From assembly GCF_021729015.1 (NCBI RefSeq), contig NZ_JAJQQZ010000004.1, positions 1-64,000 on the forward strand: a stretch of 64,000 nucleotides of DNA. Reading direction: 5' to 3'. Position numbers and translations under genes: made by a program. The stretch comes from Halobacterium rubrum (GTDB taxonomy: Archaea > Halobacteriota > Halobacteria > Halobacteriales > Halobacteriaceae). The notes beneath the pieces were generated by a model that had not been told where the DNA came from, did no database searches, and was given only the letters and a program-made list of their open reading frames with translations. Positions 1 to 64,000 of the stretch are shown one piece after another (the stretch's first letter is position 1; each line of letters opens with the position of its first letter).

Positions 1-26
1 AACAGGTCGATGCCACACACTCATGC
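1..26 (+). rRNA. 23S rRNA, extreme 3' end (partial)
   Basis: The first bases resemble the conserved haloarchaeal 23S 3' terminus (AACAGGTCGATGCCACAC), and a 5S rRNA follows about 130 bases later in the same orientation. The rest of the 23S gene lies outside the window. The exact mature 3' end cannot be fixed by eye. Confidence 0.5.
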
Positions 27-154
27 ACTCACCCACACTGTGGGTGGTCGAGTCCAGGCGTTTACTGGATTGCACTTACATACGGAGTATCAGTTGCCGA
101 TACTGGTGTCCCGACGTCGGGTCGGGAGCAACGGTTCGATTCCGTTGGTCGGTA
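27..154 (+). other. 23S-5S rRNA internal transcribed spacer
   Basis: This spacer holds an inverted repeat around 36-52 (CCCACACTGTGGGTGG region) and a second hairpin, CAACGG/CCGTTG, around 129-146. The second arm mimics a tRNA T-arm (GGTTCGATTCC) but no complete tRNA cloverleaf surrounds it. Such stems normally take part in rRNA processing. No spacer tRNA is present. Confidence 0.6.
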
Positions 155-277
155 TTAAGGCGGCCATAGCGGCGGGGCGACTCCCGTACCCATCCCGAAC
201 ACGGAAGATAAGCCCGCCTGCGTTCCGGTCAGTACTGGAGTGCGCGAGCCTCTGGGAAATCTGGTTCGCCGCCTGCC
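155..277 (+). rRNA. rrf: 5S ribosomal RNA
   Basis: The sequence is the typical haloarchaeal 5S rRNA. It starts with TTAAGGCGGCCATAGCGG, has the conserved CCCGTACCCATCCCGAACAC loop region, and closes with GGTTCGCCGCC, which pairs with the 5' GGCGGC to form helix I. Length is about 122 nt, as expected. It is the last gene of the rRNA operon entering the window; no tRNA-Cys follows it, unlike in many haloarchaeal rRNA operons. The 3' end is accurate to a few bases. Confidence 0.93.
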
Positions 278-298
278 ATTCATACGCGGTTTTCGCCT

Positions 299-325
299 CG
301 AACAGCCACGGTGCTGTTCGGGGTT
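299..325 (+). terminator. Probable terminator of the rRNA operon
   Basis: A perfect 8-bp stem, CGAACAGC / GCTGTTCG (299-306 with 312-319), is followed by GGGGTTTTCTGTATTTAT. It lies 22 bases after the 5S gene, and the T-rich tail fits archaeal termination. Confidence 0.6.
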
Positions 326-398
326 TTCTGTATTTATAGCTCACCAGTGGTGACGCCGGAGAACACATCGTCTTGGTGGCCTCGTCCGGTGCTCCTGC

Positions 399-940
399 GG
401 ACTGGACAAGCCGCCACGCAGAGACACGGTCGACGGGTTTCTCACCGATCCCGAACACGGTGTCGACGACATCTTCGACCAACCCGGCGAGCAGGCCGCC
501 GCCGCCCGCGGCCTGCTCGCCTCGGCATACTCATCGATTCGACACACGTCGAAGCGGTCCAGTGCAACGACGCAGCGTCGTAGAGCTACGATCCGACAGC
601 CGAAGAGGACGACTACGCTTCCGGGTGTAGATCGTCCCAACCAGCCCAAAGATCCTGACAGGGGCGGAGCTCACACAAGCCAAGCGAGCATCTCAGGAGA
701 CGGCGATACGCGTCACTCGTGAGGGGCTCGCTGTCGAAACACCGACCTAACTGCTTGGAGACAGTGCACACGACATCCCTGACTGGCACGACCTCCGGTT
801 AGCCGCAGGGATTGTGCCAGTCGCGCCGTACTGTCCGCGAAACACTGACGCGCGGCTCGAGACCGAGTACAGAGTCGAATACCGGGTTGAGTAACACGAC
901 GACGACGTGCCGCTCAACGATCGCTCTTGAATCAAACATA
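399..940 (+). pseudogene. Degenerate DDE transposase (IS5/IS4-like haloarchaeal type)
   Basis: A transposase can be read only by switching frames. One frame gives GLDKPPRRDTVDGFLTDPEH, the next gives ILIDSTHVEAVQCNDAAS with an in-frame stop followed by YDPTAEE, and a third, from about 631, gives ELTQAKRASQETAIRV, then a stop, then LLGDSAHDIPDWHD and IVPVAPYCPRNTDA. The first two catalytic acidic positions (IDSTHVEA, GDSAHD) are recognisable; the region with the final Glu is eroded by further stops. At least two frameshifts and three stops mean it is dead. It fills the gap between the rRNA operon and the kaiC-like operon. The family assignment is from memory of haloarchaeal transposases. Confidence 0.7.
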
Positions 941-1044
941 CCGGGTATCCGGTCGTGTTCTCCGTGCTTTGAGCACCACGACAGCGGTGCCAAACACTGG
1001 GAAATGAGAGTGAGATGTATCCCGGTGCACAACGATGGTTACGT

Positions 1045-2520
1045 ATGAGTTCTGAGAGCTATACTCCCCACAACCGGATTGCAACCGGCGTTTCGGGCGT
1101 CGACGAGATTCTCGAAGGCGGCTATCTCCCCGAATCCGCCACACTCGTGCGAGGACCACCTGGCTCCGGTAAGTCGATTTTCTCACTGCACTATCTTGCC
1201 GCTGGCATCGACGCCGGCGAGACCGGGCTCTACATCAATCTCGGTGAGCCCGAGACCTACATCCGGGACACCGCCCGGCACTTCGGCTTCGATATCGATT
1301 CATTGGCGTTCCTCAACCTCTCTGCGTCCGGCGACCAGTTTCAGGGCGAAGAGACGTACACGCTGTTCGAGTCCGGCGAGGTCGAAACACCCTCGCTAGT
1401 CGAGAATATCCGCACAGAGATCCAGGAGATCAACCCGGACCGAGTCGTCGTAGACCCAGTCACCGAGTTTCGGTATCTGGCCCCGGACGAGCACCAGTTC
1501 CGCTCACAGATTCTCGGCCTGATTAACCTGCTCAAAAGCGAGGGTGCGACGGTCCTGTTGACCTCACAGGCTGCCGCGTCGATGCCCGACGACGACCTAC
1601 AGTTCCTCGTCGACGCCGTCATCAACATGGGGAAAGACTCGGACCGCCGGACGTTCCACGTCTCGAAGTTCCGCGGCTCCTCGGTCCGGTCCGGTCACCA
1701 CACACTCCAGATTACCGACGAGGGGATGCGAGTGTGGCCGCGACTCGACCCGAACCGTCACGAGCGCGAGCACACCCCGGCGAAACTCTCCTCTGGCGTC
1801 CCGGCACTCGACTCACTCCTGTCGGGCGGGCTGATGTCCGGAACGATAACGTTCCTGAGCGGTCCGACCGGCGTCGGCAAGACCACGACGGGCCTCCAGT
1901 TCATGAAGGAGGCTGCGGGCCGGGGCCAGCGCTCGGTCCTCTACAGTTTCGAAGAGGACCGGACCACGCTGTTCGAACGCGCGAGCGCCGTCAACATCCC
2001 CCTGGCCGAGATGATCGACCGGGGCACACTCAACGTCGAAGTGATCGGACCAGAGGAACTCACAGTCGACGAGTTCACCCACCACGTCCGGGACGAAGTG
2101 GAGGACAACGACGCGGAAATCGTGATGGTCGACGGCACGAGTGGGTTCGAGCAGTCGCTTCGCGGGACGAGCGAGAACCCGATGCAGGACCTCGTTAGGA
2201 TCGGCCGCTACCTCCGCAACATGGGTGTAACCGGGCTTGTCAGCAACGAAGTGCACAACATCACCGGCGAGTTCCGCGCGACGGACCAGGGGATGAGTTA
2301 CCTGGCCGACAGCATCGTCGTACTGCGCCACGTCGAGTACAAGGGATCGCTCCGGAAGGTGATCGGCGTTCTCAAGATGCGCACCAGCGAGTACGAGAAC
2401 CAGCTCCGGGAACTGGAGATAACTGAACACGGGCTGCGGGTGGGGGACTCGTTGCCCGAACTCCGGGGGATTCTCACCGGCACACCGACCTGGGACGACA
2501 GCGGTGATGATGGAGACTGA
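1045..2520 (+). CDS. KaiC-like double RecA-domain ATPase
   Basis: 491 residues with two tandem KaiC/RecA-type ATPase domains. The first has Walker A GPPGSGKS (residues 37-44) and Walker B-like RVVVDPVTEF; the second has Walker A GPTGVGKT (273-280) and Walker B EIVMVDG. Archaeal KaiC homologues (Cir proteins) are cytosolic ATPases linked to diurnal expression or signalling rather than a proven clock. The start at 1045 (MSSESYTP) is preferred over an ATG ten codons upstream because the upstream residues do not look like KaiC. The 3' end overlaps the start of the next gene by 14 bases, so this is the first gene of a translationally coupled operon with two histidine kinases. No KaiA or KaiB is visible. 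Confidence 0.9.
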   Translation: MSSESYTPHNRIATGVSGVDEILEGGYLPESATLVRGPPGSGKSIFSLHYLAAGIDAGETGLYINLGEPETYIRDTARHFGFDIDSLAFLNLSASGDQFQGEETYTLFESGEVETPSLVENIRTEIQEINPDRVVVDPVTEFRYLAPDEHQFRSQILGLINLLKSEGATVLLTSQAAASMPDDDLQFLVDAVINMGKDSDRRTFHVSKFRGSSVRSGHHTLQITDEGMRVWPRLDPNRHEREHTPAKLSSGVPALDSLLSGGLMSGTITFLSGPTGVGKTTTGLQFMKEAAGRGQRSVLYSFEEDRTTLFERASAVNIPLAEMIDRGTLNVEVIGPEELTVDEFTHHVRDEVEDNDAEIVMVDGTSGFEQSLRGTSENPMQDLVRIGRYLRNMGVTGLVSNEVHNITGEFRATDQGMSYLADSIVVLRHVEYKGSLRKVIGVLKMRTSEYENQLRELEITEHGLRVGDSLPELRGILTGTPTWDDSGDDGD

Positions 2521-3643
2521 GACGCCGGCCTGGGGAGCCGATGTCCAGCTCGGAACAGAGGCCGCACCAGCCCAGGTCCTTCCGATGCTCTCACATGGGG
2601 GCAACCAGCGTGTGCTGGACGACTGGATACAGCGACAGGACCGCTACGAGGTCGTCTCGGGCGACCCCGATGCGCTCCCCGAGGCAGACATCGACGTCGT
2701 CGTTCTCGACGAGCCCTCACTCCGCGAGCACCGGACGGAGATTCGAGAGCGAAAAGCGGACGCAGACGCCATCCTCCCGGTGCTCCTCGTGAGCTCCGAC
2801 ACGACAGGGGACGCCTGGACGCAGACGGAGACACAGCCAGCGGTCTCAGAGCTCTTCGACGAGGTCCTGAAGACGCCCATCGAGACCGCGGAGTTGCGGA
2901 GTCGCCTCGACACGCTCGTTCGAACGCGAGCGCAGTCCATCGCGCTGAAACAGAACAGCGACCAGCTGTTGCTGTTGAACCGGATCACTCGACACGACAT
3001 CCGCAACGACATGAGCGTCATCATCGGCTGGACCGAGCAGATCGCTGCCCACACCGACGACGCCGGTGACGAGATCCGGCAGCGAGTCCTGGACAGTAGC
3101 CAGCACGTCGTGGACCTCACGAAGGCCGTCCGCGAGTTCGTCGACACACTCCAGACGGCCGGTGACCCGGAACTGGAGGCGGTCGAACTGGGGCCTGTCG
3201 CGACGGCCGAGCTCACGAAACGCCGCGAGGCCTTCGACGACGCGGAGTTCGTCGTCGCCGGTGGTGAGATTCCACAGGTGCACGTCCGGGCGAACAACCT
3301 CCTCGCGTCGGTGTTCAGAAACGTCCTGAACAACGCCGTCCAGCACAACGACAGTGCGACTCCGCGCGTGGAGATCGCTGTCGAAGCGCGCAGTGACACG
3401 GTCGTCGTCACCGTCGCCGACAACGGCCCAGGTATTCCGCCCGACCGACGGGACGCAGTCCTGGGGCGGACCAAACAGGGGCTCGACCACCCCGCTGCGG
3501 GGCTCGGGCTCTACCTCGTCGACACACTCGTCGCCCAGTACGGCGGAACCCTCCAGATCCGCGACGCCGACCTGGGTGGCGCCGCCATCGAGATCGAGCT
3601 ACCGAACGCACCAGCGGAGGCGGGGGAACTCCGAGACCGATGA
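2507..3643 (+). CDS. Histidine kinase with N-terminal receiver-like domain
   Basis: About 378 residues, soluble, no membrane segments. Residues ~24-140 fold-match a receiver-like domain: a strand ending in VVVLDEP is kept, but the acidic pair after strand 1 and the normal Lys-Pro switch motif are absent, so it is probably a pseudo-receiver. A HisKA dimerisation helix follows with phospho-acceptor motif ITRHDIRNDM (His near residue 163), then a HATPase domain with N-box VFRNVLNNAVQHND, G1 box VADNGPGIP and G2 box GLGLYLVDTL. The start lies inside the kaiC-like gene (GTG 2504, ATG 2507 or ATG 2510 are all possible) and the stop overlaps the next gene by four bases (ATGA). The likely role is transferring a signal within the KaiC-linked operon; the partner response regulator is not in the window. 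Confidence 0.87.
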   Translation: MMETETPAWGADVQLGTEAAPAQVLPMLSHGGNQRVLDDWIQRQDRYEVVSGDPDALPEADIDVVVLDEPSLREHRTEIRERKADADAILPVLLVSSDTTGDAWTQTETQPAVSELFDEVLKTPIETAELRSRLDTLVRTRAQSIALKQNSDQLLLLNRITRHDIRNDMSVIIGWTEQIAAHTDDAGDEIRQRVLDSSQHVVDLTKAVREFVDTLQTAGDPELEAVELGPVATAELTKRREAFDDAEFVVAGGEIPQVHVRANNLLASVFRNVLNNAVQHNDSATPRVEIAVEARSDTVVVTVADNGPGIPPDRRDAVLGRTKQGLDHPAAGLGLYLVDTLVAQYGGTLQIRDADLGGAAIEIELPNAPAEAGELRDR

Positions 3644-5823
3644 CTCCTGACGAGTCTGCCGACTCCCGCAGCCGTGTCCTCCCGCTGGTCTCGGATGCGG
3701 GCAATCGTCAGTTGCTCGTGGAGTGGCTCACCGACCACCCTTCCTACGAGCCTGTCGAGTTGGCCGACGGGCTGGCAGCGACCGACTTCGACGTCTGCAT
3801 CCTCGACAGCGGGGCGTTCCAAGAGCACCTCGATGCGCTCAGCGCGAAGAAGTCGGCGACCGAGCCCGTCCTGTTGCCGTACCTGCTGTTGTTTCCGGAC
3901 GGCAAGTCCGACGTCATCGACACGGACGCCGGACAGCTTGCAGACAACGTCGTCACGGAGTCGGTCGACGAAATCGTGACTCTGCCGATTCAGCAGGCAG
4001 AACTCCAGTGGCGGCTGTCAGCGTTGCTCCGGCTCCGAGAGCAGTCGACGACGCTACGCAACCGGGAGCGAGAACTCGAACGGCAGGTCGACCTCTTCGA
4101 GAAGGCCCAGGACATCGCGAGTGTCGGCGCCTGGGAGTACGATATCGATGACGAGGAGGGGTGGTGGACCGAAGCGGTGTATCGAATCCACGGCCTCTCA
4201 GAAGACGTGACGGCGTCCCCGGAGTCGAGCCTCCAGCAGTTCCACCCCGACGACCGCCCGGCCGTGAAGGCGGCGTTCGAGACGGCTGTCGACGACGGTG
4301 AACCCTACGACGTCGAAGCGCGCCTCGTCACTGGCGCCGACGATACTCGCTGGGTCCGGACACGCGGGGAACCGCAGTACGAAGATGGGGAAGTGGTCCG
4401 GATTCGCGGGACGGTCCAGGACATCACGGAACGCAAGGAGCGCGAGCGTAACCTCCAGCGGATCAAGCAAGCGGTCGAATCCGCTGGCCACGCGATCTAC
4501 ATCACCGACCCGGAGGGCGTCATCGAGTACGTCAATCCGGCGTTCGAAGCGGGGACCGGCTTCGCTGAGGAGGACGTCGTCGGCGAGACACCGCACGTGT
4601 TGACCTCTGGTGAGATGTCCGACGAGTACTTCGCAGACCTCTGGAGCACGCTTCGATCGGGGGAGGTGTGGGAAGAGGAGATCGTCAACCGCCGCAAGAA
4701 CGGGGAGACGTACACGGCGATACAGACAATCGCGCCGGTCACTGACGGTGACGACATCCACGCGTTCGTGGCGATCCACGACGACATCACGGAGCGCAAG
4801 CAGCGTGAGGAGCGGCTCACGCGACGCACGAAAGCGGTCGAGGAGGCGCCAGTCGGAATCGGCATCTCGGACCCCGGTCAGGAAGACAATCCGCTCATCT
4901 ACGTGAACGACGCGTTCGTGGAGATGACGGGGTACTCGCGAGCGGAGATTCTGGGGTCGAACTGTCGGTTCCTGCAGGGCGACGGTACAGACCCGGACCG
5001 AGTGGCGAGCATCCGGGCGGCGATCGACGACGAAGAGCCGGTCTCGGTCGAGCTCCGGAACTACCGCAAGGACGGCACGGAGTTCTGGAACCACCTCGAG
5101 GTCGCGCCGGTCGAGAACGACGCTGGGGAGGTCGTCAACTGGATCGGGTTCCAGCAGGACGTGACCGAGCGGAAACAACGGCAGGAGCAGCTGTCAGTGC
5201 TCGACCGGGTGTTGCGACACAACCTGCGAAACGACATGAACATGATTCGGGGGCTGGCCGAGACCATCCGCTCCGAAGCCACGGGCGAGGTCGCGGATTT
5301 CGCGGCTCGCATCGTCGAGAAGAGCGACCAGCTGGTCGAGCTGACCGAGAAAGAGCGACAGATAACTGCGCTGTTGCAGGAGGACCCGGAGTACGAGCAG
5401 TTCGAGGTGGGAGACCGGCTCCGAACCGTCGTGTCGACAATCGAGTCGAAGCATCCGGACGCGAGAATAAATGTGGACTGCCCCGAGGGCATCACTGTCG
5501 ATGCGACGACGCGGTTCGAGCAGGCGATCAGCGAACTGGTCACGAACGCCGTCGTCCACAGTGACTCGCTGTCGCCCGAAGTGACACTTTCGGCCACGCA
5601 GACCGCTGAAACCGTCCGCATCGAGATAGCCGACGACGGGCCACAGATTCCCGAGATGGAGCGGGAACTGCTGACGGGCCAGACGGAGGAAACACCGCTG
5701 TACCACGGCAGTGGGCTCGGCCTGTGGCTCGTCAAACTACTCGTCACTCGCTCCCACGGCACCATCACGGTCGAAGCGAACACGCCGACGGGCAACGTCG
5801 TCACCATCGCACTGCCACGGTGA
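3640..5823 (+). CDS. Multi-PAS histidine kinase with a LOV-type PAS domain
   Basis: 727 residues, soluble. Order: receiver-like domain ~10-125, a short coiled coil ~128-152, PAS ~155-265, PAS ~270-390, a third PAS ~395-520, HisKA with RVLRHNLRNDM (His 527), and HATPase with ELVTNAVVHSD, IADDGPQIP and GSGLGLWLV. Each PAS ends with the usual D(I/V)TERK linker. The third PAS contains GSNCRFLQGDGTDP, matching the flavin-binding LOV signature with the photoactive Cys at residue 442. By family knowledge this predicts a blue-light or redox sensing kinase. The ATGA overlap couples it to the kinase upstream. Haloarchaeal PAS domains sometimes carry this motif without proof of flavin binding, so light sensing is inferred. 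Confidence 0.88.
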   Translation: MTPDESADSRSRVLPLVSDAGNRQLLVEWLTDHPSYEPVELADGLAATDFDVCILDSGAFQEHLDALSAKKSATEPVLLPYLLLFPDGKSDVIDTDAGQLADNVVTESVDEIVTLPIQQAELQWRLSALLRLREQSTTLRNRERELERQVDLFEKAQDIASVGAWEYDIDDEEGWWTEAVYRIHGLSEDVTASPESSLQQFHPDDRPAVKAAFETAVDDGEPYDVEARLVTGADDTRWVRTRGEPQYEDGEVVRIRGTVQDITERKERERNLQRIKQAVESAGHAIYITDPEGVIEYVNPAFEAGTGFAEEDVVGETPHVLTSGEMSDEYFADLWSTLRSGEVWEEEIVNRRKNGETYTAIQTIAPVTDGDDIHAFVAIHDDITERKQREERLTRRTKAVEEAPVGIGISDPGQEDNPLIYVNDAFVEMTGYSRAEILGSNCRFLQGDGTDPDRVASIRAAIDDEEPVSVELRNYRKDGTEFWNHLEVAPVENDAGEVVNWIGFQQDVTERKQRQEQLSVLDRVLRHNLRNDMNMIRGLAETIRSEATGEVADFAARIVEKSDQLVELTEKERQITALLQEDPEYEQFEVGDRLRTVVSTIESKHPDARINVDCPEGITVDATTRFEQAISELVTNAVVHSDSLSPEVTLSATQTAETVRIEIADDGPQIPEMERELLTGQTEETPLYHGSGLGLWLVKLLVTRSHGTITVEANTPTGNVVTIALPR

Positions 5824-6022
5824 CAGTGTCCGTCCAGTTCACTCACTGCTGGCCCTCCTCGTCTCGCGCGCTGCCATCGCGTTACGGGACTACGCCGTCC
5901 CGAGCCGGAACCACGCCACCGCGACGGACGGCGTCTCTCGCCCCTGCAGCGGTCCCTGTGTAGATCGGGTGGCTTGGTGCGCCAAGCAAAAGTGGTTCTG
6001 TGGTGGCTGCAGAGTCTAGCGT
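5824..6022. other. Intergenic region after the kaiC-like operon
   Basis: 199 bases without a convincing gene. It is C-rich and carries no clear terminator; a GTGCGCCAAGC stretch precedes the next kinase gene. Nothing else can be supported. Confidence 0.5.
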
Positions 6023-7075
6023 ATGAAAGATACTCTCGGTTCCCCCGCCCTCCCGGTTGCCAGCGACGAACCGAGAGACGCTGCTGCTCGACGCGTCATC
6101 GACGGCGTCGCGACCCACGCGATTTTCGTGCTCGATACGGACGGGCACATCGTCACGTGGCCGGCTCCAGCCGAAGCACTCTACGGATACGACGCGGCGG
6201 AAGTTCTCGACAGCCACGTGCGGCTGCTGTTCGCCGACGACGAGGACGACGCAGACACCGATTCGCTTCCCTCTGACTTCTTCGAGGAGCCGACGACCGA
6301 CTCGGTGGAGATCGAACACTGGCACCGACAGGCAGATGGCTCCGTCTTCTGGGGGACGCTGACGCTGTCACCGCTGGGCGGTGACTCACTCCACGGGTAC
6401 GCCGCGGTCAGTCAGGACACCACGACGACCAAAGAGTACGAGCGGATGCTGGAACGCCAGAACGACCGGCTCAAGGAGTTCACCGACATCCTCGCACACG
6501 ACCTCAGAAACCCGCTGAACGTCATCGATGGGCACCTCACCCTGTACGAAGACACCGGCGACGAGGACCACCTCGAAACCATCGACGAGACGACCGACCG
6601 GATGGCACAGCTCGTCGACGACTTGCTCCGTGTGGCCCGACAGGGAGACGTCGTCACGGACCCGGAGCCGACCGACATCGGAGCGGTCATCGATACCACC
6701 TGGCAACGCCTGGCCCCCACGGGTGCCACCCTGCACTACGAGACGGTTCGGTCGGTGAGCAGCGACCCCGACCGGCTCTCCGAACTGTTCGAGAACCTCT
6801 TCTCGAACGCCATCCACCACGGCGGAGCCGACGTATCGGTTCGCGTCGGCCCACTCGACACCGGATTCTACATCGAAGACGACGGGCCGGGAATCGACGA
6901 CGAGCACAAACCGGACGTCTTCGACCACGGATTCACTACCAGCGAATCTGGCCACGGATACGGGCTCTCGGTCGTCCGGACGATTGTCAACGCCCACGGC
7001 TGGGACATCGTCGCGACAGACGCACACCCCCACGGCGCACGCTTCGAAATCACCGGAATCGAACTACTCGGCTAA
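6023..7075 (+). CDS. PAS domain histidine kinase
   Basis: 350 residues, soluble. One PAS domain (~22-135) carries the typical AEALYGYDAAEVL helix and ends in VSQDTTTTKEYE. HisKA has ILAHDLRNPLNVI (His 159), and HATPase has LFENLFSNAIHHGG, IEDDGPGID and a G2 box GHGYGLSVVRTIV. The kinase lacks a receiver or output domain. It follows the KaiC operon in the same orientation after a 199-base gap and has its own start context, so it may be transcribed separately. The input ligand is unknown. Confidence 0.88.
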   Translation: MKDTLGSPALPVASDEPRDAAARRVIDGVATHAIFVLDTDGHIVTWPAPAEALYGYDAAEVLDSHVRLLFADDEDDADTDSLPSDFFEEPTTDSVEIEHWHRQADGSVFWGTLTLSPLGGDSLHGYAAVSQDTTTTKEYERMLERQNDRLKEFTDILAHDLRNPLNVIDGHLTLYEDTGDEDHLETIDETTDRMAQLVDDLLRVARQGDVVTDPEPTDIGAVIDTTWQRLAPTGATLHYETVRSVSSDPDRLSELFENLFSNAIHHGGADVSVRVGPLDTGFYIEDDGPGIDDEHKPDVFDHGFTTSESGHGYGLSVVRTIVNAHGWDIVATDAHPHGARFEITGIELLG

Positions 7076-7204
7076 GACACAGCTACAACGAGCCCGCTCT
7101 CCGCTCCGAACAGCACACAGACCAGTGTACGAGTCCATCTAGTCTCTCTCCAGAGAGAAACCGATAGATCTGATACGTGACACCCTGTGACGAGTGTTCA
7201 ACAG

Positions 7205-7876
7205 TCACGATTGACGCTCTACTACCGCGGTGATGAGTTTCACTTCCGCTTTCTGGAGATGTTCGCTGACCGTGTTAGCCGCACACCCGAGCTCTTCCGC
7301 TAACTCTGCGTGAGTCGTCTCTCGGGGGTGCCGATAGTACCCGTGTTCGAACGCCGTGACAACCGCCTCACGCTGCCGATCGCTCAACTCGGAGAATGCG
7401 TCCGCCCGTACCGACGGCCGTGACCCAACGTTCTCGATAGTCACGTCAATAGCCCGTGGTGCGGCGTCGACGGCGGCCTGCAGCGCCGAAGCGTCTCCTA
7501 TCACCTCGCCTCTCGTTTCGAAGTCGCTGTACGCGACTGGCGATCTGACGAGCAGCCCCGCTCGTGCCGTCAGTACGAGAAACGTCCTGAAGAACGGGAG
7601 TGCGCCGGGGTCTGCCGTGACCAACACCCACCTCGAACCACCGGTGGAAGTGGGTACCGCGACATCTTTGATTCCGTCGGTGCCACGCGCTGCATCGGCG
7701 AACACACCCGAATCACCGTCGACGTCGTACAGAACGGTTGCTAGGTCCTCTGCTGCGAGATTCCAGTCCACGAGACGCAACTGTGAGATCGCTGTCGATT
7801 CTGTCACCGCGACGTAGAACGACGGGAGGGCCCGGGGAGCCAACGTCGCTGAAACCTGGAGTCGAGTCAATGACAT
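7205..7876 (-). CDS. Bat-type HTH_10 transcription regulator
   Basis: 223 residues. The C-terminal ~55 residues form the HTH_10 domain: LSDRQREAVVTAFEHGYYRH, then ELAEELGCAANTVSEHLQKA, the canonical haloarchaeal Bat/HTH_10 layout. The N-terminal ~150 residues resemble the variable sensory half of this family (GAF/BAT-like) but carry no clear cofactor motif. Members activate or repress nearby metabolic genes; bacterio-opsin activator Bat is the founding case. It faces away from the amidohydrolase gene (97 bases between divergent starts), so that enzyme is its most likely target. It converges with the PAS kinase upstream. Confidence 0.85.
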   Translation of the reverse strand: MSLTRLQVSATLAPRALPSFYVAVTESTAISQLRLVDWNLAAEDLATVLYDVDGDSGVFADAARGTDGIKDVAVPTSTGGSRWVLVTADPGALPFFRTFLVLTARAGLLVRSPVAYSDFETRGEVIGDASALQAAVDAAPRAIDVTIENVGSRPSVRADAFSELSDRQREAVVTAFEHGYYRHPRETTHAELAEELGCAANTVSEHLQKAEVKLITAVVERQS

Positions 7877-7973
7877 CGGCAGAACGTACCTCTCGTTTCA
7901 CCACCTGTCTGGTAAAAACCCCATGACAATACCCTGCAGAACGCTCACCGGCTGACTACTCTTATCTCCAATC

Positions 7974-9482
7974 ATGACGCCAGACGCCGCCAAGTTGGGA
8001 GACAACACCGCGGTCAACGACGCAGACCTCGTAGTACACGACGCAGTGGTCGTAACTGTCGACGAAAACAACAGAATCTACCAGAACGGCACAGTTGTCG
8101 TCGAAGACGGCGTCCTCACCGACGTGCGAACGACGCGAGACGGTGACCGGACCTGTGACGCCGATCGCGTCATCGACGGCGAGGGCACCCTCGTGATGCC
8201 CGGGCTGGTCAACGCCCACACCCACCTCGAGCTGACGCCGCTAATCGGCGCGTTCAGCGACCTGGACCTGATGGAGATGACGAGCGGGATGACTGCGATC
8301 TTCGGCCACATTGCCGAGGGTGAGTACGACTACCTCACCGATGCGGGCTACGACCTTGCGGCGCTGAACTTTCTGACGGGTGGGGTCACGACCGTCAACT
8401 CGATGGACGTCCGACCCAGTGGGGGCGCAGAGACGTTCGGCGAAGCCGGTCTCCGCGGATTCTTCGGGACGGCGCTCTCGGACCTCTTCTGGGACATCCC
8501 AACTGATGAGCAGTTTGCCCGCGCTCGTGAGTTCATCGACGAGTACCACGACACCTACGACGGTCGCATCCGGGCGACGATCAACCCCCACGACGACTGG
8601 TCGTGCACACGAGAGCTGTGGGAGCGCACCGCCGCACTCGCCGCCGAGCATCCCGATTTACTCGTCCACACACACCTGCTCGAACTGGAGGCGAGCAACA
8701 CCATGGCGCGATCGAACGGCGCCGAGGACTCCCTCGACCTGCTCGACGACGTCGGCCTCCTCGACGACCGACTGGTGGCCGCACACTTCCGCCTCGCGGA
8801 CGACGAGGACATCCAGCGAACGGCTGAGGCGGACGCGTCGGTCGCGCACTGCCCGTCGATCTTCTGCTACTGGAACACGGACGGCGACGTTCAGTGGACA
8901 CCAGTGCCGGAACTGCGCGCAGCGGGCGTCGACGTCGGCCTGGGCATCGACGACCACTACTGGCACGACTCGTACAGCATGTTTGGCGAGGCGCGGCAGG
9001 CCCGACTCGCGGCGAACCTCAAACGCTCGACCGGCCAGTACTCCTCAATGGAACTGGTACGGATGCTCACTATCGAGGGCGCAGAGGCGCTCGGCATCGG
9101 CGACGAGATCGGGAGCCTCGAACCCGGCAAGCGTGCCGATGTTATCCTGCTCGATGTAGACAAGCCGAAGTTCACGCCGCTGACCAACATCCCCGCGCAG
9201 GTGACCAATAACGCCGCGCCCGCCGACGTGGAGACAGTCATCGTGGACGGCAACGTGCTGATGGAGGACGGCGACGTGAAGACAATGGACGCCGACGCCG
9301 TGCGCGACCGCGTCGAGACCGCGGTGGACCGCTTCGAGGCCGAGACGGACTGGGACCTCGGGCTCGGGGAGAGCGACCCACCGAGTACGTTGGATGTCAC
9401 CCGTGATGTGCCGAAGCGTGGCCCCGCTCAGTTGCTTGGGCGACTCGCGTTCCAGTCGGTCAGAGATAGATTTTCATTCTGA
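7974..9482 (+). CDS. Amidohydrolase family protein (cytosine deaminase/TrzN-like)
   Basis: 502 residues of the metal-dependent amidohydrolase superfamily, Atz/Trz/S-adenosylhomocysteine-deaminase branch. Metal and catalytic motifs run in order: LVNAHTHLE, LLVHTHLLELE, VAAHFRLADDEDI with VAHCPSIFCYW, and GLGIDDHYWHDS. The C-terminal GSLEPGKRADVILLDVDKPKF returns to the small beta-sandwich typical of these enzymes. It should hydrolyse a C-N bond in a heterocyclic or guanidine-like substrate; the substrate cannot be named. Start ATG at 7974 has a short leader with a TTATCT stretch just upstream. It is divergent from the Bat-type regulator. A TnpB element end lies 34 bases after the stop. Confidence 0.85.
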   Translation: MTPDAAKLGDNTAVNDADLVVHDAVVVTVDENNRIYQNGTVVVEDGVLTDVRTTRDGDRTCDADRVIDGEGTLVMPGLVNAHTHLELTPLIGAFSDLDLMEMTSGMTAIFGHIAEGEYDYLTDAGYDLAALNFLTGGVTTVNSMDVRPSGGAETFGEAGLRGFFGTALSDLFWDIPTDEQFARAREFIDEYHDTYDGRIRATINPHDDWSCTRELWERTAALAAEHPDLLVHTHLLELEASNTMARSNGAEDSLDLLDDVGLLDDRLVAAHFRLADDEDIQRTAEADASVAHCPSIFCYWNTDGDVQWTPVPELRAAGVDVGLGIDDHYWHDSYSMFGEARQARLAANLKRSTGQYSSMELVRMLTIEGAEALGIGDEIGSLEPGKRADVILLDVDKPKFTPLTNIPAQVTNNAAPADVETVIVDGNVLMEDGDVKTMDADAVRDRVETAVDRFEAETDWDLGLGESDPPSTLDVTRDVPKRGPAQLLGRLAFQSVRDRFSF

Positions 9483-9531
9483 AACGAGATACGCGAGGGG
9501 TGCTCCGTAACGGCACGTGAACTACTCCACC

Positions 9532-10788
9532 CTACTCAGCCGCTGACGCGGCTTCCTTGAGGGTGGGGCTTCCTGTTTCCACGACGCGCTTTACATCCAC
9601 AACCTCGGAAGCGCCCGAGGAAGTGAACATAGGGAGCGCAGTCTCCACAGGCGTTGTGTCTTCGGACTGTCCCAGTCCTAGCTTCTCGAAACCGCGCGAC
9701 AAAATGTTGATCGCGGCATTTGCATCTCTATCCATCTCGAACCCACAGGCAGGACACGAGTGTTCACGCACCCACAACGGTTTGTCTGACTCGACACCAC
9801 ACGACGCGCACTCTTTGGTCGTGCCCGCTGGCTCGACCTCAACAAAGTGCGTGCCCTCACGGTTGCACTTGTACTCAAGCATCGTCGTGAACGTATCCCA
9901 CGCTGATGATGCAGTATTCCGACTGTTTCCAGCCGACTCCAGCAGTGACTTCACGTTCAAATCCTCGACGGCCACCAAGTCGTACTCGGTGGCGTAATAG
10001 TTCGAGAGTTTGTGCAGGAAGTCGTGGCGTTTCCGCCTGACTCGCTGGTGACACTCAGCTACTCTCAGCCGTTGTGTCTCCCAGTTGTTCGACCCGTGCT
10101 GTTTCCGTGAGAGCGACCGCTGTTCACGCTGGAGGCGTTCTCGTTCGTCTTAGAGGTCGAGTGAGCCGACAGCACGCCCGTCCGTGTCGTGAGCGTATTT
10201 GAGGATGCCCACGTCAATCCCGACACAGCGGTCAGGATTAGCTGGTTTCGGTGGCTCTTCTTTGCCTTCAACCGCGAAGGAAGCGTACCATTCACCAGTC
10301 CGTTCTTTCTTGATGCAGACCTCTTTGATGGTGACATCATCGGGGATTTCGCGGTGGGAACTGATTGGAATGTCAGCAAGTTTCGAGAGTGAGAGGACGG
10401 TCTGGCCGTTTTTCTTGTCGAACTCGAAGCCAGACTGAATGTACGTGAAACTCCTGAACTCGCTGGGTGCCTTCCAATTGAGACTCCCGACGTTGTACCC
10501 GTTCTGTTTGAGTTGTGAGAGTGCTTTGATGCTATCTTCGATTCGCATCACGGCAGCTTGTGCGACAGTTGAGTACAGGTCGGTAAGCTCGTTCCACCAG
10601 TCTTTGAGGTTGGGTAGTTGGTCGCGGACCTGGCGCACTCGCTGGTTGAGCGTTCCTGCTGATTCGGGGATTTGCTCGAACTCGTTGAGTGCGTGATTGT
10701 ACAGTTGCCGACAGGTATCGCGGTGGTAGTCCAGCGTCTCGCGCTGGGCTTCTGTTGGGTGGAGGCGATACCTGTAGGCGTAGTGCAT
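9532..10788 (-). pseudogene. tnpB: RNA-guided endonuclease TnpB with one in-frame stop
   Basis: From ATG 10788 the frame reads a normal TnpB N-terminus (MHYAYRYRLHPTEAQRE...) to GRAVGSLDL, then meets TAA at 10150-10152. The same frame continues, uninterrupted, as DERERLEREQRSLSRKQHG and on through LVAVEDLNVKSLL (RuvC Glu motif), the zinc ribbon CASCG...CPACG and MDRDANAAINIL (RuvC final Asp), to a stop in the right-end hairpin. Total 419 codons including both stops. The damage is a single nonsense codon just after the RuvC-I motif VGIDVGILKYA. Either the gene died recently or the element survives as an RNA source. The C-terminal residues SPTLKEAASAAE are encoded by the terminal hairpin. Confidence 0.85.
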
Positions 10789-10791
10789 CGA

Positions 10792-10932
10792 TTACTCGTC
10801 GGGTTCCGATGTTCGGACGATTTTCACGTCTGCGCCACGCCAGTCCTTTGGGACGAGCACGTGAGCGCCATTACCAGTGGCTTTGACCTCACCTTCGATA
10901 ACTTCGTGGCCTTCGATTTCGTGTCTATCCAT
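10792..10932 (-). CDS. DUF2080-type transposon-associated protein
   Basis: A 46-residue frame starting MDRHEIEGHE and running through HVLVPKDWRGADVKIV. It matches the small DUF2080 proteins found directly upstream of tnpB in haloarchaeal IS1341-type elements, with the swapped-hairpin AbrB-like VPKDW(R/K)G core. It lies 3 bases upstream of the tnpB start on the same strand. Its function in the element is not known; a DNA-binding or antitoxin-like role is only a guess. Confidence 0.8.
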   Translation of the reverse strand: MDRHEIEGHEVIEGEVKATGNGAHVLVPKDWRGADVKIVRTSEPDE

Positions 10933-11147
10933 CACCAGAGTTTAGACATTGTTTCAACATAAGTGTATCGGTCGTGGGCATGTGGGCCTGCAACAGGACA
11001 GTGTATATGAGATGATGACGGCGCTGAATCCCCGCCCTACTCGCTCCCTACAGTCACTCCTTGAGGACGGGGCTTAGCGCCTAAAGACTGCTAAACCTGT
11101 ACCACACCTCCGGCACCTATACGGGCGCGCGCTGTCAGGTGGCAGCT

Positions 11148-12044
11148 ATGCGATTCCTCGTCTGTAACGATCTCCACCTCAAGCCCACTGCAAGCGACTA
11201 CGACGTCGAGGCGGTGCAGGTATCCGACGATGTCGACGCAGCGTTCGTCGCGGGGGACCTCACTCATCGTGACGGCGAGGACGACATCGCACTCGCGCGG
11301 CGGTTCATCGACCGGCTCGCGACTGGCGCCCCCGTCATGTACGTCCCGGGGAACCACGATTGTACGCCGATGCCAGCTCACGTCGTCGACGGCCTCGAGA
11401 ACGCTACCTCCGGACACGATGTGGTCTCGGAGTGCGAGTCGGTGACGGTCGTCGGCTGGGGGTGCGAGCGGCGGTCGCTCGATCCTATTCTCGACCAGAC
11501 GGCGTTCCCAGCGCTGGACCCACGGACTGAGCCACGTGGTGAACGCCGGTACGCCGCCGACCGGACTGCAGACGCTATCGAGGACGCACTTCTCGAGGTC
11601 GTCTCCGATGATACGAGCGCACGAGACGCCGCTGACACGCTCGACATCACGCCCGAGAACCGCGGGGCGTTCCTCCGAAGCGTCACCTCCGTCCAGGCGG
11701 CCTACGACCACCTCGCCAGCCTCGTCGACGCACACACGAACGTCTTCCTTGTCACGCACCTCTCGCCGTTCAACACGTCCTTCGATCGGCATCACTCGAC
11801 GGGAACACGTGAAGAAGATCGTGAAAGCCTCCACACGGGGTCTATCGCACTGAAGCTCGTTGCGAGAACCCACGACGTCTTCGCGACTATCTGCGGCCAC
11901 TCTCACCAGTTCGGGTACGATACCGGCGATGATGCCGACGGCGCACCACACATGCTGAACCTCGGGTTTCGCGGAGTCGGCATCGTCGATGTCAACCCCG
12001 ACGCCGGAGTATTCTCGTTTGCCGACGCAAACCCGAGTATGTAG
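11148..12044 (+). CDS. Calcineurin-like metallophosphoesterase
   Basis: 298 residues with the full metallophosphoesterase motif series: NDLHL at the N-terminus, AGDLTHRDGE, VPGNHD, a THLSPF histidine and GHSHQFG near the C-terminus. These coordinate two metal ions for hydrolysis of phosphomono- or diesters. The middle section (about 100-190) is longer than in minimal enzymes and has helical segments of unknown role. ATG 11148 gives MRFLVCNDLHL; a GTG nine bases upstream is less likely. It stands alone next to the TnpB element end. The substrate cannot be predicted. Confidence 0.85.
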   Translation: MRFLVCNDLHLKPTASDYDVEAVQVSDDVDAAFVAGDLTHRDGEDDIALARRFIDRLATGAPVMYVPGNHDCTPMPAHVVDGLENATSGHDVVSECESVTVVGWGCERRSLDPILDQTAFPALDPRTEPRGERRYAADRTADAIEDALLEVVSDDTSARDAADTLDITPENRGAFLRSVTSVQAAYDHLASLVDAHTNVFLVTHLSPFNTSFDRHHSTGTREEDRESLHTGSIALKLVARTHDVFATICGHSHQFGYDTGDDADGAPHMLNLGFRGVGIVDVNPDAGVFSFADANPSM

Positions 12045-12133
12045 AGAACTGTATCTGACCTACGAAGCACTACTTCCCCGAGCGCAACGCAGCCCGGTAC
12101 AATCAGAATCTACTGGTAGCCCGCCGGCCCCAC

Positions 12134-12595
12134 TCAGTCGTCGGTTTCGACGGGGATGTCGACGGTGCTGTCTGGCTCGTCGCTGGACTCGTCCGTTTCG
12201 ATCGCTTCGGCGAGGTCGTCCAGTGCGAGTTCGACGTTGCGCTTGTTCGCCTTCCAGAGGGCGTCGAAGACAGTACCGGCGTACGGAATGGACCCTCCGG
12301 CCACGTCGATGGTGATGTTGCCGAGCATCGTGACCAGCGTCGTGAAGGAGACGCCGAGGTACGCCGACTCGGCGACGATGTACAGGGAGAAGGCGGCACT
12401 CGCCAGGTCGCCAGCGACGGGGAGTGCGCCCAGAATCGGGTCGAGACCGATGCGGACGCCGATGCCGGGGACGCGCACGCTCTCGTCGAGGACGTACGCG
12501 ACCGTCTCTATCCGCTTGAGCGCGGCCTCGTCGACGTTCTCCGGGAGTTCACCGTCGAGGTCGATGTCGAAGCGGGATTCGAAGTCCGCAGGCAT
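12134..12595 (-). CDS. DUF4112 domain protein
   Basis: 153 residues from ATG 12595 (MPADFESRFDIDL). The core GVRIGLDPILGALPVAGD and the later SIPYAGTVFDALWKANKRN are hallmarks of DUF4112. Two hydrophobic stretches around residues 65-110 suggest membrane association. A longer frame upstream adds 28 residues with unlike composition, so the inner start is chosen. The C-terminus is acidic. The function of this family is unknown. A detached IS right end lies upstream (12717-12818), separated from this start by about 120 bases. Confidence 0.8.
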   Translation of the reverse strand: MPADFESRFDIDLDGELPENVDEAALKRIETVAYVLDESVRVPGIGVRIGLDPILGALPVAGDLASAAFSLYIVAESAYLGVSFTTLVTMLGNITIDVAGGSIPYAGTVFDALWKANKRNVELALDDLAEAIETDESSDEPDSTVDIPVETDD

Positions 12596-12716
12596 GGGGC
12601 TAGAAGTTTGGGTGGGAGACGGAAAGTCTGTGTGGCGGGTGTCGCCACGACGCCAGTCTCGGACCAGTCGTTCGTTCAACTTTAATGGCGGAGGATGTCA
12701 TAGAACGATTACCACA

Positions 12717-12818
12717 GTGAACTACCCCACCCTACTCAGCCGCTGACGCGGCTTCCTTGAGGGTGGGGCTTCCTGTTTCCACGACGCGCTTTACATCCAC
12801 AACCTCGGAAGCGCCCGA
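12717..12818 (-). repeat. Detached right end of the TnpB element (candidate omega/sot RNA locus)
   Basis: This 102-base segment matches 9517-9618 base for base except one position (12726 C versus 9526 T). The offset is exactly 3200. It contains the terminal GTGAACTAC, the two-level hairpin, and the part that encodes the last residues of TnpB, but no tnpB frame follows; the sequence diverges right after GCGCCCGA. In TnpB systems this end of the element encodes the guide-RNA scaffold, with the guide taken from flanking DNA. Here the flank read on the minus strand would begin TGTGGTAATCG. Whether it is transcribed is unknown. Confidence 0.75.
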
Positions 12819-12893
12819 CGATCTAAAGAGCTAGATGAACGCTGAGGCGGGATGATTCCGGTCGTGAGGTATTTTGGCCTACACCGGATAGTG

Positions 12894-13751
12894 ATGAGAG
12901 TGTTCGGAGAAGACATTACGCCAGCAGCGGCAGTACTCGGTCCCGGAGATGACGCTGACGTAGCAATTGTCGGGGGTATTCATGGTGATGAACCGAGTGG
13001 CGTTCGGGCAGTCCGGGAAGTTCTCGAATCCTCCGCGAACTTACAGCGACCGATACAACTTGTAGTAGCGAATCCGCCTGCCGTCGCGAGCCATCGCCGA
13101 TACCTCGATGCCGACATGAACCGAGTGTTTCCAGGCGATCCGGCCAGCGAGGACCGCGAACGCCGACTCGCTGCTGCGCTCCTCAATATAATCAGCGACT
13201 GTGGCGTCGTCCTCTCTCTCCATTCCACCCACTCCTACGATGATCCAATCGCGTTCGTCTCACGGTCACACCCCGAGGTACAGGCACTAGCCGCTCGCCT
13301 CCCAGTTACTCACGTTGTTGACCCAACGCCCTGTTTTGAGGGAGCATTCGCAGCGTCAGCACCTGTTCTCACTATCGAAGCAGGCCGGACGCGTACCGAG
13401 GAGGCGACAGAGAACGCGCGGCAAATCGTTGAGGCCTTCCTTCAGTTGGTTGATGCACTTCCTGGGGAACCGGTAGAGGTAGATTCGACATATTACACGA
13501 TGACTGAAGCAGTCTCGACACAGCCGGACGCCAACTATGATCTCCTCGTCGACAACTTCGAAGTGGTCGAACCAGGGACAACCGTCGTACGTAGCGAGGG
13601 GGACGAATACGTAGCCGATACGTCCTTTGTTCCGATTCTGATGTCCGAAACAGGGTATGACGACATCCTCGGATACAAGGGCGCTGTCGCCGGCGAGACG
13701 CTTTCGTCAGCGCGCAACGCCTGGGGAGTCTCCCCGACTCCCAGGAACTAA
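12894..13751 (+). CDS. Succinylglutamate desuccinylase/aspartoacylase family protein
   Basis: 285 residues from ATG 12894 (MRVFGEDIT); an in-frame ATG at 12852 would add 14 residues. Zinc-carboxypeptidase-like motifs are present: VGGIHGDEPSG (His and Glu ligands), YLDADMNRVFPG (Asn-Arg substrate binding), and SLHSTHS (third His ligand). The C-terminal half holds a beta-rich domain typical of the AstE/AspA family. It should cleave an N-acyl amino acid or related amide. It stands just downstream of the detached IS end, so its native promoter may have been altered. Confidence 0.83.
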   Translation: MRVFGEDITPAAAVLGPGDDADVAIVGGIHGDEPSGVRAVREVLESSANLQRPIQLVVANPPAVASHRRYLDADMNRVFPGDPASEDRERRLAAALLNIISDCGVVLSLHSTHSYDDPIAFVSRSHPEVQALAARLPVTHVVDPTPCFEGAFAASAPVLTIEAGRTRTEEATENARQIVEAFLQLVDALPGEPVEVDSTYYTMTEAVSTQPDANYDLLVDNFEVVEPGTTVVRSEGDEYVADTSFVPILMSETGYDDILGYKGAVAGETLSSARNAWGVSPTPRN

Positions 13752-14180
13752 TTCATCCGTGTCGTTCCGTAGAGAGTAACTGTTTTCCTGAGGCAGACAC
13801 CCCTGTCATGAGTAGCCACCAGACTCTCGGCAGAAGGATGGCAACTGTTCTACGACATTCTCTAATGAACGCCTTGGGAACCCTTCTATGACACCCTCTT
13901 AGTGGCGAACAAAGGCGAACTCTCCTGATTCAACCTGTCTGCGAAAGCGTTCGTGGGTATGGATTCTGTGACGGCACCATTGACATCCTCCCCGCCCTGA
14001 AGGGCGAGGTTTTGCGCCTGCTCATCCCATAATAATTCATCCAGATCGGGGGGCCTCCTATCCAAACACCATCCAAGCAACCACCCAAGGTTATAAAATA
14101 ACGTCCCGAAGTTCGAGTGAACGCGTGATATTTCGATCGGCAGCTGTCACAACAGTACCACAGTTCTCTCGGAGGAGTCG
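13752..14180. other. Gene-free region with IS debris
   Basis: No gene is convincing here. Two short minus-strand matches to GAGGGTGTCATAGAA-type sequence lie near 13841-13861 and 13882-13900. An IS200/IS605-like hairpin is at 13981-14009. The last 100 bases before the next gene are relatively AT-rich and probably contain its promoter (AAGGTTATAAAAT around 14088-14100). Confidence 0.5.
13981..14009. repeat. IS200/IS605-type terminal hairpin remnant (copy 1)
   Basis: The hairpin core is CGCCCT GA AGGGCG. The 29-base segment is identical to 25949-25977. No tnpB fragment is attached, so it is a leftover end or a small palindrome-associated element. Confidence 0.6.
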
Positions 14181-15176
14181 ATGAGTGGGACAGCGTCGAC
14201 GGCGAGTTCGGTCCGGAGTATCGAGGGAGTCGGTGAACGAGCGTTGCATTGGCTCCTTCTCGGTGGGAATCGAATCGCCGTCACCGGCGTTCTCGTCGCC
14301 GCTGTCGCGGCGCTGTTTTTCGCACTCACCCGACTCGGGTTGTTAGCCATCGGGCCAGGGAGTGCTGCGGCGTCGGCCTTTGCGAGCGGATTTATCTCTG
14401 GCACGGTGACCCTAGTCACCATCGCGCTATCCATCAACCAGCTGGTCCTCTCGCGCATGTTCGGCTCCCCCAGGGAACTGTTCAACCAGATGGACGGTAC
14501 GCGTGACCTCCGCCGTCGGGTGCGGGAGCACGCCGGCGAGTCGTCCGTGCCGAACGATCCGGCGGATTTTCTCGGCCTGATCGCTGAGACGCTCACTGAA
14601 CGCGCGAACCGCCTCAGTTCGGCGTTCGAGTCCAGTGACGATATTCCCGCCGAGGCCGAGGACTACGCGGCGGGAATCGCCACCTACGGTGAGAGTATCT
14701 CCGAGAAGATAGAGAGTCAGACAGCCATCGCGAACGTTCTCGCGGTCATCCTGGGTACCGAATACGCACGGAATATGACCGCGACAGAACATCTCCAGAA
14801 CGAGTACGACCAGTTCTCTCCGGCCGCGGAGTCGGAACTCGATGCGATCGACGACCTCTTGGAGGCGATCGCCGTCACACGACAGTTCTTCAAGACACTC
14901 TCGCTCCAGCAGGACTTCGCTCGACTCTCCCGTGTGGTCGCGTACAGTGGCCTCGTAGCCCTCGCCGCCAGCGTCGCAATGGCCCTTATTTACCGGCCTG
15001 ACTCCGTCACCGTTCCGGAACCGTATCTCCCGCTGTTGTTTAGCCTCGGTCTCGGGATCATCGTCACGCCACTTGCGGTGTTCATCGCGTACATGTTCCG
15101 TGCGGCAACCATCGCTCGCCACACTGTCTCAGTCGGCCCGTTTGTCCCACCCGAGGAGCGAACCGACAGCGAGTGA
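14181..15176 (+). CDS. Haloarchaeal membrane protein of unknown function
   Basis: 331 residues. Two hydrophobic helices near residues 30-95 (VTGVLVAAVAALFFAL and FASGFISGTVTLVTIAL) and two near the C-terminus (about 255-275 and 285-310) flank a long soluble middle of about 150 residues, mostly helical. No enzymatic motif is visible. The topology, two hairpins around a cytoplasmic or external middle domain, is a prediction. ATG 14181 fits a promoter TATA-like TTATAAAAT some 80 bases upstream. It stands alone. Confidence 0.7.
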   Translation: MSGTASTASSVRSIEGVGERALHWLLLGGNRIAVTGVLVAAVAALFFALTRLGLLAIGPGSAAASAFASGFISGTVTLVTIALSINQLVLSRMFGSPRELFNQMDGTRDLRRRVREHAGESSVPNDPADFLGLIAETLTERANRLSSAFESSDDIPAEAEDYAAGIATYGESISEKIESQTAIANVLAVILGTEYARNMTATEHLQNEYDQFSPAAESELDAIDDLLEAIAVTRQFFKTLSLQQDFARLSRVVAYSGLVALAASVAMALIYRPDSVTVPEPYLPLLFSLGLGIIVTPLAVFIAYMFRAATIARHTVSVGPFVPPEERTDSE

Positions 15177-15289
15177 TGCCTCCCACCGTCTCGTCCTACG
15201 AATGCTTTCGTGGCGGCTCCTCTCGGGCCCATGCAAACCCCCGACCCCTCGCGTCTACGACCGGCGGCTCCCGTGAGGTCGTTTCTCTA

Positions 15290-15505
15290 CTCTTCGGTCG
15301 CCTCGATGGACTCGGCGACGGTCTCACCTTCGGTCCCTCAGACGACGTAACTGTAATTTCGCAGGGCGACGAACACGACGCCACCGACGAGGTTCTCCAC
15401 CGTGGTGCGTGCGAGAAACTGCGCCCACTGGAGGTGGGAGATATCGGCGCCAGCGAGCATCCCGGCGATGACTTCGATGTTGCTAGCGACACAGTGTGAA
15501 AGGTG
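15290..15505 (-). pseudogene. Formate/nitrite transporter family, C-terminal remnant
   Basis: One minus-strand frame reads HCVASNIEVIAGMLAG, then QWAQFLARTTVENLVGGVVF and VALRNYSYVV followed by TGA, which resembles the last two helices of FNT channels. In-frame sequence resumes after that stop (ESIEATEE). The upstream part of the gene, some 200 codons, is missing; the frame shifts right at the start of the fragment. Confidence in the family is moderate because only about 55 residues remain. Confidence 0.5.
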
Positions 15506-15601
15506 CCTGGTAGCTGACCGGCACAGCCCGCGAATGCTCCGAAAGTGGACGCCCCCGTCAGCTGGGGGAGCCTGCGACGGGAGAGCGGGCTCTGTCCGCT
15601 A

Positions 15602-16249
15602 GGCGGCACAGTTGTTCGGCCCCAGTTCGAGTTCCGTCGCCTCGCCCTCGTCATCGACGGTCTCTTTGCCGATATTGATGCCGATAACTGTCTCGTAGTT
15701 CGGGGGCTTCTCCGGGGCATCCTCGGTCAATCGCTCGACGAACGCTTCGCGGTCGAGCCCGAGGAAGTCGAGTTCGTCGCGGAGGTTCCCGAGCTGGGCC
15801 TCGAGGGGTTCGCCCGGCGAGCCGTTCTCGTAGCGGCCGTCGCTCGTGACGGTGAGGTGGCCCGGCAGGATCGTCGTGTCGTCCGGGAGGTCGAGGATGG
15901 TCTCGTGGAGCGAGTCGTACAGTAGTTCTGCACCACGGGAGGCGTCGTCCTCGCCGAACTGGAGTTCCGTCCGCCCGACGGAGTCGACGAACAGCGTATC
16001 GCCCGTTAACAGGAGTTCGCAGTCGACGAGGTAGTTTATCATCTCCGAGGTGTGGCCAGGCGTGTGGTGCGCCTCGATCTCGACGTCACCCACGTCGATG
16101 ACCTCGCCATCCGACACCGGTTCGTAGTCGTATTCGACACCGCGCTCGCTGGATGCTTCGCCGAGGTGGTAGGGTACGCCGACCTCGTCGGTGTCGCTGG
16201 CTGGTGTCCACCACGGCTCCAGGTACGCTTGGTACTCACCGCGGCCCAC
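15602..16249 (-). pseudogene. Metallo-beta-lactamase-fold hydrolase lacking its N-terminal metal motif
   Basis: The frame holds the second half of a persulfide-dioxygenase/glyoxalase-II-like enzyme: AHHTPGHTSEMINYLV, LLTGDTLFVDSVGRTEL and TTILPGHLTV, ending LELGPNNCAA. The first metal motif HxHxDH and the strands before it are absent. Instead the first residues and the codons just upstream read RLQRLRALDIIENVGRGEYQ, which looks like the end of a winged-helix DNA-binding domain. This suggests a deletion that fused an HTH gene to the lactamase-fold gene. Without the HxHxDH motif it should be inactive. An upstream TGA limits the frame at about 16296. Confidence 0.65.
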
Positions 16250-16377
16250 GTTCTCGATGATGTCCAGCGCTCGCAGTCGCTGGAGGCGCGGCGGGCCAGT
16301 TCATGCCGTGAGAGGGACGCCGGGAGTGGCTGGTGTTTTGCAGGACGACGGGAGCTGGTGCTCGGCTAACTTTTGTA

Positions 16378-16390
16378 GTAAACTGTTTAC
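16378..16390. promoter_or_regulatory. Perfect palindrome upstream of the LVIVD/oxidase operon
   Basis: GTAAACTGTTTAC is a perfect inverted repeat (GTAAAC/GTTTAC around one T). It sits about 40 bases upstream of the TATA-like element and so could bind an activator or repressor. CTAAC flanks it on both sides. Confidence 0.45.
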
Positions 16391-16428
16391 CAGCAACTAA
16401 CATTTAATTATAATGAATATCCCAAATG

Positions 16429-16440
16429 TTTATAATCTAT
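16429..16440 (+). promoter_or_regulatory. TATA box of the LVIVD/multicopper-oxidase operon
   Basis: TTTATAATCTAT lies 28-39 bases upstream of the ATG at 16468, the spacing of a haloarchaeal promoter for a nearly leaderless transcript. The surrounding 60 bases are much more AT-rich than the genome. Confidence 0.6.
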
Positions 16441-16467
16441 AGTGTAATATGACTTACTCGTCGTTAC

Positions 16468-17787
16468 ATGGAGTTAACACGACGCACGCTGCTCAAAATC
16501 ACGGGCAGCACGGTAGCGATCGGGAGTATTGGCACCGCGGCGGCACGCGGCAGCAAGCCGAAGAGGGGACGGATCAAGAAGCTCGGGCACTCCCTCCTCT
16601 CGGACCCAGCCGGCGGGTACTCCGAAGAGGACGTCCGATCCGACGGACAGTACGCACTGCTCGGCAGCTACACCGGCCCGGGTGGGTCATTCCTCGTAGA
16701 CATCGAGAACCCGACAGACCCGACAGAGGTACACGAGTTCCCGACACCGTCTGATGCCGTCTGGCATGGCGACGTCCAGTTCGACCGGCGCGACGGCCTC
16801 TACTACCGGAGCCGTGAGGGCGGCGGCGGCGACAGCGCGGCACCGAACGGCGTCGACGTCATCGACTACGGATACAGCGACGGCACACTCGAGGACCCGG
16901 TGAAAGCGTCACGAATCCCGGCCGGCGGGACGCATAACCTCGAACCACACCCCGGGGGCGACGTGCTCTACACGACCGAGCACAACGGCGTCGGCGTCTG
17001 GGACACCAGCGACCCGACCGACGTCACCGGCGGCGACGTGGTTAGTCCGGACCCGGCAGGGGACTGCCACGACATCGTCGTCGACACCGAGCGCGACCTC
17101 CTGCACTGCGCGTTCATCGGCGGCGGATTCGACGGCTACGTCGCCATGGACATCAGCGACCCACTCTCCCCGACCGTAGCCGGAAAATTCAGCTACGAGG
17201 AGCTTCCGGACTACTCCGAAGACCGACTCGACGCCGGCAAGCCCGGGTTCAGTAGTTGTCACTACGCGAGCCACGACCCCGACCGCGACCTCGTCGTCGT
17301 CGGCGACGAAATCGGGTACGGTGCGCCCGGCGGCAAGCACATCTTCGACATCGGCTGGGGAGACGGCTCAGTCGCCGACCCAAAACACATCGGGTTCACG
17401 TACTCCCCCAACGCCGAGCTGATGGACGAAGGGCTCACCGAAGTCTTCGACTGGACGACCCACAACCACCAGGTCATCTCGAAGGGGTCGAACTCGATGC
17501 TGGTCAGCGGCGACTACCACGAGGGCACCGTCGTCTACGACATCTCGGACCCGACGGACCCGACGCCGACCGACCAGTACCGCACCGACGACATGGCCGA
17601 TCAGGCCGACGGCGCCGGCTTCGTCGGCGAACCGCCGATGGCGTGGGGTGCGAACTACAACGAGGAGCGCGATCTCGTCGTGACCAGCGACATGCAGACC
17701 GGCATCTACGTGTTCAAGGTCACGCCCGCCGCCGCGAAGGGCGGCGGGAACGGCAACAGAGGAAACAGCAACGGCAACGGTCGATAA
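16468..17787 (+). CDS. Tat-exported LVIVD-repeat protein 1
   Basis: 439 residues. The N-terminus MELTRRTLLKITGSTVAIG is a Tat signal. The mature part has repeated blade-like segments of the LVIVD type: FLVDIENPTDPTEV, VGVWDTSDPTDV, VAMDISDPLSPTV and VVYDISDPTDPTPT. These pair a strand with an Asp-Pro-(Thr/Ser)-Asp-Pro turn and are expected to form an extracellular beta-propeller. The His-rich stretches WTTHNHQVIS and FSSCHYASHDPD could bind metal. The tail is a Gly/Asn-rich low-complexity segment (about 12 residues). It is first of four genes running toward a multicopper oxidase. It is more diverged than the next two proteins. Confidence 0.83.
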   Translation: MELTRRTLLKITGSTVAIGSIGTAAARGSKPKRGRIKKLGHSLLSDPAGGYSEEDVRSDGQYALLGSYTGPGGSFLVDIENPTDPTEVHEFPTPSDAVWHGDVQFDRRDGLYYRSREGGGGDSAAPNGVDVIDYGYSDGTLEDPVKASRIPAGGTHNLEPHPGGDVLYTTEHNGVGVWDTSDPTDVTGGDVVSPDPAGDCHDIVVDTERDLLHCAFIGGGFDGYVAMDISDPLSPTVAGKFSYEELPDYSEDRLDAGKPGFSSCHYASHDPDRDLVVVGDEIGYGAPGGKHIFDIGWGDGSVADPKHIGFTYSPNAELMDEGLTEVFDWTTHNHQVISKGSNSMLVSGDYHEGTVVYDISDPTDPTPTDQYRTDDMADQADGAGFVGEPPMAWGANYNEERDLVVTSDMQTGIYVFKVTPAAAKGGGNGNRGNSNGNGR

Positions 17788-17831
17788 CCGTCGGTGAACC
17801 GCTCGCTCACTGACCGCTCACTCCACCCACA

Positions 17832-19094
17832 ATGACTGACCAAACACGGCGAACGACTCGACGCACAGCGCTCAAAGCCATCGGTCTGCTCGCGTTCACC
17901 GGCACGTCCGGTGTCGCGGCTGCGAGCCCACCCGGGAACGGCAATGGGAACGGGGACGGCAATGGGACTGACGACTCGCTGCGGCTGTTCAGCGAGGTGG
18001 CGGTCGACGGCACTCACGAAATTGCGACGGACGGGAACTACGCGTACGTAGCGACGGGCGACGGCCTGTCCGTGGTCGATTTCCGGAATCCGACCCGGCC
18101 GGAGGTAGTCGGTTCGATGACGGCCTCAGACCCGGCGGGGGGTATCCTCGACGCCAAGGTCGACGGCGACCTCGTCAGCCTGGCAAGCAACGGCGGGCCG
18201 GGCATCACGCTGGTCGACGTCAGCGACCCCAGCGACCCGACGGAGATTTCGTTCGTGGACGTCGGCCACCACATCCACAACAACTTCCTCGCCGACGGCT
18301 ACGCCTACCTCACGGTCAACGAGTCGGGCGACGCCGCGTTCAGCAAGGCTCGCACCATCGTCGTCGATGTACGCGACCCATCGGACGCGGCGGTCGTCGG
18401 CGAGTACCGACTCAAAGACGACTTCCAAGAGTTCGCGATGGGCGGCGTGAGTGCGTGCCACGACGTCTACGTCCAGGACGATCTGCTCTACCAGGCGTTC
18501 TGGGATTCGGGCGTGGTCGTCGCCGATGTTAGCGACCCCACCGACCCACAGTTGGTCACCCAGTTCGGCGAAGCCCCCGGCGCGGACGTCCCGGGATACG
18601 ACCTCGAAACCTACCTGACGCCACCGGGCAACGCCCACTACGTCCAGCCGTCGCCCGACGGCGACCTCGTGTACGTCGGCGCCGAGACGTTCCCCGGGAA
18701 CTTCGTCGACAATCCGGACAACGACGACTACGGCGGCATCAAGATCTTCGACGTCTCCGACACGGCCGACCCCCAGGAGCTCGTGCGTATCGACCCACCG
18801 AACGCCGACGGGTTCCGCACGTCGCACAACTTCGACGTCACGGCGAACCGCCTGCACGCCTCGTGGTACGACGGTGGCGTGACTGTCCACGACGTCACCG
18901 ACCCCGAGAATCCCGAGACACTCGCCGGCTACCGGACCGATGACACGTCGTTCTGGGGCGCGAAGACAACCCGGAGCTTCACCCTCGCCGGCGACATCGG
19001 CGGCGGCATCGCCGTCCTCCACAACGACCGGGGGAAGCGGGAGTCACCCGGCTTCGACGGCAGCGGCAGCCCCGACGCACCCGGCATGCAGTGA
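17832..19094 (+). CDS. Tat-exported LVIVD-repeat protein 2
   Basis: 420 residues with Tat motif TRRTALKAIG, then a Gly/Asn-rich linker (PPGNGNGNGDGNG) that follows the signal peptide rather than closing the protein. LVIVD blades are clear: LSVVDFRNPTRPEV, ITLVDVSDPSDPTEI, TIVVDVRDPSDAAV, VVVADVSDPTDPQL, IKIFDVSDTADPQEL and VTVHDVTDPENPET. It also shares the motif NAHYVQPSPDGD(L/H)VYVGAET with the following protein, so the two are paralogues. Its secreted propeller could be a binding or scaffold protein for the oxidase; that link rests on operon position. It starts 44 bases after protein 1. Confidence 0.85.
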   Translation: MTDQTRRTTRRTALKAIGLLAFTGTSGVAAASPPGNGNGNGDGNGTDDSLRLFSEVAVDGTHEIATDGNYAYVATGDGLSVVDFRNPTRPEVVGSMTASDPAGGILDAKVDGDLVSLASNGGPGITLVDVSDPSDPTEISFVDVGHHIHNNFLADGYAYLTVNESGDAAFSKARTIVVDVRDPSDAAVVGEYRLKDDFQEFAMGGVSACHDVYVQDDLLYQAFWDSGVVVADVSDPTDPQLVTQFGEAPGADVPGYDLETYLTPPGNAHYVQPSPDGDLVYVGAETFPGNFVDNPDNDDYGGIKIFDVSDTADPQELVRIDPPNADGFRTSHNFDVTANRLHASWYDGGVTVHDVTDPENPETLAGYRTDDTSFWGAKTTRSFTLAGDIGGGIAVLHNDRGKRESPGFDGSGSPDAPGMQ

Positions 19095-19148
19095 CCGAGT
19101 GCCCGCGAGACCCATCGCACGACGACCACCACTCTTTCGAAGACACCA

Positions 19149-20420
19149 ATGGACGACAACCGACAATTCACGCGGAGAACAGCACTGAAGACGACCGGCC
19201 TACTCGCTGCTGTCGGCCTCTCCGGCGTCGCAGCCGGTAGCCCAGCCGGTAATGGCCGTGGCAAGAGTGGTGACACGCTCCGCCGGTTCAGCGAGGTGGC
19301 CGTTTCCGGCGCCCAGGAGGTCGTCACCCAGAAGACGTGGGCGTACGTCGCCACGGGTGACGGATTCGCTGTCGTCGACTGGCGGAATCCGAACCGGCCC
19401 GAGCGCGTCGGGACGTTCCACGCCCCCGGGACGGGCATCGCCGACGTGAAAGTCGATGGCGACCTCCTCGCAGTCAGTTCGCAGGGCGGCAGTGAACACG
19501 ACCACGGGCCGGGCGAGGACCCCGACCCAGACCCGGACGCGGACATCGGCACGCACCTCTACGACGTCAGCGACCCCGCCGACCCCGAGTACTTGAGCAC
19601 GTTCCAGGTGCTCCCGGCTGGCGTCCACAACGCCCACCTCGTCGACGACACGCTCTACGTCGCGAAGGAGGCGCCGTTCGACGAGAGCGCGCTCATCATC
19701 GTCGACGTCAGCGACCCCACCGACCCCACGGAGCTGTCGCGGTGGGTCCTCGAGGACGTCCACCCCGAGCTCGACTCGGTGACGAACTTCATCCACGACG
19801 TCTACGTGCAGGACGACTACGCCTACCTCGCGTACTGGGACGCCGGGACGCGCGTGCTCGACGTCAGCGACCCCGCCGAACCGGTCGAGGTCACCTCCTT
19901 CGGCGAAACCGAGGACGCCGACAAGGGCGACGAGGGCAACCCCTGGGACCGAGTCTATTCATCCCCGGGGAACGCCCACTACGTCCAGCCGTCGCCTGAC
20001 GGCGACCACGTCTACGTCGGCGCGGAGACGTACGCTGGCGAGTCCGGCGGCATCAGAGTGTTCGACGTCACCGACTTCGACAACCCCCAGCAGGTCGCCG
20101 AAATCGAGGCCGAGGACCGCAACAACGGCATCTTCGCGGACACCTCACACAACTTCGACGTGACGTCGAACCGGCTGTATACCGCCTGGTACAACGCCGG
20201 AACTCGCGTCTACGACATCACCGACCCCGCGAACCCGGAACAGACCTACGAGTACGACCCCGACGGATCGTCGTTCTGGACCGCGGTGCGCGCACGCGGA
20301 TTCGTCGTCGTTAGCGACATCGGCGGCGGGCTCGTGTTCCTGCACGAAGACCGCGGCAAGCCGGGCGCCCCAGCCTTCGACGGCGCCGATTCCGTCCCGA
20401 ACCACAAGCAGGGTCAGTAG
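19149..20420 (+). CDS. Tat-exported LVIVD-repeat protein 3
   Basis: 423 residues with Tat motif FTRRTALKTTGLL and a short Gly/Asn linker. LVIVD blades include FAVVDWRNPNRPERV, LIIVDVSDPTDPTEL, TRVLDVSDPAEPVEV, IRVFDVTDFDNPQQV and TRVYDITDPANPEQT. It is a clear paralogue of the protein before it. A HDHGPGEDPDPDPDAD insert near residue 120 is acidic and His-containing and could bind metal ions. The spacing to the next gene is only 3 bases, so the oxidase downstream is almost certainly cotranscribed. Confidence 0.86.
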   Translation: MDDNRQFTRRTALKTTGLLAAVGLSGVAAGSPAGNGRGKSGDTLRRFSEVAVSGAQEVVTQKTWAYVATGDGFAVVDWRNPNRPERVGTFHAPGTGIADVKVDGDLLAVSSQGGSEHDHGPGEDPDPDPDADIGTHLYDVSDPADPEYLSTFQVLPAGVHNAHLVDDTLYVAKEAPFDESALIIVDVSDPTDPTELSRWVLEDVHPELDSVTNFIHDVYVQDDYAYLAYWDAGTRVLDVSDPAEPVEVTSFGETEDADKGDEGNPWDRVYSSPGNAHYVQPSPDGDHVYVGAETYAGESGGIRVFDVTDFDNPQQVAEIEAEDRNNGIFADTSHNFDVTSNRLYTAWYNAGTRVYDITDPANPEQTYEYDPDGSSFWTAVRARGFVVVSDIGGGLVFLHEDRGKPGAPAFDGADSVPNHKQGQ

Positions 20421-20423
20421 ACG

Positions 20424-22208
20424 ATGGCTTCGAAACTGACGAGACGGCGGCTCCTGCAGGCGTGTGCCGCGCTCGGGGCTGCCAGTACCGTGCCCGGATA
20501 CGCGACCGCGGAGTCGGAGCCGGACCTAGAGAAGTTCGTGCAGCCCCTCCCGATCCCGTCGGTCCGCGAGCCTGATGGGAAACGGCAGGGCGCCGACTAC
20601 TACGAGATCCCGATTCGTGAGTTCGACCAACAGGTCCACCCGGACCTCCCACCGACCACGTTCTGGGGGTTCGACGGCACTGTCCCGGGGCCAGTCGTGA
20701 AAGCCCGGCGGAACGAACAGATTAAACTCCGCTTCGACAACACCGACCTGCCGTCGGACCACCTCTTCGACATTGACGACCGGATTCACGGCACTTCACC
20801 GGAGGACTACCCGGGCCACGACGACCCCGTTCCGGACGTCCGCACCGTGATCCACCAGCACGGGCTCAACGTCGAACCGGAAAGCGACGGTCAGGCGACC
20901 GCCTGGAAGTCACCGGACGGCACCACCGGGCCCCGGTTCGTCAAGCACGTCCACGACCTCCCGAACCGTCAGCCGAGGATGACCGCGACCTACCACGACC
21001 ACGCACTCGGCGTCAGCCGGCTGAACAACTACGCCGGCCTGAACGGGTTCTACGTCATCGAGAGCCCGCACGAACAGCGGCTGAACCTGCCCAGCGGCGA
21101 GTACGACGTCCCGGTGATGCTCCAGGACAAGACGTTCGAAGCCGACGGCTCGCTGCACTACCCGAGTTCGTTCGTGCCGAACTTCGCGGGCGACACCGCA
21201 TTCGTCAACGGCGCAGTGTGGCCGTACATGGAGGTCGAACCCCGCCGCTACCGGTTCCGACTCGTCAACCAGTCGAACGGCCGGACGTTCGACCTCGCGC
21301 TTGAAGGCAGTCACAACGATGACGATGGGCACTCGGACGACGCTGCCGTGCCCCTTCTCTACCAGTTCGCGCCTGACCAGGGGTTCCTGAACAATGTCGT
21401 CCCCATCGGCCCGGGCCAAGACCTCGAGTCGCTGGTTCTGGGGCCCTTCGAGCGGGCTGAGGTTGTGGTCGATTTCTCCGGCCACGAGGGCGAAACGTTC
21501 ACTGTCACGAACGACGCCGAATTCCCGTTCTCGGGCGGCCAGAATGGAGACGGCAGCCATGGCAGCCACGGCAACGGTGGCGACTCCGACACCCACCTCG
21601 GCGAAATCATGCAGTTTCGGGTCACCGACCCCGACCACAAGGTCGTCGACGACAGCGCCCATCCGCGCAACCTATCGCTCCCGACACATCCGGGATACAG
21701 CGAGCAGGCCGCCAAGCAGACCCGGCACATGACAATGGGAATGCGAATGGACGACGGACTCGAGACCCACGTCCTGAACGGGAAAACGTTCAGCGACGGG
21801 GGCGTCGACGCGACGCCCCAACTCGGCACCACCGAAGTGTGGGAACTCGAAAACAACACGATGCACACGCATCCGATCCACCTCCACCTCGTCGAGTTCC
21901 GTGTAATCGGGCGCGGCCCAGACGGCACCGAGGACCCCGCACCCAACGAACGCGGCCCCAAAGACGTCGTCCGCGTCGACCCCGACGAAACAGTCCGAAT
22001 CATCACCAAGTTCGGTGACTTCACCGGCCGGTATCCCTGGCACTGTCACGTCCTCGAACACGAAGAGCAGGCGATGATGCGCCCCTTCGAGGTCGTCGCT
22101 GGTAACTCCGCCAGACAGGGTCAGAACAACGGCCACGGGCCCGGTAACGGCAACGGCTCTGACAGAAGCAGTCAAGGTCAAGACAATCCGTCGGGTAGAA
22201 GCCAGTAA
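20424..22208 (+). CDS. Multicopper oxidase (laccase/CotA-like), Tat-exported
   Basis: 594 residues, Tat signal with LTRRRLLQACAALG. All four copper motifs are present: HQHGLN (first His 144), YHDHALG, HTHPIHLHLVEF (first His 481) and WHCHVLEHEEQAMM (type-1 Cys 541 with following Met ligand). Three cupredoxin domains fit the length. It should oxidise phenols, metals or bilirubin-like compounds with oxygen outside the cell. The methionine-poor His insert GDGSHGSHGNGGDSDTH near residue 375 and the Gly/Asn-rich tail are unusual. The stop TAA is formed at the very edge of the TnpB element (terminal GTAAACTAC), so the original C-terminus may have been cut or changed. It is last gene of the LVIVD operon. 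Confidence 0.92.
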   Translation: MASKLTRRRLLQACAALGAASTVPGYATAESEPDLEKFVQPLPIPSVREPDGKRQGADYYEIPIREFDQQVHPDLPPTTFWGFDGTVPGPVVKARRNEQIKLRFDNTDLPSDHLFDIDDRIHGTSPEDYPGHDDPVPDVRTVIHQHGLNVEPESDGQATAWKSPDGTTGPRFVKHVHDLPNRQPRMTATYHDHALGVSRLNNYAGLNGFYVIESPHEQRLNLPSGEYDVPVMLQDKTFEADGSLHYPSSFVPNFAGDTAFVNGAVWPYMEVEPRRYRFRLVNQSNGRTFDLALEGSHNDDDGHSDDAAVPLLYQFAPDQGFLNNVVPIGPGQDLESLVLGPFERAEVVVDFSGHEGETFTVTNDAEFPFSGGQNGDGSHGSHGNGGDSDTHLGEIMQFRVTDPDHKVVDDSAHPRNLSLPTHPGYSEQAAKQTRHMTMGMRMDDGLETHVLNGKTFSDGGVDATPQLGTTEVWELENNTMHTHPIHLHLVEFRVIGRGPDGTEDPAPNERGPKDVVRVDPDETVRIITKFGDFTGRYPWHCHVLEHEEQAMMRPFEVVAGNSARQGQNNGHGPGNGNGSDRSSQGQDNPSGRSQ

Positions 22209-22284
22209 ACTACCCCTCCCTACTCCCTCGGCGCATACGCGCCTCGGTCCTTGAGGGAGGGGCTTTGATGTGGACTCCCGGCGA

Positions 22285-23541
22285 TCAGCTTTCGGCGATT
22301 GGCCGATAGCCGTCGCCGTTCAACGTCCCACCATGTATACGCACGTCTACTGGTGCGTCTGCGCTCCCCGACGTGGGCGAGGAACGCAGGCTGTGTTGTC
22401 GCTTCCGCATATACCGCAGGCCGACGTTTTTCGCGCCATTGTAGTCCGCGTTGATCTCGTACCCGCATTTGAGGCACTTGAACTGCTCGCCGTCGCGGTT
22501 ATTTTCGTGAGTGAACCCGCAGTCGGTGTGTGAACACCGCTGGCTCGTGTGATCTGGTTCAACCTGTGCAACCGCCACACTCCGTTCTGGCGCTTTGTAC
22601 TCGACGTACTCGACAAGACGGCGAAATGCCCAGATGTGATGCCAGTCAGCGTGGGGCAGCCGCTCTCGAATGTCGGTCAAGTCCTCGAACACGATCACAT
22701 CGCAGTCGTGGGCAACCGCTTCCTCAACGATCTCGTTGGCAACTCTGTGGAGATACTGTTTCCGCCATGCGCGCTCTCGCCTTCCAAGTCGAAGCAGGGC
22801 GTTATGAGCGGCTTGTGTGCCACGCTGTTGCATCTCTGCCCGGCGCTTCTCGAACTCGTGAATCCAATGGTCGTACTCGTCACCGCTCCAGAACGTGCCT
22901 GTTGACGATACGGCGAGACTGTTCACGCCGAGGTCGATCCCGAGGACTGTTTGGTGCCCGGTATCGTCCGAATCCTCAACTTCGACAGCCTCGCCGTCGT
23001 CGTCTATCTTCCGTGTTTTGACGTGGAAGTAGAACTCGTCAGTTGCTTGATCGTATTGGAGTGTACTCGTCCGAAACTCGTAGTCTTCGGAAAGAACGTA
23101 CTCCTCGTATGGTGTTGGACTGTCTGCTGGCAACTCAAACCCACACTCAATGCGCCCGTTCACCGTCGAAAGCGAGATTTTGTTCCGGTAGAAAGTTGCA
23201 CTGCGCTTGTCGTAGACCAGACTCCAGGAGGTGAACTCTGGCTTGTTCGTCCGCTTGCCCTTCTTCCAGCGGTCAACACCACTATCGACGGCGTGGACGG
23301 CCCGCCGGATGGCTTCTTGGACGAGATTTGCTGTCAGGTCAGTTTCCTCGCGGAGTCGGTCGTACAGCGCATCTCTGGCTTTCACGTTCGAGGTGACGCA
23401 GTCTTCGTAGTCGGTGTTGTCCCAACAGTAGTCACTGGCTTCGTTCGCACAGTAGAGGAATTGCTCGGCGGTTTCGTGGAGGTCGTCGTAATACTCGTCG
23501 GGGACGACGAGTTTGACCGGCGCGGTACGCCTGACCTCCAT
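22285..23541 (-). CDS. tnpB: RNA-guided endonuclease TnpB
   Basis: 418 residues with a complete RuvC triad: GIDLGVNSLAV (Asp 203), IVFEDLTDI (Glu 286) and INADYNGAKN (Asp 366). The zinc ribbon is CSHTDC...CLKC (residues 336-359). The N-terminal half has the helical recognition region. TnpB proteins are nucleases guided by an RNA from the element's right end and they bias inheritance of the element. Nothing in the frame suggests inactivation, unlike the copy at 9.5 kb. A TATA-like TTATTAAGTA (minus strand) lies about 30 bases upstream of ATG 23541. The C-terminus reads into, but stops before, the right-end hairpin. Confidence 0.93.
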   Translation of the reverse strand: MEVRRTAPVKLVVPDEYYDDLHETAEQFLYCANEASDYCWDNTDYEDCVTSNVKARDALYDRLREETDLTANLVQEAIRRAVHAVDSGVDRWKKGKRTNKPEFTSWSLVYDKRSATFYRNKISLSTVNGRIECGFELPADSPTPYEEYVLSEDYEFRTSTLQYDQATDEFYFHVKTRKIDDDGEAVEVEDSDDTGHQTVLGIDLGVNSLAVSSTGTFWSGDEYDHWIHEFEKRRAEMQQRGTQAAHNALLRLGRRERAWRKQYLHRVANEIVEEAVAHDCDVIVFEDLTDIRERLPHADWHHIWAFRRLVEYVEYKAPERSVAVAQVEPDHTSQRCSHTDCGFTHENNRDGEQFKCLKCGYEINADYNGAKNVGLRYMRKRQHSLRSSPTSGSADAPVDVRIHGGTLNGDGYRPIAES

Positions 23542-23565
23542 ACTTCAGATGTGGTTTCGACGGTA

Positions 23566-23577
23566 CTTAATAATACG
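23566..23577 (-). promoter_or_regulatory. TATA box of tnpB
   Basis: Reading the minus strand, TATTATTAAGTA lies 25-36 bases upstream of the tnpB ATG, the normal haloarchaeal promoter distance. Confidence 0.45.
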
Positions 23578-23820
23578 GGAGTCAGACAGCAACAGTCCCA
23601 TCATTTGTGTCGGGATGTGTCGGCTTCCTCCCCGGCCTACTCGCTTCGCGCTTCCGACTGGTCGGAAGCTCTCGCTCCTTGAGGCCGGGGGCTCCGCCTC
23701 GAAACTGCTGAACACGGCCACTACGCACCGGCAAACGTTATGTGGGTTCACTGACCATACGCCAGTGATGGCTGCCCTGCCCTCCCTCGCGGCCACGGCT
23801 CTCCCCGGCTGGTGGTCGCC

Positions 23821-24792
23821 GTGACACTCGCGCGCTACCTCCTGCGCCGCACAGCGCTCGCCGTGTTCTCCGTGTACGCCAGCGTCTCGCTGACGTTTGC
23901 GGTAGTCGCGTTTGCGCCGAACACCGCTCTCGGTGGCCGCCTATCGGCCGCTAGCTACTACGAGCGTGCCGACGCCGAGGAGGTCGCTGAGCTGCAGGCC
24001 GCGTATCTTGAAGCGCGCGGCCTCGACGACCCGCTCGTCGAACGCTATCTCGACTGGCTGGTGGACATCGCGTCCTTCGACTGGGGGTTCTCGTTCGTGT
24101 ACAACCAGCCAGTCTGGGACGTGCTCGTCGCTCGTGTCCCCACCACGTTCGAGTACGTTGTCCCCGGCGTTCTCCTCGCCGTCGCACTCGGCGTCCCGTT
24201 AGGCGCGGCGACGGCGATGGTGCGCTCCCAGGAAATCGATTTAGCCCTCCGCCTCGCCACCTACGTACTGGTGGGTCTGCCAGGGTTCATGTTCGTCGCG
24301 TTCCTCGCGTTCGGCACCGGCGGCGAGTGGAAGGAGTGGACAGGCGTCTACGTCCACCGATACTGGGTGAATACTGCGCTCCCGCGGCGACTGGTCGCTG
24401 CGATGGCGGTTGCCGCCAGCCTGCTCGGAGCCCAAATCCGATTCGCGCGCACCGCCGTGCTCGAAGAGGCCGGCAAGGAGTTCGTAAAACTGCTGCGCGC
24501 AAAGGGCGCCAGCCGCCTGCGCGTGGGTCGGCACGTCCTGCGGAACGCCGCACTGCCAATCGTCACTCTGTCCGCGACTGAACTGCTCTCTGTCCTCCTC
24601 CTAAACATCTACGTCGTGGAGGACGTGCTCCGAATTGACGGCCTCGCGGGCGCCAGTTTGATGGCCGTGCGGCGGCGAGACTTCCCGCTCATCATCGGGA
24701 CCACGATGGTACTCGTGTTCGTCGGCGTGCTCGGGTCGCTCCTGCAGGACGTCTGCTACGGCTACCTCGACCCGCGCGTAGAGACGGAGTAG
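23821..24792 (+). CDS. ABC transporter permease (DppB/OppB type), orphan
   Basis: About 323 residues with N-terminal helix then a periplasmic-type insert and five further helices. The EAA loop reads EEAGKEFVKLLRAKGASRLRV, with the family's conserved Ala-Lys-Gly, and the C-terminus has the ...FPLIIGTTMVLVFVGVLGSLLQD block typical of DppB/OppB. Start is GTG 23821 or 23812. It may be translated from an overlap with an upstream TGA (23822-23824). No DppC, ATPase or binding protein is nearby; a TnpB element lies upstream and an unrelated TA pair downstream. It is likely the survivor of a broken peptide/nickel transport operon and may have no function. Confidence 0.82.
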   Translation: MTLARYLLRRTALAVFSVYASVSLTFAVVAFAPNTALGGRLSAASYYERADAEEVAELQAAYLEARGLDDPLVERYLDWLVDIASFDWGFSFVYNQPVWDVLVARVPTTFEYVVPGVLLAVALGVPLGAATAMVRSQEIDLALRLATYVLVGLPGFMFVAFLAFGTGGEWKEWTGVYVHRYWVNTALPRRLVAAMAVAASLLGAQIRFARTAVLEEAGKEFVKLLRAKGASRLRVGRHVLRNAALPIVTLSATELLSVLLLNIYVVEDVLRIDGLAGASLMAVRRRDFPLIIGTTMVLVFVGVLGSLLQDVCYGYLDPRVETE

Positions 24793-24843
24793 CCCGCCAG
24801 GTAGTGTCTAGATAAACTAACAGTTCGTTGGGGGAGATTAGCG

Positions 24844-25344
24844 CTACTCGTCGATAGTACGGTAGGGGACGTAGTAGTCGTAGTCGTCGATCCAGGTCTG
24901 GAGCCAGTCATTGGCGGTAGCTTCGGTGATGCGGCCGGCGTTGAGCGCGGTGAGGAGGAGGCCGACGGAGCCGACAACGGTGACGTCCTGTTGTTTGGCG
25001 AAGGTGCGGGCGTCGCCGTCGTCAGTCAGCAGACGGCCGTGATGGGTGTCTGCGAGAGCGAACGCCTGTGATTCGCCGGGGTCGAGGTGGCTGCGAACGA
25101 CGTCGTCGCGGTTGGCGACCGTCTCAGAGAATGGTGCGACCAGAATGGTGTCGTGGAGTGCGTCGAGGGCAGGCTGCAGGTACGGATGGGTCTGGACGCC
25201 GGCGTTGAGTTCGTGCTTGACCACGGGGACGGTACAGATGCCGGCGAGGTGGGCGACGAGGCCGATGCGGTCGATGGCGGCGAAATTCGAGAGGACGGTC
25301 GTGTTCAGGACGCTTGGATCAGTTGGAACTGTGTCCGACGTCAT
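24844..25344 (-). CDS. PIN-like (DUF3368-type) putative toxin
   Basis: 166 residues of the archaeal PIN-like family. Features are VLNTTVLSNFAAIDRI at the N-terminus, KHELNAGV in the middle, GESQAFALAD and LLTDDGDARTFA. In canonical PIN RNases the first motif is Asp-Thr-(Asn/Ser)-Val-Leu; here an Asn (residue 14) occupies the first acidic position. In this sub-family that variation may be normal. The gene overlaps its partner (TGA of the upstream antitoxin within its ATG, 25341-25344), a classical toxin-antitoxin arrangement. The target RNA is unknown. Confidence 0.75.
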   Translation of the reverse strand: MTSDTVPTDPSVLNTTVLSNFAAIDRIGLVAHLAGICTVPVVKHELNAGVQTHPYLQPALDALHDTILVAPFSETVANRDDVVRSHLDPGESQAFALADTHHGRLLTDDGDARTFAKQQDVTVVGSVGLLLTALNAGRITEATANDWLQTWIDDYDYYVPYRTIDE

Positions 25345-25712
25345 TCGGGCTCCGACTCGTCGTCTTCGTGGTCGTTCGCGTCAGCGTAGTCGAGTTCTTG
25401 GGCGGCCTGGGCTTCGTATTCGGCGTCGGCTTCGTCGGCGAGGCCGAGGCGGAGTTCGACGCCGTGGTCGCGGAGGATGTCTTTCATTTCGAAGCGGTTG
25501 ACGCCGGCGAGGCGGGCGGCGTCGCCGAGCGTGATGGTTTCGCGCTCGTAGAGTGCGACGGCAGCAGCGACGCGTTGTTCGTCGTGGTCGTCGAAGTAGT
25601 CGCGGGCGAACTCGCGGAGTGCGTCGCTCTTGCCGCTGAAGACGCCAGCTTCGACGGCCCCCTCGATGAGGAGGTCGAGGTCGTCGGGGTAGGAGCCGGT
25701 GATGCGTGCCAT
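25341..25712 (-). CDS. UPF0175 family antitoxin-like protein
   Basis: 123 residues from ATG 25712 (MARITGSYPDDL). A short ribbon-like N-terminus (SYPDDLDLLIEGAVEAGVFSGKSDALREFAR) is followed by VALYERETITLGDAARLAGVNRFEMKDILRDHGVE cut into helix-turn-helix, the UPF0175 signature. The tail is strongly acidic. UPF0175 proteins are the usual partners of DUF3368/PIN toxins in archaea. The four-base overlap with the toxin gene shows translational coupling. Upstream, TATG-CTTT-CATA (25728-25739) is an inverted repeat next to a TATA-like TTCATAAATA, so autoregulation is likely. Confidence 0.8.
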   Translation of the reverse strand: MARITGSYPDDLDLLIEGAVEAGVFSGKSDALREFARDYFDDHDEQRVAAAVALYERETITLGDAARLAGVNRFEMKDILRDHGVELRLGLADEADAEYEAQAAQELDYADANDHEDDESEPE

Positions 25713-25727
25713 TGGTCTACCCGACAC

Positions 25728-25749
25728 TATGCTTTCATACTATTTATGA
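25728..25749 (-). promoter_or_regulatory. Promoter/operator of the UPF0175/PIN pair
   Basis: TATG CTTT CATA (25728-25739) is a short inverted repeat 16-27 bases upstream of the antitoxin start, directly followed on the minus-strand side by TTCATAAATA, a good TATA box position. Confidence 0.45.
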
Positions 25750-26034
25750 ATTGGACTGGTGGTGTATCCCGGTTTCGTCACAGGGTATTACTGGTGGCCT
25801 TCGCGCCCGCTAACCGCCTCTGGAGGGTGTCATCGAACAGTTCGCACACCTGGTTGGAGCGGTACGAACAGGTGAACTACTGGGCCTATTCACCGGATTT
25901 GAACCGAGAACTGCATCCAGAATCAGCCCCAGGAGCTCTCTCCAAGCGTGACATCCTCCCCGCCCTGAAGGGCGAGGATTCTCGACCGCCGTTGGGATAT
26001 TGTGGTTTACGGAAGTTGCGGATTCATTCCCGCC
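25749..26034. other. IS debris region
   Basis: No coding sequence is convincing. It contains a GGAGGGTGTCATCGAACAG segment near 25823 resembling those at 12691 and 13882, a GTGAACTAC (25872-25880) like the right-end terminus of the TnpB elements, a hairpin identical to that at 13981 (25949-25977), and a second hairpin at 26029-26046. It looks like layered remains of several elements. Confidence 0.5.
25949..25977. repeat. IS200/IS605-type terminal hairpin remnant (copy 2)
   Basis: The segment is identical over 29 bases to 13981-14009, with the CGCCCT GA AGGGCG hairpin, here extended by ATCCTC/GAGGAT arms at 25953-25979. Confidence 0.6.
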
Positions 26035-26069
26035 CTAAAGGGCGGGGCTTTCTCCTCGAACTTCCGTAA
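26007..26069. repeat. Nested palindrome at the 3' end of the FmdE-like gene
   Basis: Perfect 11-base outer arms, TTACGGAAGTT (26007-26017) and AACTTCCGTAA (26059-26069), enclose an IS-type hairpin CCCGCCCT AA AGGGCGGG (26029-26046). The inner hairpin and the following GGCTTTCTCC resemble haloarchaeal IS1341 right ends. The outer right arm belongs to the FmdE-like coding sequence, so the left arm is an inverted duplicate of it. Confidence 0.65.
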
Positions 26070-26709
26070 CTGTGAACAAGTCATCATCACCGAGGACGGC
26101 TTGGACGCGACCATGCCACGCCTCTGCGAACACCTTCCGGTCGCCCTCATCGGCTGTTCCCTCGATAATATGCTGGAGATTGCCGAGCGCCGGTCCACCC
26201 TCGGGAACCTCGCTGACGTGGTAAGTCACCTCGACGGTCTCGCCCGTATCTGTTCGGCGGAATCGGAACGTCGGTGCTGCGCTGTCGGGCTCAAATGCGT
26301 CGTACGTGAGTAGGTTCCGGCGGCCACCGTAGCCGTCGCCGAGCCCGGCGAACCCGTCTTCCTGGGTTGCACCGGTCACGTACGAGATGAGCCGTCCCAT
26401 GACGCCGTACGTGGCGTCATCACGTGATCCCGGGGCAAGCACTTCGACGTCGCTCCGGACGGGGAGTTCGTCTGGGTATAGCGCGTCGAGACCCTGCTGT
26501 GCGATCCGGTAGGCGCCCGAGGCAGTCGGGCACGAGTGCCCGGCCACCTTCACGAGGTCCTCGTAGGTGATGACGAACGGCTCGCCTGCTTCGAGGACGG
26601 CGAGTGCTTCTGCGACGGGATCGCGGATGCGGATCGGTTCGACATCGTATTCAACAGCCCAGTTCGAGTCGGTTCGGTTCGTGTCAGTCGGCGTCGTGTT
26701 CTGTGACAT
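26035..26709 (-). CDS. FmdE-like protein
   Basis: 224 residues. The motif DLVKVAGHSCPTASGAYRIAQ is the metal-site helix of FmdE-type proteins (His and Cys ligands), followed by a long beta region with FAGLGDGYGGRRNLLTYDAF. FmdE-like proteins bind zinc or other metals; in haloarchaea they occur beside metal ATPases, as here. It is cotranscribed with, and 38 bases downstream of, the P1B-ATPase gene. The last residues (VRGESPAL) and the stop codon are encoded by an IS-type hairpin, so the native C-terminus was probably replaced. An N-terminal Thr/Asn-rich 14-residue segment is disordered. Confidence 0.78.
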   Translation of the reverse strand: MSQNTTPTDTNRTDSNWAVEYDVEPIRIRDPVAEALAVLEAGEPFVITYEDLVKVAGHSCPTASGAYRIAQQGLDALYPDELPVRSDVEVLAPGSRDDATYGVMGRLISYVTGATQEDGFAGLGDGYGGRRNLLTYDAFEPDSAAPTFRFRRTDTGETVEVTYHVSEVPEGGPALGNLQHIIEGTADEGDRKVFAEAWHGRVQAVLGDDDLFTVTEVRGESPAL

Positions 26710-26747
26710 TGGTTGTGAACGTGTGCGTGTCGTCTGTGTCTGTGCTG

Positions 26748-28679
26748 TCAGTACCGCAGCAGGCGCATGCCGTTGCCAATCACGGCGAGGACGCTGGCCT
26801 CGTGGACGAGCATCCCGAGCGCGAGGGTAACGTAGCTCGTCAGCACGCCGGCGAGCAGCATCGTCACCACCACGAGGGCCAGCCCGACGTTCTCGAGGAC
26901 GTTCCAGCGGGTGGCTTTGCTGAGTTTCACCGCGTAGGGGATGCGTTCGAGGTCGTCGGCCATCAGCGCAATGTCCGCTGTCTCGATGGCGGTGTCCGTC
27001 CCAGCCGCACCCATGGCAATGCCGACGTCAGCGGTCGCCAGCGCCGGCGCATCGTTGATGCCGTCGCCGGTCATCGCCACGACGTGCCCGTTGGCCTGGT
27101 ACTCCGTGACGACATCCTGCTTGTCCTCGGGCAGCAACTCGGCGCGGTAGTCGTCGATCCCGATCTCTTCGGCGACTGCGGCCGCGACGCGCTCGTTGTC
27201 GCCGGTCAGCATCACCGTCTCGATACCGGCATCCTGTAACTCCCGAACGACGCCCGGCGCGGCCTCGCGCAGCTCATCGTGGAGCGCAATAGCACCGACT
27301 ACGGTCCCGTTGAGGACGACGTGGATGGCGGTCTCGCCGCGTTCCTCGCGGCCGCGGACGTACTCGGCGACTTCGTCCGGGAGATCAATGCCACGCTCGT
27401 CGAGGAGCGCGCGGTTCCCGACGACGATTTCGCGACCATCGTGGTGAGCGACAACGCCCTTGCCAGCGACTACTTCGAAGTCGTCCGGCTCGGGCAGCGA
27501 CCGCGTCTCCGTGGCAGGTGATTCGTGGTCTGCCCGGTCAACTGTCGTGCCACCGTCGGTCGCGGGCGTCTGGCGGTTCTGGGCCGCGTTGAGGATGGCG
27601 TCGCCGAGGTGGTGTTCGCTCTTCATTTCGGCGATGGCTGCCAGGTCCAGGACCCCATCGTCATCGATATCGAACCCCTCGACGTCAGCGACGGCCGTCT
27701 CGCCTTTCGTGAGGGTGCCGGTCTTGTCGAAGGCGATGAGGTCGATCTTGCCGGCCTGTTCGAGGTGCTCGCCACCCTTCATGAGGACGCCGTTCCGTGC
27801 GGCGTTGCCGATGGCCGAGACGATGCTAACTGGCGGCCCGATCACCAGGGCACCGGGACAGCCGATGACCAGCAGCGTCAGGGACAGAATCGCGTTCTGC
27901 GTGACAGCGTACGCACCGATAGACAGCACGATGATAGCGGGGGTGTAGTATTTGGCGAAGCGGTCGATGAGGCTCTCGGTGGGTGATTGCGCTTCCTGGG
28001 CCTCTTCGACGCGCTGGATGATCCGCTGGAGCGTGGTATCCGTCCCGGAGCCGGTAGTCCTGATCTCAATAGCTCCTTCTTGGTTGATAGTGCCGGCGTA
28101 GACCTCGTCGCCGTCGGCCTTGTGGACGGGCGCGCTCTCGCCGGTGACCGGCGCCTGATTGACGGCACTTTCACCATCGACGACCTCGCCGTCGACGGGA
28201 ATCTTCTCGCCGGGTTTGACGATGACGATCTCGCCCTTTTCGACCTCGCGGGCGGGCACCTCTTTTTGCTCGCCGTCACGGCGCACGGTGGCCGTGTCGG
28301 GCGTCATCTCGAGAAGCTCCTCGAGGGCGTTACGGGTCTTCCGCATCGTGCGGCCCTCGAGATACGAGCCCAGCGCGAACAGGAAGACCACCGCGGCGGC
28401 CTCCCAGTACGAGCCGATACCGATCGCGCCGATCGCCGCGAGCGTCACGAGCGTCTTGACACCGAGTGTTCGGCTTTTGACCTCGTGGTAGGCTGTCTTG
28501 GCGATGTCGTAGCCGCCGACGACGGCCGCGAGAATCAAGATTGCAGTACTCGCGGTATCGAAGGCGGGGCCCGGGACGTAGCCGATGCTCCACCCGCCAG
28601 CGTAGAACAGGCCACTCAAAACGACGATGATGGCCTTCCGGTGTTTGCGGTAGTACTGTTTGAGTGATTGGGTATCCAT
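26748..28679 (-). CDS. P1B-type heavy-metal translocating ATPase with CPG motif
   Basis: 643 residues, six or more helices, no internal HMA domain. P-type signatures are PVTGESAPVHK (actuator), DKTGTLTKGE (phospho-Asp 318), HHLGDAI (nucleotide binding, normally HP-containing in this class) and MLTGDN with GDGINDAPAL. The transport motif in helix six is IGCPGALVI (Cys274-Pro-Gly) rather than Cys-Pro-Cys of Zn/Cd/Cu pumps. It exports a metal ion from the cytoplasm; the metal cannot be assigned and the CPG variant could mean altered selectivity. It follows the HMA protein gene by 12 bases and precedes the FmdE-like gene, so the three form an operon. Confidence 0.9.
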   Translation of the reverse strand: MDTQSLKQYYRKHRKAIIVVLSGLFYAGGWSIGYVPGPAFDTASTAILILAAVVGGYDIAKTAYHEVKSRTLGVKTLVTLAAIGAIGIGSYWEAAAVVFLFALGSYLEGRTMRKTRNALEELLEMTPDTATVRRDGEQKEVPAREVEKGEIVIVKPGEKIPVDGEVVDGESAVNQAPVTGESAPVHKADGDEVYAGTINQEGAIEIRTTGSGTDTTLQRIIQRVEEAQEAQSPTESLIDRFAKYYTPAIIVLSIGAYAVTQNAILSLTLLVIGCPGALVIGPPVSIVSAIGNAARNGVLMKGGEHLEQAGKIDLIAFDKTGTLTKGETAVADVEGFDIDDDGVLDLAAIAEMKSEHHLGDAILNAAQNRQTPATDGGTTVDRADHESPATETRSLPEPDDFEVVAGKGVVAHHDGREIVVGNRALLDERGIDLPDEVAEYVRGREERGETAIHVVLNGTVVGAIALHDELREAAPGVVRELQDAGIETVMLTGDNERVAAAVAEEIGIDDYRAELLPEDKQDVVTEYQANGHVVAMTGDGINDAPALATADVGIAMGAAGTDTAIETADIALMADDLERIPYAVKLSKATRWNVLENVGLALVVVTMLLAGVLTSYVTLALGMLVHEASVLAVIGNGMRLLRY

Positions 28680-28691
28680 TGTGTTTCCTCG

Positions 28692-28907
28692 TTAGGCGGG
28701 CTGGGGGGTGTAGCCCTGGTTTTCGATGGTCTGTGCGAGGGTATCGGAGTCAGCGATGCTGTCGTCGTGCTCGACTTCGACGCGGCCGGTGGCGTAGTGC
28801 ACTTCGACGTGCTGGACGCCGTCGACGTTCGAGAGGGCGCGTTCGACGGTGCCGGCGCAGGTCGGGCAGTCGAAGTCCATGACGCGGAACTGGGTTGTGT
28901 CGCTCAT
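28692..28907 (-). CDS. Heavy-metal-associated (HMA) domain protein
   Basis: 71 residues from ATG 28907 (MSDTTQFRVMDFDCPTC). The fold pattern is beta-alpha-beta-beta-alpha-beta with the metal-binding FDCPTCAGTVE. The usual loop is MxCxxC; here an Asp replaces the residue before the first Cys (FDCPTC). It is a soluble metallochaperone that should hand metal to the ATPase encoded next, which lacks such a domain. It is first gene of the metal operon; a TATA-like AAAAAATACTTAT lies 31-43 bases upstream on the minus strand. Confidence 0.87.
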   Translation of the reverse strand: MSDTTQFRVMDFDCPTCAGTVERALSNVDGVQHVEVHYATGRVEVEHDDSIADSDTLAQTIENQGYTPQPA

Positions 28908-28937
28908 CACAGTTCTTCGTAGCGTCCACACCCCGAT

Positions 28938-28950
28938 AAGTATTTTTTAG
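28938..28950 (-). promoter_or_regulatory. Promoter of the HMA/P1B-ATPase/FmdE operon
   Basis: AAAAAATACTTAT on the minus strand lies 31-43 bases upstream of ATG 28907. Next to it, TATACACATTCGAACGTAT contains a small inverted repeat (TTCGAA), a possible binding site for the divergent winged-helix regulator. Confidence 0.45.
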
Positions 28951-29107
28951 ATGATACGTTCGAATGTGTATATAGGGTGTTGGAACAGTCAAACAGGTCG
29001 TCTAGAGCTTCCATCCGCACGGATCCAGTCGGGGACCAGACTCCCGACGGCCGCCCCACTCCAGCCGTACCCGTACCTTTTCCCACCCGCTCACCCTCGG
29101 TTTTCGT

Positions 29108-29632
29108 ATGCACAGCTCCGACACTGACCACCGTCTCGAGGATATCGCGGTGCGAGACACCCGGATTTCGGACGCCATCGACGAGCCGATGCGGGCGATG
29201 GTGCTCGACATCCTGTCCGAGGAAGCCCTGACCGCGAGCGAGGTCCACGACCGCCTCGCGGACCGGGGCGTCGACCGCACGGAGAACACGGTCCGCCACC
29301 ACATCAACGAGCTCCGGGACGCCGGCCTCGTCGACGTCGTGCGCTTCGAGGAGGGCCGCGGCGGGACGACGAAGTACTACCACGCCAACACCATCGTCCT
29401 CTCGTACTCACTGCCGGACTCGGCCGACGACACCGTCGAGGAACTGGTCGAGGCCGTCCAGCCCCAGGTTCAGGACGCGCTCGCGACGCTCACCGACGAG
29501 TACGACGACGCCATCGAGGACGTCGTCGCGGACATGCAGCCCTGCGAGCACTGCCGCACCCAGAAGTACGAGACCTACGTGCTCCTGACGGCCCTGCGAC
29601 GTGCATTCGTCCGCGCTCACCGAGACATCTGA
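29108..29632 (+). CDS. Winged-helix metal-responsive regulator
   Basis: 174 residues. An ArsR-like winged helix spans about 25-100 (ISDAIDEPMRAMVLDILSEE, NTVRHHINELRDAGLVDVV, then a Gly-rich wing). The C-terminal domain ends with MQPCEHCRTQKYETYVLLT, where CEHC could bind metal. It is divergent from the HMA/ATPase operon with 200 bases between starts, the standard position of a metal sensor that derepresses export on metal binding. The N-terminal HSSDTDH adds another His pair. The ATG has a T-rich stretch just upstream. Confidence 0.82.
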   Translation: MHSSDTDHRLEDIAVRDTRISDAIDEPMRAMVLDILSEEALTASEVHDRLADRGVDRTENTVRHHINELRDAGLVDVVRFEEGRGGTTKYYHANTIVLSYSLPDSADDTVEELVEAVQPQVQDALATLTDEYDDAIEDVVADMQPCEHCRTQKYETYVLLTALRRAFVRAHRDI

Positions 29633-30060
29633 GACTGGATTCGTCCCCACTGCGTGCCGGAGAGTACCGGTAACCGCTAGCAGTGCGTCATTAAATCCTC
29701 GAACTCGAACCCCGAGAGATCGTCCAGTACAGCCATCCTCAATTATGTGGACAGTACGTTGCAACTGTCAAATACGTTGCCGAACGCTACGCCGTCCTGT
29801 TTGTGGAACCCCTGAGAGGGGTGCAGGGGTCACCGAATCGCCCGCGAGCAACGAATGAACGGGAATGTACCTGTAGCAAGTTCGGAATCGGTTCCAGAAG
29901 CATTGCCCGGTCAGTTTCACCGAGACACCGTTGAATACGTCGGCTTCCGCGTCGACGGCCAAGCCGTCGTTCTGAACCTCTCGGAGCATCGGCGACTCTC
30001 CCTCGAGCGCAGTCTGGACGTCGTCAACCACAGTCTGGGTATCGGACCGAAGGTACTTAC
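29633..30060. other. Region of gene fragments
   Basis: This is mostly non-coding. A minus-strand frame at about 29900-30060 reads LRSDTQTVVDDVQTALEGES, but I do not recognise it; its downstream half has poor coding character. A 19-residue start of a nuclease-like gene is at 29677-29736. Otherwise I see nothing. Confidence 0.4.
29677..29736 (-). pseudogene. Start of an Mrr-like restriction endonuclease (tiny remnant)
   Basis: The frame MAVLDDLSGFEFEDLMTHC resembles the N-terminus of Mrr-type restriction endonucleases (L..LSGxEFExLM). It stops after 19 codons. The evidence is a short resemblance only. Confidence 0.3.
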
Positions 30061-30078
30061 GTGATACAAGCGTATCAC
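30061..30078. promoter_or_regulatory. Operator palindrome of the RHH antitoxin
   Basis: GTGATAC AAGC GTATCAC is a perfect inverted repeat with 7-base arms, ending six bases before the antitoxin ATG. RHH antitoxins bind such sites to repress their own operon. Confidence 0.6.
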
Positions 30079-30083
30079 AGCAT

Positions 30084-30362
30084 ATGAGCACTGACAGCGA
30101 CGCCGGCGGCGACGGTGAAATGGAGAAGATCAACGTCCGGGTGCCACAGTCGCTGCTGGCGCAGGTCGACGACGTCTGGGGGGAGCGTGGCTATGCGAAC
30201 AAATCCGAGTTCATCCGCGACGCGCTTCGCGATGCCGTCAATCCACCCACACAGCTGTCCGCGGAAGCGCTGGAGCACCTGGCCGAGAGCCGCAAGCAGC
30301 GGGAGCAGGGCGAGACGGTGTCGCAGGACGACGTGAAAGACCGGCTGGGCATCGATGACTGA
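30084..30362 (+). CDS. Ribbon-helix-helix antitoxin
   Basis: 92 residues. The N-terminal 14 residues are acidic and probably disordered. EKINVRVPQSLLAQVDDVWG and YANKSEFIRDALRDAV form the RHH DNA-binding core; the C-terminal half should wrap the toxin. The 3' end overlaps the ATG of a truncated RelE-like toxin (30355), so this is an antitoxin that has outlived its toxin. A perfect palindrome just upstream (30061-30078) suits autoregulation. It resembles the second RHH protein at 30.8-31.1 kb. Confidence 0.83.
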   Translation: MSTDSDAGGDGEMEKINVRVPQSLLAQVDDVWGERGYANKSEFIRDALRDAVNPPTQLSAEALEHLAESRKQREQGETVSQDDVKDRLGIDD

Positions 30363-30429
30363 GGTCGAGTGGACACCGAAAGCACTTATCGTGGGACGAT
30401 GGACTCTGTCAGGATTCACCGACTCGTAA
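30355..30429 (+). pseudogene. RelE/ParE-type toxin, N-terminal stub
   Basis: From the ATG overlapping the antitoxin stop the frame reads MTEVEWTPKAL, the typical start of haloarchaeal RelE-like toxins, and then goes out of homology and stops after 24 residues. Another frame just after it (VMVAERGFDAVEILAD, ending at 30478) may be the tail of a different toxin or gene. The toxin is inactive. Confidence 0.55.
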
Positions 30430-30532
30430 TGGTTGCAGAGCGTGGATTCGACGCCGTTGAAATCCTCGCCGACTAACGAATTCTGACTGGGAATCTCGTT
30501 GAGTGCCGGGAACGCACGTCCAATGGCTCTGA

Positions 30533-30818
30533 TCAGTCGTTGTCTGCTGTATATGCGCCCCCTCGACGCTTGATTCGGGCAATGACGAGCTGGTTTCCTC
30601 CTGTCGGAATGTCACGGCGAGTCGGAATCCGCCAACTCGGATTTTCTTGTGGGGGCTGTTTTGCAGTGGTTCGCCGTAGTCTGGCGGGTCGCGCCACGGG
30701 GGGAGGTGACGATTTCATCGAGTTTGTCGAGGATTCGTTCCTGCTTCTCGGGGGAGAATGCGTCAAGGTCGGTCCGCGCGGTCGCGGAGAGTTCCCATGT
30801 CCACTCCTCGTCACTCAT
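30533..30818 (-). pseudogene. RelE-type toxin with two frameshifts
   Basis: The start is ATG 30818, eight bases inside the antitoxin gene. Frame one gives MSDEEWTWELSATARTDLDA and EKQERILDKLDEIVTSP. A six-C run near 30703 changes the frame; the next frame gives DPPDYGEPLQNSPHKK and VGGFRLAVTFRQEET. A second shift near 30595 returns to VIARIKRRGGAYTADND and a stop. Joined, these make a full RelE-like protein of about 95 residues. As read it encodes only a truncated product, so the toxin is dead unless the frameshifts are sequencing errors. Confidence 0.78.
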
Positions 30819-31092
30819 CGCTTGTGCCAAACGTCTCGCGCGCTTGTTCGGCGTCCATCGTCTGGCCCTTGCGGCTGTCTTCCTCGGCGGCGAGCAGTGC
30901 GATGAGCTCATCACGGTCGAACGTCGGGTTCTCGACTGCATCTCGGAGCGTGTAGCGAATAAACTCGCTCCGACTGTTGAAACCGCGACCTTGCCAGGCC
31001 TCGTCGATCTCGGTGAGGAATGACTGCGTGGTTTTGAAATTCACCGTGACAATCTCGTCTTCTTCGTCCCCTTCCGTAGAAGCTTCGGACAT
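30811..31092 (-). CDS. Ribbon-helix-helix antitoxin
   Basis: 93 residues from ATG 31092 (MSEASTEGDEEDE). Core DEIVTVNFKTTQSFLTEIDE and FNSRSEFIRYTLRDAVE matches RHH antitoxins; the C-terminus (LLAAEEDSRKGQTMDAEQ) is the toxin-binding part. It overlaps the toxin start by eight bases. An extended frame upstream to 31347 exists but its sequence is not RHH-like. Direct repeats GTAATAC (31099-31105 and 31110-31116, one helical turn apart) are immediately upstream, suitable as an operator. Confidence 0.8.
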   Translation of the reverse strand: MSEASTEGDEEDEIVTVNFKTTQSFLTEIDEAWQGRGFNSRSEFIRYTLRDAVENPTFDRDELIALLAAEEDSRKGQTMDAEQARETFGTSDE

Positions 31093-31098
31093 ACAGGC

Positions 31099-31116
31099 GT
31101 AATACGCTGGTAATAC
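31099..31116. promoter_or_regulatory. Direct repeats upstream of the second RHH antitoxin
   Basis: GTAATAC occurs twice, starting 11 bases apart, 7 bases upstream of the antitoxin start. The spacing would place two RHH dimers on the same DNA face. Confidence 0.5.
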
Positions 31117-31539
31117 TGTTAATCGTTTCGCCGACTTCGACGTCCGAACCGCCTGATGCGCTCGCCACCTCCACTTACCGGCTGTGTCACCAGAAATCGT
31201 ATCGAACGTTTGTGCCTTCAACAGCGATGGAGACTCCAAAGGAGTGCAGCCGATTGACTTCGCGGCGTTTCTATACGCTTGTCCGAGCACGCCCCGGCGT
31301 AGATAATTAAAAATATCCTGATATACCGCTGGGGCCCGGGGTGTCACGAATTATTCTGTGGTTAGAGAGCGGTTCCGGGTGAGAATCTAGATGGCTACCC
31401 GGGGGGTGTCCCGAATTCCACCCAGGACCATGACGTTTTCTGACCGGCCAAGCTACAGTATCAACGCGACAGAGTCGAGTAGTCGCAACCGGATATTCGG
31501 CATCAACAGTTTCTCGTTGCTGAACTTAATCCGCACCGG
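31117..31539. other. Gene-free region
   Basis: I find no supported gene. A minus-strand frame covering 31093-31347 has unusual Cys/Pro/Trp content and is probably not translated. GGGGTGTCACGAATTATTCTG (near 31338) and GGGGGTGTCCCGAATTCCAC (near 31405) are imperfect direct repeats and may be IS footprints. Confidence 0.4.
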
Positions 31540-31895
31540 TCAGTACAGTTGGTCGATCTCTGTGAGTGTCCACGCCGCGCGGCTGCGAACTCGTTCGTCG
31601 TCGTCATTGATTCGAACATCGTCCAGCCGTGAAGCCGCCGGGTCTGCACGAACGTGTCCGAGCATCCAGCAGGCGTTCAAGCGGACGAGCCGATGGTCGT
31701 GGTCGAGTAGCGCGATGTACTGGTCGGTCAGATGCTGGACTGCGTCGGGGTTCGTGTCGGCGACTCGTGAGAGGGCGGCAGTCGTGTTCACGAGTGCATA
31801 GTCGTCGTCGGATTCGAGGAGCGCCGCGAGTTGGTCAACGTGGGGTACGAGCTCGGTCGCGTGGACGGTTGCGACATCACCGAGGACACCAGCCG
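31540..31895 (-). pseudogene. HEAT-repeat protein, C-terminal fragment
   Basis: The minus strand reads AANAAGVLGDVATVHATELV, then ALVNTTAALSRVADTNPDAV, LVRLNACWMLGHVRADP and VRSRAAWTLTEIDQLY, that is, three or four HEAT-like helical repeats. The frame is open only from a TGA at about 31896, so everything before it is lost; the break lies next to the GTGGCTTGGAAATC repeat. The normal proteins bind other macromolecules as solenoids. Fragment only. Confidence 0.6.
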
Positions 31896-32216
31896 CATTT
31901 GCTCAAGTGGCTTGGAAATCGGGAAGTTTCAAACTGGGGGCGAATCGCTGAAATCAGAACGATTGTGGGAGTGTGAACCGGGGGGAGCCGGGGGCCACTG
32001 GCTGATTTTCTGGAGGAAGATTGTTGGTCGTATGATGGGCGGTGGGGGTCTGTTCGGGTGGCGGTTCATGAACGACTCTGTTAGTCGCTCTCTTGGCGGT
32101 TGAATCGAGTATATTGTGGCTTGGAAATCTCCGCTGAGGCAAATTGTCTATCCGTAAGGGTGGGTCTCTCAGGGGCAATTCTTTATCCGTAACTGAATCA
32201 AATCTGTAACTATCGT
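31896..32216. other. Upstream region of the large transposase
   Basis: This stretch has no gene. It contains two copies of GTGGCTTGGAAATC (31907-31920 and 32116-32129) and two copies of TATCCGTAA (32149-32157 and 32184-32192). The former may mark the element's left end or an insertion duplication; the latter may be a promoter or regulator site. Confidence 0.45.
31907..32129. repeat. Direct repeat GTGGCTTGGAAATC
   Basis: Identical 14-base copies lie at 31907-31920 and 32116-32129. The first sits exactly where the HEAT-repeat fragment is broken. This suggests insertion or recombination of the interval. Confidence 0.5.
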
Positions 32217-34211
32217 ATGACGGATCGCGCTCGAATCAACCATGGCGATTTCAACCAACCATCACAGGCGCGGATATCGAACTCGTACAGCAAGCCGATC
32301 GAGTTAGCAGACAACCCAGCCAAAGACGGATACGGACCAATTCCTGAACGGTTCGTCGAGGAGTTCGAACTCACGCATCCGGCACCCGACCTCGACACGC
32401 TGTACGAGACAACACATCTAGCTGCCCAGCTCCACGCCTTCAACCGCCGGCGGCAGGCAGGCAACTGGCCCCACCCCAATGATGGCACCACGTTGTACGA
32501 CGTGGCCGTCCTCGACGTCATCACCGACTTTCTCAACGAGTACGACATCTCACCAGTCCCACTCGATATGCCGAGCCGGCGGTTCTACCTCGCCGTACTG
32601 AAGAAAGCGCGCAAGCCCGCGAAGCACCAATCCTTCGTCGAGTACCTCCAGACGGCAGACCACGTCTTAGCCGAGCTCGGCTACCCGGACACCGACGCGC
32701 TCCCCGGCTACGAAACGCTTCGCGTCGCAGCCGCGGACACGCTCCCCGAGGAACTCACCGACGACGAACGAGACCAACTTGACGAAGCCGTCGTCCGAGC
32801 GATTTACGCGGTCTACCGGAACGGCATCGTCGTGCCGACGACTGTCGCGACGACGTTCGGCTTCGGCGCCGTTGCCCAACCGCTGTCCGAGCGGGACGTG
32901 CCGCGGGCACGCGAGCAACTCGCGCTCCAGAACTGGGTGCGGTACCTGATGGACAACACCCTCGACGAACTCTCGTTCGGTCGGGTAAACCCACAGACGT
33001 CGTTCCGCCAATACATCGGGCTGTTCGCGGCCTCCGCGCTGTACAACTGTGGCATCCAGGAAGTCGCCAACATCTCGGATTACACGTATCCCCGCGAGCT
33101 CATTCCAGGCGGCAGCGGGGTTGGGAAGTACATTCGGGATGATGACCTCCCGTTGAACGACGAGCGGGCTGCCATGATGGACTCGGAGCGGCGGCCGATA
33201 ACCGCTCAGTTCGACGCCGTCCACCGGGCGACGCTTGCTATTGCCGAGGACATGGGGTTCTTTGAGAAGTCAGTGTCGGTCGCTGTTGACCTCTACCGAA
33301 TTGACTGGGACGGCAAAGAGACTGACCGCACGATTAATCGTCCCGCAAAGTCGGACAATGACGTCCGGTCTCAATGGACGTATGGGGTCTTCGGCGTGAT
33401 TGACACGGACGCCCGATTCACGCTCGGCGCACGGTGGCTCCCGGAAAAATCCGCGTATCCCCGTGTCGTCCAGTCACTGGCCCCGATCGCCGACGAGTTC
33501 CTTGACGTCCAAGCGTTGTACGCCGACAAAGAATTGGTCTCTGGAGCGCTCATTGATTCGTTCCATCAGATCGCGGACGACAACTGGATCACCCGCGCAC
33601 CCGAGCAACCGACCGTCAAGAAACTGAAAAAGTACACGCCGAAAAATCACATCGGGTACATCCCGAGCGTATCGTGGAATACGACACATCAGTCCACACT
33701 CGTTGCCTACCCCTACAATAGTTCGAACCCGTCAATGCTGGAGTTCAATGCCAAGGAATTGCACCAGGCAGACGAGACGGATTTCGACAAACAGTCGAGT
33801 ATCCTTGAGTTCTCCGCGGGTAACTCTTCGAGCACCCGAGAGCCAGATCCACTGAAGCCATCGGTCGCGGACAGTGACGCGGTGGATGGTGTCGGTGACA
33901 AGACGACGCATGCGGCGTATCTGACCGGCCGCACGGTGCCGGATCGGTCGCCTGCTGGCATTCACTTCAATTACTATCAACGGTGGACGATTGAGGATGC
34001 TATCGATGCGATCTCGAACAATTTCATGCCGGTCGTGCACGCCAACAACGAGAAACTTCGGCTCTACGGCGTGAACCTCGCCATTCTCTTTCAAAACTGG
34101 CATACGTTGATCAATCGGGCGCTCTCACCGGACCTCGGATTGCCGCGGCACGCCACCCATCAAGAGGTCTTACGAGCGATCGAAGCAGTCGCGTTCACCG
34201 AGCCGGAGTGA
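32217..34211 (+). CDS. Large DDE-type transposase (ISH-like)
   Basis: 664 residues, full length in one frame. An N-terminal helical half (to ~330) is followed by a catalytic region where SVAVDLYRIDW, QALYADKELVSGALID and QRWTIEDAIDAISN can supply an Asp-Asp-Glu set, as in large haloarchaeal transposases of the IS4/ISNCY kind. The insertion region between (KNHIGYIPSVSW...) is long and probably beta-rich. The gene is AT-richer and uses different codons than the core genes. No clear terminal inverted repeats were found by eye, so element limits are unknown. Confidence 0.7.
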   Translation: MTDRARINHGDFNQPSQARISNSYSKPIELADNPAKDGYGPIPERFVEEFELTHPAPDLDTLYETTHLAAQLHAFNRRRQAGNWPHPNDGTTLYDVAVLDVITDFLNEYDISPVPLDMPSRRFYLAVLKKARKPAKHQSFVEYLQTADHVLAELGYPDTDALPGYETLRVAAADTLPEELTDDERDQLDEAVVRAIYAVYRNGIVVPTTVATTFGFGAVAQPLSERDVPRAREQLALQNWVRYLMDNTLDELSFGRVNPQTSFRQYIGLFAASALYNCGIQEVANISDYTYPRELIPGGSGVGKYIRDDDLPLNDERAAMMDSERRPITAQFDAVHRATLAIAEDMGFFEKSVSVAVDLYRIDWDGKETDRTINRPAKSDNDVRSQWTYGVFGVIDTDARFTLGARWLPEKSAYPRVVQSLAPIADEFLDVQALYADKELVSGALIDSFHQIADDNWITRAPEQPTVKKLKKYTPKNHIGYIPSVSWNTTHQSTLVAYPYNSSNPSMLEFNAKELHQADETDFDKQSSILEFSAGNSSSTREPDPLKPSVADSDAVDGVGDKTTHAAYLTGRTVPDRSPAGIHFNYYQRWTIEDAIDAISNNFMPVVHANNEKLRLYGVNLAILFQNWHTLINRALSPDLGLPRHATHQEVLRAIEAVAFTEPE

Positions 34212-34626
34212 CCTGACATCGGTCCGCTCTGATCGGACCCGCGTGATGGTTCCGGGGGTGCCGCAAACGAGGAATTCCGTAGTGACTGATCGACCGTAGC
34301 TTTGTGTCGTGAGTAGCTCGCGTGGCTGCGTGACTCTGGTACCCCAAACCGTTCGTCTTGATTCGGATTGCCCTGCCGGCAACCTCCCCCTGTTTTATAA
34401 TGCCGGCGGTGCTTAGATCGGTGTACACGGACGAACACTACCGATTCGGGACGGAAGCGATCGGGACAACCCGTCAGATCGCCCGATGACCTCTCTTGCC
34501 CTCTCACGGCAATCAGTGTGTCTCAATCTCGGAGGAAGTAGTCGAACGGGAAATCGAGGAGAGGGAACCCAGGGCAGAGTGACGCGTCACCCCGAGAGAA
34601 GGGGACGTCTGACTCACATTCGCAGG
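34212..34626. other. Intergenic region after the transposase
   Basis: No gene found. ACCTCCCCCTGTTTTATAATGCC near 34381-34403 could hold a minus-strand TATA element. The right end of the transposase element should be here, but I cannot define it. Confidence 0.4.
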
Positions 34627-34878
34627 TTATTCGGAGTGATCTCGCAGTTCGGCGATGTCTTCAGCAACTGCTTTGACGTGTTGCTTGTGCGCTGCTGACG
34701 TCTGTACACTCTGCGCGGATTCAAGTTGGTCGTTGACAACGGTGTTTTGTTGTGGCCCCCACTTCTCCGGGGGCTCAGACGTGATGTACTCGACCCAGCG
34801 TTTGACCGCTTCGATGCGTTGCTGGCGGTTCTGATTGTGCTTCGCGTCGAGGGAGTCAGGCGCGTTTGAGTCGGTCAT
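34627..34878 (-). CDS. Small helical protein paired with nucleotidyltransferase
   Basis: 83 residues, mostly hydrophilic helix (NRQQRIEAVKRWVEYITSEP, ESAQSVQTSAAHKQHVKAVA). I do not recognise a named family. The start overlaps the last 23 bases of the nucleotidyltransferase gene on the same strand, indicating coupled translation; such two-gene units are typical of archaeal toxin-antitoxin or abortive-infection pairs. It is a likely partner protein. Confidence 0.6.
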   Translation of the reverse strand: MTDSNAPDSLDAKHNQNRQQRIEAVKRWVEYITSEPPEKWGPQQNTVVNDQLESAQSVQTSAAHKQHVKAVAEDIAELRDHSE

Positions 34879-35458
34879 ATGCGTCTTCGACGCCGAGGCG
34901 CGTTACCCAGCCTTCGAGGCGGGCGACACTAAGACTTTGCTCCAGGAGCGTGTAGAGGTGGACTGCGTCCTCGAGGTCTTTCTGCGCGCCGAGATGGAGT
35001 TTGTAGGCTATCTGGAGTTCCAACGGACCGATCGGGATCGTCTCCCCACCGATTCGAGCGGTGATCGCGTTCTCGAGTGAGGCACGATCGAACTTGTCGC
35101 GTGCGAACTTCACCTCGAGGTGTGGCGTGACTTGGTCCTCGGGAGCGACCCATATGTTATCCCCGTTCGATAGCATCTCGTACATCGAATCGAGTGGCAT
35201 CGCCGCACCCCAAAACCCCTCTTCACGAAGTACCGCGACGAGTTCGTCAGCAGTGGCTTCGTCGATATCTTCGATGAGGACGTCAACGTCTTCGGTCGAC
35301 CGGGCGCGTCCGGCGAGGATCGACACGTATCCTGCGATGTAGACGTGGTCGATGTCGAACCGGTTCAGAATGTCTGAAAACGCAATCGCCAACTCGTCGA
35401 GCTGGTTCGGCTCCCGACTGACGTTGAGCGTTCCGTTTCGGAGCTCGATACCACTCAT
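34856..35458 (-). CDS. Nucleotidyltransferase-like protein
   Basis: 200 residues from ATG 35458 (MSGIELRNGT). VYIAGYVSILAGRARSTEDV followed by DVLIED is the Gly-Ser...Asp-x-Asp motif of polymerase-beta-type nucleotidyltransferases (the usual GGS is GYVS here). The C-terminal ILE-like helices (LELQIAYKLHLGAQKDLEDA) match the AbiEii/DUF6036 type. These act in RNA or tRNA modification in toxin systems. A minus-strand TATA-like ATTATTTATC lies 20-32 bases upstream. Together with the small downstream gene it may form a defence-type pair; the identity of toxin and antitoxin is unclear. Confidence 0.72.
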   Translation of the reverse strand: MSGIELRNGTLNVSREPNQLDELAIAFSDILNRFDIDHVYIAGYVSILAGRARSTEDVDVLIEDIDEATADELVAVLREEGFWGAAMPLDSMYEMLSNGDNIWVAPEDQVTPHLEVKFARDKFDRASLENAITARIGGETIPIGPLELQIAYKLHLGAQKDLEDAVHLYTLLEQSLSVARLEGWVTRLGVEDAYDRLKRA

Positions 35459-35781
35459 ACATGGACCTCTGTAGTCAGGTAGATAAATAATCGGGACGGG
35501 GTCGTCATAGACGACCGGTGACGGCTCCGGGTGATGGTTTGGACTTGTCGGCGCCCCATTTTCCAAACTTCATTGTGAGACGCTGCGACGACACACCCTT
35601 GCCTCATCAACTGCGCCGACCCACGAACCCCCGGATTTGTCACTCACTGTTCTACCGTCTCACCCCCCTACTATCCGTGAGATCGGGTTTCTGTGAGTTC
35701 TACCGTCAGGTATGACGGCTGGGTGTGACCCCCGCTAGGACGAGGGTTTAACCCGTCCAGGTTACTGTAGCTGTGTGCCTC
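35459..35781. other. Divergent promoter region with inverted repeats
   Basis: No gene was found. CCGTCA GGTA TGACGG (35703-35718) is a perfect inverted repeat, and GACGAGGGTT T AACCCGTC (35740-35757) is a second, slightly bulged one. Both are just upstream of the recombinase gene. TATTTATC near 35480 serves the opposite strand. Confidence 0.5.
35703..35757. promoter_or_regulatory. Inverted repeats upstream of the first recombinase
   Basis: Two inverted repeats, CCGTCA/TGACGG and GGGTT/AACCC, end 24 bases before ATG 35782. They could be an operator or arm-type binding sites. Confidence 0.45.
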
Positions 35782-37104
35782 ATGTCAGATACGAACGAGC
35801 AATCAATCACGGATCGGCTCACACGGGCACTCGGCGACGATGCCGGCCGCGTCGAAGCGTTCCTCGAGGAGTACTACGACTGGCTCCGCGAGCGGGGAAG
35901 GAACCCAGCGCGAAACCAGCCGATGGCGGACAACGGTGCGGGCAACTACCACGCTCGCATCGATCAACTGTACCGGTTCGCCCTCCGCTTCGACGACCTC
36001 CACAAAGTCCCGCGACTCACGCAGTCGCAGGCAGACGAGTTGATTCGGCAACTCGACCACGACCAAATCAACAAACAATCCGGTGACCCGTACGCCGACG
36101 GGTCCAAGCGCAAATTCTCCGACGCGCTCCAGAAGTACTTCGAGTGGCTCCACAACACCGATATCGTCGACGACGAGTGGGAACCGAAGGTGGTGTTCGT
36201 CGACGGTGATCCGGAATCCGCTGACTCGCTGTCGTACGCCGAACGCCACCTGATCCGCAAGGCTGCCCTCGACTACGGTTCTCTACCAGCGTACTACGAG
36301 ACGGACCCAGACGAACGCGACCGACTCGAGGGACTCATTGCCCAACGGATCGGGAAGCAGAAACGGGACATCACGCAAGAGGACTGGCAGGCCGCAGACA
36401 CCAGCAGGAAGACCGGGTCGCTCATCGCGGTGACTCTCGAAACGGGGATGATCCCCATCGAGATCGAGTACGCTACCCTCGACTGGTACGACCCCGGCAA
36501 GCAGGTGTTCGTCATCCCCGAGGAGTACGCGGCGAAAGACCGCCCGACGACTGAGCTGCCTCTCACGGACGAGACGGCAGATGTCTTCTCAGCGTGGATC
36601 CGTGAACGCCGACATCTCGATGCCTACGACGACACCCGTCGAATTTGGTTGAATCAGCGTGGGAACCCCTATGGTTCGGGGAACCTGTGCTACCTGCTGC
36701 GGCAACTCTGCGAGGAAGCCGACATCGACCACGACAACCGAAAGATCGTCTGGTACAGTCTCCGGCACAATCTCGGACAGACCGTCGAAGATACCGCCGA
36801 CATCTCAACAGCAAAAGACCAACTGCGGCATCAGTACATCGAGACGATCAAGAACATCTACGGGGAGACGGTAACCGAGAAGCGACGAGCCACACTTGAA
36901 GAGATCCAGCAAACGGCGGAACGAGCGGCGACTGACGAGACGTACAACCCGTACGCACCCGAGGACAAGAACGGGATTGCCGTCTACCCTGACCTCGACC
37001 AACCGACCGGCGACGAGACCTCCATGCACGTCGATGCAACGATCGAAGATACGACGGCTGCCCGAATCGACCTCATCAGAGAGATCATTGAGAGCGACGA
37101 CTAA
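35782..37104 (+). CDS. Tyrosine recombinase-like protein (box I Arg missing)
   Basis: 440 residues from ATG 35782. The N-terminal SAM-like core-binding domain is about 10-120; the catalytic domain starts around 195. Box II reads WYSLRHNLGQ and the terminal part DQLRHQYIETIKNIYGE has His and Tyr in the expected order. Box I, normally TG(L/F)RPIE, reads ETGMIPIEIEY: the essential Arg is Ile 224. It is a paralogue of the recombinase that follows in opposite orientation. Loss of Arg suggests a DNA-binding but non-cleaving protein, or a diverged family. It may help as an architectural factor. Confidence 0.78.
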   Translation: MSDTNEQSITDRLTRALGDDAGRVEAFLEEYYDWLRERGRNPARNQPMADNGAGNYHARIDQLYRFALRFDDLHKVPRLTQSQADELIRQLDHDQINKQSGDPYADGSKRKFSDALQKYFEWLHNTDIVDDEWEPKVVFVDGDPESADSLSYAERHLIRKAALDYGSLPAYYETDPDERDRLEGLIAQRIGKQKRDITQEDWQAADTSRKTGSLIAVTLETGMIPIEIEYATLDWYDPGKQVFVIPEEYAAKDRPTTELPLTDETADVFSAWIRERRHLDAYDDTRRIWLNQRGNPYGSGNLCYLLRQLCEEADIDHDNRKIVWYSLRHNLGQTVEDTADISTAKDQLRHQYIETIKNIYGETVTEKRRATLEEIQQTAERAATDETYNPYAPEDKNGIAVYPDLDQPTGDETSMHVDATIEDTTAARIDLIREIIESDD

Positions 37105-37198
37105 GTCGCCACGCGGATTCTGTCACCCTCGTTCAGCTGAGCGCACGCTGTTACGTGAGCAGCCGTCACTGGAGCTGGACTGAACCCAGAGAGTCGGC

Positions 37199-38326
37199 TT
37201 ACATCCTATCGAGGGCGTTCTGGCGGTCCTCCACGGGGACCTGATCGTATTTCATCGTTGTTTGTTCCGAGGTGTGCCGAAGCTGGGTCTGGGCGGCCGC
37301 TAACCCTTCTTCGCGGGTCATGTAGGTGCCGGTGCTGTGGCGAAGAGCATAGAAGCTCATTTGGCGGTGCTCGTAGTCGATGCCCGCCGTATCGCAGAGC
37401 CGTCGCAACACCTGCCGGAGCGCCGAGGAGCCGTAGGGGTTGGCTTCGCGGGTCAACCAGAGATGGTCCGAATCGTCGTACATGGGGTTCGTGTCCCGTT
37501 GGGCGAGCCAGCGGTCGAGCATGTCCGCCGTGTCGTCCTGCAGGCTCACCACCCAGTGTGCCTCATTCTTCGACGACTCCGCCTTGGGAATACGGAGGAC
37601 GCTATTGTCGACATCCACCCATCTCGGAGATGCTCGTTCGACCTCGATGGGGCGGAATCCCGCGTCGAGACTGGTGGCAATCAGGCTCGGAATCTTCCAC
37701 CCGTTCGCGCGCTCCCAATCGTCGGGTACGACGTCTTCTTTTGGTTTCCCGTATCGTTGGGCTAGGTACGCCTTCCAGCGGTCGCGTTCTTCGGGGCTGA
37801 GATTCCCGTACGCGGGGACGCTGCCGTGTTCGAGGGCGGCCTCCCGGATTTTCGTGCGTTCGTCGCGGGTGAGGTAATCGCGTGGCGTCGTCGATCGGTT
37901 GGGGGCGCTGAACGTGTAGTCGGGCGTCCATTCGTCGAGGCCGTGTTCGTGTTCGCGCCACCGGAACAGCATCAGCAGCGATTTCCGACAGTTGGATTTG
38001 TGTGCGGCGGAATGATCGGTCATTGCGATGTGTTTGAGCCACGCGTCCGCGTGGTCGTGCGTGATGTTCGTGGTGTACCCGTCGGTCTTTTGCTGCCACA
38101 CCCACCGGTAGAACTGGTCCATCCGGTGAGCGCGAGTTTTCACTGTCGAGCGTGCATAGCCCTCTGCTTTGCTCGGGTTCTTGCCGAACGTGACCAGCCA
38201 CTTGAGGCAGTTCTGGCGGGTGGTGCGGAAATCAGTCTGCTGGCGTTCGTTGAGGAGGTCTTCGGTTGGTTCTGTGAGGACGGTGATTTTGCGGAGGGGG
38301 TCGGTTGCCTGGTCGGCGTCTTTCAT
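37199..38326 (-). CDS. Tyrosine recombinase / integrase next to tRNA-Glu
   Basis: 375 residues. The core-binding domain (about 30-150) has the HRMDQFYRWVWQ helix. The catalytic residues appear complete: DAGFRPIEVERA (Arg), FYALRHSTGTYM (His/Arg box II), QLRHTSEQTTMKYDQVP (His and Tyr). The N-terminus faces the tRNA-Glu gene, 220 bases away, typical for an integrase using the 3' part of the tRNA as attachment site. It converges with the inactive-looking recombinase upstream. Probably the integrase of the accessory region to its left. Confidence 0.85.
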   Translation of the reverse strand: MKDADQATDPLRKITVLTEPTEDLLNERQQTDFRTTRQNCLKWLVTFGKNPSKAEGYARSTVKTRAHRMDQFYRWVWQQKTDGYTTNITHDHADAWLKHIAMTDHSAAHKSNCRKSLLMLFRWREHEHGLDEWTPDYTFSAPNRSTTPRDYLTRDERTKIREAALEHGSVPAYGNLSPEERDRWKAYLAQRYGKPKEDVVPDDWERANGWKIPSLIATSLDAGFRPIEVERASPRWVDVDNSVLRIPKAESSKNEAHWVVSLQDDTADMLDRWLAQRDTNPMYDDSDHLWLTREANPYGSSALRQVLRRLCDTAGIDYEHRQMSFYALRHSTGTYMTREEGLAAAQTQLRHTSEQTTMKYDQVPVEDRQNALDRM

Positions 38327-38546
38327 TGCCGGGCACCTCCGCGGGCGGAGTGTGGTGTGTCAGAAATGTGATTCCGGTCGCCAGAGGGCGACGGGGTCGG
38401 TACGGTGAGTGTACTTGCCGCCGAAATACCGCTAATCGCAAGATGGCGGCGACCTACACCGGTCGTGTGAATCGGCTTGCCCGTGGACATAATTCGGATA
38501 CCATTGTCTCACGGACGAAAACTACCTGGCGGCAGGAAGTTGGAAT

Positions 38547-38620
38547 GCTCCGTCAGGGATTTGAACCCTAGTCCTTGCCGTGAGAGGGCAAGATGATTGG
38601 CCGGACTACACCAACGGAGC
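38547..38620 (-). tRNA. tRNA-Glu (anticodon CTC)
   Basis: On the minus strand a complete cloverleaf is visible: acceptor GCTCCGT/ACGGAGC, D arm with GTAGTCCGGCC, anticodon stem TTGCC/GGCAA with loop CTCTCAC (anticodon CTC, reads GAG), and T arm with GGGTTCAAATCCC. CCA is not encoded. It is 74 nt. The 3' end faces the integrase gene. Confidence 0.93.
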
Positions 38621-38772
38621 GCGTCCACTTCCGGATAGCCGGGTTGCACAAATAACGGTTTCGTCTCGCGGCGAGACTGCCATTGCGTACCGTAGCCCGT
38701 GGACCGGCGTCGCCTGCAGCCGGCATCGAGTCGACCACCAGACACTTGTCGGTGGTGGGCGGGACTACTAGT

Positions 38773-39057
38773 ATGTACGAGCCCTCCATTCGGCAGCGCC
38801 GGCTCGCCGTCGTCGCCGGGGTGAGCGCTGCGATAGCCGTTGTACTCCACGTTCTCGGCGGTGCCGCCGTCGAAGGAGTGACTGGCGCCTTCGTCGGCGT
38901 CGGCGTGGTGGCGACACTCGGCGTGCTCTACGTCCACGGGCAGCGGCGGGGGGACGACGACGACGGGGACGGTGACGAACTCGACGACGAGACGAAACGG
39001 AAGCAACAGGAGATGAAGGGGCGGGCTGGCGGGATGGGTGGGAACGGCGGGCACTGA
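38773..39057 (+). CDS. Small haloarchaeal membrane protein
   Basis: 94 residues from ATG 38773. Two hydrophobic helices (LAVVAGVSAAIAVVLHVLGG and VTGAFVGVGVVATLGVLYVH) are followed by a very acidic cytoplasmic tail with DDDDGDGDELDDET and a Gly-rich end (GGMGGNGGH). No family recognised. It sits between the tRNA gene and a molybdenum oxidoreductase read from the other strand. Confidence 0.7.
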   Translation: MYEPSIRQRRLAVVAGVSAAIAVVLHVLGGAAVEGVTGAFVGVGVVATLGVLYVHGQRRGDDDDGDGDELDDETKRKQQEMKGRAGGMGGNGGH

Positions 39058-39105
39058 CAGTCGGGCGTCGCTGCTGTCGACGCTCCGGGCGTGGTCTCCG
39101 CCACG

Positions 39106-40617
39106 TCAGGCGTCGATTGTTTTCGACACCCAGCCGGTCGGCCCGCTCGGGAAGGCGTCGGTCTCCTCCTCGGGTTGCAGGTCGCCGGTGCCGTCGACCG
39201 CTCTGACGACGACGTCGTGGCGCTCGCCGGGCGCGTCGTACTCGTGGGTCCACTGCCGCCAGACGTCGTCGCCGGGCAGTGGGTCGGAGAGGGCGGCGTC
39301 GGTCCACGTCTCGCCGCCGTCGGTGGAGACTTCGACGCGGTCGATGCCCCGGGTGCCGGCGTACGCGTGGCCGGCGACCTGCACGCGCCCGCCGTCGCGG
39401 ACGTTCGTGGCGTGGAGTTTCGCGACGGTCTCGACGGGGCCGGTGCCGTGCCAGCCGCGTTCCTCCCAGTAGCCGGTCTGTTCGGTCTGGAGGACCTCGA
39501 TCTCGGTGAGCCACTTGACGTTGATTTCGCCCCAGTGGCCGGGGACGAGCGCGCGAGCCGGGTAGCCGTGGCTGCGCGGGAGGACCTCGCCGTTCATGCC
39601 GAACGCGAGGAGGGCGTCGTCGAGGGCGGGCAGCGGGAACTCCTCGTAGAAGCCGTCGGCCGCGCGCAGCATCACACAGCAGTTATCGGGGACCCCGGCG
39701 GGGTCGACGAGGTCGCGGATGGGGACGCCCTGCCAGAGGGCGGTGTCGAGTTTCTTGCCGTTCAGGCTCTCGCCGACGCACCGCAGGGAGACGAACCGGT
39801 TCTCGGCGTCCATCGCCGTGATGTCGTCGTACTCGTAGGTGAGTTCTTCCTCGACGTCGCCGGTGACGGTGAGCTCCCAGGTCTCGGTGTCGGGGTCGGG
39901 GTCGACGTTCGCGATGTCGACGTTGTAGAAGCGCTCGCTGACCAGCGGCTCGATACCGTCGACGCCCATCGACTTCTCGTCGGCTTCGGCCAGCAGGCTG
40001 GACGCCTCGTCGAGGACGGCGTCGTCGACTGCGAGCGTGGCCTGGGTGGCAGTCGTGGTACGGTCGCCGGCGAGGACGCCGCCGGCGGACAGCGACAGCG
40101 CCGCTGCGACGCCGCCGAGAACGCGACGCCGATCGCTGGAGACGCCCCGTGGGCTACCGACGGCCCCGGCGACGGCAGCGACGGCGAGGACGGCGGCGAC
40201 ACCGGCGCCGGCCGCCAGCGACGGGGTGACTGCGCCGGTGACGACAAGCGACACCACGAGCGAAGAGACACCACCGACGACCGGAGCGAACGCCGAGACG
40301 CGAGCGCGACGGCCGGCGGCGATGCCGAGGAACGCAGTGCCGGCCAGCAGCAGGACGGACACCGCGAGGGCAGCGGCGAGATTCAGGACCTTCCCGAGGT
40401 CGCCGAGCACGAGAATGGCGAACGTCACCACGGCGCCCGGCATGCGGTTCGTGAGCACCGTCGCGACGGGCGCCGTCAGGAAGCCGGGCGTGAACCCGGC
40501 CACCGCGTACGACCCGGCGAGCCCGGCTGCACCTGCGGCCACGGCCACGAGGACGGTGGCGGCGCTCGGGAGTCGGGCCGCGACCTGTTCGCGCGCAGCG
40601 CTGAAGCGTGACGGCAT
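39106..40617 (-). CDS. Membrane-anchored molybdopterin oxidoreductase (sulfite-oxidase fold)
   Basis: 503 residues from ATG 40617. The N-terminal ~185 residues hold four to five transmembrane helices; the external domain then has LRCVGESLNGKKLD, in which Cys ligates the molybdenum, DLVDPAGVPDNCCVMLRAAD, and ARALVPGHWGEINVKWLTEI, all typical of the sulfite-oxidase/YedY fold. A C-terminal Ig-like dimerisation domain (IDRVEVSTDGGETWTDA) completes it. The substrate could be sulfite, methionine sulfoxide or nitrate; unknown. The stop lies next to a short gap before the tRNA-linked small membrane protein. Confidence 0.87.
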   Translation of the reverse strand: MPSRFSAAREQVAARLPSAATVLVAVAAGAAGLAGSYAVAGFTPGFLTAPVATVLTNRMPGAVVTFAILVLGDLGKVLNLAAALAVSVLLLAGTAFLGIAAGRRARVSAFAPVVGGVSSLVVSLVVTGAVTPSLAAGAGVAAVLAVAAVAGAVGSPRGVSSDRRRVLGGVAAALSLSAGGVLAGDRTTTATQATLAVDDAVLDEASSLLAEADEKSMGVDGIEPLVSERFYNVDIANVDPDPDTETWELTVTGDVEEELTYEYDDITAMDAENRFVSLRCVGESLNGKKLDTALWQGVPIRDLVDPAGVPDNCCVMLRAADGFYEEFPLPALDDALLAFGMNGEVLPRSHGYPARALVPGHWGEINVKWLTEIEVLQTEQTGYWEERGWHGTGPVETVAKLHATNVRDGGRVQVAGHAYAGTRGIDRVEVSTDGGETWTDAALSDPLPGDDVWRQWTHEYDAPGERHDVVVRAVDGTGDLQPEEETDAFPSGPTGWVSKTIDA

Positions 40618-40728
40618 ACTGGACAGACAGACGGCAGACGACCGAAAAGGGGTTTTCCGAACTGCGGCCGGACTCTCACCAGAATTCGCCCCGCGAGCCA
40701 CGCAGGTCGACGGGCAGCGGCGACCGAC

Positions 40729-41472
40729 TCAGGGCGCGAGCCGGTTCTTCCGGTGTTTCATCTCGGACTCGTAGTACTCGAACGTGTGCGGGCACCACTC
40801 GGCGGCGATGTCCAGCAGCTGCTCCGTGAGGTCCCGGATCTCCCACTGGGCGTCCGCAGCCGCCCGCATGTCCGCGATGTGCATCAGCGACCGGGGGTTG
40901 AGCGTGACGACGATGTTGACCTCGGTGCCGATGGGGAGCACGAACCGGGCGTCTTCGGGGGGCATCCCGAGGTCCAGCAGCTCCTGGTAGTCCTCGACGG
41001 ACTGGCGGACGGACCGCTGGAAGACGGCTTCTCGCTGCTCGATTGTCTCCTCGTCGACGTCGCCGACGTCCTGGTTGCGGCCGACCCAGTCCGGGTCGGT
41101 CGCCGATGGCGGCGTGACGACCATCTCGCCGTCCTCGACGTCGGCGGGGTCGACGTCGTCGAAGGCGACGTACCGCATCGACTGCACGTCGAAGCTCGCG
41201 TGCCGGTGGCGGGTGAGCTGGGCCATACAGGACCGGCTCGCGCCCTCGATGGCGAACGTCGCCGACGGGTGCTCGAAGGGCCCGTAGTGGCCGCGCGTGA
41301 GCAACTGTGCGATGAGGTTCGCCATCTGGTCGTCGAGGGTGTCGCCCTCGACGGACGCCATGACGTCGTCGAAGGGCTGGTCGCCGACCCACTCGCTCAT
41401 GTAGTCGTTGCGGGCGCCCCGGCAGATGAGTTCCTCCGGGTTCTCGGTCGCGTCGAGGAGACGTACGCGCAT
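40729..41472 (-). CDS. thyX: Flavin-dependent thymidylate synthase ThyX
   Basis: 247 residues from ATG 41472. The ThyX motif RHRHASFDVQSMRY (RHRxxSxxxxSxRY) is present, with HYGPFEHPSATFAIEGASR upstream and the FAD/dUMP region EVNIVVTLNPRSLMHIADMR downstream. It methylates dUMP with methylenetetrahydrofolate and FAD. Length is normal for archaeal ThyX. It is an essential gene unless thyA exists elsewhere. It stands as a single gene, divergent from the cupin gene with 110 bases between. Confidence 0.94.
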   Translation of the reverse strand: MRVRLLDATENPEELICRGARNDYMSEWVGDQPFDDVMASVEGDTLDDQMANLIAQLLTRGHYGPFEHPSATFAIEGASRSCMAQLTRHRHASFDVQSMRYVAFDDVDPADVEDGEMVVTPPSATDPDWVGRNQDVGDVDEETIEQREAVFQRSVRQSVEDYQELLDLGMPPEDARFVLPIGTEVNIVVTLNPRSLMHIADMRAAADAQWEIRDLTEQLLDIAAEWCPHTFEYYESEMKHRKNRLAP

Positions 41473-41582
41473 GCTCCGGGGTCCTCCCGCTGGCGGCAAA
41501 AACGCTCCGACCCGCCGCCGCGACCACTCCCCTGCAGAGGGCCGCCAGCAGCGTGAAGTGTCGGCGTGTTGTACTCTCTCGT

Positions 41583-41921
41583 ATGCCGTACCAGACCACG
41601 TCAGTCGACGACGTCGACTCTCGGCTGCCCGACGACGCCGACGCCGAACTGTACTTCATGAAGGACGCGCTGGACACCGACGAGGTAGCGTTCTCGGTGT
41701 TCCGGATGGAGCCGGGGGCGGTGGGCATGGAACACGACCACGCCGGCGACAGCCAGGAGGAGGTCTACTACGTCGTCAACGGCGGGGTCGACGTCCAGTT
41801 CGGCGACGAGACCGTCTCACTGGACGAAGGCGAAGCGGTCCGCATCGACCCCGACGAACAGCGCCAGGTCCACAACCGCGACCACTACTCCGAACTGGTG
41901 CTCGTCGGCGCGCCCCGCTGA
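41583..41921 (+). CDS. Cupin domain protein
   Basis: 112 residues. The single cupin barrel has MEHDHAGDSQEEVYYVVNGG (metal-ligand His-x-His-...-Glu region) and EAVRIDPDEQRQVHNRD with the last His. It should bind one metal ion. Activity cannot be predicted; small haloarchaeal cupins often serve as isomerases or sensors. It starts 110 bases from the divergent thyX. Confidence 0.8.
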   Translation: MPYQTTSVDDVDSRLPDDADAELYFMKDALDTDEVAFSVFRMEPGAVGMEHDHAGDSQEEVYYVVNGGVDVQFGDETVSLDEGEAVRIDPDEQRQVHNRDHYSELVLVGAPR

Positions 41922-42004
41922 CCGGCTGCGACAGCCCGACTGGCCGCAACGAACGAACTGGCCGAGCCGGCAACCCCTAAGTGGTGGCCGGCGTACGGAC
42001 TGCC

Positions 42005-42580
42005 ATGGCGACCAACCTCTCGGCGGGCGTACAGGCGTTCACGAGCAACGCCTTCCTCGTGACTGGCGACCGCGACGTGCTCGTCGACCCGGGCGCGAAC
42101 TACGACGTCGTCTCGAAACTCCGGGAGCGCGTCGACGACCTCGACGCCGTCGTCGTCACCCACCCCCACCCGGACCACGTCGGAAACCTCGACGCCGTCG
42201 CCGACGCCTTCGACCCCGAGATCCTCGGCTTCGAGGGCGTCGAGGAAGCAGACCGCGAACTCGCCGACGGCGACACCGTCACCGTCGGCGACGACGACTA
42301 CGAAGTCTTGCACACGCCCGGCCACGAACCCCACCACGTCTGCCTGTACTCCCCGAGCGCAGACGTGCTGTTCTCCGCGGACCTCGTGTTCGCGAACGGG
42401 AGCTTCGGCCGCACGGACCTCGAGGGCGGCGACCGCGAGACGCTCGTGGACAGCATCGACCGGCTCGTCGACGTCGTCGACGACGACCTCGCCGCCATGC
42501 ACACCGGCCACGGCCCGAGCGTCACCAGCGACCCGTACGCGGACATCGAACTCGCTGCCCGCACTGCGCGGTTCCGCTGA
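42005..42580 (+). CDS. Metallo-beta-lactamase-fold hydrolase
   Basis: 191 residues from ATG 42005 (MATNLSAGVQAF). All metal motifs are there: VVVTHPHPDHVGNL, LHTPGHEPHHVCLY, LFSADLVFANGSFGRTDL and AAMHTGHGPSV. It is the short glyoxalase-II-like class with unknown substrate. It follows the cupin gene by 83 bases in the same direction, so cotranscription is possible. It faces a small DUF5827-like gene. Confidence 0.85.
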   Translation: MATNLSAGVQAFTSNAFLVTGDRDVLVDPGANYDVVSKLRERVDDLDAVVVTHPHPDHVGNLDAVADAFDPEILGFEGVEEADRELADGDTVTVGDDDYEVLHTPGHEPHHVCLYSPSADVLFSADLVFANGSFGRTDLEGGDRETLVDSIDRLVDVVDDDLAAMHTGHGPSVTSDPYADIELAARTARFR

Positions 42581-42604
42581 GACCGGCTGGCGTCGACCGA
42601 CGCC

Positions 42605-42874
42605 TCAGTTCGCGTCGAGCCCGTAGTAGCCGGGCTCGTCGTCGTCCCGCGGCTCGGCCACCACGAGGTCCTCGGAGTGCATCATCACCCACGGAATCGC
42701 CCAGTCCAGCAGCACGTTCTCCACGTCCCGGTCGATGTCGGCGTCCGCCTCCAGGTCCTGGAGGAGCCGCGCGATCTCGTAGACGGTGTACATCTGGTCG
42801 TCCTCGAGGAGTTCCGCGGGCTCGTAGAAGTCACAGGGGTACAGCTCCTCGAAGTCGGCTTTCGGAATCGGCAT
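42605..42874 (-). CDS. Conserved haloarchaeal protein (DUF5827-like)
   Basis: 89 residues, acidic. The pattern LYPCDFYEPAELL, YTVYEIARLLQDLE and LLDWAIPWVMMHSEDLVVAE occurs in a small haloarchaea-only family, recalled as DUF5827. It is helical and probably cytosolic. The function is unknown. It is divergent from the next gene across a region with a TTTAAC element near 42927. Confidence 0.72.
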   Translation of the reverse strand: MPIPKADFEELYPCDFYEPAELLEDDQMYTVYEIARLLQDLEADADIDRDVENVLLDWAIPWVMMHSEDLVVAEPRDDDEPGYYGLDAN

Positions 42875-42966
42875 ACCCCGACTGGGGGCGCCGACGCCGA
42901 AAAACCCCCCGGGTCGGGGGAGAACGTTTAACCGTCCGACGACTGGCTATCTGCACGAGCAACGCC

Positions 42967-43425
42967 ATGTCAGGCAACGCCACGCGAGTCAGGTCGGACG
43001 TCGCCGACGCGAAAGCAGCACTCGTCGACGTGGTCGAAGCCGCCGTCGGCGACAGCCTCCGCGACGTCTGGGTACTCGACGAGCAGACCCAGGAACCCCT
43101 CTACCTCCGAGAGGACGTCGCCGAACGCATCTCGGACGTGGACGTCGAGAAGTACCTCGACAACGAACGCTACGGGTTCGTCACGCGGGAGACGTACAAC
43201 CTCCTGCACTACTCGGAGTTCCGGTACACGCACCGCGGGTTCGACACCTGGGAGCTGTTCCGGACGTTCGTCGAAGCCGACGGCCAGAAAGCCGGTGTGG
43301 TCGTCGGCGTTGACGCGGACGGTTCGCACTACGACTTCGGCGCCCTCACCGACGAGGTGCAGGCTGTCGCCGCCGAACACGGCGTCGACGCGCTCACACC
43401 CGCCGCTGGCGGCGAGCACTCGTAG
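42967..43425 (+). CDS. Conserved haloarchaeal protein, unknown function
   Basis: 152 residues, acidic, soluble. Notable segments are VWVLDEQTQEPLYLREDVAE, FRYTHRGFDTWELFRTFV and VVVGVDADGSHYDF; the N-terminal half is helical and the rest alpha/beta. The layout suggests a small sensor or adaptor (it resembles haloarchaeal proteins found near Bat-type regulators), but I do not recognise a named domain. It converges on the sod gene. Confidence 0.68.
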   Translation: MSGNATRVRSDVADAKAALVDVVEAAVGDSLRDVWVLDEQTQEPLYLREDVAERISDVDVEKYLDNERYGFVTRETYNLLHYSEFRYTHRGFDTWELFRTFVEADGQKAGVVVGVDADGSHYDFGALTDEVQAVAAEHGVDALTPAAGGEHS

Positions 43426-43457
43426 CGCGCGAAAGAAATGCGGTGGGGTGGACCCGG

Positions 43458-44060
43458 TTACTCGAACAGCGAGACGACGTCGTCGTAGTTCTGTGCGACC
43501 TCGTCCCAGTCGACGACCTCGAAGAAGGCGTCGACGAAGCTGCCGCGGTCCGGGCCGTAGTCGTAGTAGTAGGAGTGCTCCCAGACGTCCAGCGCCATGA
43601 TGGGGTGGCTGCCCCAGAGGGCGCCCTGGTCGTGCTTGTCGACGGCGACGTTCCGGAGCTGCTTGGCGACCGGGTCGTAGACGAGCAGCGCCCAGCCACC
43701 GGCGGCCGAGGCTGCCGCCTCGAACTCGCCTTTCCAGCCCTCGTAGGAGCCGAAGTCCTCCGCGATGCGGTCGGCGAGCTCGCCGGACGGTTCGCCGCCG
43801 CCGTTCGCGTCCATGTTCTCCCAGAACAGCGTGTGGAGGTAGTGCCCACAGCCGTTGTGGGTCACGTCACCGAGGGCGCCGGCCGTAGAGGCGTGGTCGC
43901 CGGACTCGCGGTTCTCCGCGAGCGTCTCCTCGGCGCTGTTGAGGCCGTTCACGTAGCCCTGGTGGTGGGTGTCGTGATGCCACGTGAGCACCTGTTCGCT
44001 GATGTGGGGTTCGAGTGCGTCGTAGTCGTAGGGGAGCGGCGGTAGTTCGTGCTGGCTCAT
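43458..44060 (-). CDS. sod: Superoxide dismutase (Mn/Fe family)
   Basis: 200 residues. Metal ligands are visible in order: WHHDTHHQGYVNG (first His), HNGCGHYLHTLFWENM (second His), and MALDVWEHSYYYDYGPDRG (Asp and last His). It removes superoxide in the cytosol. The sequence is very close to Halobacterium SOD as I remember it, which supports genus assignment. It neighbours a photolyase gene on the same strand, as I recall from Halobacterium salinarum. A Cys in HNGCGH replaces the more common Ser. Confidence 0.95.
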   Translation of the reverse strand: MSQHELPPLPYDYDALEPHISEQVLTWHHDTHHQGYVNGLNSAEETLAENRESGDHASTAGALGDVTHNGCGHYLHTLFWENMDANGGGEPSGELADRIAEDFGSYEGWKGEFEAAASAAGGWALLVYDPVAKQLRNVAVDKHDQGALWGSHPIMALDVWEHSYYYDYGPDRGSFVDAFFEVVDWDEVAQNYDDVVSLFE

Positions 44061-44336
44061 GTGTGGAAACCTCCGACTGTACGGTGTGTCGGCGTGCTGT
44101 TAAAGGTTGAGGAGCCAGCAGCTAGCACGTGACACGGCCGATGCGGGCCTGTCGACACAGTCCGCCCGAGGGCATCGGGTCTCGCGTCTGCCGACCAGCG
44201 ACCGGCCACTCTCGAACCGCCGTCCTATGCCTGCGCTGACGTGTCGGCTGGATGGTGTGGACCGTGATTCGGTCGTGTCGTTCGGTCGTCATCGCTCACC
44301 GTTCCGTCGCTCCGACGACCGACTCGTTGCCTGCGG
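44061..44336. other. Intergenic region between photolyase and sod
   Basis: No gene supported. GTTAAAGG near 44100 may be the sod promoter core on the minus strand. The stretch 44260-44330 is rich in CGGTCGT/CGACGAC repeats without a clear fold. Confidence 0.4.
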
Positions 44337-45797
44337 TCACTCGTCGCCCCTCGCTCTCTCGAACATCCCGATTGCCTCCTCGCGGCGCTCGCTGTGGTCC
44401 ACGATCGGGTCCGGGTACTCCGGCGCGTGCTTGCGGCGTTCGGACAGCGACAGGTCGGGCCACTCGTGGACGACGTCCGCGGGCACGTCCCGGAGCTCGG
44501 GGACGTGCTCCTTGATGTACTCGGCGTCGGGGTCGTAGCGCTCGCCCTGCGTCGTCGGATTGAACACCCGGAAGTACGGCTGGGCGTCGGTCCCCGTCGA
44601 CGCCGCCCACTGCCAGCCACCGTTGTCGTTGGCGGTGTCGTGGTCCGCGAGCTTCTCCCGGTACCAGTCGTAGCCCGCGCGCCAGTCGACGAGCAGGTCC
44701 TTCGTCAGGAACGCCGCGACGATCATCCGCACCCGGTTGTGGACGTACGCCTCCTCGCGGAGCTGGCGCATCCCGGCGTCCACGATGGGGTAGCCCGTCT
44801 CGCCGTCCTTCCACGCCTGCAGCGCCTCGGGGTCGTCGCGCCACTCGATGGGCTGCTCGTAGTCCTTGAAGTTCTGCGAGACGACGTCCTGATTGAAGTA
44901 CAGCACCTGTGCGTAGAACTCGCGCCACGCGAGCTGGCCGACGAACTCCTCGACGCTCTCGTGTTCCTCGTCGGTCTCGGCGTCGGCTTTCGCCGCCTGC
45001 GCCGCGTCGTAGACCTCCCGCACGCCGATGGTGCCGAACTTCAGGTGCGGGGCGAGTCGGGACGTGGTTCCGTCGGCCGGGTAGTCCCGGCGCTCGGCGT
45101 ACCGGTAGATGTCGCCGTCGCAGAACGCCGCGAGCAGCGCTCGCGCTCGCTCGGTCCCGGCCTCGGGGACGTCGGCTTCCGGCGTCTCGAAGCCGAGGTC
45201 GGCCAGTGTCGGCAGGGCTGTCTCGTCCACGGCGTCGAGCGCGTCGACGTCGGCGAGGTCGCCGGCGTCGGGTTCGGGCGCCGGGTCGTCTTTCTCCCGG
45301 TCCTGCCACTTCTTCCAGAAGTACGTGTACACCGAGTACGGGTCGCCGGCGTTCGTGCGGATGTCGCCCGGCCGGTGGTGGACGGCGTCGTGGAACTGCT
45401 CGTGGGTGACGCCGTCATCGTCGAGGGCGGCACGGACGGCCTCGTCGCGTTCCTCGGCGAGCCCCGAGTAGTCGTGGTTCCAGACGACGCGGTCGGCGTC
45501 CACCGCCGCGGCGAGGTCGGGGAGCACTGCCGACGGGTCACCGAACCGAACCACGAGGTCGCTGCCGACCGCGCGGTAGCGCTCCCGGAGGTCTGCCAGC
45601 GCGTCCAGCATGAACGCCACCCGGGGCGGCCCGGCGTGCTCGAGGACGGCGTCGTCGAAACAGAACACCGGGAGCACGCCGCCAGCGCCGTCGGCACTAC
45701 CGTCGCCGTCGCCGCTGTCGGCTGCGGCCTCGGCGGCCGCTGCGAGTCCGAGGTTGTCGGCCGTGCGGAGGTCCCGCCGGTGCCAGAACAGTTGCAT
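44337..45797 (-). CDS. phr: Deoxyribodipyrimidine photolyase (CPD class I)
   Basis: 486 residues from ATG 45797 (MQLFWHRRDLRTADN). The N-terminal alpha/beta antenna domain starts with FWHRRDLR; the FAD domain has LAPHLKFGTIGVREVYDA, EEFVGQLAWREFYAQVLYFN, TGYPIVDAGMRQLREEAYVH, NRVRMIVAAFLTKDLLVDWR and NDNGGWQWAASTGTDAQPYF. These are the flavin- and lesion-binding segments of photolyases. It repairs UV-induced cyclobutane dimers with visible light, which suits a sun-exposed halophile. Neighbours are sod and a thioesterase on the same strand. Confidence 0.94.
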   Translation of the reverse strand: MQLFWHRRDLRTADNLGLAAAAEAAADSGDGDGSADGAGGVLPVFCFDDAVLEHAGPPRVAFMLDALADLRERYRAVGSDLVVRFGDPSAVLPDLAAAVDADRVVWNHDYSGLAEERDEAVRAALDDDGVTHEQFHDAVHHRPGDIRTNAGDPYSVYTYFWKKWQDREKDDPAPEPDAGDLADVDALDAVDETALPTLADLGFETPEADVPEAGTERARALLAAFCDGDIYRYAERRDYPADGTTSRLAPHLKFGTIGVREVYDAAQAAKADAETDEEHESVEEFVGQLAWREFYAQVLYFNQDVVSQNFKDYEQPIEWRDDPEALQAWKDGETGYPIVDAGMRQLREEAYVHNRVRMIVAAFLTKDLLVDWRAGYDWYREKLADHDTANDNGGWQWAASTGTDAQPYFRVFNPTTQGERYDPDAEYIKEHVPELRDVPADVVHEWPDLSLSERRKHAPEYPDPIVDHSERREEAIGMFERARGDE

Positions 45798-45867
45798 GCT
45801 GTCTGCCTTCGGCCGCCGACTCCCTGAAGATGTGGGGTCTCTGTCGACGGGGCTGTGTCCTGTGGTC

Positions 45868-46329
45868 TCAGTCGCCGCGGAACACCCGGAACGACCCGCG
45901 GCCGACCGCGACCTCCGACGGCTCGCTGCGCTCGTGGTCCGCCGTCGGGTGGGCCTCGACGGTGACTTCGGCGACACCGACGGTCGAGCCGACCCGCACG
46001 ACGTCGGCCTCCGCGACGAGGTCGCCGCGAGCCGGCCGGAGGTAGGAGACGTTCAGGTCGATGGTGGCGACGCCCGCCTCGACGGGGTCGTCGAGGGCGG
46101 TGCGCACTGCGAGGCCACCGGCGGTGTCGATGAGCGTGGCGGCGATGCCGCCGTGCACGTCCCCGCGGCCGGGGCCGTGGTTCGTGAGCTTGTCGTTGTG
46201 GGGGACCCGCATCGTCATCTCGCCGTCCGCGACGTGCTCCACGGAAAGGTCGAGGAACGACAGGAAGCCGTGGTCGTCGACGTACGACTGGATGAACGCC
46301 CGCGAGTCCTCGGCGTCGAACCCGGTCAT
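45868..46329 (-). CDS. PaaI-type hotdog thioesterase
   Basis: 153 residues from ATG 46329 (MTGFDAEDSR). The hotdog signature HGPGRGDVHGGIAATLIDTAGG has the Asn-His-Gly/Gly-Gly-Asp-like catalytic region of PaaI enzymes. It should hydrolyse acyl-CoA or phenylacetyl-CoA-type thioesters. It ends 70 bases before phr, on the same strand, and is divergent from the sulfatase gene. Confidence 0.85.
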   Translation of the reverse strand: MTGFDAEDSRAFIQSYVDDHGFLSFLDLSVEHVADGEMTMRVPHNDKLTNHGPGRGDVHGGIAATLIDTAGGLAVRTALDDPVEAGVATIDLNVSYLRPARGDLVAEADVVRVGSTVGVAEVTVEAHPTADHERSEPSEVAVGRGSFRVFRGD

Positions 46330-46443
46330 GGCTGCGACTGGGGCGGGCCGCCGCATAAGCCCACCGAGCCAATCGTGTCACAGGATACCGTCCCACACGG
46401 CCGTAAGTAAATGATAAAGCGCGTGGGTACAGAGTAAAGGGTA

Positions 46444-47802
46444 GTGACTGGGGAGGTTGCCGGGACACTGCTGGTGACGGTGGACTCGCTGCGGGCCGAC
46501 GCGCGCTCGCGAGCGGAGACGCCGACACTGGACCGACTCGCACAGCGGGGCACGGAGTTCGAGCAGGCGTACGCCCACGGCAACTGGACGCCGTTCTCGT
46601 TCCCGAGCATCCTCGGCGGCAGCCACGTCTTCGAAGACGACGGCGCCATCGGCGTTGCGTCCCCCACCCTCGCCGAGCGCCTCGCCGACAGCGGCGTACA
46701 GACGGCGGGGTTCAACGCCGCGAACGGCTTCCTGACCACCCACTGGGGGTACGACGACGGCTTCGGTGAGTACGACGCGTTCACGGACACGAACTCCTGG
46801 CTGGGTCAGAAGCTCGCCGCCCACCCGACCGTGCAGGGCTGGCTGCAGGTCGGTGCCTCGCCGTTCCGTCGCCGCGACGACGACCGGGAGCGCGTGGACG
46901 CCTCCCGGATGCTGGACGTCGAGGACCACGCCGTCGACTTCCTCGAGTCCACCGACGAGCCGTTCTTCCTCTGGCTGCACTACATGGACACGCACACGCC
47001 GTACGTGCCGGCGCCACGGCACCTCAAGGCGACCACGGAGCGCCGTGGCGCGATGCTGGGGATGCTGTCGGCACACCTCCGGGTCGGCCTCGGGTCGGGC
47101 GTCAGCGAGTCGACGGCGACCGAGCTCCGGACGCTGTACGACGCGACGGTCCGGCAGGTCGACGGCAGCATCGGCCGCGTGCTGGACGCGCTCGGCGACC
47201 GCCGCGACGACACGATGGTCGTGGTCGCGGGCGACCACGGCGAGGAGTTCCTCGAGCACGGCCACCTCGCACACTACCCGAAGCTCTACGACGAACTCGC
47301 CCACGTCCCCCTCGTCGTCGACGACCCGCACGGGACTGGCGAGGACGTCTCGACGGCCGTCGGGCTCTCGGACGTGCCGGCGACGGTGCTGGACGCGATG
47401 GGGGCGTCGACGGCCGACTTCGCCGGCGAGAGTCTGCTGGGCGCCGTACGTTCGGACGAACCCCTCGAACGCGGTCCCGTGACGTCGCTGGCCGTGCGCG
47501 GCGAGTCCATCACCCAGCAGCCGATTCCCCGGCGGCTCGTCGACGGCCGCCCCATCGTGAGCGCGCGCGACGACCGATGGACGTACATCTTCGACCCGGA
47601 GCGCGACGAGCACGAGCTCTACGACCGGGACGCCGACCCCGGCGAGCAGGAGGACGTCTACCCGGACGGCCGTGCCCCGCTGGCCGACCTGGAGGCGGCC
47701 GCCCACGACCGGCTGGACGCGCTCGGCGGCGGCGGTGACGGCGACGAGTCCGCCGCTCCGGACGACGTCGAGCGCCAGCTCGCTGCACTCGGGTACCGCT
47801 GA
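46444..47802 (+). CDS. Sulfatase/alkaline-phosphatase superfamily protein
   Basis: 452 residues from a GTG start. VTVDSLRADARSRAETPTLD is the first metal site; WTPFSFPSILGG gives the nucleophile region with Thr/Ser rather than a clear Cys-x-Pro-x-Arg. FFLWLHYMDTHTPYVPA and VVVAGDHGEEFLEHGH carry the other metal ligands. It lacks the usual CxPxR sulfatase signature, so a phosphoesterase or phosphotransferase (for example a glycan-linked phosphoglycerol type) is as possible as a sulfatase. No signal peptide or helices; it is cytosolic. A GTAAATGATAAAGCG stretch upstream is AT-rich. Confidence 0.8.
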   Translation: MTGEVAGTLLVTVDSLRADARSRAETPTLDRLAQRGTEFEQAYAHGNWTPFSFPSILGGSHVFEDDGAIGVASPTLAERLADSGVQTAGFNAANGFLTTHWGYDDGFGEYDAFTDTNSWLGQKLAAHPTVQGWLQVGASPFRRRDDDRERVDASRMLDVEDHAVDFLESTDEPFFLWLHYMDTHTPYVPAPRHLKATTERRGAMLGMLSAHLRVGLGSGVSESTATELRTLYDATVRQVDGSIGRVLDALGDRRDDTMVVVAGDHGEEFLEHGHLAHYPKLYDELAHVPLVVDDPHGTGEDVSTAVGLSDVPATVLDAMGASTADFAGESLLGAVRSDEPLERGPVTSLAVRGESITQQPIPRRLVDGRPIVSARDDRWTYIFDPERDEHELYDRDADPGEQEDVYPDGRAPLADLEAAAHDRLDALGGGGDGDESAAPDDVERQLAALGYR

Positions 47803-47908
47803 ACGGCCGGCGAACCCCACCAGAGCGGTTTCTCGAACACCTGTGCCCGAATAGTTTCGTCGCCAACCAAACGTATTTGTCACAATCTATCGTGGTACTG
47901 TGTAACTC

Positions 47909-49465
47909 ATGACGAACCTCGTCACGAACGTCCAGGCCATCGCCCGCGACCACCCCGACGAACCGGCCGTCGTCTACGAGGACACCGAAGTCACGTACGG
48001 CGAACTGTGGGCCCAGACGGGCCAGTTCGCGGCAGCGCTGCGCGAGTCCGGCGCCGAGCCGGGGGACCGCGTCGCGGTCTACCTCCCGAACCTCCCGCAG
48101 TTCGTCGTCGCGTTCCACGGGGCGCTCCGGGCGGGCTGCGTGGTCGTGCCGATGAACCCCCAGTACAAGAGCCGGGAAATCGAACACCTGCTCTCGGACT
48201 CCGGGGCGGAGACGGTCGTCGCGCTGGCGGACCTGGTGCCGTTCGTCGACGAGGTCCACGAGGACACCGACGTCGAGACGGTCGTCACGGTCGGCGGTGA
48301 GACCGACACCGGGACGCCGTTCCGGGAGTTCCTCACCGGGGGCGACGACAGTGTCGCCGAGCGCGCGGACGAGGACCTCGCCGTCCAGCCCTACACCTCC
48401 GGCACCACCGGCCAGCCCAAAGGCGTCGAACTCACTCACCACAACCTCGCCTCGAACGCCAGCCAGTCCATCGACATCATTCCGGACGGCATCGGTCCCG
48501 GCGACCGACAGCTCGGCGTGCTGCCCCTGTTCCACATCTACGGGATGACCGTCGTGATGAACGCGACGCTGTTCGGCGGCGGCGCCTACTACCCGCTCCC
48601 GGAGTGGGACGCCCAGCAGGCGCTGTCACTGGTGGAGGACGCCGAGCTCACGCTGATGCACGGCGTGCCGGCGATGTACAACGACGTCATCAATCAGCCC
48701 AACGCCGAGGAGTTCGACCTCTCCTCGCTGCGACTCTGCGGCGTCGGCGGCTCCGGCATCCCGGCGGAAGTACTGCGGCGCTTCGAGGAGCTGTACCCGG
48801 TGAAACTCTACGAGGGGTACGGACTGACCGAGACCAGCCCCGTGACCCACTTCAACAGCCCGAAGTGGGGACGGCGGGTCGGCTCCATCGGGAAACCGCT
48901 TGAGGGCGTTCACGCTCGCGTCGTCGACGGCGACTTCGACGAAATCGACCCGGTGGCGGAGGGGCCGGTCGACGAGGACGACCACGACATGGACGACATC
49001 ACGGGCGAACTGGTCGTCTCCGGCCCGAACGTCATGCGGGGGTACTCGGGCCTGCCGGAGGCAAACCGGGAGGCGTTCACCGAGGCCGACGGCAAGCGCT
49101 GGTTCCACACCGGGGATCTCGGGTACCACGACGAGGACGGCTACTTCTACGTCGTCGACCGCAAGAAGCACATGATCGTCACGGGCGGGTACAACGTCTA
49201 CCCGCGGGAGGTCGAGGAGCTGCTGTTCGAGCACGACGCGGTCGCCGACGCCGCCGTCGTCGGCGTCCCGGACGAGCGCCGCGGCGAGACGGTCAAAGCC
49301 TTCGTCGTCCCCACACCAGACACCGAGGTGACGGCCGACGAGCTCCGCGAGTACTGTCTCGAGAGCATGGCCGAGTACAAGCACCCCCGCGAGGTCGAGT
49401 TCGTCGAGGAACTGCCGCGCACGACCACCGGCAAGGTCAAGAAACACGAACTCGTGGAATCGTAG
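47909..49465 (+). CDS. Acyl-CoA ligase (class I adenylate-forming) copy 1
   Basis: 518 residues. P-loop-like YTSGTTGQPKGVELTHHN, GYGLTETSPVTHF, KRWFHTGDLGYHDEDGYFYV, DRKKHMIVTGGYNVYPREVE and the catalytic Lys in RTTTGKVKKHELV are all present. It activates a carboxylic acid (probably a medium- or long-chain fatty acid) to acyl-CoA via acyl-AMP. It is followed by a very similar copy and then an SDR, a F420-dependent oxidoreductase and a quinone oxidoreductase, suggesting a lipid or ketone breakdown set. The upstream ATTTGTCACAATCTATCG (47874-47891) holds the promoter. Confidence 0.92.
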   Translation: MTNLVTNVQAIARDHPDEPAVVYEDTEVTYGELWAQTGQFAAALRESGAEPGDRVAVYLPNLPQFVVAFHGALRAGCVVVPMNPQYKSREIEHLLSDSGAETVVALADLVPFVDEVHEDTDVETVVTVGGETDTGTPFREFLTGGDDSVAERADEDLAVQPYTSGTTGQPKGVELTHHNLASNASQSIDIIPDGIGPGDRQLGVLPLFHIYGMTVVMNATLFGGGAYYPLPEWDAQQALSLVEDAELTLMHGVPAMYNDVINQPNAEEFDLSSLRLCGVGGSGIPAEVLRRFEELYPVKLYEGYGLTETSPVTHFNSPKWGRRVGSIGKPLEGVHARVVDGDFDEIDPVAEGPVDEDDHDMDDITGELVVSGPNVMRGYSGLPEANREAFTEADGKRWFHTGDLGYHDEDGYFYVVDRKKHMIVTGGYNVYPREVEELLFEHDAVADAAVVGVPDERRGETVKAFVVPTPDTEVTADELREYCLESMAEYKHPREVEFVEELPRTTTGKVKKHELVES

Positions 49466-49603
49466 CCCGCCGGGAGAGCGGTGACTCGCCGCCCGCGGCC
49501 GCCACCGGGACGACGGTCGACTGCGCTCCGCCCCTGCGTGATACCGGCACCGTACCGGGGTTGGGCAAACGTATTTGCGACGGACTATCCTGTACGATGA
49601 TGC

Positions 49604-51163
49604 ATGACGAATCTCGTCACCAACGTTCAGTCTTCTGCCGAGGCGCGTCCGGAGGCGCCCGCAGTCGTCTACGACGACCACGAGTTCTCCTACGCAGAGT
49701 TCTGGGCACAGACCGGCCAGTTTGCGGCAGCGCTCCGGGAGCGAGGCGTCGAACCCGGCGACCGGGTGGCGCTGTACCTCCCGAACCTCCCGCAGCTCGT
49801 CGTCGCGTTCCACGGCGCGCTCCGCGCAGGCTGTGTGGTCGTGCCGATGAACCCCCAGTACAAGAGCCGCGAGATAAGCCACCTGCTCTCGGACTCCGGG
49901 GCGACGACGGTCGTCGCGCTCGCGGACGTCGTGCCGTTCGTCGACGAGGTCCGCGAGGACACCGACGTCGAGACGGTCGTCACGGTCGGCGGTGAGACCG
50001 ACACCGGGACGCCGTTCCGTGAGTTCCTCGTCGAAGACGGCGACACCAGCGTGGCCGAGCGCGACGACGACGACCTCGCCGTCCAGCCCTACACCTCCGG
50101 CACCACCGGCCAGCCCAAAGGCGTCCAGCTCACGCACCACAACCTCGCCTCGAACGCCGAGCAGTCGATGGACATCGTGCCCGACGGCCTCCAGCCGGAG
50201 GACCGCAAGATCGGCGTGCTGCCGCTGTTCCACATCTACGGGATGACCGTCGGGATGAACGCCGCGCTGTTCGCGGGCGCGACGTTCTACCCGCTGCCGA
50301 AGTGGGACGCACAGGAGGCGCTGTCGCTGGTGGAGGACGCCGAGCTCACGCTGTTCGACGCCGTCCCCGCGATGTACAACGACGTCATCAATCAGCCCAA
50401 CGCCGAGGAGTTCGACCTCTCGACGCTGCGCCAGTGCACCGTCGGCGGCTCCGGTATCCCCATCGAGGTGCTGCGGCGCTTCGAGGAGATTTATCCCGTC
50501 CGCATCGACGAGGGGTACGGGCTGACCGAGACCAGCCCGGTCACGCACTTCAACAGCCCGAACTGGGGGCGACGCGTCGGCTCCATCGGGAAGACGCTGG
50601 AGGGCATCGACGCCCGCATCGTCACCGAGGACTTCGAGGCGGTCCCGCCGGTCGAGGAGGGGCCAGTCGACGAGGACGACCACGACATGGACGACATCAC
50701 GGGCGAGCTCGTGGTCTCCGGGCCAAACGTGATGAAGGGCTACCTCGGCCTGCCGGAGGCGAACCGGGAGGCGTTCACCGAGGCCGACGGCAAGCGCTGG
50801 TTCCACACCGGCGACCTCGGCTACCACGACGAAGACGGCTACTTCTACGTCGTCGACCGCAAGAAGCACATGATCAACACCGCGGGCTACAACGTCTACC
50901 CGCGGGAGGTCGAGGAGCTGCTGTTCGAGCACGACGCCGTGGCCGACGCCGCCGTCGTCGGCATCCCGGACGAGCGTCGCGGCGAGACGGTCAAAGCCTT
51001 CGTCGTCCGGACGCCGGATTCGGACGTGACGGCCGACGAGATTCGGGACTACTGCCTCGAGAACATGGCCGAGTACAAGCACCCCCGCGAGGTCGAGTTC
51101 GTCGAGGAACTGCCGCGCACGACCACCGGGAAGGTCCAGAAGTACGAGCTCGTCGAGGAGTAG
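49604..51163 (+). CDS. Acyl-CoA ligase (class I adenylate-forming) copy 2
   Basis: 519 residues, a close tandem paralogue of the ligase before it, with the same motifs (YTSGTTGQPKGVQLTHHN, GYGLTETSPVTHF, FHTGDLGYHDEDGYFYVV, DRKKHMINTAGYNVYP, RTTTGKVQKYELV). Long DNA stretches are identical (for example 49960-50020 versus 48265-48325), pointing to recent duplication or gene conversion. Differences cluster in the substrate region (ALFAGATFYPLPKWD versus TLFGGGAYYPLPEWD, and LFDAVPAMY versus LMHGVPAMY), so substrate range probably differs. Its own promoter-like GTATTTGCGACGGACTATCC (49570-49589) echoes that of copy 1. Confidence 0.92.
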   Translation: MTNLVTNVQSSAEARPEAPAVVYDDHEFSYAEFWAQTGQFAAALRERGVEPGDRVALYLPNLPQLVVAFHGALRAGCVVVPMNPQYKSREISHLLSDSGATTVVALADVVPFVDEVREDTDVETVVTVGGETDTGTPFREFLVEDGDTSVAERDDDDLAVQPYTSGTTGQPKGVQLTHHNLASNAEQSMDIVPDGLQPEDRKIGVLPLFHIYGMTVGMNAALFAGATFYPLPKWDAQEALSLVEDAELTLFDAVPAMYNDVINQPNAEEFDLSTLRQCTVGGSGIPIEVLRRFEEIYPVRIDEGYGLTETSPVTHFNSPNWGRRVGSIGKTLEGIDARIVTEDFEAVPPVEEGPVDEDDHDMDDITGELVVSGPNVMKGYLGLPEANREAFTEADGKRWFHTGDLGYHDEDGYFYVVDRKKHMINTAGYNVYPREVEELLFEHDAVADAAVVGIPDERRGETVKAFVVRTPDSDVTADEIRDYCLENMAEYKHPREVEFVEELPRTTTGKVQKYELVEE

Positions 51164-51271
51164 CTGCCGCTCGCCGTTCTCCGTTTTCCCGGTCGGGCGC
51201 TTCTCCAAAACCCACTGGGGGTTGCCAGTCGTTGACACAGATTTATGCGGTGAGCCGGGGAATCGACTGGT

Positions 51272-52036
51272 ATGCCAGACACCTTCGCGGTCACCGGGAC
51301 GGCAGTCGTCACCGGGGCGTCCAGCGGCATCGGTCGGGCCGTGGCCGAGCGGTTCGCCGCCGACGGCGCCGACGTCGTGGTGTGTTCGCGCGAACAGGAC
51401 AACGTCGACCCCGTCGCCGAGGGCATCCGGGAGGCCGGTGGCAGCGCGCTCGCCGTCGAGTGCGACGTCACCGACCGGGACGCCGTCGACGCGCTCGTCG
51501 AGGCGACCGTCGAGGAGTTCGGCGGGCTGGACGTCCTCGTGAACAACGCCGGCGCGAGCTTCGTCGCGGGGTTCGACGACATCTCGCCGAACGGCTGGGA
51601 CACCATCATGGACGTCAACCTCGGCGGCACCTACCACTGCACGCACGCCGCCGCAGAACACCTGAAAGACGGCGGGGGTGCGGTCGTGAACGTCGCCAGC
51701 GTCGCCGGCCAGGAGGGCGCGCCGTACATGAGCCACTACGCCGCCGCGAAGGCCGCCATCATCAATCTCACGCGGACGCTCGCCATCGAGTGGGCGGGCG
51801 ACGACGTGCGCGTGAACTGCATCGCGCCCGGGTTCGTCGCGACGCCCGGCCTCGAGGCCCAGATGGGCGTCTCGGCCGATGACGTCGAGCGGGAGGACGT
51901 GGACCGACGCATCGGCGTCAGCGAGGAGATTGCCGACGCCGTCCGGTTCCTCGCGAGCCCGGCGGCGTCGTTCGTGGTGGGTGAGACGCTGACAGCTGGT
52001 GGCGTCCCGCAGGGCGAGGAGGTGCCGTCGCCGTGA
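51272..52036 (+). CDS. SDR-family oxidoreductase (FabG-like)
   Basis: 254 residues. NAD(P)-binding GASSGIG at ~18-24, NNAGASF, catalytic Ser in NVASVAGQEG and Tyr-Lys in SHYAAAKAAIINLT; the C-terminal VRFLASPAASFVVGETLTAGGV is the usual SDR tail. It reduces or oxidises a hydroxy/keto group, probably of an acyl-CoA given its neighbours. Stop overlaps the GTG start of the next gene (52033-52036). It is 108 bases downstream of the second acyl-CoA ligase; this gap includes GATTTATGCGG near 51240. Confidence 0.9.
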   Translation: MPDTFAVTGTAVVTGASSGIGRAVAERFAADGADVVVCSREQDNVDPVAEGIREAGGSALAVECDVTDRDAVDALVEATVEEFGGLDVLVNNAGASFVAGFDDISPNGWDTIMDVNLGGTYHCTHAAAEHLKDGGGAVVNVASVAGQEGAPYMSHYAAAKAAIINLTRTLAIEWAGDDVRVNCIAPGFVATPGLEAQMGVSADDVEREDVDRRIGVSEEIADAVRFLASPAASFVVGETLTAGGVPQGEEVPSP

Positions 52037-53037
52037 CCCGACACAGCGTCCACCTCCCGGTCGCCGCCCAGGAGTCCATCGGGGACTTCACCGGGATGGC
52101 CGAGCGCGCGGAAGCACTGGGCTACGACCGCGTCTGGTTCCCGGAGACGTGGGGCCGGGACGCCGCGACGACGCTCGCCGCCGTCGCCGAGCGTACCGAC
52201 GACGTCGGCATCGGGACGAGCATCGTGAACACGTACTCGCGGAGCCCCGCGCTGGTCGGTCAGACTGCCGCGACGCTCCAGGAGCTCTCGGATGGCCGGT
52301 TCCGCCTCGGCATGGGTCCCAGCGGCCCCGCCGTCATCCAGGGCTGGCACGGGCAGGACTTCGAGCGGCCGCTGCGCCGCACGCGCGAGTACGTCGAAAT
52401 CGTCCGGCAGGTGCTGTCGGGCGAGCAGGTCGACTACGACGGCGACATGATTCAGACGCGGGGCTTCCGGCTGCGCCAGGACCCGCCGGAGCCCGCGCCG
52501 GATATCGACGTGACCGGGATGGGGCCGAAGGCCGTCGAACTCGCCGGGCGGTTCGCCGACGGCTGGCACGCGCTCATGTTCACTGAGGACGGCCTGAGAG
52601 ACCGGCTGGACGACCTCCGGCGGGGCGCAGAGCTCGGCGACCGCGACGTCGACGACGTCCAGACGACGCTCGTGCTGCCGTGCTGCGCGCTCCCGGACGG
52701 CGACGCAGCGCGCGACCTGACCCGCCAGCACCTCGCGTTCTACGTCGGCGGGATGGGCGACTTCTACCGGGACGCCCTCTCCCGGCAGGGCCACGAGGAC
52801 GCCGCCGTCGCCATCCACGACGCCTGGCAGGACGGCGACCACGAGCGCGCAGTCGGCCTCGTCGACGACGACCTGCTCGACGCCCTCGCTGCGGCCGGCA
52901 CTCCCGGAGCAGTCCAGCAGCGCTTCGACGAGTTCGCTGCCATCGAGGGTCTGGACGCTATCGCTGTCTCGTTCCCGCGGGCCGCCGACCCCGAGGTGGT
53001 CGACGCGACTCTCGAGGCCGTCGCCCCAGACGCCTGA
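52033..53037 (+). CDS. F420-dependent LLM-class oxidoreductase
   Basis: 334 residues with a TIM-barrel of the luciferase-like/F420 family. FPETWGRDAATTLAAVAERT, DDVGIGTSIVNTYSRSP, LGMGPSGPAVIQGWHGQDFE and DVTGMGPKAVELAGRFADGW are typical (TIGR04024-like). The cofactor is presumably F420; the substrate may be a lipid-derived ketone or alcohol. GTG start overlaps the SDR stop. It is translated with SDR as a unit. 102 bases separate it from the next oxidoreductase gene. Confidence 0.86.
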   Translation: MTRHSVHLPVAAQESIGDFTGMAERAEALGYDRVWFPETWGRDAATTLAAVAERTDDVGIGTSIVNTYSRSPALVGQTAATLQELSDGRFRLGMGPSGPAVIQGWHGQDFERPLRRTREYVEIVRQVLSGEQVDYDGDMIQTRGFRLRQDPPEPAPDIDVTGMGPKAVELAGRFADGWHALMFTEDGLRDRLDDLRRGAELGDRDVDDVQTTLVLPCCALPDGDAARDLTRQHLAFYVGGMGDFYRDALSRQGHEDAAVAIHDAWQDGDHERAVGLVDDDLLDALAAAGTPGAVQQRFDEFAAIEGLDAIAVSFPRAADPEVVDATLEAVAPDA

Positions 53038-53139
53038 TCGGGTTTCTCGGGCCGCCTACCGGCCCGTGCTGCCGGGAACGACCAGTGCGTTGCCCGGGGT
53101 TTGCACTCCCTTTTCCGGACGGCCGCCGTACTACGGAGC

Positions 53140-54114
53140 GTGCTAGCAATCGAGGTCACCGAGTTCGGCGACGACAGCGTGCTCGAGGAAGTCGAACGCG
53201 ACAGGCCCGAACCCGGCCCCGGCGAGGTCCTGCTTGACGTCGAGGCGGTCGGCGTGAACTTCGCGGACGTGATGCAGCGCCGCGGCCACTACCACGGCGG
53301 GCCGGAGCCGCCCTACGTGCCCGGCATGGAGGCGGCCGGCACCGTCGAGGCGACCGGCGCGGGCGTCGAGGACCGCGAGGCCGGCGACCGGGTCGTCGCG
53401 ATGCTCGACGGCGGCGCCTACGCCGAGTACGCCACGGCGCCCGCACAGGCCCTGTTCGACGTGCCGGAGTCCATCTCGTTCGCGGAGGCCGCCGGGTTCC
53501 CCGTGCAGTTCCTCACCGCCTACCTCTGCCTCCACGACTGGGGCGAGCTCGACGAGGACGACGACGTGCTCGTGCAGGCTGCCGCGGGCGGCGTCGGTAC
53601 CGCAGCGACCCAGCTGGCGAGCCACCACGGCGCCGAGGTCTACGGCACCGCGAGCACGAGCGAGAAGCTCGAGCTCGCCGAGCGCCTGGGCTGTGACCAC
53701 CCCATCAACTACACGGAGACAGACTTCGCCGAGGAGACGGACGACCTGACCGACGGCGACGGTCTCGACCTGATTCTGGACGGCGTCGGCGGCGACACCT
53801 TCCGGGAGAGCGTCGACGCGCTCGCGCCATTCGGCACCATCGTCGCGTACGGCGCCGCCTCCGGGGAGCCCGGTACGGTGGACACGGCGACGCTGCTGTT
53901 CGGGAACAAGTCCGTCGAGGGCTTCCACCTCGGCCGCGCGACGCAGCTCGACCCCGAGCGCGTGTTCGCCGCCGTCCCCGAGCTCTCGGCGATGCTCGCG
54001 TCCGGCGACCTCGAAGTCGTCGTCGGGCAGACGTTCGCCCTCGCGGACGCCGCCGACGCCCACCGCGCGCTGGAGAACCGCGAGACGACCGGGAAGGTCG
54101 TCCTCGAGCCCTAG
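53140..54114 (+). CDS. Zinc-independent MDR quinone oxidoreductase
   Basis: 324 residues from GTG 53140 (VLAIEVTEFGDDSV). MDR features are VEAVGVNFADVMQRRG, PPYVPGMEAAGTV, and nucleotide site QAAAGGVGTAATQLA; zinc ligands are missing. NADPH:quinone oxidoreductase/QOR-like. The Pro-rich NAFADVMQRRG and GVGGDTFRESV motifs match QOR. It probably reduces enones or quinones from the same pathway as the genes upstream. A short AT-poor gap precedes a lipoprotein gene. Confidence 0.87.
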   Translation: MLAIEVTEFGDDSVLEEVERDRPEPGPGEVLLDVEAVGVNFADVMQRRGHYHGGPEPPYVPGMEAAGTVEATGAGVEDREAGDRVVAMLDGGAYAEYATAPAQALFDVPESISFAEAAGFPVQFLTAYLCLHDWGELDEDDDVLVQAAAGGVGTAATQLASHHGAEVYGTASTSEKLELAERLGCDHPINYTETDFAEETDDLTDGDGLDLILDGVGGDTFRESVDALAPFGTIVAYGAASGEPGTVDTATLLFGNKSVEGFHLGRATQLDPERVFAAVPELSAMLASGDLEVVVGQTFALADAADAHRALENRETTGKVVLEP

Positions 54115-54173
54115 GGCGAAGTCGCCGTTTGACTCACCCCCGCTCATTTACACCCGGGGGTGTAAGCTGACGT

Positions 54174-54530
54174 ATGGTAGACACGAGACGCGCGGCGCTC
54201 GCCGCCGCGGCAGTCGTCGCGCTCGTCGCCCTCGCTGGCTGCGGCGCGTTCACGTCCGGGACAGAGACGACCCTCTTGCTGGTGAACAACGACGAGACGA
54301 CCCACGACGTGACCGTGGAAGTGGTTGACGACGGCGACGTAGTCTTCGAGGAGCAGCAGTCCGTCGACCCCGAGACGGACAGCGAGTTCGGCGCCGTCGG
54401 CACGAACGGCGAGTCCACCGTCCGCGTCACCGTGGACGGCGAGACGACCGAACGCACCCACGAGTTCGGAGACGGCGGCACGCTGTCCATCGGCGTCCAG
54501 AACGACGGCTCGGTCATCGTCGACGGCTGA
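54174..54530 (+). CDS. Putative lipoprotein
   Basis: 118 residues with a lipoprotein-type signal: MVDTRRAALAAAAVVALVAL followed by AGCGAFTSG, where Cys 22 in LAGC is the lipidation site. The R-R near the start may make it Tat-dependent. The mature part is a small beta-sandwich (VNNDETTHDVTVEVVDDGDV). Function unknown. It overlaps no gene and converges with mptE. Confidence 0.75.
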   Translation: MVDTRRAALAAAAVVALVALAGCGAFTSGTETTLLLVNNDETTHDVTVEVVDDGDVVFEEQQSVDPETDSEFGAVGTNGESTVRVTVDGETTERTHEFGDGGTLSIGVQNDGSVIVDG

Positions 54531-54557
54531 CTCGGTCGCTCCTGCGCCGGTAGCCCG

Positions 54558-55235
54558 TCAGCTGACGGGGTCGATGGCGTCGCGTCGGCCGTCGAGGACG
54601 TCGAACTGTTCGTCGCGCAGGGATTCGAGCCAGTGCAGCAGGCGCTCGGCCCAGTCGAGTTTCCGTGCCTTCTCCTCGTCGACGTCCGGGTCGTCGAAGT
54701 CCCAGCCGGGGAAGACGAGTGACCCGGCGCCGACGTGGTTGGCGAGGAAGGCAGCCCGGTCGCCGTCGGTGAAGCCACCGAAGTTCTCGACCGGGCCGGC
54801 CGGTTCGGCCTGCGTCGTCCCGAGCACGTGCTCGGTGTCGAAGGTGGGAACGTGTTCGCGGACGGCATCAATGTTGTCTCCGTGAGCGTGCGCGGCCACC
54901 GGCGTCCCCTCCTCGGTGAGTCGGCGCGCTGTCTCCGGGTTCTTGTCTAGGTCCGTGACCATCACGTCGACGTCGACGCCCGCCTCGGCGAGCACGTCGA
55001 CCGCCGTCGACGCGGCGAACACGCTGTCGGCGGCCGCAGCCACGTCGGTCTCGTCGGCCAGCGTCGGCGCGCCACCGGCTATCGCGACACTCTCGCCGCT
55101 GCAGTCCAGTCGGCCGGTGTCGAAGCGCTCGACGTACTCGGCGAGCACGTCTCGCGCGCGCTCGTCGCCGGCGCGGTCGTACCCGAAGTCCGCGAGCACC
55201 GCCTCGTACACCGGCGCCCAGTCGTCGTACTCCAT
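54558..55235 (-). CDS. mptE: 6-hydroxymethyl-7,8-dihydropterin pyrophosphokinase MptE
   Basis: 225 residues from ATG 55235 (MEYDDWAPVYEAV). DUF115-type motifs DVDVMVTDLDKNPET and TPVAAHAHGDNIDAVREHV are clear, with FGGFTDGDRAAFLANHVGA later. Archaeal MptE transfers pyrophosphate to 6-hydroxymethylpterin in folate or methanopterin synthesis. The neighbour upstream on the same strand is folP, which uses its product. Gap between them is 131 bases. Confidence 0.88.
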   Translation of the reverse strand: MEYDDWAPVYEAVLADFGYDRAGDERARDVLAEYVERFDTGRLDCSGESVAIAGGAPTLADETDVAAAADSVFAASTAVDVLAEAGVDVDVMVTDLDKNPETARRLTEEGTPVAAHAHGDNIDAVREHVPTFDTEHVLGTTQAEPAGPVENFGGFTDGDRAAFLANHVGAGSLVFPGWDFDDPDVDEEKARKLDWAERLLHWLESLRDEQFDVLDGRRDAIDPVS

Positions 55236-55366
55236 AGCTGTCACTACGCGGCGTGAAATAGTGAGGATTCCGTGGTCCGAGCCGAGACACCCCGCAAAGT
55301 ACCCCTACCCGACGGGGGTCCGGCTTCCATCTCCGCGTTTTTCCGCCGTGGGTATAAGCTTTCCCG

Positions 55367-56482
55367 TTAGTTACCGGCTGCCCGCAGGGTGGCCGCGAGG
55401 GCCCCGAGCGCACCGTTCTCCCCCGAAAGAGCCCGGCCAGCCGCCCGAAGCGTCTCGGCGCTCCCCGCGACCAGCGCCGGGTCGCTGCCAGTGACGGTCA
55501 CGCCGGCGTCGGCGAGCGCCCCCCGGTCGTCGTCGTCGAGTCCCTCGACCTCGTAGGCGCGGGCGACGGCCGACGTCCCAGCAGACGGGTCGCCCGCCAG
55601 CCGGTCGACGTGGCGCTCGGCCTCGCCGACGGTGGTCACGTCCAGCTCCTCGATGCGGCCGTCGCTGGCGCGCTCCCGCGTGAACTCGTGGCCGACGAGC
55701 GCGGCGTCCCGGGTCTCGGCGACGTCGTGGGTCCGGATCACGTGTGCGCCGCGTTCGACGGCCATCGCCGTCGCCGCCAGCGAGACGGGCAGCGCCTCCT
55801 CGGTGTCCCTGCCGGCGAGTTCCCGGAGGAAGTTCTTCCGGTTGATCGAAACGAGGATGGGGTAGCCGTACCCCCGGAACTCCCGCAGCCGGTCGAACGT
55901 CTCGCGGTCGTCCGCGAGGGTCTTGGCCTCGCTCCAGCCGCCGAACGCCGGGTCGACGATGGTCTTGTCCGTGAAGCCGTTCAGAGAGAGAGCGTCGTAG
56001 ATGTTATCGACCTCCTCGACGGCGCCGGGGCGTTCGAGGTCCGGCGGGCTCGCCATCTTCGCGACGGCGACGTCGTGGGCCTCGCAGACCGCCGGCATCT
56101 CGGGGTCCGCGAACCCACACACGTCGTTGACCATGTCGAAGCCCTGCGAGAGCGCCTCGTCGGCGACCTCGCTGTACCGGGTCTCGATGGAGAACACGGC
56201 GTCGCCCTCGACGCGCTCGATGGTCTCGACGGCCGTCTGCAGGCGGTCGAGCTCCTGTTCCGCGGAGAGCACGTCGAAGTCCTTGTTCGCCGACTCGAGG
56301 CCGACGTCGACGATGTCGGCGCCCTGACCGACGAGCTCCTCGTCCACGTACGCTGCCGCCTCGTCGGGGTCGTCGTAGACGCTCGGGTCGTACGGCGACT
56401 CCTCGGAGACGTTCAGCACGCCCATGATGCGCGGCGGGTGGTCGTCGCCGATCGGCAGCCCGGCTGCGTCGACGGTTCGCAT
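55367..56482 (-). CDS. folP: Dihydropteroate synthase
   Basis: 371 residues from ATG 56482 (MRTVDAAGLPIG). IMGVLNVSEESPYDPSVYDD is the DHPS P-loop-like start; GADIVDVGLESANKDF, MVNDVCGFADPEMP, TIVDPAFGGWSEAKT and ILVSINRKNFLREL match the pterin and p-aminobenzoate sites. The Arg-Thr-His-Asp motif GAHVIRTHDVAET is at the end of the TIM barrel. A ~90-residue C-terminal tail is specific to haloarchaeal FolP. It forms a pathway pair with mptE. The long tail may be a separate domain of unknown function. Confidence 0.9.
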   Translation of the reverse strand: MRTVDAAGLPIGDDHPPRIMGVLNVSEESPYDPSVYDDPDEAAAYVDEELVGQGADIVDVGLESANKDFDVLSAEQELDRLQTAVETIERVEGDAVFSIETRYSEVADEALSQGFDMVNDVCGFADPEMPAVCEAHDVAVAKMASPPDLERPGAVEEVDNIYDALSLNGFTDKTIVDPAFGGWSEAKTLADDRETFDRLREFRGYGYPILVSINRKNFLRELAGRDTEEALPVSLAATAMAVERGAHVIRTHDVAETRDAALVGHEFTRERASDGRIEELDVTTVGEAERHVDRLAGDPSAGTSAVARAYEVEGLDDDDRGALADAGVTVTGSDPALVAGSAETLRAAGRALSGENGALGALAATLRAAGN

Positions 56483-56572
56483 ATCACCACAGGAGGGCGA
56501 CAGCCTCATAGGTCGTGTGGAACCGGCGCCGGCTTCGGGCGCCTTTTGTGCGTGCGCGGCCAATCTGGGGCC

Positions 56573-57148
56573 ATGACCAAGGTGAGCATCGGCCTCCGGG
56601 GGTGGCGCTTCGACGAGGACGAGGTGTTCGACGGGGAGGGCGGCTACCGGCCGCGCTCGGAGATGGACGACGACACCCGGGAGCGCCTCGAGCGGCTCCC
56701 GATGCTGCTGGACCAGCCCTGCGACGTCTGCTATCTTGGCGACGGTGACGCCGACGCCGAGCCGGCGGCCGTCTACGGCGAGCCGGGCGCCGAGGTGCTG
56801 GTGTGTGACGACCACGAGGCGACGTTCTACTACTGGTTCCTCGAGGCCGGCGGCGACGAGTACGAGGGGTCGCCGGACCTCCAGGACGCCTTCCACGAGT
56901 GGGTGGCGGCCGGGAACAGCGAGCCCGGCTGGTACGAGGGCCCCCAGCACGTCGAGACGGACCCCGAGAGCCTGCCCGACCCGGGTCCCGACACGTCGCA
57001 GGTCGAAGTGGGTGAGCCGGTGCCCGTGAACGTCGACCTGCCCGAGGACGAGCAAGCGGAGATCAACCTCATCGAGGCCGCCGAGTTCGAAGAGGACGTC
57101 GCCGACGACCTCGACCTCGACGCGGACTACCCGACCGGCGATGAGTAA
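56573..57148 (+). CDS. Conserved haloarchaeal protein, unknown function
   Basis: 191 residues, very acidic. CDVCYLGDGDADAEPAAVY and VLVCDDHEATFYYWFL give four Cys/His positions (C-x-x-C, C-x-x-H) that could bind zinc. The rest has no known motif. It overlaps the next gene by eight bases, so it may act with the methyltransferase or in RNA metabolism. It is divergent from folP across 90 bases. Confidence 0.72.
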   Translation: MTKVSIGLRGWRFDEDEVFDGEGGYRPRSEMDDDTRERLERLPMLLDQPCDVCYLGDGDADAEPAAVYGEPGAEVLVCDDHEATFYYWFLEAGGDEYEGSPDLQDAFHEWVAAGNSEPGWYEGPQHVETDPESLPDPGPDTSQVEVGEPVPVNVDLPEDEQAEINLIEAAEFEEDVADDLDLDADYPTGDE

Positions 57149-57884
57149 GCCCGCAGTCGCCATCGTGGACGCGGAGACGTCGGGGAACGTCGGCACCATC
57201 GCTCGCGCGATGAAGAACTTCGGGTTCGAGGACCTGCTGCTGGTCGACCCGCCGTACCTCGGCCGGGACTCCGAGGCGTACGGGTTCGCCGGGCACGCCC
57301 GCGAGGACATCCTCCCCGAGGCCCGCGAACTCTCCTTCGACGACCTCGTCTCGGAGTTCCACACGGTCGGGTTCACGGCCATCACGAACGAGGACGCCAC
57401 CAGCCACACGCGGTTCCCGTTCCGGACGCCAGCGGAACTCGGCGACAGCCTCCGCGACGTGGAGGCGCCGACCGCGCTCGTGTTCGGCCGGGAGCGCGTG
57501 GGCCTGACGAACGACGAGCTCGCCCGCATCGACGAAGTGGGTTCGATTCCCGCCAGCGCGGAGTACCCGGTGATGAATCTCGGGCAGGCGGCCACCGTCG
57601 CGCTGTACGAGCTCCGCGACCTCGCGATGAGCGAGACCCAGCTGCCGGACGTCGAGCGCCACCGCGCCGACGAGGCCGAGATCGAGCAGTTCTACGAGCA
57701 CGCAAGCGAGTTCCTCGACGCCGTCGACTACCCCGAGGAGAAACAGGCGAAGACGATGCGGATGCTCCGCCGGATGCTCGGCCGCACGCACCCGACGGGC
57801 CGCGAGATCAACACCGTCCACGGGCTGCTGCGCCGGGCCGAGAACCAGCTGCCGGGGGACGGCGACGGAGCAGGCGACGACTAG
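57141..57884 (+). CDS. SpoU-type RNA methyltransferase (TrmJ-like)
   Basis: 247 residues. SPOUT knot motifs: AIVDAETSGNVGTIARAMKN, LVFGRERVGLTNDELARIDE and YPVMNLGQAATVALYELRDL. This matches archaeal TrmJ, which 2'-O-methylates tRNA C32. The C-terminal ~70 residues are a helical extension with MRMLRRMLGRTHPTGREINT. It overlaps the previous gene, so translation is coupled. The Asn-Val-Gly-Thr in motif 1 is as in TrmH/TrmJ. Confidence 0.88.
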   Translation: MSKPAVAIVDAETSGNVGTIARAMKNFGFEDLLLVDPPYLGRDSEAYGFAGHAREDILPEARELSFDDLVSEFHTVGFTAITNEDATSHTRFPFRTPAELGDSLRDVEAPTALVFGRERVGLTNDELARIDEVGSIPASAEYPVMNLGQAATVALYELRDLAMSETQLPDVERHRADEAEIEQFYEHASEFLDAVDYPEEKQAKTMRMLRRMLGRTHPTGREINTVHGLLRRAENQLPGDGDGAGDD

Positions 57885-57887
57885 CCG

Positions 57888-58352
57888 TCAGTTTCCACCG
57901 GTCGACGGGTCGCGGCGGGCGTACAGCACGATGGGTTCCATGGTGAGCTTCGGCTCGCCGGCCTCGTTCTCGGTGGTCACGCGGGTGCGGACCGTGCCGC
58001 GGTCCGGCGTGCTCTCGGAGGGCGTCTTCTCTAGGACGTCGACGGTCACCGACAGCGTCTCGCCCGGGAACGTGGGGTTCGGCCACCGGAGCTCGTCGAC
58101 GCCGACGGCGCCGTAGCTGGCGGCCTCGGAGAAGTGGTTGTCGACGAGCAGCCGCATCGTCATCGCGGCCGTGTGCCAGCCGGAGGCCGCCAGCGCACCG
58201 AAGGCGGACTCCTCGCTGGCGCGCTCCGGGTCGGTGTGGAACCACTGCGGGTCGTACTCCTCGGCGAACGCGAGCACTTCGGCCTCGGTCACGTCGTAGC
58301 TGCCGAACGACTGCGTCTCGCCGACGGTCAGGTCCTCGAAGTAGACGGGCAC
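57888..58352 (-). CDS. MaoC-like dehydratase
   Basis: 154 residues of hotdog fold. The R-specific hydratase motif is represented by EYDPQWFHTDPERASE and GALAASGWHTAAMTMRLL (Asp and His). It hydrates enoyl-CoA to (R)-3-hydroxyacyl-CoA. It converges with the methyltransferase gene with three bases between stops. Next on the same strand upstream is an EamA exporter. Confidence 0.88.
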   Translation of the reverse strand: MPVYFEDLTVGETQSFGSYDVTEAEVLAFAEEYDPQWFHTDPERASEESAFGALAASGWHTAAMTMRLLVDNHFSEAASYGAVGVDELRWPNPTFPGETLSVTVDVLEKTPSESTPDRGTVRTRVTTENEAGEPKLTMEPIVLYARRDPSTGGN

Positions 58353-58413
58353 GCCAGCAGGTTCGCCGGGGGCGGCGTTAGCTGTTGTGCCAGCGGCGAC
58401 GCCGCCCGGGTGC

Positions 58414-59352
58414 TCACAGGCCGACCTCGTCGGCGGTGTCGCGGACGACGGTGCCGACGTAGTCGTGCTTGACGAGCGCGAACCCGGCGAAGATGACGGC
58501 GAAGCCGGCGAGCGCGCGGGGGGCGACGACGTCGCCGAGCAGCAGCCACGCGGCGGCGGCGGCGCCGACCGGCTCGAGGTAGGAGACGAGGTTGATTTCG
58601 GTGGCGCCGACGCGGTCCAGCAACACGAAGTACAGCAGGTAGCCGCCGGCGCCGGCTACCAGCGTGAGGTAGGCGAGGCTGGCGAGTGCGGTCGGCGTCC
58701 AGTCGACGGCGCCGATGGCCTCGCCGCGGGCCGCGGCGCCGACCCAGAGGACGAGCGAGCCAAGGAGCATGGCCCACGCCTCCATCGTCTCCATGGGGAG
58801 GCCGCCGCCGGGGAGTTTGCCGGTGAGGACGCCGCCGAGCGCGAAGCTCGCGGCGGCGAGGAACACGAGCAGGAGGCCGCCGAGGTGGACGCCGCCGGCA
58901 CCGCCGGGGTTGGCGACGACGACGACGCCGGCGATGCCGGCGAGGAGGCCGGCGGCCTGGGTGCCGTCGATGCTGGCGTTCTGGTAGAGTTTGCTCGCGA
59001 ACCCGGCGGTCAGAATCGGCGCGAGGCTGACGACGATGGCGGCGACGGCGCCGGAGACGTGACGTTCGCCCAGATAGAGGGCGCCGTGGTAGACGGCGAA
59101 CACGAAGACGCCGACGACGCTGACGGCGAACCACTCCCGGTGGCCGCGGGGCCGCCAGCGGTCGGTGGTGGCGGCTGCGTAGGCGAGGACGATGGCGCCG
59201 GCGACGGTGTACCGGAGCGCGGCGAACGACAGCGCGGGAATCTCGTGGAGGCCGATTTCGATGGCGACGAAGGAGGTCCCCCAGATGGCCGCGAGCAGCA
59301 CGAACAGCACGGCGGTGGGAGACGTCCCCAACGTGGGACGGTGGAAGCTCAT
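58414..59352 (-). CDS. EamA-family (DMT) exporter
   Basis: 312 residues from ATG 59352 (MSFHRPTLGTSPTAV). Ten hydrophobic helices in two EamA repeats: LAAIWGTSFVAIEIGLHEIP, VFVFAVYHGALYLGERHVSG and, in repeat two, VAGAGGYLLYFVLLDRVGAT followed by EINLVSYLEPVGAAAAAWLL. DMT exporters move amino acids or other small molecules. The divergent Lrp regulator 144 bases away may control it. Minus-strand TATA-like AGTCTAATATACTCC lies just upstream of the start (about 59366-59380). Confidence 0.9.
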   Translation of the reverse strand: MSFHRPTLGTSPTAVLFVLLAAIWGTSFVAIEIGLHEIPALSFAALRYTVAGAIVLAYAAATTDRWRPRGHREWFAVSVVGVFVFAVYHGALYLGERHVSGAVAAIVVSLAPILTAGFASKLYQNASIDGTQAAGLLAGIAGVVVVANPGGAGGVHLGGLLLVFLAAASFALGGVLTGKLPGGGLPMETMEAWAMLLGSLVLWVGAAARGEAIGAVDWTPTALASLAYLTLVAGAGGYLLYFVLLDRVGATEINLVSYLEPVGAAAAAWLLLGDVVAPRALAGFAVIFAGFALVKHDYVGTVVRDTADEVGL

Positions 59353-59496
59353 GGAAACTCCAAACAGGTCGGAGTATATTAGACTTATCTTCAAGACTTG
59401 TGTCTATACTGGTTTTTCACGTCAAATAAGTGGCTCTGTTTGGGCTTGCGTCGCACTCCCACAGGCTTTTGTCGGCGCTCACCGACCTGACGGACG

Positions 59497-59982
59497 ATGG
59501 ACGAACGCGACGTCACGCTCCTGAAAGCAATCGCCGACCTCGGGACAGGCAGCCCAGAGGCGCTCCACGAGGAGACGGACATCCCCGTCTCCACCATCCA
59601 CTACCGGCTGAACAACCTCCGCGACGACGGCGTCGTCACCAACGACCTCTACGACGTCGACCTCGACGCCGTCGGCCTCGACGTCACCGTCGTCCTCGAA
59701 GTCCTCACCAGCTACGAGGGCAGCTACGAGGACGTCGCCGACGACATCAGCGCCATCGAGGGCGTCACGCAGACGTTCTTCACGATGGGCGAGACGGACT
59801 TCGTGGTCGTCGCCCGGCTCCCGGACTCCGACGAGGTCGAGCGCCTCATCTCCGACTTCGAAGCGCTCGACCCCGTGGACAGGACCAACTCCACGTTCGT
59901 CATCGACCGCCAGAAAGACTCCCAGCGCGCCCTCGAGAGCTACAGCCTCGACAGCCTCCTCGAGGCGCTCGTCGACGAGTAG
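59497..59982 (+). CDS. Lrp/AsnC-family regulator
   Basis: 161 residues. N-terminal HTH (DVTLLKAIADLGTGSPEALH and ISTIHYRLNNLRDDGVV-like) followed by a RAM-type ligand domain (LEVLTSYEGSYEDVADDISA, GETDFVVVARLPDSDEVERL). It belongs to the haloarchaeal Lrp group and should respond to an amino acid. Divergent from the EamA exporter, its likely target; a MaoC gene lies beyond. The stop lies 12 bases before the gatE stop (convergent). Confidence 0.88.
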   Translation: MDERDVTLLKAIADLGTGSPEALHEETDIPVSTIHYRLNNLRDDGVVTNDLYDVDLDAVGLDVTVVLEVLTSYEGSYEDVADDISAIEGVTQTFFTMGETDFVVVARLPDSDEVERLISDFEALDPVDRTNSTFVIDRQKDSQRALESYSLDSLLEALVDE

Positions 59983-59994
59983 TCCCCGTCGCCC

Positions 59995-61968
59995 CTACGC
60001 CCGCTGCTGTATCTCCTCGCGCAGCACCTCGCTGACGAGGTCGCCGTCCGCCTTCCCGCGCAGCGCGCCCATGCACTCGCCCATCAGCGCCGAGAACGCG
60101 CCCATGCCCTCCGCCTCGACCTGGTCGCTGTTGCGCTCGACGACTTCCACGACGGCCTCGCGGACCTCGTCCTCGGCTGCGGACCCGAGCCCCAGCTCCT
60201 CGGCGAGCTCGCCGGGGTCGCTGTCCGGGCTCCCAGCCAGCCCTTCGAGGAGTTCCGGCACGCCCTCCTGTGCGAGGTTGCCGTCGGCGACGAGCCCGAA
60301 GACGCCCCGGAAGTGGTCGTCCGTCAGCTGGTCGACTGCCACGTCGTCCCGGCGCAGTTCGGTGACCGTCGACTCCAGCGTCTGCGCCGCCAGCGTCGCG
60401 TCGACGCCAGCCTCGACCTGCTCCTCGAACAGCGGCCAGCGCCGGCCGTACGCCACCTGCTCGGCGAGCCCGGCGTCCAGCCCGAACTCCGCCTGGTACC
60501 GCTCGACCTTCTCCGTGAGCAGTTCCGGCGTCTCCACGTCCGACGGGTCGGGGTCGACCGGCGGCACGTCCGTCTCGGGGTACATCCGGGCCGCGCCCGG
60601 CAGCGGGCGCAGGTACCGCGACGTCCCGTCGTCGTTCGCGCCCCTGGTCTCCTCCGGGACGCCCTCCATCGCCGTCTCGGCGCGCTCCGCGACTGCCTCG
60701 ATGGACTGGGCGGCGGTTTCGGGGTCGTCCGCCACGATGGCGACGGCGTCGTCCTCGCCGGCGCCGACGGCCTCGCGGAGCGCCGCCACCTCGTCCTCCG
60801 TCACGCCGTAGGCCGGCAGTTCGTCCGTGTGGAAGATACCGCCCGCGCCGTGGCGCTTGGCGTGGTCGGAGAACTCCGTCCCCAGCCGGCGGTCGTCCTG
60901 TAGCTCGCGGCCGACGAGGCCGTCGAAGCCGAACAGCGGGACGGCGTGGACCTCACCACCTGCTCGCGGCTCGTCGCCGTCTTCTCGCGGGCTATGCCCG
61001 CTCGAACGGTCCGAGGGACTGCGTCCCTCGCTACTCGCGTCTTCCGCGGAGCGTGGCTCCGCGCCGTCGTCCAGCGCGCCCCGGATGACGCCTGACTCGG
61101 TGTCGGCGAACACGTCGGTCACGTCCTGCGTCTCGCCCACGCCGGCGTCGCGCTCGTCCAGCTCGTCGACGATATCGAGGAGTTCGACCTGCCGCCGGAC
61201 CTCCTCCCGCACGAGGTCGTCGATGTCGTCGAGGCTCTGGACGCCCTTCATCTCCACGCGCGCGCCCTCCGCAATGGAGACGTTCACGTCCTGCCGAATC
61301 GTCCCCAGCCCGCGCTTGACTTTCCCGGTCGACCGCAGCAGCATCCCGATGCGCTCGGCGGCCTCCTGCGCCTGCTCGGGCGACGAGATGTCCGGCTCCG
61401 TCCCGATTTCCACGAGCGGGATGCCCAGCCGGTCCAGCGAGTACAGCACGCCGTCCTCGCGGTCCTCGATGCGCTGGGCGGACTCCTCCTCGAGCATCAG
61501 GTCCTCGACGCCGACCGGCCCCTCGCTCGTCTCGATGACGCCGCCCTCGGCCACCAGCGTCGACCGCTGGAAGCCACCGGTGTTCGAGCCGTCGATGACG
61601 ACCTTCCGCATCACGTGCGCCCGGTCGACGGCGTCCATCTCCAGCAGCTGGGCGATCTCCAGCGCCGCGTCCAGCGCCTCGTCGTCCAGCCGGTGTGGCG
61701 GCTCGTCGTCCTCCTCGACCAGACACGTGGTGTCGTACGCGAGGTACTCGAACTCGCGCTCGACCTTGCTTTCCTCCAGTGCGGCCTCGTCGATCTCGCC
61801 CAGCTCCGAGCGCGTCGGGTGGAGGTACCGCGTGAACGTCCGGTCGGCGGCCTCCGGCTCCCGGAGCGCCGTCGGGCACGCACAGAACAGCTTGGTCGCC
61901 GTGTCCAGCTGCTGGTGGATCTCCAGCCCGGCGACCAGCCCAAGCTCCTCGTAGTCGAACTCGGTCAT
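59995..61968 (-). CDS. gatE: Glu-tRNA(Gln) amidotransferase subunit E with an in-frame hairpin insertion
   Basis: 657 residues from ATG 61968 (MTEFDYEELGLVAGLEIHQQ). GatE signatures: LVAGLEIHQQLDTATKLFC, MRKVVIDGSNTGGFQRSTLV, LVEIGTEPDISSPEQAQEAA and RGLGTIRQDVNVSIAEGARV; a C-terminal YqeY-like tail ends it. With GatD it forms Gln-tRNA(Gln). Archaeal GatE is usually around 620-630 residues. The surplus lies at about residues 297-337 (60957-61080), a stretch of Ser/Arg/Glu/Asp-rich low-complexity sequence built from three DNA hairpins. Frame is kept, so the protein is probably active. Confidence 0.93.
   Translation of the reverse strand: MTEFDYEELGLVAGLEIHQQLDTATKLFCACPTALREPEAADRTFTRYLHPTRSELGEIDEAALEESKVEREFEYLAYDTTCLVEEDDEPPHRLDDEALDAALEIAQLLEMDAVDRAHVMRKVVIDGSNTGGFQRSTLVAEGGVIETSEGPVGVEDLMLEEESAQRIEDREDGVLYSLDRLGIPLVEIGTEPDISSPEQAQEAAERIGMLLRSTGKVKRGLGTIRQDVNVSIAEGARVEMKGVQSLDDIDDLVREEVRRQVELLDIVDELDERDAGVGETQDVTDVFADTESGVIRGALDDGAEPRSAEDASSEGRSPSDRSSGHSPREDGDEPRAGGEVHAVPLFGFDGLVGRELQDDRRLGTEFSDHAKRHGAGGIFHTDELPAYGVTEDEVAALREAVGAGEDDAVAIVADDPETAAQSIEAVAERAETAMEGVPEETRGANDDGTSRYLRPLPGAARMYPETDVPPVDPDPSDVETPELLTEKVERYQAEFGLDAGLAEQVAYGRRWPLFEEQVEAGVDATLAAQTLESTVTELRRDDVAVDQLTDDHFRGVFGLVADGNLAQEGVPELLEGLAGSPDSDPGELAEELGLGSAAEDEVREAVVEVVERNSDQVEAEGMGAFSALMGECMGALRGKADGDLVSEVLREEIQQRA
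60985..61065. repeat. Three-hairpin palindromic insertion within gatE
   Basis: Three perfect stem-loops follow each other: GCGGGC TAT GCCCGC (60987-61001), CGAGGGAC TGC GTCCCTCG (61012-61030) and CGCGGAGC GTG GCTCCGCG (61045-61063). All have three-base loops. They lie inside the ~35-40 codon insertion of gatE and do not change the frame. Confidence 0.8.
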
Positions 61969-62004
61969 TACCCGACTCTGGGACGGCGAAGGCAATAAAA
62001 CCGT

Positions 62005-63603
62005 TCAGTCGCCGGCCGCCGCCGAGGACTGTCCGCCACCCGTCTCGGGCGTCTCGCGGACGCCCACGGTCACGAGGGTCCGGTCGACGACGGTGTCCGC
62101 GAGCTCGTCGGCCTCGCTGCCGTCGCGGTCCACCGCCACCGCGCCGCTCCCGGAGATGGACCGCGAGCCCGCCGTGTCGACGACGACGCTGGTGAGGTCC
62201 CAGCGCTGCTGGAACACCGTCTGGCTCCGAATCACGGTCTGCACGCGGTGGTTCGGGACGACGGTGGTCCGGCGGCGCCACCACCCCTTCTGGGTGACGA
62301 CGTGGTCGCCGTCCGCGTGCACGCCGCGGTTCGCGTGCGCCCGCGCCGCGGCCGGCACCGCCAGCGGCACCAGCGCGACCAGCGCGTACCACGGGAACGA
62401 CACGACGAACCGGCTCACGAGGAAGCCCGCAGCCACCACCGTGAGCGCGGCGAGCGCGTACCGGCGGACGTAGCGCTTCCGGGCGCGCTCCGGCGGCCGC
62501 GAGAGGTCGTACTCGTCGAACGGCTCGACGTCGCGCGCGAGCGTGAAGACGTCTGCGCGCGGCGCCAGCGGGATTGCCGCCTCCGACCCACCGCTGGGCG
62601 ACTGGCCGGGCGCGTACCCCGCCGTCTCCACTGCCAGCGACGCGAAGCCGTACCGCCGCATCAGGACGTTCTCCTCGACGGAGACGGTCTGGAGCTTCGA
62701 CAGCGGGATGGTGCCGTCCTTGCGCTCGAACAGCCCCCGCTCGTACCGGAGGTCGTCGCCGACCCGGCGCAGCCGGAACCCGTAGAACTGGACGACCCGG
62801 ACGACCGCCGACACCAGCCAGACCCCGAGCCCGAGCACGAGGACGCCCGCAGCGATCACGGCCAGCCCCACGTTCGGGACGTCGACCCGCTGGCCGAGGC
62901 TGGGCACGACGAACGTCGCGAACGCGACGACCCCCGACAGCAGCCGGGGGTCGAACGACAGCAGGCCGTACAGCAGGAGGTCGCGGTCCGACAGCTCGAA
63001 CAGCAACTCGCCGCGCTCGCCGACCGGCGTCGGCTCGAACTCGCCGGTCGACGCCTCGGCGTCCGTCCCTCCAGCAGCGGCGGGTTCACCGCCCTCCACA
63101 CCGGTTGCGGCGGCGTCGCCCGCCTCGCTGTCGGTCGCGTCCGCTCGGTCGGTGCGGCCGCGCTCGCGGGCACCGCGGCGCTCCCGGACCTCCTCCTGGA
63201 GCCGCGCGGCCTCCTCGCGGCTCACGAACCGGAGATTCGCCTCGGTGCTGCCGCCACCCGCCGTCTCCACGTCGACCTCCGCCAGCCCGAGCAACCGAGC
63301 GACCAGCGACCGCGTGACGTCGACGTTCTGCACGCGCCGCAGCGGAATCTCGCGCTCCCGCCGGGAGAACACGCCCGAGGCGATGTCGAGGCTGTCCTCG
63401 GTGAGCTCGTAGTCGAACCGCCGGAAGTACGCCACCTCGTAGCCGACGACCGCCAGCACCGCCAGCACCGCGACGACCACCGCACCCCCGGTGAGCACGG
63501 GGTCGCCCCGGGAGAGCGCCACCCCGCCGACGAGGAACGCCCACGCGAACCCGATGGCGCGGGAGACCGCGCGCAGCGGCACCGACAGCGGGTGGAGTCT
63601 CAT
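62005..63603 (-). CDS. Bacterial-PH domain membrane protein (YdbT-like)
   Basis: 532 residues with three bacterial-PH (DUF304) units: YELTEDSLDIASGVFSRRER with PLRRVQNVDVTRSLVARLLG, then GDDLRYERGLFERKDGTIPL with KLQTVSVEENVLMRRYGFAS, and a third near the C-terminus (VVTQKGWWRRRTTVVPNHRV, QTVIRSQTVFQQRWDLTSVV). Membrane helices lie between them. A Thr/Glu/Gly-rich hydrophilic loop separates unit one from two. Function is unknown; such pairs occur in many bacteria and archaea. It overlaps the neighbouring PH gene by four bases (ATGA). Confidence 0.86.
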   Translation of the reverse strand: MRLHPLSVPLRAVSRAIGFAWAFLVGGVALSRGDPVLTGGAVVVAVLAVLAVVGYEVAYFRRFDYELTEDSLDIASGVFSRREREIPLRRVQNVDVTRSLVARLLGLAEVDVETAGGGSTEANLRFVSREEAARLQEEVRERRGARERGRTDRADATDSEAGDAAATGVEGGEPAAAGGTDAEASTGEFEPTPVGERGELLFELSDRDLLLYGLLSFDPRLLSGVVAFATFVVPSLGQRVDVPNVGLAVIAAGVLVLGLGVWLVSAVVRVVQFYGFRLRRVGDDLRYERGLFERKDGTIPLSKLQTVSVEENVLMRRYGFASLAVETAGYAPGQSPSGGSEAAIPLAPRADVFTLARDVEPFDEYDLSRPPERARKRYVRRYALAALTVVAAGFLVSRFVVSFPWYALVALVPLAVPAAARAHANRGVHADGDHVVTQKGWWRRRTTVVPNHRVQTVIRSQTVFQQRWDLTSVVVDTAGSRSISGSGAVAVDRDGSEADELADTVVDRTLVTVGVRETPETGGGQSSAAAGD

Positions 63604-64000
63604 ACGGCGTCACCCTCGCCGTCCTCGGGCTCGCTCTCGATGGCGAGCCGCCGCAGCGTCTCCTGGACGTCGTCTACCCGAGCGGCAGCGAGCCCAGGAA
63701 TCGCCACGTCGGCGCCCCGGGAGCCCGCCGTATAGACGACGACGCGCCCGAGTCCGAGCACGCGCTCCAGCGGGCCGCGGCGTGAGTCGACGTGCTGGAC
63801 GCGAACGTAGGGGACAGTTGTCCGCACGCGCACGAGGACGCCGCGCTCGATGTAGAGGGTGTCCTCGCGCACGTCGAACCGCCAGATGCGATACCGGAGG
63901 AGCGCGTGCAGCGTCCCGAGCAGTGCCACGACGCCGAAGACGGCCGGCGCCACGACGAGGCGGGAGACACCGGGGTCCAGCACGGTCACGGCGACGCCCG
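63600..64000 (-). CDS. Bacterial-PH domain protein (YdbS-like), 5' end outside window
   Basis: At least 129 residues with one hydrophobic segment and one PH unit: IWRFDVREDTLYIERGVLVR, VPYVRVQHVDSRRGPLERVL and LGLGRVVVYTAGSRGADVAI, the DUF304/YdbS layout. The frame runs to the window end without a clear start, and related proteins have further membrane helix upstream, so the start probably lies beyond 64000. It is translated together with the following PH-domain gene through an ATGA overlap. Confidence 0.8.
   Translation of the reverse strand, partial: GVAVTVLDPGVSRLVVAPAVFGVVALLGTLHALLRYRIWRFDVREDTLYIERGVLVRVRTTVPYVRVQHVDSRRGPLERVLGLGRVVVYTAGSRGADVAIPGLAAARVDDVQETLRRLAIESEPEDGEGDAV

Follow-up and report, generated by a model that had tools for sequence, protein, structure and literature searches.

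A predicted pseudo-receiver domain, here called psREC, tracks one class of two-domain KaiC-like ATPases, and this association is the main new result of the present analysis. We describe it from a locus of Halobacterium rubrum, in a stretch of 64,000 nucleotides that was analyzed as a whole (the window), where the gene for a KaiC-like ATPase is followed by genes for two histidine kinases, HK1 and HK2, both of which carry psREC at the N terminus.

The three genes reported in the first-pass annotation of this DNA are all present as co-directional, overlapping ORFs on the plus strand, encoding the KaiC-like ATPase (1045-2520, 491 amino acids), HK1 (2507-3643) and HK2 (3640-5823, 727 amino acids). 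The haloarchaeal genome measures 3.07 Mb and the contig with the locus 266 kb; the window begins in the tail of an rRNA operon, with the 5S rRNA at 156-277. The KaiC gene starts at ATG 1045, which homologues favor over an upstream ATG at 1015 in the same frame. The 4-nt overlap of HK1 with HK2 (ATGA) is as annotated. For HK1 the candidate starts are GTG 2504, ATG 2507 and ATG 2510; the overlap of 14 nt with the KaiC gene given previously is possible from ATG 2507, but ATG 2510, with an overlap of 11 nt, is no less likely because 14 of 85 co-directional loci have an ATG at precisely that offset (-11). A further PAS kinase (6023-7075) and a Bat-type regulator with an HTH_10 domain (7205-7876, minus strand) follow, as had been noted. 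Both lack psREC and lie outside the conserved unit, the former separated from the operon by 199 nt and the latter on the opposite strand, and they were dropped as operon members.

Based on Pfam, the product of 1045-2520 contains two KaiC domains (PF06745 twice, 1e-75), in agreement with its earlier description as a double-domain KaiC homologue, and it matches a solved KaiC in the PDB at 7e-60. Alignment to solved KaiC structures identifies GPPGSGK as the Walker A motif of CI, with Gly at the position equivalent to Glu77, and shows that the Walker A motif (GPTGVGK) and catalytic EE of CII are intact. The Ser431-equivalent is kept as S418, and the Thr432-equivalent is Tyr419. S418 is present in 105/105 homologues, in which position 419 is Y, N or H in 103 and never S or T, Walker Lys43 is kept in 102 and Lys279 in all 105; the CII Walker Lys, the EE and the Ser431-equivalent are invariant across this set. 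The Ser431/Thr432 phosphosite pair of clock KaiC is thus incomplete, lacking the Thr432 site, and the match to the NCBIfam circ_KaiC equivalog reaches 194.5 bits against a cut-off of 546. KaiB (PF07689) had no match in the same genome and none above cut-off in 59 relatives, in a search that detected the Synechococcus positive control. In view of the negative KaiB search and the missing Thr432 phosphosite, the system differs from the cyanobacterial clock, the model of which does not apply directly. Several haloarchaeal plasmids carry homologues annotated as the gas-vesicle regulator GvpD (gvpD in PLSDB records), and there is a weak GvpD_P-loop match to the window protein. This identity is highly improbable and was dropped, since the match is far below that to KaiC and under its own Pfam cut-off (21.3 versus 24 bits) and no gas-vesicle gene was recognized beside the operon.

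HK1 and HK2 share approximately 130 N-terminal residues that are not recognized by Pfam and were delimited in the psREC alignment (2573-2959 in HK1; 3673-4065 in HK2, with a profile match of E 1.9e-45; both on the plus strand). An AlphaFold (AF2) model based on an alignment of 35 such domains has a pLDDT of 89 and adopts a receiver fold (VIA Z up to 14, rmsd 2.2, 118 residues). Receivers match it at VIA Z 12.5-14 over 103-121 residues, and no CikA or KaiA chain is among the 50 matches listed in the structure comparison. The Lys preceding the conserved Pro is absent from 35/35 rows of the alignment, and Asp46 is kept in 34/35. By the usual definition, as given in a recent review (PMC12632262), model and alignment together identify the shared domain as a predicted pseudo-receiver. 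The receiver-like N terminus previously assigned to HK1 is therefore real according to the fold model, and HK2 has one as well. In the same review, from 2025, the authors state that they know of no functional study of any archaeal pseudo-receiver.

Both proteins have the domain content of sensor histidine kinases, with HATPase domains in HK1 and HK2 (PF02518, 1.5e-19 and 4.3e-17) and H-box His residues (RHDIRND and RHNLRND, respectively) in HisKA regions that score below the Pfam cut-off. HK1 is a minimal, PAS-free kinase. HK2 has the order psREC-PAS-PAS-LOV-HisKA-HATPase, in which Pfam recognizes three PAS domains.

A close two-domain KaiC (E<=1e-85) is encoded in 246 of 391 Halobacteriales genomes. 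As a profile search of the genome contigs with the KaiC alignment turned up no more than 7 loci, neighborhoods were taken from the 391 whole genomes: about 100 of these KaiC loci were extracted with their flanks and their genes called, yielding 105 KaiC genes. The proposed link between KaiC and kinase genes goes far beyond chance, with a psREC gene, mostly encoding a kinase, adjoining KaiC in 99/105 haloarchaeal loci. Gene calls account for 96 of these, 85 downstream and co-directional and 11 divergent upstream, and a six-frame search adds three (L091, L099, L119). Kinases encoded at position +1 of KaiC have psREC in 67/68 cases, compared with none at +3 or further (Fisher p about 3e-21). Since the psREC model was seeded from KaiC neighbors, and may miss distant psRECs elsewhere, it was tested genome-wide. 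Whole-genome searches of 40 genomes gave 39 psREC matches, of which 33 were at most two genes from a two-domain KaiC. psREC was found in 24/25 genomes with this KaiC compared with 7/95 without it (Fisher p about 6e-18, which treats genomes as independent and is indicative only), the latter comprising 15 from the 40-genome set (0/15) and 80 further genomes (7/80). In those seven, all KaiC matches are weaker and partial, and one genome (G026) has KaiC and no psREC.

The association extends to bacteria. In cyanobacteria, the one bacterial phylum covered by the extended search and represented by a single row in the psREC model, 11/292 genomes gave 18 psREC matches, 12 of them within about 1.5 kb of a KaiC (42-54% identical). 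In the gammaproteobacterium Halothiobacillus, KaiC is followed by a psREC-GAF-GGDEF-EAL protein. Fusion partners of psREC thus include histidine kinases, a GAF-BAT-HTH_10 regulator (L041, L104) and GGDEF-EAL, and a nearly stand-alone psREC of 119-147 amino acids, with a weaker psREC score, is encoded beside KaiC in four loci (L123, L127, L131, L132). Because the link holds in archaea, cyanobacteria and Halothiobacillus with changing effectors, the conserved unit is the psREC-KaiC pair, whereas the attached effector varies. Gene order, the conservation of which had been proposed as a check, gives a divided picture: KaiC plus a psREC protein is constant, but it is rare for the three genes to stand in this order with the LOV domain intact. 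The view that coupled translation implies a stable stoichiometry is not supported, given that HK1 is missing from the loci of three close relatives (L063, L066, L068), with HK2 directly after KaiC, and that spacing ranges from overlap to >200 nt.

We give an even chance to a model in which the operon is a KaiC-centered signaling unit of a kind found widely among haloarchaea, built on the computed gene order, domain content, Lys-less receiver fold, psREC-KaiC linkage and intactness of the LOV motif. In this model the KaiC-like ATPase, presumably a hexamer, would act as a hub on which the psRECs of HK1 and HK2 dock, allowing the attached enzyme, here either of two histidine kinases, to read and perhaps influence the ATP or phosphorylation state of KaiC. 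Blue light, through LOV, and KaiC state would converge on HK2, and its phosphoryl output would pass to a response regulator encoded elsewhere. The operon itself contains no response regulator gene, and HK2 has an atypical G1 box (DDGPQIP); both count against the model. Physical contact between KaiC and psREC, the direction of signaling, flavin binding and the output are the parts of it that we infer.

Because psREC tracks KaiC across phyla while the fused effector changes, its most likely role is to dock on KaiC or to read it. Alternatively, KaiC and the psREC kinases might be co-transcribed members of one regulon, with psREC regulating its own kinase, as in ShkA, and making no contact with KaiC. 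Inhibition of a kinase by its own pseudo-receiver has precedents (PMC12632262), no KaiC-psREC fusion was seen among the called genes of the KaiC loci, and some psRECs occur in genomes without this KaiC. We nevertheless consider this alternative unlikely: psREC fusions also include a transcription regulator and GGDEF-EAL, and some psRECs stand nearly alone beside KaiC, so the common factor of its contexts is KaiC and not a kinase, and the link recurs in archaea, cyanobacteria and one gammaproteobacterium.

Within the docking model, signaling from KaiC to kinase is favored because psREC is constant and the effector fused to it varies. In the reverse flow, the psREC kinases would be input kinases that set the state of KaiC, which would then act on other targets, for example transcription factors. 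Their sensor domains (PAS, LOV, GAF) fit such a role, and a light sensor on a kinase suits input. CikA is an input kinase of the cyanobacterial clock. This precedent (PMC12632262) would support reverse flow, but the pseudo-receiver of CikA binds KaiB (PMC12632262), which was not found here, and is C-terminal to the kinase, whereas psREC is N-terminal in HK1 and HK2; neither is thus a CikA-type input kinase. The Bat-type HTH and GGDEF-EAL partners, moreover, resemble outputs, and we regard reverse flow as somewhat unlikely. The KaiABC clock with CikA and SasA is similar to the present system in its KaiC homologue, its partner kinases and the pseudo-receivers of CikA and KaiA, and differs in KaiB, in the Thr432 phosphosite and in the position of the pseudo-receiver.

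The third PAS domain of HK2 (4834-5163, plus strand) had been proposed to be a LOV domain with Cys442, and its sequence identifies it as a genuine one. Its best NCBIfam match is to YtvA-type blue-light receptors (YtvA_fam, 1.5e-63), its best PDB matches are LOV kinases (1e-42), and it has the Cys of the NCRFLQ motif (GSNCRFLQ) and the flavin-contact Asn/Asn/Gln, with NYRKDG, FWN and Q all conserved. No other true LOV motif was found in the genome, where the pattern matches once more, at GCRLLQ. A psREC-LOV kinase with an intact Cys adjoins about 20 of the 105 KaiC genes (18 in the main tally plus L031 and L119) in two arrangements, one co-directional (the window, L031, L063, L065, L066, L068, L070, L074, L087, L141) and one divergent (L039, L109, L110, L113, L116, L119, L120, L129, L130, L135), the motif of the latter being mostly GxDCRFLQ. 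The two groups branch separately in the KaiC tree, which was used only for this separation and for the well-covered window clade since crude N-terminal trimming had shortened some rows. In the 40 genomes, 6 of 29 LOV motif sites are near a two-domain KaiC, compared with about 0.1 expected by our own estimate from the fraction of sequence covered.

The LOV Cys has been lost from three co-directional relatives, replaced by Ser in Halorussus pelagicus (L064), Arg in L067 (G315) and Ala in L034 (G016), and light sensing is thus not obligatory. These replacements would be expected if the domain of HK2 were a redox or flavin sensor, or a decaying PAS, rather than a light sensor, a reading that fits either direction of signaling; Cys-less LOV receptors can still signal (PMC4682037). 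Such a reading is improbable for the window, however, where all key LOV residues of HK2 are intact, and the Cys is kept beside 20/105 KaiC genes in two arrangements; in addition, the LOV domain of another haloarchaeal kinase is photoactive at high salt (PMC12202551). Blue-light input to a KaiC-coupled kinase, as suggested in the first-pass annotation, is a reasonable hypothesis because the genes are linked beyond chance and the LOV partner recurs in two arrangements, although the three Cys-less relatives weigh against its generality. A LOV-bearing psREC partner of KaiC suggests a possible route by which light could act on a KaiC that is not part of the classical clock.

The closest relatives of the window KaiC (83-89% identical) are distributed over four families (f1, f4, f5, f17) and are partly plasmid-borne (Halorussus pelagicus NZ_CP035120). 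Identity is 84% in a genome of the same genus (G004) versus 89% in one of another family (G387); other genomes of the genus have a different KaiC, about 40-50% identical, or none. In the loci of these relatives, HK1 is about 61-68% and HK2 about 65-73% identical. These data fit transfer of the cassette as a unit.

The earlier remark that this operon was not known as a described archaeal system has to be qualified. Archaeal KaiC-like ATPases were proposed as signal-transduction hubs linked to two-component domains by Makarova, Galperin and Koonin (2017, mBio; as cited in PMC5847659), and the present operon is a variant of that idea; beyond the proposal as cited there, we describe the partner domain, the quantified linkage and the LOV version. 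Similarly, Haloferax volcanii cirC encodes a double-domain KaiC and adjoins a kinase gene annotated as "fixL" (2014, PMC3941300); a LOV domain or shared partner domain, both described here, is not reported in the accessible parts of that account. Proteobacterial kai operons of the Rhodobacter sphaeroides type also co-encode KaiC with a PAS-domain protein but retain KaiB (PMC6627678). ALovD-1, the photoactive example mentioned above, likewise has LOV inside a multi-PAS haloarchaeal histidine kinase, and its description discusses no KaiC link or operon (PMC12202551). In the openly searchable literature we found no paper joining KaiC, psREC and LOV.

In conclusion, archaeal genomes are rich in KaiC relatives with unknown partners and outputs, and one domain that tracks one KaiC class across phyla, fused to recognizable outputs, provides a concrete handle on which face of KaiC is bound, whether ATPase state is read and whether light acting through LOV changes this. 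Such a domain would also provide a molecular candidate for the light-dependent behavior of haloarchaeal cir genes, the expression of which in H. volcanii is described as oscillating in light-dark cycles (PMC3941300). Tentatively, and with more doubt than confidence, we suggest that psREC may be a dedicated KaiC-docking domain, conserved among haloarchaea, cyanobacteria and proteobacteria, through which exchangeable outputs (histidine kinase, Bat transcription factor or c-di-GMP enzymes) are connected to a KaiB-free hub made responsive to blue light in this lineage by a LOV kinase. If so, archaea would possess a KaiC switch or timer that is set by light and does not depend on KaiA or KaiB.

The contig on which the KaiC operon lies opens with a 5S rRNA gene on the plus strand (window 156-277), placed about 770 nt upstream of the operon, and the contig break probably falls within an rRNA operon. 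On the other side of the KaiC operon, the minus strand encodes a TnpB-type RNA-guided nuclease in two pieces, corresponding to its C-terminal half (window 9532-9978) and its N-terminal half (window 10150-10788), which apparently represent a broken IS200/IS605 element. Further downstream, a multicopper oxidase (window 20424-22208) and a heavy-metal P-type ATPase (window 26748-28679) suggest a metal-handling region.

Among KaiC loci of other genomes, two from Halorussus-type genomes (L100 and L118) contain two KaiC paralogues facing outwards from a common gene block, with a kinase carrying the pseudo-receiver domain (psREC) on one side only. At L069 (7461-8285 and following) and L082, the HK2-type psREC gene is broken across two frames, and these split genes are likely pseudogenes or sequencing frameshifts. 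The genome-wide search also located psREC distant from any two-domain KaiC, at G017:C3:400070, G034:C49:9580, G014:C1:460002, and G020:C1:108526.

In three loci from the same genus as the window (L042, L043, and L044), a gene overlapping the KaiC start is followed by KaiC and then by a psREC kinase. The overlapping gene of L042 (2291-2992) encodes a REC-HalX response regulator, possibly a cognate output. In Halothiobacillus, KaiC is immediately followed by a gene for a psREC-GAF-GGDEF-EAL protein (L060:10420-12729), which may link KaiC to c-di-GMP.

Follow-up and report, generated by a model that had tools for sequence, protein, structure and literature searches.

The locus examined here raises the question of what a copy of a TnpB-element right end is doing at 12717-12818 without a tnpB of its own. 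An earlier note had suggested a stand-alone guide RNA that serves a TnpB in trans, perhaps as a domesticated regulator, and had named debris as the other option. We have analyzed the copy within the window (the whole 64,000-nucleotide stretch) and against the rest of the genome and its relatives. The reading we favor, with a probability of about 0.87, is that 12717-12822 is a terminal-only (PATE-like) remnant of a tnpB element belonging to the same group as the neighboring one, and that it has no guide function. The debris option is thus the likely one, in the form of a core-deleted terminal remnant. The features on which the argument draws are collected in Table 1.

The copy and the right end of the neighboring tnpB element are direct repeats with an E value of 2e-46, and a search of the whole genome (7 contigs, 3.07 Mb) shows no third copy of the segment. 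The earlier note was correct that the 102 bases match 9517-9618 with one difference, which is C12726 in the stand-alone copy and T9526 in the tnpB-linked copy. Comparison with related right ends shows the base at 12726 to be group-typical and that at 9526 to be the deviant. At 99% identity to its neighbor, the stand-alone copy is no ancient ruin. Read on the minus strand, over 20 right ends of related elements in the genus share GTAGTTCAC as their final bases and differ beyond it. Judged from these alignments, 12717 is a true IS200/IS605-type right-end terminus on the minus strand, common to more than 20 haloarchaeal elements, in agreement with the position first proposed for it. No tnpB body adjoins 12717-12818, which is indeed, as had been stated, an isolated TnpB-element right end.

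Table 1. Coordinates in the window of the right-end copy, its host site and the neighboring tnpB element
Feature	Position	Strand	Basis
tnpB 3' end and right end copy (omega-RNA 3' portion, right-end hairpin, GTAGTTCAC terminus)	12717-12818	-	99% identity to 9517-9618; conserved terminus; covariance model 60 bits
106-bp IS200/IS605-type insertion: 102-bp right-end/tnpB-3' segment and 4-nt left-side remnant ATCG	12717-12822	-	ISH11 copies uninterrupted across this point; no target duplication
TTTAG target site directly 5' of the insertion (minus strand)	12823-12827	-	sequence; TTTAG/TTAG also before left ends of the group's full tnpB elements
Outer 26 bp of ISH11-type terminus; minus-strand reading is the putative guide	12691-12716	+	21-24/26 bases identical to intact ISH11-group elements
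ISH11-type left end, continuation past the insertion	12823-12860	+	aligns with ISH11 left ends; 30-42 vs ≤18 in shuffles
TTAATGGCG, target-duplication-like repeat left of the ISH11-type end	12682-12690	+	8/9 identical to 13899-13907
TTAGTGGCG, target-duplication-like repeat, right side	13899-13907	+	8/9 identical to 12682-12690
Opposite inverted terminal repeat of the ISH11-type cassette	13875-13898	-	83% complementary to 12691-12714; GAGGGTGTCATAGAA exact at 13884-13898
AstE/AspA-type gene flanked by the ISH11-type ends (replaces a transposase)	12894-13751	+	PF24827, E 3e-21
Neighboring tnpB element, inferred extent, from TTTAG (11095-11091) to the GTAGTTCAC terminus (9517); left-end hairpin 11030-11072	9517-11090	-	
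Neighboring tnpB, disrupted by an in-frame TAA at codon 213	9532-10788	-	
Complete omega-RNA region of the neighboring tnpB element	9517-9658	-	covariance model R1, 125 bits, full length

The DNA on either side of the copy identifies the site into which it was inserted. The motif beside the copy, GAGGRTGTCATAGAA, forms inverted pairs in the genome, including one at 12691/13898 and one at C4:260774/261841. The latter pair bounds a 1068-bp element that carries a DDE transposase (PF01609) and is 92% identical to ISH11 of Halobacterium salinarum pNRC100. When the window is aligned with ISH11-group left ends taken from plasmids, a 26 bp match (12691-12716) breaks off and resumes at 12823, the right-hand part of the alignment being scored against 500 shuffles. 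Insert ends from 12717 to 12899 were tried for gapless fit to the ISH11 left ends; an end at 12822 fits best (10/14 positions, with the next best at 8/14), and excising exactly these 106 bp regains an ISH11 left end and hence the empty site. The match to the neighboring element is therefore 102 bp, as originally described, but the inserted unit is the 106 bp from 12717 to 12822. Its left side reads ATCGTCGGGCGCT, the bases flanking it show no duplication, and it has no terminal inverted repeats. Five full elements of the group have a left end made up of TTTAG or TTAG, nine bases, and then GGCGC/GTAAGCCCC, and the neighboring tnpB element follows the same pattern. The 106-bp insert shows the layout expected of an IS200/IS605-type insertion, with a fixed target motif on the left, an exact terminus on the right and no duplication of the target.

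An AstE/AspA cassette is bounded here by a terminus of ISH11 type (IS5 family), and the insert sits within the left end of this terminus, 26 bp in. The cassette resembles ISH11 in the terminus surrounding the insert (12691-12716 and 12823-12855) and in the inverted end, so that both terminal sequence and inverted repeats are those of the ISH11 group, but it carries an AstE/AspA gene rather than a transposase; no ISH11 transposase is encoded in 12691-13898. The ISH11-type end is the recipient of the 106-bp insert and not its source. Several intact ISH11-group copies show target duplications of about 9 bp, and 12691-13898, with its ISH11-type ends and a 9-bp imperfect repeat around the AstE/AspA gene, looks like a transposase-less cargo cassette. 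Relatives of the AstE/AspA gene were checked for ISH11 ends as a test of cassette mobility, and none were present within the stretches examined. Another sequence that resembles an ISH11 end, though it is more diverged, lies at 13848-13862, 36 bp inside the right end (GAGAATGTCGTAGAA, minus strand). Further along, 13980-14010 and 25948-25978 share a TGACATCCTCCCCGCCCTGAAGGGCGAGG-type sequence that recurs on many haloarchaeal plasmids, for the most part where nothing is annotated, and is perhaps another terminal repeat. The insert lies between the ISH11-type end and the AstE/AspA gene, 30-72 bp upstream of possible starts, and might have been kept as a promoter or leader for its effect on expression of that gene; the evidence for such a role is this position in a single genome, and we regard it as very unlikely. 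A scan for sigma-70-type promoters and terminators found none, though these bacterial-type models are uninformative for archaea.

We propose that an IS200/IS605-type element of the 9517-11090 group would have inserted 3' of TTTAG in the left terminus of the ISH11-type cassette. Its core would then have been lost, probably by a deletion across the short homology that the left-end GGCGCT shares with the GGGCGCT of the tnpB 3' end, to leave 106 bp consisting of a few left-end bases and the last 102 bp of the element. Both motifs are present at these places in the group, and a deletion between them would yield the junction observed. This interpretation is favored by a right terminus identical to that of tnpB-linked elements and by a left junction that falls exactly at TTTAG; the retention of the right-end hairpin, of a GAA trinucleotide and of a GCGCTT/AAGCGC stem (see below) speaks against it. 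The canonical left-end hairpin is not visible on the left side of the insert and the original left end is unobserved.

Two other routes to the same arrangement bear on these junctions. In the first, a TnpA supplied in trans would have inserted the 106-bp segment itself, a mode of movement that has been proposed for PATEs of very small size. Consistent with this route, the insertion is precise at TTTAG, the genus contains autonomous relatives that carry TnpA (TnpA genes adjoin same-group elements in the genome G008), and 52-bp terminal-only versions have been suggested to be possibly mobile (PMC3119063). However, there is only one such copy in the genome, its left-end hairpin is absent, and no TnpA or Y1 transposase was found in this genome as it now stands, making the route unlikely. 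It is a sub-route of the remnant reading, and on these data insertion as a short unit is indistinguishable from core deletion after insertion; we infer the arrival of a larger element followed by its internal deletion, and not the movement of the 106 bp by themselves. In the second route, duplication or gene conversion from the neighboring tnpB element 3.2 kb away would have produced the copy with no transposition at all. The 99% identity, shared orientation and short distance would suit such an event, but it is disfavored by the two junctions, each of which coincides with an element-specific site (TTTAG on one side, the GTAGTTCAC terminus on the other). In addition, ISH11 sequence is continuous across the gap, and the stand-alone copy has the group-typical base where the neighbor deviates. 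We give this local origin only a slim chance.

Whether the remnant could still act as a guide RNA depends first on its scaffold. An alignment of 17 right-end regions of the group supports a four-helix omega-RNA structure in the tnpB-linked copies, in which 95.2% of cells are paired and 14 pairs are changed on both sides. The covariation score is 0.325, compared with 0.127 in shuffles (0/500), and the support collapses when the 3' strands are slid. Helix 1 is CCUGU/ACAGG and helix 2 is GAC-GCGCU/AGCGC-GUC. The stand-alone copy starts downstream of the 5' strands of both helices, and these two strands are missing. It scores less than half of the 125 bits that the covariance model gives 9658-9517, and its match includes several non-standard pairs filled from ISH11 sequence. 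In a fold of the copy on its own, the right-end hairpin persists, and GCGCTT pairs with AAGCGC in a substitute stem that could take over part of the role of helix 2; GAA, a candidate pairing partner of the terminus UUC, is retained as well. We accordingly call the stand-alone scaffold incomplete rather than shapeless. A scan of window positions 6000-16000 against Rfam returned no family at E up to 1.

We compared matches to the model with TnpB-domain positions by eye in 13 genomes of the genus. Among the TnpBs listed, each of the 21 best matches (95-153 bits, 13 genomes) is located immediately 3' of a TnpB domain, a clear stand-alone match first appears at 93 bits (G001:C6:22331), and the clear stand-alone right ends all score below these 21 tnpB-linked matches. 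The 5' breakpoints of the stand-alone copies inspected differ from one another, which fits independent decay and not a preserved RNA. The window itself contains the right end of another tnpB element at 22205-22340, with the terminus GTAGTTTAC instead of GTAGTTCAC and 46 bits with the model. At 1-1159 of locus L014 (G006:C4) another omega-RNA right end has been severed from its tnpB by an ISH11-type element that stops immediately upstream of it, which is a further way for a right end to come to stand alone. A short unit at locus L016 (G012:C1:1900928-1900999) has GGCGCTAAGC left-end sequence fused to a right-end terminus and resembles a terminal-only core deletion.

A guide RNA also requires a partner enzyme. 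The only same-group tnpB in the genome is the neighbor, which is broken at codon 213, and the other four TnpBs of the genome are 21-38% identical to it over partial alignments. Directly upstream of the disrupted gene is a small ORF (10792-10932; MDRHEIEGHEVIEGEV...), which may resemble a transposase-associated small protein. With half of the guide-RNA scaffold and an intact partner enzyme missing, a guide role is unlikely.

The putative guide is likewise not what it first seemed. The earlier note read it as host DNA upstream of the DUF4112 gene, but ISH11 copies continue across the insertion point, and the flank is therefore ISH11 terminal sequence and not DNA native to that gene. A genome search for TTTAG followed by 14 guide bases, allowing up to 3 mismatches, returned only the locus itself and the intact ISH11 copy at C4:260786-260804, which differs at two guide bases and at one base of the motif (3 mismatches). 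Nor is the locus conserved in the one syntenic relative compared, G010, no other member of the genus having a close DUF4112 homologue: there the sequence matches to window position 12677 and resumes at 16276, and both copy and cassette are absent, although a single relative carries little weight.

The guide hypothesis would call for a transcribed, stand-alone omega RNA that loads a TnpB in trans and carries an ISH11-terminus guide directed, for example, against other ISH11 copies. Its terminus, right-end hairpin and candidate GAA pseudoknot strand are intact, and its guide strand is the end of a mobile element with another copy in the genome. Set against this, helices 1 and 2 cannot form as they do in tnpB-linked copies, and a complete scaffold (helices 1-4 plus terminus), an intact cognate TnpB and a target with a matching adjacent motif, the hallmarks of a functional omega RNA, were not found. 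Together with the absence from the syntenic relative, these points make a trans-acting guide highly improbable, and on the grounds of scaffold, cognate protein, targets and non-conservation we reject both guide RNA and domesticated regulator. Scarcely credible, in turn, is the idea that a trimmed omega RNA folds through the substitute GCGCTT/AAGCGC stem and, once transcribed, directs to ISH11 termini a TnpB that comes from outside, on a plasmid or incoming element. If a guide reading were true, the relic of one mobile element would supply an RNA aimed at, and policing, another. As a core-deleted remnant, the insert presumably makes no working guide RNA.

In ISDra2, working trimmed RNAs retain a 116-nt scaffold core that includes the pairing partners of the 5' stem (PMC10097598). 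As in the ISDra2 TnpB omega RNA, the terminus here has UUC at -5 to -3, the pseudoknot-strand position, with the pairing proposed in our case, whereas the stand-alone copy is missing the 5' helix strands (PMC10097598). Haloarchaeal omega RNAs, or sotRNAs, are known and expressed in Halobacterium (Halobacterium salinarum; PMC12558985), and share with our locus an overlap with the tnpB 3' end, a right-end hairpin and a conserved terminus beside the guide; the present copy differs in that the 5' part of the scaffold is deleted and no tnpB is linked to it. Our literature searches for orphan omega RNAs gave nothing relevant.

The closest parallels are the PATEs and terminal-only IS605-type elements of Haloquadratum, whose core deletions have been described as repeat-mediated and of which one, HqIRS71, reaches into the part of tnpB that codes for the C terminus (Dyall-Smith et al. 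2011, PMC3119063). Like these, the 106-bp unit is of non-coding length, too short for a transposase, has IS605-type ends with the right terminus of tnpB-linked elements, lacks inverted repeats and target duplication, and lies at a short target oligonucleotide, TTTAG. Unlike them, it is single-copy apart from the tnpB-linked sequence, consists of 102 bp of the right side with almost no left end, and sits in an ISH11-type terminus (PMC3119063). PATEs have palindromes near both termini; here the right-end palindrome is present and the left-end one (AAGCCCC...) is absent. Since the left palindrome and multiple copies are lacking, we class the unit as a PATE-like remnant and not as a PATE proper. 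It adds one more core-deleted IS605-type remnant to those described, and its empty site allows both junctions to be placed exactly, together with the TTTAG target and the right terminus of the group. A usable by-product is the covariation model for the omega RNA of this group, with which stand-alone right ends can be scored for completeness.
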